A DNA stretch of 20,191 bases, taken from a virus. Location of the stretch: positions 1 through 20,191 of IMG/VR virus record IMGVR_UViG_3300032401_000107. The stretch is one strand, 5' to 3'. Shown piece after piece: positions 1 to 20,191 of this stretch (the first letter of the stretch is position 1; each line of letters opens with the position of its first letter). The translations under genes and the position numbers were made by a program. Under the pieces are notes generated by a model that saw only the letters and a list, made by a program, of their open reading frames with translations, did not search any database and was not told where the DNA came from.

Positions 1-2031
1 CATCAAGTTGGTGCAGTAGCACCTTTTAACGCTATACAAACACAAACTTCTGAAAATATAGCACTAACTCAACATCAGATATTAGCAATAGATAATGCTG
101 TACAAACGCAAACTTCTACAAATGCTAATGCAAAGCCACACTATGATTTAACAATCAATAATACGACACAATCACAAACTAGTAATAAAGTTAATTTAAT
201 TCAAGATTATATATTATCAATTAATAATGCAACACAGTTACAAACGAGTGATAAGGTTAATTTAACTCAACATTATGTATTATCTATCAATAATACAACA
301 CAGATACAAACAAGTGACAAAGTTAATTTAACTCAACATCAAGTATTAGCAGTAAACAATGCAACACAAACACAAACATCTGATAATATAACTCTAACAA
401 CAACCCCGCCTAACTTCATATTAGCAGCAGATTATGTTTTATCTGACGCTGGTTTAAGTACAGTCAATGGCTATTACAACAATTCCGGTATATTAAATGG
501 TAGACTATATTGGAAATTAAGTACTGATAGTGACATAAGAGTATGGTGGAATGGTTCAATATGGATAGTTGGTAACTATAATACATCTACGACTTACTAT
601 TATTCTACTGATAATGTTAGATTACCAGAATTAGCAACATCGTGGATAATTTTTGTACCGGGTGGTGGTATAATACCTCCTCCTACGTTCTACAGTACAA
701 TGAGTGCTTTACAAACACAAACTGCTGATAATGTTACATTAACGTTTAATCCCGGTATTTCAACTATAACTGTACAAAATGCAGTACAAGCACAGACTTC
801 TAGTAATATAATATTAACACAACATTATATTTTGTCTGTTAATAATGCAGTACAGTTACAAACAGCTAATAAAATAGATTTAGTACAACATGAAGTTGGT
901 TCTCTTAATATTAATAATGCAGTACAGACACAAACGACAAGTACTATAAATCTAACACAGCATCATGTATTATCTATAAATAGTGCAGTACAGACACAAA
1001 CCACTAGTAATATTGGTTTAACTCAGCATCATGTTATAGTTATACAAAATACAGTACAGTTGCAAACCGCCCAAAATGTAAGTTTAACTCAACATCAAGT
1101 TTTAACAATTAATAATGCAACACAATTACAAACTGCTGGAAATGTTGATTTAATACAACATACAATTGGTTCTTTAAACGTAAATAATGCAACTCAGTTA
1201 CAAACATCTACAAATGTTAATTTAATTCAACATCAAGTACTAGCAATGCAGAATGCAACACAGTTGCAGACAGCAAGCAACATATCTTTGTTCTATAATT
1301 TCACTTTGGCAATCAATAATACAACTCAATTACAAACTGCTCAAAGTGTTAATTTAACTCAGGATTATGTATTGTCTGTAAATAATGCAACCCAATTGCA
1401 AACTGCTGGAAATGTAAATTTAATCCAGCATCAAATATTAGCTATGCAAAATGCGACACAATTACAAACCGCAGATAATGTAGACTTAAGTGCACATTAT
1501 GTTCTAGCTACAGTAAACAATGCTACTCAGCTACAAACCTCAAATAAGGTATCATTATTAGCCCACTATGCTTTAGCAACAGTAAATAATGCTACTCAAC
1601 TGCAAACATCTTCAAGCCTATTATTAAAACAGAATTATTTATTAGCAATACAAAATGCAACACAATTGCAGACTTCTTCAACAATCATATCAAGAGTAAG
1701 CATTTCTATTGATAATGCAACGCAGTTGCAATTTGCTGATAGTTTAACAATATTCTTTCATGGACAACATTACATATTGGATATATTCAATGCTCTTCAA
1801 GGGCAAAGTGCTGATAATATAAATCTAAAAGTTTGGACAATAGTATTCCTAACTGCTTATATGTTAAGAAGCATGCAGGGTACAACACAAATAAAAACAG
1901 AATTAGATAAACCTTCATATCTTGTGAGAGATATGAGAGGGGAATCATATCTCTCAGAAAGTTTAACTGATGATACTTATATAGATAAATCTATACAAGG
2001 TACATCATACGCATATAAAAGGAAAATATAA
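1..2031 (+). CDS. Repeat-rich phage virion surface or fibre protein (5' end outside window)
   Basis: The frame is open from the first base to a TAA at 2029-2031 (676 residues visible), so the gene begins upstream and the ATG at 700 is internal. About 23 copies of a 22-residue repeat run through it, with consensus N-A-T-Q-L-Q-T-A-x-N-V-x-L-x-Q-H-x-V-L-A-I. The array is broken once, at residues 135-233, by a Trp/Tyr-rich module (WWNGS, YYYSTDN) followed by a GGG-PPP linker. The C-terminus, from about residue 624, switches to a roughly 20-residue repeat (SMQGTT, DMRGES, SIQGTS). Composition is very rich in Gln, Asn and Thr, without Cys or an obvious membrane segment. I infer a beta-structured fibre or appendage protein from the repeats and from the structural neighbours. 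Similar repeats occur, from memory, in metagenomic phage proteins. Receptor binding is unproven. Confidence 0.75.
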   Translation, partial: HQVGAVAPFNAIQTQTSENIALTQHQILAIDNAVQTQTSTNANAKPHYDLTINNTTQSQTSNKVNLIQDYILSINNATQLQTSDKVNLTQHYVLSINNTTQIQTSDKVNLTQHQVLAVNNATQTQTSDNITLTTTPPNFILAADYVLSDAGLSTVNGYYNNSGILNGRLYWKLSTDSDIRVWWNGSIWIVGNYNTSTTYYYSTDNVRLPELATSWIIFVPGGGIIPPPTFYSTMSALQTQTADNVTLTFNPGISTITVQNAVQAQTSSNIILTQHYILSVNNAVQLQTANKIDLVQHEVGSLNINNAVQTQTTSTINLTQHHVLSINSAVQTQTTSNIGLTQHHVIVIQNTVQLQTAQNVSLTQHQVLTINNATQLQTAGNVDLIQHTIGSLNVNNATQLQTSTNVNLIQHQVLAMQNATQLQTASNISLFYNFTLAINNTTQLQTAQSVNLTQDYVLSVNNATQLQTAGNVNLIQHQILAMQNATQLQTADNVDLSAHYVLATVNNATQLQTSNKVSLLAHYALATVNNATQLQTSSSLLLKQNYLLAIQNATQLQTSSTIISRVSISIDNATQLQFADSLTIFFHGQHYILDIFNALQGQSADNINLKVWTIVFLTAYMLRSMQGTTQIKTELDKPSYLVRDMRGESYLSESLTDDTYIDKSIQGTSYAYKRKI
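28..1860 (+). repeat. Coding tandem repeats, about 23 x 66 bp
   Basis: Degenerate 66-bp units (some 69 or 72 bp, with one or two extra codons) encode the 22-residue motif with core QLQTAxNVxL. The most conserved DNA segments cover the AAT-GCA-ACA-CAA codons and the CAA-ACT-GCT codons. An unrelated module of about 300 bp at 400-700 interrupts the array. Synonymous drift between copies is strong, so this is an old protein-level repeat and not a recent DNA expansion. Confidence 0.9.
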
Positions 2032-2046
2032 CCAGATAGGAGCATT

Positions 2047-2421
2047 ATGACATATACTTATCTTATACCCCAAGTACCTACAGACAAAGACCACATACAG
2101 GTCGGTGCTAAAAATTTAGCAATAAAGTTGCAAGTAAAAGAAGGCAACAGTGCACTAGATATATCAAGCGCCAGTATAAAAAATATAATTATCGAAAAAC
2201 CAGACGATACAATTGTAACAGGAAGCGCTGCTTTCTTTACTAGTGGTTCGGATGGTATACTTGTATATTATACGAGCAGTAGCAGTATACTTGACCAAGC
2301 GGGAGATTATAATGCACAAGCATATATCGAAATGACGGGGTTCGCTGGTTATACTACTCCTGTAATTTTTACAGTTTATGAAAATTTACCCCTAACAGAT
2401 ATTAATGACATAATACCTTAA
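2047..2421 (+). CDS. Small BppU-N-like (Ig-like beta) phage structural protein
   Basis: A 124-residue protein starting 15 nt after the repeat-protein stop, with AGGAG just upstream of the ATG. The pattern is that of the N-terminal domain of baseplate upper proteins: a hydrophobic strand and KEGNSALDISSAS near residues 31-43, an E-K-P-D-D-T turn near 50-55, then Asp-Gly-rich hairpins and D-Q-A-G-D-Y near 83-88. Known BppU-N-type domains are small beta sandwiches that attach receptor-binding or fibre proteins. The position between two putative surface proteins supports a linker or baseplate role. There is no signal peptide or membrane segment. Family assignment is by pattern only. Confidence 0.55.
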   Translation: MTYTYLIPQVPTDKDHIQVGAKNLAIKLQVKEGNSALDISSASIKNIIIEKPDDTIVTGSAAFFTSGSDGILVYYTSSSSILDQAGDYNAQAYIEMTGFAGYTTPVIFTVYENLPLTDINDIIP

Positions 2422-2431
2422 TGAAAATAGC

Positions 2432-2460
2432 TTTAGGCGAGGTGCAATTCCCCGCCTAAA
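2432..2460 (+). terminator. Hairpin between surface-protein genes (weak terminator or processing site)
   Basis: TTTAGGCG (2432-2439) pairs with CGCCTAAA (2453-2460). After an A-C mismatch, GG/CC extends the stem around a 7-nt loop. No T-tract follows on the + strand, so it is a poor intrinsic terminator. It may instead stabilise or process the mRNA between 2421 and the next gene at 2504. Confidence 0.4.
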
Positions 2461-2503
2461 CATTAAAATATGAACTTTAAGTATCTTCACAATAGGAGGA
2501 AAT

Positions 2504-4066
2504 ATGTGGGTTGAAAAAATAGAAAAAAGAACTCAAAAATCTAAAACCTTTTATGACGCAGATACAAATAAATACCAAACAGAATTAACAATACATGACA
2601 AACATTTTAAAAACGAAACCGATAATTGGATTGACGTAGACGAGAATTTTGAAGATGGCGGAATACATAGTAAAAAATGTGATAAGACACGTCACGCAAT
2701 CCACATTGCTAACGGTGGGGCAAGAAGATGGTATCCACGTAGAAATATAACCACAGAATATGTTGATATAACAAATATTCAATATTATACAAATCAATGG
2801 AGAAATCTTAATCTTCCTACCCCCGCTTGGACAAACAATAAAACTGAATGGGATATGACCAACCTGTATGCCAGTATCACGAATACTTGGCGCAGGATAA
2901 AAGCAGACTTTACGCTTAAGAACAGTAGTGCTTATACCCGCTTGAGATTTGCGGTATCTTTTGTTGGATTGACCTATAACGCTACTACGGGGGAATTGAC
3001 CAGCACTACTGATGGATTGGTGTGGGGAACTATCGATAAACCGACAGCCAAAGATGCGAATGAAGTTGATGTTCCTGTCACGCAGGTCTATTCAGGTGGA
3101 TATATTGAGTGGTCGGTAGATACGACGGGTGCGACATTCCCGATTTACGTTGACCCGACCTTCACCGATGGATACGGTGGGGATGTAAATAGTGCTTATG
3201 ATACATATTTAGATTATACCGACCCCGATACTATTAAGGGTGCTCTTACTTACATCACGTCTGAAACAGATAATGCTAGAGCATTATTACGATTTGATTT
3301 ATCCAGTATTGCGGCTGAGAGTACATGTACTACAGCTACTCTTACTCTTGTTGACGACGATTGTAAAGATGCGACACATTATATTTATCTCCTTTCTGTT
3401 GCCAATAGAGACTGGACGGAAGCGGGAGCAACATGGAATCACAAGATACATACTACAGACCATTGGGCGGGTTCTGTTGGTTGCAATACGGAAACTACGG
3501 ACTATCTTGCTACAGCTATTGGTTCATTTTCAACTTTACTTGCAAATGCCGATGGTACTTCTTATACCTGTGATTTAACAAACACTACGGTTGAGGGTTT
3601 ATTCGGTGGAAATATTGATTTGCTAATTAAGGGTAGTCCTTCGGGAAATAATTGGTTTTTCTCCTCCGACCACGCCACAACTGGTTATCGCCCTAAACTG
3701 GTGGTGGAGTATACAGAAGGAACTAGTGCAATTGAAGGCTCTACTTCTTGGGGACAGGCGACTGGCGCTCAAGAAGGAAACGTTAGAACTTTTTCCGGGA
3801 ATTGGATTGGAAACGGTTTTGTTTCTGGTTCGGGAAATTATGAAAAAATGTATTTGAGTTCAACGGCTTATATGGAATCCGAAGTAGTTAATACAGGTGC
3901 AAACTCTATTGATTTATATCAAAACAAATATAGCGGAGGAGATACAGGGGTATTAAAATATCGCAGTGGCTCTAGTGTTGTAGATTGTCAAGCCTCTGCA
4001 TGGCAAACTTATAGTGGTTCTTTTACTTCATCGGGATATACCCAAGTAAGAGTAGAAGGGTCTTAA
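2504..4066 (+). CDS. DNRLRE-domain phage structural or surface protein
   Basis: A 520-residue protein with AGGAGG seven nt before the ATG. Residues 1-215 form a Trp/Asn-rich region (W-I-D-V-D-E-N-F near 43, W-R-R-I-K-A-D-F near 131) ending in Y-V-D-P-T. Residues 215-405 fit the DNRLRE domain, a beta sandwich found in secreted and phage proteins: D-T-Y-L-D, then ARALLRFDLSSI, W-T-E-A-G-A-T-W-N and a closing R-P-K-L-V-V-E-Y. Residues 410-520 look like a second beta module (NVRTFSGNW, ESEVVNTG, QVRVEGS). Known DNRLRE domains are associated with carbohydrate or surface contact. A receptor or glycan-binding tail protein is inferred. The middle of the gene (about 2880-3240) has visibly higher GC (40-50% by eye) than its neighbours, suggesting a mosaic or recently acquired domain. 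Confidence 0.6.
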   Translation: MWVEKIEKRTQKSKTFYDADTNKYQTELTIHDKHFKNETDNWIDVDENFEDGGIHSKKCDKTRHAIHIANGGARRWYPRRNITTEYVDITNIQYYTNQWRNLNLPTPAWTNNKTEWDMTNLYASITNTWRRIKADFTLKNSSAYTRLRFAVSFVGLTYNATTGELTSTTDGLVWGTIDKPTAKDANEVDVPVTQVYSGGYIEWSVDTTGATFPIYVDPTFTDGYGGDVNSAYDTYLDYTDPDTIKGALTYITSETDNARALLRFDLSSIAAESTCTTATLTLVDDDCKDATHYIYLLSVANRDWTEAGATWNHKIHTTDHWAGSVGCNTETTDYLATAIGSFSTLLANADGTSYTCDLTNTTVEGLFGGNIDLLIKGSPSGNNWFFSSDHATTGYRPKLVVEYTEGTSAIEGSTSWGQATGAQEGNVRTFSGNWIGNGFVSGSGNYEKMYLSSTAYMESEVVNTGANSIDLYQNKYSGGDTGVLKYRSGSSVVDCQASAWQTYSGSFTSSGYTQVRVEGS

Positions 4067-4309
4067 AATAAAACTTAAAGAAATAAAAGGAGAAAGAAAT
4101 AATGCCACGTTCACTAAAGCATTAGTTATATAAAAAAAGAACGGGATAGGTTAGCTTAATTATCTAAAATATAAAGACGAAATAAAAAGAAATTTTGCAA
4201 AAAAATGGAGTTTTTATCGAAGTTAATCTTGAAAAAACAAAAACAGTTGATAATACTATTAAATATATCAATTCTTATCTCAAGAAAATCTTATAAAAAA
4301 GGAACAATT
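4067..4309 (+). other. Non-coding gap with a 7-codon mini-ORF
   Basis: This gap separates the surface genes from the epimerase. AAGGAG at 4088-4093 precedes ATG at 4102, which opens only a 7-codon frame (MPRSLKH) closed by TAG at 4123. This may be the remnant of a lost gene or a leader peptide. A weak promoter-like pair, TTGAAA (4229-4234) and TAATAC (4251-4256) with a 16-nt spacer, lies before the epimerase start at 4310. In such A+T-rich DNA it could be chance. No hairpin terminator or RNA gene was seen here. Confidence 0.4.
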
Positions 4310-5314
4310 ATGACAAAATCGCTTATTACTGGCGGAGCAGGTTTTATAATGTCACATGTTGCTCGCTATTGTATTGATATGGGACACGAGGTAGTTATAT
4401 TAGACGATTTAAGTGGAGGATTTATCGACAATATCCCCAATAAGACAAGATTTATTAAAGGTTCCATTACTGATAAAGACCTCGTTGAATATTTATTTAA
4501 TCGAGAAAAATTTGATTATGTATATCACGGAGCGGCATACGCAGCAGAAGGGCTTTCTCACTTTATAAGGAGATTTAATTATACAAATAATTTAATTGGC
4601 AGTATAAATTTAATCAATGAAGCAGTAAAAAATGAAGTCAAATGTTTTGTGTTTACTTCATCTATGAGCGTTTATGGTTCAAATTATACACCCTTCACAG
4701 AAGACATGAATTTGAAACCAGAGGACCCCTATGCTGTTTCTAAATATGCAGTGGAAGCAGATATTCGTGCTGCCCATGAGTTATATGGCATGGATTATGT
4801 AATATTTAGACCTCATAATGTTTATGGGGAAAATCAAAATACCGGAGACCGTTTTAGAAATGTTATAGGGATTTTTATGAAACAAATCGTAGAAGGAAAA
4901 CCTATGACAATATTTGGTGATGGAAAGCAAAAGAGGGCATTTTCTTATATTGATGATACAGCACCTTATATTGCAAAATCAATTATAACCCCCGCTGCAC
5001 TTAATCAAATAATTAATATTGGTGCAGACCAGCCAGTTACAATAAACAGTTTATCAAAAGCTGTGGCTAATGCATTTGGTGTGGAACCTGTTGTAGAACA
5101 CTTACCCCCAAGGTTTGAAGTATTTACAGCATATTCAAATCATACCAAAGCTTATAAAATATTCGATATTAAAAATACAGTGCCTTTGGAAAAAGGTTTA
5201 AAGAAAATGGCAGATTGGGTAAAAAAAGTGGGGATAAGGGAAAGTAAACCTTATCATGCTATTGAGATAGATAAAAATCTACCTCCTAGCTGGAAGACTA
5301 TTACTACAAAATAA
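4310..5314 (+). CDS. NAD-dependent epimerase/dehydratase (extended SDR, UDP-sugar epimerase-like)
   Basis: A 334-residue extended short-chain dehydrogenase. I chose ATG 4310 over the upstream in-frame ATG at 4205 because AAGGAAC precedes it and the Rossmann motif then starts at residue 7, as in the family. Visible features: TGGAGFIMSHV (7-17), acidic end of beta-2 at D32-D33, S118 in TSSMSVYG, catalytic Y141-x-x-x-K145 (DPYAVSK), R-P-H-N-V-Y-G and FGDGKQKRAFSYIDD. Known members epimerise or dehydrate UDP- or dTDP-sugars in the cytoplasm. The closest feel is a GalE-like epimerase. The third glycine of the usual GGAGFIG motif is Met14. Lying between surface-protein and packaging genes, it looks like a cargo gene that may modify host or virion glycans. 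Substrate is not predictable. Confidence 0.85.
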   Translation: MTKSLITGGAGFIMSHVARYCIDMGHEVVILDDLSGGFIDNIPNKTRFIKGSITDKDLVEYLFNREKFDYVYHGAAYAAEGLSHFIRRFNYTNNLIGSINLINEAVKNEVKCFVFTSSMSVYGSNYTPFTEDMNLKPEDPYAVSKYAVEADIRAAHELYGMDYVIFRPHNVYGENQNTGDRFRNVIGIFMKQIVEGKPMTIFGDGKQKRAFSYIDDTAPYIAKSIITPAALNQIINIGADQPVTINSLSKAVANAFGVEPVVEHLPPRFEVFTAYSNHTKAYKIFDIKNTVPLEKGLKKMADWVKKVGIRESKPYHAIEIDKNLPPSWKTITTK

Positions 5315-5340
5315 AATCTTAATTTTATAAAGGAATAAAA

Positions 5341-6336
5341 ATGGCAGAATTAAAAGAAATTACTACAAAATCAGGATTTGTCATAAAAGAATCTTGGTGT
5401 AGAAAATGTGCAAAAATGAAACCTGCCTCTGAATTTTATGAAGCTACAGATATGGGAAAAATAGATACATTGATGATTATGAGCGTATGCAAAAACTGCA
5501 TTTTATCTCTTTATGAAGATTTTTATAAAGAAACATCTTCTATAGAAAAAGCCATACATAAAATTTGCACATCATTAAATATAAAATACTCTAACGATGC
5601 TGCATCAGCGGTAAAATCCCAAATCGAAACCCTTCATAATAGTGGTAAAAAAGTTAGTGCTGTTATAGGAATTTATCTTTCTAAACTAGTATCTTTAAAT
5701 CCTTCAATGGAAAAAAATATAAAACAAAACTTAGTATATGATGATGTGTCTGTTATATTTACTGAAAAAATAAATGACCCAACCATAGTCCCTATTCCAG
5801 CAGATGTTCTTGATTTTTGGGGAAAAGAATTGTCAAGAGCAGATATTGAATTTTTAGAAAGAGAATATTCTAATTTTAAGAATACTCATAAAGCGGACAC
5901 TCATGCGGAAGTTGTTTTATTAAAAGAAGTATGTTACACAATGCTAAGAATTAGACACAAAAGAATGGACAATGACCCCGATACAGCAGATGATATGAAA
6001 GAACTCCAAAGTCTAATGAAAAACTTAGCTATATCTCCGAATGCAGTTAAAACAACCCAAAATGCAGGAGTTGATACATTCGGGGTTTGGATAGCTGATA
6101 TAGAGCGGGAAGAACCTGCACAATGGTTATTATCAGACCCAAGAGGTGACATATATCGAGATGTAGCAAACACAGATGAATATTATAATAAATATATGGT
6201 TAGACCATTAAAGAATTTCATTCAGGGTAGCAAGGACTTTAACATAGACGAGGGAGAAATAGAAAATTCAGAGTTTGACCCCAATGAGTTTGATAATTTT
6301 GTAAATATCGATGATGGGGAGGTGAGTGATGAGTAA
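5341..6336 (+). CDS. Zinc-finger protein, probable terminase small subunit
   Basis: A 331-residue protein. C20-x-x-C23 and C50-x-x-C53, spaced by K-P-A-S-E-F-Y, form a likely zinc finger as in small phage DNA-binding proteins. Residues about 195-240 are helical and charged (DDMKELQSLMKNLAISPNA), and residues 247-295 carry T-F-G-V-W-I-A-D-I-E then M-V-R-P-L-K-N-F. The tail is acidic (E-S-E-F-D-P-N-E-F-D). This pattern and the place directly before the large terminase, whose start overlaps its last 8 bases, argue for the small terminase subunit that recognises phage DNA for packaging. No homology search was possible, so a generic zinc-finger protein remains an alternative. Confidence 0.55.
   Translation: MAELKEITTKSGFVIKESWCRKCAKMKPASEFYEATDMGKIDTLMIMSVCKNCILSLYEDFYKETSSIEKAIHKICTSLNIKYSNDAASAVKSQIETLHNSGKKVSAVIGIYLSKLVSLNPSMEKNIKQNLVYDDVSVIFTEKINDPTIVPIPADVLDFWGKELSRADIEFLEREYSNFKNTHKADTHAEVVLLKEVCYTMLRIRHKRMDNDPDTADDMKELQSLMKNLAISPNAVKTTQNAGVDTFGVWIADIEREEPAQWLLSDPRGDIYRDVANTDEYYNKYMVRPLKNFIQGSKDFNIDEGEIENSEFDPNEFDNFVNIDDGEVSDE
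6316..6331 (+). promoter_or_regulatory. Ribosome binding site fixing the terminase start at 6329
   Basis: GGAGG at 6318-6322 lies inside the upstream gene. It is 6 nt from ATG 6329 but only 3 nt from the in-frame GTG at 6326, so 6329 is preferred. The terminase start overlaps the last 8 nt of the upstream gene (TAA 6334-6336), implying translational coupling. Confidence 0.7.
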
Positions 6337-6853
6337 AAAATTAAAACCAAGGGGAAGTCCTTATTTACAAAAAATGAAACCTTATTCTAAGTCTAATGAG
6401 CCTGTAAAATTTCTTAGCGAAAAAGAAATGACTAAACAAAAAAAAGAAAGAATTAAAAGTTGGGTTACTTTTTATAGAAGTAATCCTAGTTTTTTCGTAG
6501 AGCATTATTTAGGAATTCCACTATATCCTTATCAAAGATATTGGATAAATTTAATGGCTAGGTCTACAGAGTTTGTAGGAATAGCATCTCGTGCAAGTGC
6601 AAAATCTTGGTTGATTGGTGTTTATGCTATAGCCAGATGTATATTATATCCGGGTACTATTGTTGCATTGGCATCTTCTACTAAAGCACAAGCAGGTTTA
6701 ATTATTTCAGAGAAATGCAAATCTCTTATGGAAGAACATCCAAATATTTTGAGGGAAACTTCGAATATCGTCACTAATCAGAATAAGTGGGAAATGACGT
6801 TTTATAATGGTTCAAAAATTAATGTAGTTGTTTCTGGCGAAGGCGGTAGAGGT
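6329..6853 (+). CDS. terL: Terminase large subunit, exon 1 (ATPase N-part)
   Basis: Residues 1-175 of the large terminase, the motor ATPase and nuclease that packages DNA into the prohead. Q-R-Y-W-I near 71-75 fits the adenine-binding region. The Walker A variant A-S-R-A-S-A-K92-S93 is followed by I-V-A-L-A-S-S-T-K-A-Q, typical of phage terminases. The reading ends in VVVSGEGGRG and meets TAA at 6854, exactly where homologues continue with R-(S/A)-H and Walker B. The missing part resumes at 7954 in the same frame, so this is an exon and not a broken gene. The mature protein is join(6329..6853, 7954..9261), 610 residues. Confidence 0.9.
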
Positions 6854-7953
6854 TAAAATAATAAATGTTTGTAGAAATAAAGTTTTATATAAATAAATCC
6901 AAATGGAGGAACATATAAAATGGAAAAGCAAAAAGAATGGAAAAAAGAAGAAATAGATTTTGTTTTAAAAAATCACCCGAAAATGTCAATAAAAGAAATG
7001 GCTGAATATTTGGGAAGAACGCAATCATCTGTTGAAAATAAAAGATGTAAACTTGGTTTAAAAAATGAAAGAAAATATAATTTTGATATTGATTTTTTTA
7101 AATCTCCATTAAATGAATTTTCGGCATATTGGCTTGGTTTTATTTATGCAGATGGTTACATATCTTCTCATAAAGAATTAGCAATACAATTGCAAAAAGA
7201 TGATTTTGAGCATCTAAAAAAATTTAATAAATGTTTAGGAGGAAATATTCCTGTAACATTTCTTGAAAAAAAACCTAGATATATAAAAGGAAAATTTACT
7301 GGAATATCTTATTTGTGTCAAATAAGAATATTTAGTACAGAACTAGTTTTTGATTTAAATCTTTTGGGTATTCATAAAAATAAATCTTTAGATATTGAAT
7401 TTCCTAAATTAGAAAATGATTATTTGACATGGTGTTTTATTCGAGGATATTTCGACGGAGACGGTAGCATATATTACGACAATACTAGAAATATGCTTAG
7501 AGGAAAAATAACTTGTGGGTCTCCAGATTTTATAGAATCTTTTCGTGAATTTCTAAAAAAATTTAATATAAATACATATGTATCTAAAGATAAATTAGAT
7601 TGTGGAATAAGCGGAAAAGAAAGTTATAAAAATTTTTATTCCAATTTATATGACAATGCTAATATATTCTTAGATAGAAAATATAAAAAGTATCAAAAAT
7701 ACAAACATTTATTGGCTTCAATAGGCAGTAATGCTTATTAAAAATGGCGCAAGAAACGGGAAAGCTGAGATGCTAATCCGAGTGGAAGGCTATTTAAGAA
7801 ATAGTCACACGCAACGCATAGACGATGACCCTCGAAAGAGAATATAATTTGTCCAAGAGTGCGCCTACCCTTATAGGGTAAAAAGATATGCTGAACTTGA
7901 AAGAAAAAAATTTCAAGAATGTAAAGATAAAAAACTTTACAGATAACAAAATG
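6854..7953 (+). ncRNA. Group IA self-splicing intron in terL, with LAGLIDADG gene in its 5' part
   Basis: 1100 nt between GGT (exon ends in T) and CAC (intron ends in G), as group I splicing requires. Core helices can be traced after the ORF: P3 GGCGC 7746-7750 with GCGCC 7861-7865; P4 CGGG 7757-7760 with TCCG 7777-7780; P5 AGC 7763-7765 with GCT 7772-7774; P6 GTG 7782-7784 with CAC 7806-7808; P6a CTATTT 7790-7795 with AAATAG 7799-7804; P7 GCATA 7816-7820 with TATGC 7887-7891; P8 hairpin 7866-7880; P9 CTTGAAA 7896-7902 with TTTCAAG 7911-7917; P9.1 GTAAAG 7921-7926 with CTTTAC 7935-7940. The extra segment 7821-7860 between P7 and P3' is where group IA introns carry P7.1/P7.2. AAGATATGC at 7883-7891 matches the conserved S element. 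P1 and the internal guide sequence were not found. Confidence 0.85.
6920..7741 (+). CDS. LAGLIDADG homing endonuclease, intron-encoded
   Basis: A 273-residue protein with GGAGG (6904-6908) before the ATG; its stop lies 4 nt before the intron P3 strand. Residues 1-50 form a helix-turn-helix of SANT or resolvase-like character (W7, I-K-E-M-A-E-Y-L-G-R-T, then V-E-N-K-R). Two LAGLIDADG motifs follow: WLGFIYADG at 71-79 with D78, and GYFDGDG at 176-182 with D181, so it probably works as a monomer. Known enzymes of this class cut an intronless allele at the insertion site and promote copying of the intron. A maturase role is possible but not shown. The two acidic catalytic residues are intact and no frameshift is seen, so it looks active. 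Arginine is encoded mainly by AGA, unlike in the capsid gene. Confidence 0.9.
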   Translation: MEKQKEWKKEEIDFVLKNHPKMSIKEMAEYLGRTQSSVENKRCKLGLKNERKYNFDIDFFKSPLNEFSAYWLGFIYADGYISSHKELAIQLQKDDFEHLKKFNKCLGGNIPVTFLEKKPRYIKGKFTGISYLCQIRIFSTELVFDLNLLGIHKNKSLDIEFPKLENDYLTWCFIRGYFDGDGSIYYDNTRNMLRGKITCGSPDFIESFREFLKKFNINTYVSKDKLDCGISGKESYKNFYSNLYDNANIFLDRKYKKYQKYKHLLASIGSNAY

Positions 7954-9261
7954 CACCGCTCCCATGTTACTGTACTAGAAGAAAGACGTTTAATACCGAA
8001 TGAAGTTATAGATTCAATTATTCGCCCTTTTCTTGTTAGTCGTCAACCCCCTTATATGAAAAATCCAAAATATTCTTCAATAGAAGAACTAAGAGAAGAG
8101 CCACAGGAAATTATTATCACTAGTGCGCACTATAAAACTTATGAATGGTATCCTGAAACTAAAAAATTTATTAAGATGATGGCAGATGGAGACCCAAATA
8201 CAAAAGGTGTATTTTTAGATTACTTAATCTCTATTCATCATGGTATAAAAACTAAAAAGCAAATGGCTAGAGAAAAAGAGAATATGGACCCCATCACTTT
8301 CTTAATGGAATATGGAAATATACCATATGGTTCTTCGAGTTTGTCTTTCTATAAACTTGGTTTATTTGAAAGGAATATAAAAAGAAGTTGGAGACCAATA
8401 AGGGATGAAGTTTATATAACAAGTCCAACTCATAAAAATAATTATGATATACCAAAACTTTCAGATGAAATGCGTATTGTTTCTGTTGATGTGGCTATGA
8501 GAGCGGGTTCAACAAATGATAATACAATTATAAGTTGCGGAAGATTGTTACCTAGTAAAAAAGGTTGGCAAACAGAAATAGTTTTTATGGAATCTCATAA
8601 TGGTAAAAACACCAATCTACAGGCTTTAAGGATAAAACAGATATACGAAGAATTTCAAGGTGATGTTTTAGTACTTGACTTACAGAATGCAGGTATCAGT
8701 GTATTTGATGCATTAAGCTCAGTAACAAAAGACGAAATGAGAGGGGTAGAATATCCAGCATATACTGTTATGAATTCTTCAAATGTTGATACAAAAGTGT
8801 ATGATGAATTAATCACTAGAACTCTTGGGCAAGACGCTGTACAATGTATTTTCCCTATTTCAGCTAATGCACCCCTTAACTCTTTAATTGCTGTTAAATT
8901 TAGAGAGAGATTAAAAAAGAAACTAATTACATTTCTAGTTGACGATAACACAGAAGAAGAATTTTTAATAAAATCAGGAAATAAAGATATTTTAGACCAA
9001 GATGATACTGGTATTAGAGCATATCTTTTACAAGCACATTTACAAATAAGCTTAATGGTAAATGAAAGCATAGCTTTAGAAATGGCTCCGGCAAACGGTT
9101 TAGTAAAATTGGTTGAACCATCCGGTGCACGTAAAGACCGTTATACTTCGGTATCTTATATGAATTATTACATTAGTTTAATGGATACGGAACTTTTAAA
9201 AGATAGATATTCTGATTGGGATGACATGGAAGCTTTCCTTGGAGTCTCAGTTTTTGTTTAA
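7954..9261 (+). CDS. terL: Terminase large subunit, exon 2 (Walker B and nuclease)
   Basis: Residues 176-610. It starts with HRSHVTVLEERRL, the Walker B strand; the usual acidic pair D-E is E184-E185 here. A coupling-type motif I-I-I-T-S-A-H follows. The RNase H-like nuclease domain shows V-S-V-D354-V-A, V-L-D417-L-Q-N-A-G and a late acidic stretch D-I-L-D-Q-D-D, which would hold the metal-binding residues. The in-frame ATG at 7888 lies within the intron and is not the start. The gene ends 5 nt before a folded RNA element. The function is DNA translocation and headful or site cutting at the portal. Confidence 0.9.
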   Translation, partial: HRSHVTVLEERRLIPNEVIDSIIRPFLVSRQPPYMKNPKYSSIEELREEPQEIIITSAHYKTYEWYPETKKFIKMMADGDPNTKGVFLDYLISIHHGIKTKKQMAREKENMDPITFLMEYGNIPYGSSSLSFYKLGLFERNIKRSWRPIRDEVYITSPTHKNNYDIPKLSDEMRIVSVDVAMRAGSTNDNTIISCGRLLPSKKGWQTEIVFMESHNGKNTNLQALRIKQIYEEFQGDVLVLDLQNAGISVFDALSSVTKDEMRGVEYPAYTVMNSSNVDTKVYDELITRTLGQDAVQCIFPISANAPLNSLIAVKFRERLKKKLITFLVDDNTEEEFLIKSGNKDILDQDDTGIRAYLLQAHLQISLMVNESIALEMAPANGLVKLVEPSGARKDRYTSVSYMNYYISLMDTELLKDRYSDWDDMEAFLGVSVFV

Positions 9262-9266
9262 ATGAA

Positions 9267-9323
9267 ATTGAAGGGATAGTGATTCGAACATGAAAAGCAC
9301 TTCCTGAGTGCCTTCCCTTCAAT
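9267..9323 (+). ncRNA. Structured RNA element E1 (three-way junction) after terL
   Basis: Begins 6 nt after the terminase stop. P1: ATTGAAGGGA 9267-9276 pairs perfectly with TCCCTTCAAT 9314-9323. P2: GTG 9279-9281 with CAT 9289-9291, including one G-U pair. P3: GCACT 9297-9301 with AGTGC 9307-9311. Joiners are TA, GAAAA and CT. A second AGTG at 9278-9281 could compete for the P3 strand. No T-tract follows, so it is not a standard terminator. It matches element E2 (15972-16030) in layout and joiners. Function unknown; it lies 34 nt before a GIY-YIG gene. Confidence 0.55.
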
Positions 9324-9357
9324 ATAATATTTCAGGATTTGCCTACAGGAGGTATGA

Positions 9358-9987
9358 ATGACTTGTGGAATTTATTGTATTGAAAATTTGATAAATAATA
9401 AAAAATATATAGGAAAATCATACGATATAGAAAAAAGATGGGGTAATCATAAAAGTCAATTATTAAATAAAAATCACGATAACGACCATCTTCAAAAATC
9501 TTGGAATAAGTATGGAGACGAATACTTTAATTTTTTTATTATCGAAGAATGTTCAGAAGAAAAATTGATTGAAAAAGAAATGTTTTATATTTTTTATTTT
9601 GATGCAAAAGATAATGGTTATAATATGACAGATGGTGGAGATGGTTGTTGTGGATACAAACATTCTTATGAAGAATTAGAAAAAATGTCAAAATGGCAAA
9701 AAGGAATACCGAAATCAGAAGAAGCAATAAAGAAAATGTCACAATCTCTCAAAGGAAGAAAAGCTTGGAATAAAGGAATCCCCGTAACAAAAGAAACAAA
9801 AAATAAAATGTCCAAGAAAAAAATTAGAAGAATGAATCCCAATGATTTAAAAAAAGAACTTAGTATTATTCGTATAGGAAATAAAAATTCTTTTTTTGGG
9901 AAAACTCACTCCGAAGAAGTAAGAAAAAAAATAAGTGAAGCAAAAAAAGAATATTGGGAAGATTGGAGGCTAGAAAATGGCAGATAA
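9358..9987 (+). CDS. GIY-YIG homing endonuclease with NUMOD3 repeats (HEG1)
   Basis: A 209-residue free-standing endonuclease; AGGAGG lies 5 nt before the ATG. The GIY-YIG nuclease domain covers residues 1-95: G4-I5-Y6, Y17-I18-G19, catalytic R27, E74 and N89 at the expected spacing. Residues 105-205 hold NUMOD3-type DNA-binding repeats (S-E-E-A-I-K-K-M-S, T-K-N-K-M-S, H-S-E-E-V-R-K-K-I-S) with K-A-W-N-K-G. Known relatives nick or cut a target near their own insertion site. Inserted between terminase and portal, its last 11 bases overlap the portal start. It appears intact. Confidence 0.9.
   Translation: MTCGIYCIENLINNKKYIGKSYDIEKRWGNHKSQLLNKNHDNDHLQKSWNKYGDEYFNFFIIEECSEEKLIEKEMFYIFYFDAKDNGYNMTDGGDGCCGYKHSYEELEKMSKWQKGIPKSEEAIKKMSQSLKGRKAWNKGIPVTKETKNKMSKKKIRRMNPNDLKKELSIIRIGNKNSFFGKTHSEEVRKKISEAKKEYWEDWRLENGR
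9964..9979 (+). promoter_or_regulatory. Portal ribosome binding site inside HEG1
   Basis: GGAGG at 9964-9968 lies 8 nt before the portal ATG (9977) and is read in HEG1 as part of the codons for D-W-R-L. The portal therefore depends on a site carried within the endonuclease gene, and may be coupled to its translation. Confidence 0.7.
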
Positions 9988-11758
9988 TAATGAAAGCAAC
10001 GATAAAGAACAAGAGATTACAGAACAAGAAATTTGGGATGTAATTGCTTTTGCTAGAGGTATAACAAGTATGATTGGGCAAGGATATTTAAATCCTGATT
10101 TAATTAGTAGCCGAATGAGAGATATTACTCTTAATCCTATGGCTGCTACAGAGGATACTCTCAATCAAGCACTAAAAAATCCTAAAGAAAACGAATTACA
10201 ACTTCGTGAATTTTCTCAAGATTTTGAACTTAAATCAATGGTTTACAAAAGACTTATTGCTTATATGGCAGACATGCTTGCGTTTGATATTACTTATACA
10301 TCAGAAGCTGAACCAAAAGATTATGAAACTCCGAAATATAAAAAAGATATAAAAGCAGTAGAAGATATTCTAGAAAAATTTCCTTATAAAAAAGAATTTG
10401 GTATCGCTGTAAAACAAATGGTAAGAAACGATGCATTTTTTGCTTGTATCAGAGATTTAGGAGATTCTATAATTCTTCAAGAACTTCCTGCTGATTATTG
10501 TAAAATAACTGGTAGGTGGGAGGGCGGTTTCCTCTTTAGTTTTAATATGTACTGGTTTTTATTGCCGGGTGTTGATATTAATATGTATCCAGATTTCTTT
10601 AGAAAAAAATATAAAGAAATATGGGTAAACGGAAATAAAGCAAAACCATATATGCCTTCCATGCCTCCTGAATTTAGAGATTCAACTTGGATTTATTGGG
10701 TTGATGTCCCTATTGATGTAGGTATGTGCTTTAAATATACACCAGAATTGGCAACTAGAGTACCATATTTTACTCCTTTGTTTAGTGATTTGATTTTGCA
10801 ATCTTTGATGCGCAATCTTCAAAAGCAAGCAAGTATGGCTGCAGCAAGTAAAATGATTATCGGTCAAGTACCAATGTTAAACAGGGATGCTAAAGCAAGC
10901 GTAAAAGATATGATTGCTATCAGTCCAGATTTACTTGGTAAATTCTTAGCATTGGTGAAAAGCAGTATTAATGAAGCTATTAAAGTTGCTTCTGCTCCTT
11001 TGGAAGATATGAAAGGTATTAGTTTTGACTCAGAAAATGAGTTATACGATAGTTATTTAAAAACAACATTGGCTTCCAGTGGTGTAAACACGAATTTAAT
11101 ATTTACAAGTGATATTAAACCAAATGTTCTCGAAACACAATTGAGTTTAAATGTTGATGAACAAATGATGACAGATTTATATGAGCAATTTAATATCTTT
11201 ATGAATTATTTTGTCAATAAATATACTAAAACATTTAAATTCAAATTTAATTTCGAAGGTACACAATTCTTCCTAAATAGGCAGAATAGACTAGAATCAG
11301 TAATGACTCTGTTTAATGTTGGAATTATACTACCACAGAAAATAGCAGCGGCTATGGGAATGAAACCAGCACAACTCAGAAAACATATGGAAGAAGCACA
11401 AGCAACTGGCTTTACGGATTTACTTACTCCTCCTGCGCTTGAAGGTCAAAAACAAATGGCGGAGATAACAGGTAAACAACAAAAAGATTTAGCTGACCAA
11501 ACCGCTAAAAATCAACAAGACTTAGCAAACCAAAACTCTAAAAATCAAGAAAAAGTAGCACAAAAGTCAGAACAAACAATTAAACAACCAACGCCTGTTA
11601 CTGTTGTTCCCAATAAAAGTGGGGACACAAAAAAAACTGATAAAACAGGGCAACCTGCAAAAGAGGGTAGACCAACAAAGCCTGTATCGAAAATATCAGA
11701 GGAAACCGAACAGACAAGAACCGAGGGTACAAATCTTGGGAGAGGAGGTAAATTATAA
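9977..11758 (+). CDS. Portal protein
   Basis: A 593-residue protein placed directly after terminase and before the protease-scaffold and capsid genes, the classic place of the portal, the dodecameric ring through which DNA enters the head. Length and layout fit: an alpha/beta wing (T-G-R-W-E-G-G-F-L-F-S-F near 172-183), a helical stem region (LMRNLQKQASMAAASKMIIG, about 276-295), then residues 400-455 with M-T-D-L-Y-E-Q-F-N-I-F-M and R-Q-N-R-L-E-S-V, typical of the portal crown and clip helices. The last 100 residues are a low-complexity tail rich in Gln, Lys, Asn and Pro (D-L-A-N-Q-N repeats). Assignment rests on gene order and shape, with no diagnostic catalytic motif. Confidence 0.8.
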   Translation: MADNNESNDKEQEITEQEIWDVIAFARGITSMIGQGYLNPDLISSRMRDITLNPMAATEDTLNQALKNPKENELQLREFSQDFELKSMVYKRLIAYMADMLAFDITYTSEAEPKDYETPKYKKDIKAVEDILEKFPYKKEFGIAVKQMVRNDAFFACIRDLGDSIILQELPADYCKITGRWEGGFLFSFNMYWFLLPGVDINMYPDFFRKKYKEIWVNGNKAKPYMPSMPPEFRDSTWIYWVDVPIDVGMCFKYTPELATRVPYFTPLFSDLILQSLMRNLQKQASMAAASKMIIGQVPMLNRDAKASVKDMIAISPDLLGKFLALVKSSINEAIKVASAPLEDMKGISFDSENELYDSYLKTTLASSGVNTNLIFTSDIKPNVLETQLSLNVDEQMMTDLYEQFNIFMNYFVNKYTKTFKFKFNFEGTQFFLNRQNRLESVMTLFNVGIILPQKIAAAMGMKPAQLRKHMEEAQATGFTDLLTPPALEGQKQMAEITGKQQKDLADQTAKNQQDLANQNSKNQEKVAQKSEQTIKQPTPVTVVPNKSGDTKKTDKTGQPAKEGRPTKPVSKISEETEQTRTEGTNLGRGGKL

Positions 11759-11760
11759 TT

Positions 11761-12246
11761 ATGGTAAAACTTATAGGTGATACACTTAGAAATTCTTTAA
11801 TAGAGCAGATTGGTCATGAAAAATATAATGCTAATCTTTATATGTATATATGTGGATTTTTAAGAAGCAAAGGTTTAGATAATTTATCAAAACATTTTTT
11901 AGAACAACACGAAGAAGAGACGGTACATTCCTTAGAATTTTTTAATTTGCTAACCGATTTAAATGCTGATGTTACAATTCCAGAAATAGACGGGATACAA
12001 CTCCCGTTTGAAAATATTATTGATGTAGCAACAGCTTATTTAAATAGAGAAATATTAACTACAGATAGTATTAGCGAAATCTTAAAGCTATCAATTCAGG
12101 ATAATAATCCTGTGGTTGAACAAAAATGCAGAGAGATGATTACTAAACAGCAAAAAGAGTATGAAGAAGCTACTACATTCCTCGATAGAGCAACACTAAT
12201 GCCTGAATGGTGGCAATGCGTAATTTGGGACGCTACCGGAGGGTAA
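11761..12246 (+). CDS. Ferritin (iron-storage type) with complete ferroxidase site
   Basis: A 161-residue four-helix protein starting 2 nt after the portal stop, with GGAGG upstream. The E. coli FtnA ferroxidase ligands E17, E50, H53, E94, Q127 and E130 correspond to E20, E53, H56, E97, Q130 and E133 here, with identical spacing (33, 3, 44, 33 and 3 residues), and Tyr24 corresponds to Y27. HEEETVHSLEFFNLL and N-R-E-I-L-T-T are typical ferritin sequence. The family forms 24-subunit cages that oxidise Fe(II) and store Fe(III). The last 15 residues (PEWWQCVIWDATGG region) differ from FtnA, so the fifth helix may be altered. Why a phage would express it with head genes is unknown: host iron or oxidative-stress control, or a virion component, are both guesses. 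Confidence 0.85.
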   Translation: MVKLIGDTLRNSLIEQIGHEKYNANLYMYICGFLRSKGLDNLSKHFLEQHEEETVHSLEFFNLLTDLNADVTIPEIDGIQLPFENIIDVATAYLNREILTTDSISEILKLSIQDNNPVVEQKCREMITKQQKEYEEATTFLDRATLMPEWWQCVIWDATGG

Positions 12247-12255
12247 GAATATGTA

Positions 12256-12447
12256 ATGATAATTAATCCTAATATAATTGAAAAAAAGTATAGATGTAAT
12301 AAATATGTTAAAAGTTGGTTAATACGTCATTATCGTATACCCCTACTAAGTTTCGACAGAAAATATTTTTATTTTGCCGATACAGAAAAGCTAAGAGAGT
12401 GTTTGAAAAAAATGCCCTTGGACGTAAAAATATTATCTATACTCTAA
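12256..12447 (+). CDS. Small hypothetical phage protein
   Basis: A 63-residue basic protein (Y-R-C-N-K-Y-V-K-S-W-L-I-R-H-Y, then F-D-R-K-Y-F-Y-F-A) of unrecognised family. It begins 9 nt after the ferritin stop and ends 16 nt before the next start. GGAGGG at 12238-12243 sits 12 nt before ATG 12256, which is long. The same site is 7 nt from an ATG at 12251 that is followed at once by TAA, a start-stop pair overlapping the true start by one base. Y-R-I-P-L-L-S-F-D and L-R-E-C-L-K-K look like a compact alpha/beta fold. No function is assigned. Confidence 0.6.
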   Translation: MIINPNIIEKKYRCNKYVKSWLIRHYRIPLLSFDRKYFYFADTEKLRECLKKMPLDVKILSIL

Positions 12448-12463
12448 GGAAAGGAGGATACAC

Positions 12464-14218
12464 ATGCAAAAACTTAGTTTCACTATCGAAAATGCCGAAA
12501 TGGTTCAAGAGAACCCTGATTCTAAATTTGCTCTTTTGGCTTTAGACTTTTTTGCTTCTGGTGATAATCTTCATGACATGTATATTTCTGAAGAGACATT
12601 AATGCGTACAGCAGACACTATTAAAAATTGTCCTCTTGTTTGGAAGTATGATGAAATATTAGATGATGTTTATACACACGACCCTGATGAGGTTCCTTGT
12701 GGGTTTGTACCAGAAAGTTCTTCAATAACAAGCAGGAAACTAGAAGATGGAAGAACAATGTTGTCAGCTATAGCTTATGTGTGGAAAAGATATACTGGTC
12801 CATTATTAAGTTTCTTCAAGCGAGACGGAAGCAAAAAGCCTGTCAGTGTAGAAATGAGTGTATATAAAACTCAGACCAAGGAAGATGGAAAAACCGAGCT
12901 TCTTGATTTTAGGTATGAAGGTATTACTGTTTTGGGAAGTTATGTAACTCCTGCTATACCTATGGCAAACGCAAGCGTTTTATCTTTTGCAAAAGAGTAT
13001 GAAGATGATTTAGAAAAAGAATTTTCTTTTACTGAAATTATAATTCCAAACAAAGTAAGAGGTAGTGCAGAAAAAGGTCTTGAAATCCGCAAGGAAGAGG
13101 GCGGGGGTACATCAACAGGTATAGCCTTCGCACGTTATTTAGTTAAAAATAAAATAATAAGTCCTGAAAAAGTTAAAGAGATTAACAATTATTTTTCCAC
13201 ACATAAATACAAAAAAGATACTGTTGATTGGTTACTTTGGGGTGGAGATTATGGCAAAGAATGGGCGGAAAAAATTTCAGCTAAAATAGACTCTGAAATT
13301 GTTACATTCCCCTATAAATCTAAAGAGGATGTAAACCCGGCACTAAAGGGTATTACCCCGCCTATTTCTGTTGAACAAGCAAATGCTATTGCTAGACAAG
13401 CAGATTCGATTGGTTCAGATGATAAGAAAAATGGTTGGGCTATTGCTATCAGTTCGTTTAAAGATACACACCATGTAGAAGATAGTAAGTGGATTAAAAA
13501 CGAGGGTAGTACAGTAAAAGCGTCTGTTGATGAAACAACAGATGAAGAAATTAATGATAAGGAGATGGCTATGGCAGAAAAAACACAAGAAGAAATGGCT
13601 CTAGAAGAAGTCAAAGAAGAAGTAAAATTGGCTGCTGATACTGCTAAATCAGAAGAAAAAGAAACCAAAGCAGAGGAAAAGAAAGAAACCCCTGCGGAGG
13701 AAAAAGAAGAAGTGAAAAAGGGTATTGAGAAGAAATTCGAATTCCCAATTCAGAAGATGGAAGAAATGTTTGCCGGAGACGAAGATGTTAAAATGGCATT
13801 AGAAGAAATGGCAAAAGGAAACGATGCTGATTTTGGTATCGTTGTACAAAGCATGTACGCTAAGATGTGCAAGATGGAAGAATATGCTAAGAAATTAGCA
13901 GAAGATAACAAAGCTTATATGGCACAAAACGAGGAGCTTAAGAAATTCAAGGCAGAGTTAGAAGGTCAACAGAAAGCCTTCGCTATTAATGAAACTCTAA
14001 AAGAACTCGCTGTATCTGTATATCTTCCTGATGATATTAAGGCTGAAATGAGAGCAGATGCTGAAAATTATACTTTAGAGAATATTGAAGCATGGAAGAA
14101 TTCTTGTAAAGCGAAATCATTCGATTTTGCAATCAGAATGCCTAAAAATCAAGGCGTTATTGAAGTTGGACTGCCTTTCGGTGGTGCAACAAAAAAAGCA
14201 AAAAGCTTATGGGATTAA
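12464..14218 (+). CDS. Prohead protease-scaffold fusion
   Basis: A 584-residue protein with AAGGAGG before the ATG. Residues 1-175 resemble a phage capsid-maturation protease: H37 and H72 are possible histidines, and P-V-S128-V-E-M-S-V is a plausible serine nucleophile strand. Residues 197-272 form a module (EKGLEIRK, then L-L-W-G-G-D-Y-G-K-E-W-A) seen, from memory, as stand-alone or fused parts of phage proteins; residues 286-345 hold L-K-G-I-T-P-P-I-S-V-E-Q-A. Residues 355-430 are a Glu/Lys-rich linker, and 430-584 a helical, acidic scaffold-like tail with a coiled coil near 455-500. Known scaffolds guide capsid assembly and are then cut. Position before decoration and capsid genes agrees. 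Catalytic residues are inferred, not proven. Confidence 0.7.
   Translation: MQKLSFTIENAEMVQENPDSKFALLALDFFASGDNLHDMYISEETLMRTADTIKNCPLVWKYDEILDDVYTHDPDEVPCGFVPESSSITSRKLEDGRTMLSAIAYVWKRYTGPLLSFFKRDGSKKPVSVEMSVYKTQTKEDGKTELLDFRYEGITVLGSYVTPAIPMANASVLSFAKEYEDDLEKEFSFTEIIIPNKVRGSAEKGLEIRKEEGGGTSTGIAFARYLVKNKIISPEKVKEINNYFSTHKYKKDTVDWLLWGGDYGKEWAEKISAKIDSEIVTFPYKSKEDVNPALKGITPPISVEQANAIARQADSIGSDDKKNGWAIAISSFKDTHHVEDSKWIKNEGSTVKASVDETTDEEINDKEMAMAEKTQEEMALEEVKEEVKLAADTAKSEEKETKAEEKKETPAEEKEEVKKGIEKKFEFPIQKMEEMFAGDEDVKMALEEMAKGNDADFGIVVQSMYAKMCKMEEYAKKLAEDNKAYMAQNEELKKFKAELEGQQKAFAINETLKELAVSVYLPDDIKAEMRADAENYTLENIEAWKNSCKAKSFDFAIRMPKNQGVIEVGLPFGGATKKAKSLWD
13571..14218 (+). CDS. Nested in-frame scaffold protein (internal start)
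   Basis: AAGGAG at 13559-13564 stands 6 nt before ATG 13571, in frame with residue 370 of the fusion. It would yield a 215-residue product beginning MAEKTQEEMALEEV, with the acidic linker and helical tail but no protease. In lambda, Nu3 scaffold starts inside the protease gene C in this way. The internal Shine-Dalgarno is seen; that it is used is inferred. Confidence 0.5.
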   Translation: MAEKTQEEMALEEVKEEVKLAADTAKSEEKETKAEEKKETPAEEKEEVKKGIEKKFEFPIQKMEEMFAGDEDVKMALEEMAKGNDADFGIVVQSMYAKMCKMEEYAKKLAEDNKAYMAQNEELKKFKAELEGQQKAFAINETLKELAVSVYLPDDIKAEMRADAENYTLENIEAWKNSCKAKSFDFAIRMPKNQGVIEVGLPFGGATKKAKSLWD

Positions 14219-14268
14219 TCCCTAGGCTATTTACAATTTATTTAATTTAAAATAGGAGGTTTTTTATT

Positions 14269-14805
14269 ATGGCACATGGTGTTTTAATTCCCGCAGCAAT
14301 CGCTGCAATGAATGTTGATTCATACAATAGAAGTGTTATCAGTGCATCAGCTATCGATAATGGTAACGTGCTTGCAATGGGCGCACAATATACTACTGGA
14401 AGTTTAGTAGAGGTTTCTCTAGTTACTCAACCAGCAGCAGGTTCACCCGTTAATGCATGGATGGCATATTCTGGTGATGAAATCATTGTTACTGATGCAA
14501 AATATAAGGGTCTAGACCCTGATGTACGTAACTTCTGGAATGTTGAGAGAAAAGTTTTCTCTGCTTTCAAACCACAAGTAGGCGACATTGTTATTTTAAC
14601 AGCAGACAATTTCTCTAACTCATTCTCTTCCCATACATATGCAGTTGGTCAAGCAGACAGCTACAAACTATTATGGGTAGTTGGTGCAGGTCCTACAACT
14701 GGTCTAGGCTTCAAATATATTGCAACTACATATATTTCCCTTGCTACAGGCGGTATCGACAGTCAGCGTGTTACAGCTTACAAGCTGGAATGCACTACAG
14801 TATAA
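14269..14805 (+). CDS. Capsid decoration or head-stabilising protein
   Basis: A 178-residue protein between scaffold and capsid genes, with AGGAGG upstream. It is rich in beta-prone Val, Ile, Thr and Gly with few charges (VISASAIDNGNVLAMG, VGDIVILTADNF, G-V-I-D-S-type turns). Such genes next to the major capsid gene usually encode capsid decoration or cement proteins that bind the expanded shell. Codon choice follows the highly expressed capsid gene (many TTC, CGT, GGT). No specific family was recognised. An early capsid accessory protein is the alternative. Confidence 0.6.
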   Translation: MAHGVLIPAAIAAMNVDSYNRSVISASAIDNGNVLAMGAQYTTGSLVEVSLVTQPAAGSPVNAWMAYSGDEIIVTDAKYKGLDPDVRNFWNVERKVFSAFKPQVGDIVILTADNFSNSFSSHTYAVGQADSYKLLWVVGAGPTTGLGFKYIATTYISLATGGIDSQRVTAYKLECTTV

Positions 14806-14830
14806 TTTTGGATAAAAGGAGATATATATT

Positions 14831-15958
14831 ATGAAAATCCCAAATCAAGTACTTTCTTTCGCAGGTGAACAGAACTTAACACCTTATAAAATGTTCGTTG
14901 ATTATTGGAACCATTATCGTGCTATGAACGGTGCGACAAATGTGGAATATCAAAAGAACACAGTTACTCCCGAGGGGGCAGTAATTGAGCTTTCTTTCTC
15001 AGAGAAAGAAGAAAAATTAAACGCAGCTTTAAAACGTGAAATTATGCGTGTAGCTGGCGTTACCAATTTCGAGCAATTCCCAATCGAAACTTGGTCGAAT
15101 CATCCTACTCTCCGTTGGGCAACTTTCGCAGTTGTTTCAGCAGTTATTGATATGGTTCTTCCAGATTCAATCATCGACAGCATCGGAATTTATTCTGATG
15201 TACGCACGATTGGTTGGGGCGATTCAGCAGCATTCGATGTAAGTCCTCGTGATTTATTCATCGTTTCTAAAGCTGGTCGTAGCAAGAGAACAACCGAACT
15301 CCACAAGCAATTCAAAGGACAGGTAACTGTTATCCCCGAACCTCGTGAAATGACCGTTTATGTTTCTCTTATGAAGGTTTTGGCAGGAAAAGAATCTCTA
15401 GCAGAATTTGTAATGAAGATGGTACGTTCATTCGAGACAGCATTAGCTATCGACGTGTACAACGCTTTCTATGTTGCAATGGACGCTGTTGACAGCACTG
15501 CTTCAACCGGATTGCTTGTAGCTGGTTATAGCCAAGCAGAATTTGTACGTCTATCACAGACTGTTGCTGCATGGAATGGTGGTACAAAACCAGTTGCTAT
15601 TGGTACTCAACGTGCTCTAGCAAGTATTCTTCCAGCAAACGCCAACTATCGCTACGAAATCGATAGCGATTTCGTAAAAGTTGGGTATCTACGCAACTTC
15701 CAAGGTACTGATATTATGGTACTCCCACAAGTTGCTGATTGGCAGACTCCATTTGGTTTGAAACTTTCAGATTCTCGTATCTGGCTTGTTTCACCTTCAT
15801 CAATGAAAATTGTTAAGGTTGTATTGGAAGGTTCAGTTCTTTCATACACCAGTGATGTATATGCCAACGCTAATTTGATTCAAACTTCAACTATGATTAA
15901 GAGTTGGGGTACTGCTATTGCAACCAATGCAATAGCTGCAACTATTCAATTAGCATAA
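14831..15958 (+). CDS. Major capsid protein
   Basis: A 375-residue protein, AAGGAGA before the ATG, following protease-scaffold and decoration genes. The central part (L-P-D-S-I-I-D-S-I-G-I-Y-S-D-V-R, then FDVSPRDLFIV) and the C-terminal half (Q-F-K-G-Q-V-T-V-I-P-E-P-R-E-M-T-V) suit a phage shell protein, probably of HK97 fold. Fourteen of its 15 arginines use CGT or CGC and only one AGA, unlike most of the window, a sign of very high expression. A six-base or longer A+T gap follows, then RNA element E2. Fold is inferred from position and composition. Confidence 0.8.
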   Translation: MKIPNQVLSFAGEQNLTPYKMFVDYWNHYRAMNGATNVEYQKNTVTPEGAVIELSFSEKEEKLNAALKREIMRVAGVTNFEQFPIETWSNHPTLRWATFAVVSAVIDMVLPDSIIDSIGIYSDVRTIGWGDSAAFDVSPRDLFIVSKAGRSKRTTELHKQFKGQVTVIPEPREMTVYVSLMKVLAGKESLAEFVMKMVRSFETALAIDVYNAFYVAMDAVDSTASTGLLVAGYSQAEFVRLSQTVAAWNGGTKPVAIGTQRALASILPANANYRYEIDSDFVKVGYLRNFQGTDIMVLPQVADWQTPFGLKLSDSRIWLVSPSSMKIVKVVLEGSVLSYTSDVYANANLIQTSTMIKSWGTAIATNAIAATIQLA

Positions 15959-15971
15959 TCTATTATTAGAA

Positions 15972-16030
15972 AAAAGGGGATAGGGCGAGAACCCAAAAAG
16001 ACAGTTTTCTCGAATTGTCCTTCCCCTTTT
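15972..16030 (+). ncRNA. Structured RNA element E2 (three-way junction) after the capsid gene
   Basis: Begins 14 nt after the capsid stop. P1: AAAAGGGGA 15972-15980 with TCCCCTTTT 16022-16030. P2: GGG 15983-15985 with CCC 15992-15994. P3: GACAGTT 16000-16006 with AATTGTC 16013-16019, with one G-U pair. Joiners TA, AAAAA and CT match E1. Loop 2, CGAGAA (15986-15991), is perfectly complementary to loop 3, TTCTCG (16007-16012), so a kissing interaction or a competing hairpin is possible. It lies 20 nt before a GIY-YIG gene. Confidence 0.6.
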
Positions 16031-16049
16031 GTACTACGAGAGGTGCAAA

Positions 16050-16712
16050 ATGGAAGAAAATATATCAGGAATTTATTCTATAAAAAATATTTTAAACAAT
16101 AAAAGATATATTGGTCAAACAATAAATTTAGAAAAAAGAAAAATATGTCATTTTCATAATTTAAAAAATAACTCTCATTTTAATTTTAAATTACAAAGAG
16201 ATTTTAACGAATATGGAGAAAACAATTTTTTATTTGAAATTCTAATTTATTGTGAACCAAGCGGATTAACTGAATATGAGCAATCCTTTGTTAATTTTTA
16301 TAAATCGAATATATATAATATTCTTTTAGATTGTGTCAATAGTCAACAAGGAATAAAAATTTCAGAAGAAACAAGAAAAAAAATGAGCATATCCCATCTT
16401 GGAAAAAATAATCCCAGATACGGAAAACATCTTTCGGAGGAAACAAGAGAAAAAATTTCAAATAAAAAATCTAAAGAAAATAATCCCATGTTTGGAAAAA
16501 CAGGAAAAAATCATCCTAGGTTTGGAAAACACCATTCTGATGAAACAAAAGAAAAAATGTCAAATATAAAACTAGGAGAAAATAATCCCATGTTTGGGAG
16601 AAATCATTCCGATGAAACAAAGAAGAAAATGTCTGAAAATCATAGTGATTTTTCAGGAGAAAATCATCCTAATTTCGGAAAACATTATTCCAAAGAGCCA
16701 AAAGATAAATAA
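16050..16712 (+). CDS. GIY-YIG homing endonuclease with NUMOD3 repeats, 3' end decayed (HEG2)
   Basis: A 220-residue protein. I take ATG 16050, preceded by GAGAGGTG, over the in-frame TTG at 16029, which falls in the RNA hairpin. Nuclease residues: G7-I8-Y9, Y20-I21-G22, R30, E77 and N90. Residues 108-220 carry about six NUMOD3-like repeats (N-P-M-F-G-K, H-S-D-E-T-K-E-K-M-S), the DNA-binding part. The nuclease part is clearly paralogous to HEG3 (LTEYEQSFV versus LTRYEQFFV). At the end it reads YSKEPKDK-stop, where HEG3 continues DKISEAL; a tandem ATAA may have shifted the frame. Inserted after the capsid gene. Confidence 0.88.
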   Translation: MEENISGIYSIKNILNNKRYIGQTINLEKRKICHFHNLKNNSHFNFKLQRDFNEYGENNFLFEILIYCEPSGLTEYEQSFVNFYKSNIYNILLDCVNSQQGIKISEETRKKMSISHLGKNNPRYGKHLSEETREKISNKKSKENNPMFGKTGKNHPRFGKHHSDETKEKMSNIKLGENNPMFGRNHSDETKKKMSENHSDFSGENHPNFGKHYSKEPKDK

Positions 16713-16750
16713 AATATCTCATTAATATATATTAAAACCCGAGGAGAAAA

Positions 16751-17398
16751 ATGAATAAAAAACCATCTACACAGCTTTCAGCCGAGGAAAAAAAAGAACT
16801 CGAAGCCTTGAAAGCGAGACTAGCTGAATTGGAATCTACCCCTAATGTAGAAGAAACTGAAAAAGAAGAACGCAAAGAGGGTAAAAAAGATAAAGTTTTG
16901 CTAGATGATTATGTCCCTGTTGTAAGCCTTTTACCTTATAGATTAAATCTGTCAACTAAAGAAGGTGGACAAGGAGATATTAAGAAGTTTACTAAATTTG
17001 GGGAAGTGAAAAATATTCTCTATAAAGATTTAGTAGATATCATAGAGGTTAATCGTAGCTTTATGGAAGCAGGATATTTTTATATCCTAGACCCCGTTGT
17101 TATACGCCAGCATGGGCTGGATGAAGTTTACTCCAAAATATTAACAAAGGAAAAAATAGAAGAGATACTAAATAATGTAAACACAGAATATTGTATTGAC
17201 CTTTATAATTCAGCTAATGCTGACCAACAAAAGGTAATCGTACAATTGCTTGTCGAAAAAATGAAAACCGACCCCGATTCTGCAAATCTATATACGGTAG
17301 ATAGAATCTCTCGTTTATCGAAGGTTGATATCACGCAAAAAGCAGCAGATGAAAAGGCTTTGCAAGAAGAAGCAATTGCATTAAATCAACAAACCTAA
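16751..17398 (+). CDS. Hypothetical virion-associated protein, capsid-connector interval
   Basis: A 215-residue protein, GAGGAG before the ATG. Residues 8-45 form a highly charged Glu/Lys helix (L-S-A-E-E-K-K-E-L-E-A-L-K), likely a coiled coil, before a globular part with D-Y-V-P-V-V-S-L-L-P-Y-R-L near 53-65 and Y-F-Y-I-L-D-P-V-V-I-R. No family was recognised. The place between capsid and head-tail connector genes suggests a minor capsid or connector role. It ends 19 nt before the next gene. Confidence 0.6.
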   Translation: MNKKPSTQLSAEEKKELEALKARLAELESTPNVEETEKEERKEGKKDKVLLDDYVPVVSLLPYRLNLSTKEGGQGDIKKFTKFGEVKNILYKDLVDIIEVNRSFMEAGYFYILDPVVIRQHGLDEVYSKILTKEKIEEILNNVNTEYCIDLYNSANADQQKVIVQLLVEKMKTDPDSANLYTVDRISRLSKVDITQKAADEKALQEEAIALNQQT

Positions 17399-17417
17399 TA
17401 ACTAAAAAGGAGGTCAA

Positions 17418-17873
17418 ATGGGAACTTCGCTTAGTGAAATCTACGATTTGTTTATGCAAAACGTAACGGACTATAGACTAATCGACCTCTTTAACTCAAG
17501 TCAACCAGATTTTGAAAATTATCTAGAAGCATGGTTAATATATGCGATTACAGAGTTTGATATGTGCGACCAGAGTTTGATTTATGATGATAGCACAAAA
17601 ATTTTCTTAGTTGATTTGAGTGTAACAAATAAAGCTATATTAGCTAAACTAATGGTAAGATACTGGTTACAAAAAACAGTTAATGATGTTACTCAATTTA
17701 ATCTTCATGTTACTGATAGAGATTTTAAGGTAGCATCAGAAGCACAAAACTTAAGAGAAAAAGTAACATATTTAAATATAGTAAAAGAGGATTGTTCTCA
17801 ATTGCTTGTTAATTATGGTTATAAAAGAGTAGAGTGGACTGAATGGTATAATCAAGACTTTTCTGGAATATAA
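17418..17873 (+). CDS. Probable head-tail connector (adaptor-like) protein
   Basis: A 151-residue, mostly helical protein with AAGGAGG upstream of the ATG. Size, position after capsid and helical content (A-K-L-M-V-R-Y-W-L-Q-K, A-Q-N-L-R-E-K-V-T-Y-L) fit the adaptor proteins that extend the portal. It ends 12 nt before the next start. Sequence similarity to a named adaptor family was not recognised, so the role comes from context. Confidence 0.55.
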   Translation: MGTSLSEIYDLFMQNVTDYRLIDLFNSSQPDFENYLEAWLIYAITEFDMCDQSLIYDDSTKIFLVDLSVTNKAILAKLMVRYWLQKTVNDVTQFNLHVTDRDFKVASEAQNLREKVTYLNIVKEDCSQLLVNYGYKRVEWTEWYNQDFSGI

Positions 17874-17885
17874 GGGGGTGTAGAT

Positions 17886-19205
17886 ATGAGTTATACTTAT
17901 AAATATATCCCCTCTGCTATCATGGCAGGAGCAAAAAAAGGTACAAACCCGAAACAACAATATATCGATATATTTCAAAAGACACTTGATGAACAGTTTT
18001 ATAACTCTTCAGATTGGTGGACTATCAAAGAAGAAACTTATCTTGGCTCTAATATATATACAGACACAGATGTTCGTATATCACATGTTATCAATGCTGA
18101 AACAGGTTTAAAACTTGGAGACGATTGGAAAACTGTATTATTTCCAGATATAAGTCATACTCTAGATATAGGGAAACGTTATATTTTTGATAATAATGTT
18201 TGGATGATTATAAACATTGAAACGATAAAAAATATAGCAGCAACATGCACCATTCGAAGATGTAATAATACCCTAAGATGGATTGATGAAGCAACAGGTG
18301 CTTATTATGAAGAACCTTGTTGTATAGAATATTTGGTAAAAGAACCTAGAGATTATGCAACCCAAGGCTCTCCTTTTATGACTCCGGGGGGATATCTTCA
18401 TATAATTACCCAACTAAATCCTAGGACAGCCCTTATAAATGAGAACCAAAGATATCTTTTCGGTAACTCTTTGCATTGGGTTTGTTATAAAGTAACAGGT
18501 ACTGGTATAAATGATTTTACTAACACAGAAACTTATAATAATAATAGTGCTCAGATACTAACATTAGATATGGTCGCTAATTTTATTAATCAAGAAACAG
18601 ATGATGTTGTTAATGGAATCGCAGATGTTTATACAAATATATATCATATTAATCTAAGCAGTGGAAGCATAAGTGGCTCCGCTATGAGTACATACCAATT
18701 AACAAGTAATGTAACTTACAATGGTGATAGTGCTGTAAGACCTATGGAATGGGCAAGTTCTGATACTAAAATTGCTAGTGTTAGTGGGAGCGGTCTTGTT
18801 ACTTTAATTTCTAATGGAAACTGTATAATAACAACAGCTATAGTAAATAATTCTGCAAGTGCTTCTTGTTTAGTAACAGTTACCCCTACTCCTACAATAA
18901 ATAACGAAATACTAATTAGTCCGAATACAAACTATGTTCTGGAAGGAAGTAGTGAAACATATTCGGTTTATTTGTATCAAGATAATATACAAAAATCCGG
19001 TTCGTTTGTATTTACATGTAATGGTAGTAATGTTCCTTCTACTAATTATACATTTACACAAACAGATGGAAACCACTTTAAAATCTCAAATATTTTGAGA
19101 GACGTAAATTCTTACTTAACGGTAACGTGTACAACAGGTTCTGTAATTGCTCCAAAAGATTTTGTTATATATCTACGTGGCGCATGGCAATTTGACTCGA
19201 TTTGA
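17886..19205 (+). CDS. Head-closure-like protein with Big_2-type Ig domains
   Basis: A 439-residue protein, GGGGGTG before the ATG. Residues 1-235 are the core (SDWWTIKEETYLGSNIY, then L-F-P-D-I-S-H-T-L-D-I-G-K-R-Y), resembling in size and position head-completion or stopper proteins. Residues about 259-333 form a bacterial Ig-like domain of the Big_2 sort (W-A-S-S-D-T-K-I-A-S-V-S, then G-N-C-I-I-T-T-A), and 338-432 a second beta domain. Such Ig domains on virions often bind glycans or other surfaces weakly. It is the only complete gene here ending in TGA, and its 3' end abuts HEG3. No signal peptide or membrane segment. Confidence 0.6.
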   Translation: MSYTYKYIPSAIMAGAKKGTNPKQQYIDIFQKTLDEQFYNSSDWWTIKEETYLGSNIYTDTDVRISHVINAETGLKLGDDWKTVLFPDISHTLDIGKRYIFDNNVWMIINIETIKNIAATCTIRRCNNTLRWIDEATGAYYEEPCCIEYLVKEPRDYATQGSPFMTPGGYLHIITQLNPRTALINENQRYLFGNSLHWVCYKVTGTGINDFTNTETYNNNSAQILTLDMVANFINQETDDVVNGIADVYTNIYHINLSSGSISGSAMSTYQLTSNVTYNGDSAVRPMEWASSDTKIASVSGSGLVTLISNGNCIITTAIVNNSASASCLVTVTPTPTINNEILISPNTNYVLEGSSETYSVYLYQDNIQKSGSFVFTCNGSNVPSTNYTFTQTDGNHFKISNILRDVNSYLTVTCTTGSVIAPKDFVIYLRGAWQFDSI

Positions 19206-19239
19206 TAAAGATTATTTTTCAATAAAAAGGAAATCTAAT

Positions 19240-19824
19240 ATGAAATATAATTGCGGGATATATAAAATCGAAAACATAAACACTGGTAAATATTATATCG
19301 GGCAAAGTAGTGATTTATATATGAGAAAAATTATTCATTTTCGTTCTTTAGAAAATAATAAATCTTTTAATCAATATTTCCAAAGAGCATATAATAAATA
19401 CGGAAAAAACTCTTTTATTTTTTCTGTATTGTTATATTGTGAACCTTTCGAATTAACTCGCTATGAACAATTTTTTGTAGATAATGGAAAAAGAGAATTT
19501 CTTTATAATATACGAGAGTGTGTAAATAGCAATAAAGGAATAATTCGTTCTATAGAAACTAAAAATAAACTGAGTAATTCCCACAAAGGGGAAAAGAATT
19601 TTCTATTTGGAAAACATCGCTCTGATGAAACAAAAGAGAAAATATCGAAAAGTCACATTGGAAAAAAACATAAAAAAGAGTCTAAAGAAAAAATATCCAA
19701 AAATCACGCCGATGTATCAGGACCAAAAAATCCTAATTTTAAAAAATCGATGTCAAAAGAACAAAAAGATAAAATATCAGAAGCACTAAAGAAATATCAT
19801 AGTGCAAAAGATAAGGAGAAATAA
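19240..19824 (+). CDS. GIY-YIG homing endonuclease with NUMOD3 repeats (HEG3)
   Basis: A 194-residue protein. I choose ATG 19240, with AAAAAGG upstream, because the nuclease motif follows at once; the longer in-frame start at 19147 overlaps the previous gene. Residues G6-I7-Y8, Y19-I20-G21, R29, E76 and N90 complete the nuclease site. NUMOD3-like repeats follow (H-R-S-D-E-T-K-E-K-I-S, M-S-K-E-Q-K-D-K-I-S). It seems a paralogue of HEG2 with an intact end. There is no RNA element like E1 or E2 upstream. Its stop is 1 nt before the next ATG, whose AAGGAG lies inside HEG3. Confidence 0.88.
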   Translation: MKYNCGIYKIENINTGKYYIGQSSDLYMRKIIHFRSLENNKSFNQYFQRAYNKYGKNSFIFSVLLYCEPFELTRYEQFFVDNGKREFLYNIRECVNSNKGIIRSIETKNKLSNSHKGEKNFLFGKHRSDETKEKISKSHIGKKHKKESKEKISKNHADVSGPKNPNFKKSMSKEQKDKISEALKKYHSAKDKEK

Positions 19825-19825
19825 A

Positions 19826-20191
19826 ATGTTTCCAGATATATTTACACAAGACATTGGAAGTTATGCTTATAATGATTTCAAAGGTTTTAATCAAATATCC
19901 TACAATTGTATAAAATACTTGATGGATAATAATGATTCAGTTTGGAAATTATTAAAATATAGAACACCTGATGCTTGGAATATGGCTCCTTTAACCCAAA
20001 AAGAAAAAGCAGAATTGATATATGCGGGGCAACAAGATAGTTCTAAATATAATGTTTTTATGGATAGCAAGCAACCAGATGTTTTAATGGAAGAAACTAC
20101 TTTGTTGAGAATACAACCTTATTATGCAATGGGTATAAATAGAACAGTTGGTCTTATAGAAGTAAGTTTTGAAATATTTTCTCATTATAAG
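19826..20191 (+). CDS. Probable neck or tail-completion protein (3' end outside window)
   Basis: ATG at 19826 with AAGGAG upstream opens a frame through the right edge: 122 residues starting MFPDIFTQDIG, with no stop. Content is mixed helix and strand (Y-N-C-I-K-Y-L-M-D-N-N-D-S-V-W-K-L-L-K-Y). It follows connector-like genes, which supports a neck or tail-completion role, but no family was recognised. Incomplete, so length and domains are unknown. Confidence 0.6.
   Translation, partial: MFPDIFTQDIGSYAYNDFKGFNQISYNCIKYLMDNNDSVWKLLKYRTPDAWNMAPLTQKEKAELIYAGQQDSSKYNVFMDSKQPDVLMEETTLLRIQPYYAMGINRTVGLIEVSFEIFSHYK

Follow-up and report, generated by a model that had tools for sequence, protein, structure and literature searches.

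The window analysed here, a single stretch of viral DNA of 20,191 nucleotides, contains two related three-way-junction RNA elements: E1, located between terL and a GIY-YIG/NUMOD3 gene, and E2, between the capsid gene and another gene of this type (Table 1). Both had been described in an earlier note made from the DNA letters alone, and the shared architecture proposed there is borne out by our analysis in its coordinates, pairings and folds, including a P3 helix that is paired in both copies and a compensatory change in P2, where E1 has one G-U pair. P1 and P2 are joined by TA and P3 and P1 by CT in both elements, and P2 and P3 are joined by GAAAA in E1 and by AAAAA in E2. Both sequences fold better than shuffled sequence (z of -3.7 for E1 and -2.7 for E2). 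A stop codon precedes E1 by 5 nt and E2 by 13 nt, within the 14 nt given in the note. The distance from the end of the element to the GIY-YIG start codon, which the note had put at 20 to 34 nt, is 34 nt for E1 (start at 9358) but 19 nt for E2 (start at 16050). An intrinsic terminator was rejected, as it had been in the note, but T tracts are not wholly absent as claimed there: none follows E1, whereas the 3' strand of P1 in E2 ends in TTTT, inside the helix. The note had missed the complementarity of L3 to downstream sequence, the hairpin P4 carrying the Shine-Dalgarno sequence (SD) and the resemblance to int-alpA described below; the partner sites of L3 and P4 fall downstream of the coordinates it gave for the elements.

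Elsewhere in the window, terL (6326-9261) is split into an N-terminal ORF (6326-6856), a LAGLIDADG_3 endonuclease ORF (6920-7741), an intron-like 3' region at about 7740-7890 and the C-terminal half. The interruption looks like an endonuclease-bearing intron; no Rfam group I match was found. Positions 1-2031 hold a long ORF of degenerate repeats (NNATQLQT...VNLTQH...), which probably encodes a fibre-like protein.

Table 1. Positions of the two elements, their parts and the associated genes in the window.
Feature	Position	Strand	Basis
E1 three-way-junction RNA	9267-9323	+	sequence, fold, R2 model 59.6 bits
E1 P1	9267-9276/9314-9323	+	sequence
E1 P2, GTG/CAT	9279-9281/9289-9291	+	sequence
E1 P3	9297-9301/9307-9311	+	sequence
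E1 L3 loop TCCTG(A), anti-SD-like, partner of sites A and B	9302-9306	+	sequence; family-wide permutation tests
E1 site A TCAGGA, pseudoknot partner of L3	9332-9337	+	sequence; L3:A duplex -9.0 kcal/mol
E1 P4 hairpin TGCCT(ACAGG)AGGTA, SD in loop	9340-9354	+	sequence; P4 enrichment in family
E1 site B CAGGA	9346-9350	+	sequence; L3:B duplex -7.8 kcal/mol
E2 three-way-junction RNA	15972-16030	+	sequence, fold, R2 41.1 bits, int-alpA 32.3 bits
E2 P1	15972-15980/16022-16030	+	sequence
E2 P2, GGG/CCC	15983-15985/15992-15994	+	sequence
E2 P2 loop CGAGAA, perfect complement of E2 L3	15986-15991	+	sequence; L3:L2 -7.6 kcal/mol
E2 P3	16000-16006/16013-16019	+	sequence
E2 L3 loop TTCTCG	16007-16012	+	sequence
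E2 P4 hairpin TTTTGTACT(ACGAGA)GGTGCAAAA	16027-16050	+	sequence; predicted fold
E2 site B/SD CGAGAGG, in P4 loop	16037-16043	+	sequence; L3:B -7.4 kcal/mol
GIY-YIG/NUMOD3 homing endonuclease gene after E1	9358-9987	+	Pfam PF01541, PF07460
GIY-YIG/NUMOD3 homing endonuclease gene after E2	16050-16712	+	Pfam
E1 and endonuclease cassette, 751 bp	9225-9975	+	44 bp in 98% identical sibling phage (L157)

A family of phage leaders and its relation to int-alpA

The same fold was found in divergent capsid relatives (L146, L147, L150) ahead of GIY-YIG, HNH and zinc-finger endonuclease genes, where the copies lie directly behind a TTGACA/TATAAT-like promoter. Among unrelated contigs, a first loose pattern scan gave one structurally convincing copy (L037:11316-11375, minus strand), the remaining matches being mostly chance. 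A first covariance model, R1, whose training set includes E1, recovered 22 copies, nearly all immediately 5' of endonuclease genes, and later served solely to align the training copies of a second model, R2. Degenerate core patterns in three versions yielded 270 viral matches, 161 of them with P1, P2 and P3 paired, and removal of near-duplicates left 107 non-redundant viral copies. The 71 training copies of R2 all came from loci elsewhere than the window and its relatives, which makes this model independent of the window. R2 matches both E1 (E ~1e-17) and E2 (E ~1e-11), with the next match in the window at 13.6 bits, so that the chance convergence still allowed in the earlier note is excluded. 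Further copies, the search for which the note had put forward as a refutation test, exist and covary in P1, P2 and P3. An R2 scan detected no third element in the window, including the regions before the LAGLIDADG gene and before a third GIY-YIG/NUMOD3 gene (19240-19824); thus, not every endonuclease in the window carries the leader.

In the family, the junction core is near-invariant (UAG, GAAAAG and CU), and the helices vary freely. In P1 to P3, 95% of the cells are paired and 16 of the 18 pairs show double changes, counts which are inflated and partly circular since the representatives were preselected for pairing of these helices. The junction is joined by a fixed spacing: in 94 leaders the start codon, chosen on ORF length and with extra weight given to an SD, follows P1 at a median of 37 nt (IQR 35-40). 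The P2 loops belong to a small number of classes (TAGCT, CGGCCA, GACG, TCATT, NNTGCAA), suggestive of a protein site or a tertiary contact. A cellular element was rejected: in the C/G version of the pattern, 3 of the 120 genome matches were paired among the matches listed, as compared to 161 of 270 in viruses. Applied to genomes of four bacterial classes, R2 gave 6/274, 2/250, 0/247 and 0/245, the last two without a positive control.

Some copies deserve separate mention. Four are present on a single phage contig (L494) and three on another (L535). One occurs in a named phage, Klebsiella phage 2b LV-2017 (L610:2651-2704, KY271395.1), in front of a gene that is homologous to an HNH endonuclease (L529) and is unannotated in KY271395.1; other phages match only the flank of this locus. 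A contig with one copy also has a sub-threshold match to Rfam DUF3800-VIII adjoining tRNA genes (L267:495-557, 33.5 bits, cut-off 40.2).

The int-alpA RNAs are named after their location between integrase and alpA genes. Like the family described here, they have a P1-UAG-P2-GAAAAG-P3-CU-P1 junction, and the 3' end of their Rfam model (RF02996; AgGG) is the counterpart of our site A; unlike our family, however, the model stops there, without site B or P4. Of 16 sampled family loci, 10 score above the int-alpA cut-off, as does L190. E2 reaches 32.3 bits (E=1.2e-5 in 93 nt), just under the gathering cut-off of 35.8, and E1 gave no match to the model in the small-region scan; both are thus divergent relatives of int-alpA rather than Rfam members. 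A scan of the whole window had returned nothing but a weak mir-1 artefact, and int-alpA surfaced through related loci and the small-region scan. The note had not recognised the element as a known riboswitch or ribozyme. For ribozymes, Rfam indeed gave no match on E1 or E2 at E values up to 10, but the architecture itself is a known one. The fold also recalls the hammerhead, the glutamine riboswitch and xrRNA. None of these identities was retained, as no model matched.

Rfam files int-alpA as 'Gene; sRNA' of unknown function. The neighbours of E1 and E2, in contrast, are terL, capsid and GIY-YIG genes rather than integrase and alpA, and our family lies in cis ahead of homing endonuclease and other phage genes. 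A small RNA acting in trans would agree with the Rfam type and with the own promoter of some copies, but is made very improbable by the fixed distance to the start codon, by pairing with the SD of the same gene and by the position of E1 and E2 behind upstream genes with no evident promoter.

Pairing of the L3 loop with two downstream sites

What is new in this family is that, by permutation statistics, L3 covaries strongly with two downstream sites. Site A lies in the spacer 3-13 nt after P1, and site B is the SD region ahead of the start codon, in most cases within the P4 loop. At least five consecutive L3:A pairs are possible in 85 of the 94 leaders, as compared to 20.9 when L3 is shuffled among the elements (z=23). 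L3:B pairing, counted strictly 3' of A, is found in 75 of 94 versus 26.9 (z=14.7, 0 of 10000 shuffles). In control regions (coding sequence and upstream) L3 pairing was null, with z values of -1.1, 1.2 and 0.9, and the signal persists in 20 elements without a common L3 4-mer (A z=11, B z=8). Each of the 69 elements having both pairings uses at least 3 nt of L3 for A and B alike, so that the two exclude each other, and their duplex energies are near-equal (median -7.6 kcal/mol for L3:A and -7.15 for L3:B). In 64 of 94 leaders P4 has a stem of 5 bp or more, as compared to 18% of shuffles, and site B overlaps the P4 loop in 61 of 74. The tests on A, B and P4 are free of the preselection that affects P1 to P3. 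By inspection, four copies that R2 located in bacterial genomes, outside the set used for finding these rules (L613, L614, L618, L619), also show A, B and P4.

In both E1 and E2, L3 is complementary to the SD inside P4, the hairpin of E2 being a predicted one of 9 bp whose 5' strand overlaps the 3' strand of P1. Site B/SD stands alone after P1 of E2, a separate site A being absent. The P2 loop of E2 is a possible stand-in for the absent site, specific to this element; its complementarity to L3 may also be a coincidence. Kissing between the P2 loop and L3 as a family trait is unsupported (z=-2) and is seen in E2 alone.

In the glutamine-II, preQ1-II and SAM-II riboswitches and in the alpha-operon RBS, too, a loop pairs with the SD or with a neighbouring 3' segment. 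E1 and E2 gave no significant match to these Rfam models. A three-way junction with a pseudoknot from L3 to a 3' segment is also the topology of flaviviral exonuclease-resistant RNAs; these lack demonstrated homology to our family, which belongs to bacterial phages and has a second partner at the SD. This likeness leads to the question of whether only the L3-A pseudoknot matters, as a 5'-terminal knot acting against 5' decay or in ribosome positioning, B being merely SD-like. Site A gives the stronger of the two signals, and TATAAT-like -10 boxes stand about 6 nt before P1 in 46 of 107 copies, as compared to 25.9 after shuffling, so that P1 would be the 5' end of the mRNA. However, the permutation tests show B to covary with L3 beyond what generic SD complementarity would give, a conserved hairpin carries B in its loop, and E2 retains B without A. 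Furthermore, A and B pair through different halves of L3 in L299 and L307, and L299 has no canonical SD, which again argues for more than generic SD complementarity. We therefore consider a role of L3-A alone quite unlikely.

Downstream genes and cassette mobility

Neither the two elements nor the two endonuclease genes are present in a sibling phage with 97-98% identity to the window, whose alignment ends at 15971, one base ahead of E2. Thus, each element travels in a cassette with its endonuclease gene. Since another contig (L100) contains E1 but not E2, the two cassettes move independently. After the capsid gene, the sibling has a plain GC-rich hairpin in place of E2. Such a hairpin, with compensatory changes in its stem, is found just 3' of the capsid gene in L124, L126, L132 and other relatives without E2, and is perhaps a processing or attenuation site.

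Joint movement with the endonuclease gene, and the end of the sibling alignment at the base before E2, would also fit a feature of the DNA, namely a site recognised by the homing endonucleases or used for their insertion. This is extremely improbable, as the compensatory changes in the helices and in the partners of L3 point to base pairing, and as the same fold stands ahead of unrelated endonuclease and non-endonuclease genes.

By Pfam and PHROG tallies, the downstream genes belong mostly to the HNH, AP2, NUMOD, GIY-YIG and EndoVII families; the endonuclease fraction is an estimate (49 of 94 by motif matching and about 15 more by inspection). About one third are other genes, including tail chaperones, replication proteins and glycosyltransferases. 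A strictly endonuclease-specific element is thereby ruled out, and the leaders serve more than the control of homing. The copy in L037, which has a T7 run after P1, precedes a small gene that by eye resembles a tail assembly chaperone, and similar genes follow the copies in L230, L246, L248, L265, L278 and L312.

A proposed translational switch

E1 and E2 are probably 5' leaders of homing endonuclease mRNAs, belonging to a widespread phage family of int-alpA architecture in which L3 would act as a bistable switch of translation. The three-way junction would present L3 as an anti-Shine-Dalgarno loop. Pairing of L3 with B would mask the SD and turn translation off, and pairing with A would leave the SD exposed and translation on. 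As A and B compete for the same bases of L3, the leader would be bistable. Since A is transcribed before B, the first fold would be L3-A, and a later exchange to L3-B might turn the gene off. We infer that control is exerted on translation, which of the two states is the on state, and that there is a trigger, be it a ligand, a protein or the order of folding, that sets the balance between A and B. In E2, which has no site A, only the off pairing may be used, or the P2 loop instead.

RNA structure masking the RBS limits the translation of homing endonucleases of T4-type phages (PMC3014915, PMC2988022). The structures reported for I-TevI, segB and Aeh1 mobE sequester the RBS of a homing endonuclease gene, as L3-B pairing would in our family, and are switched by promoter choice. 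The leaders described here differ from them in having a conserved three-way junction and two partners for one loop, and in standing ahead of unrelated endonucleases.

One refinement of the switch is that the leader is itself a sensor, as true riboswitches are: the junction core would bind a metabolite or a protein, for instance a ribosomal or phage one, and thereby shift L3 between A and B. The invariant joiners amid freely varying helices, the limited set of P2 loops (TAGCT, CGGCCA, GACG) and the equal energies of A and B are in line with this. The controlled genes are diverse, however, and the conserved core may serve folding alone, so that we regard sensing as a tentative option, possible rather than probable. 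The wider proposal of a phage-wide bistable translational switch, responsive to a ligand or protein and carried by endonuclease cassettes, which would make the orphan 'sRNA' a riboswitch-like timer, is in our view unlikely.

If E1 and E2 are indeed bistable leaders, the orphan Rfam family int-alpA would gain a concrete function, the control of translation in cis by two mutually exclusive loop pairings. The compact design, with a three-way junction, an anti-SD loop, an SD in a hairpin loop and near-equal energies, recurs more than 100 times in phages, and would show how unrelated free-standing homing endonucleases can bring their own expression brake into a new site.
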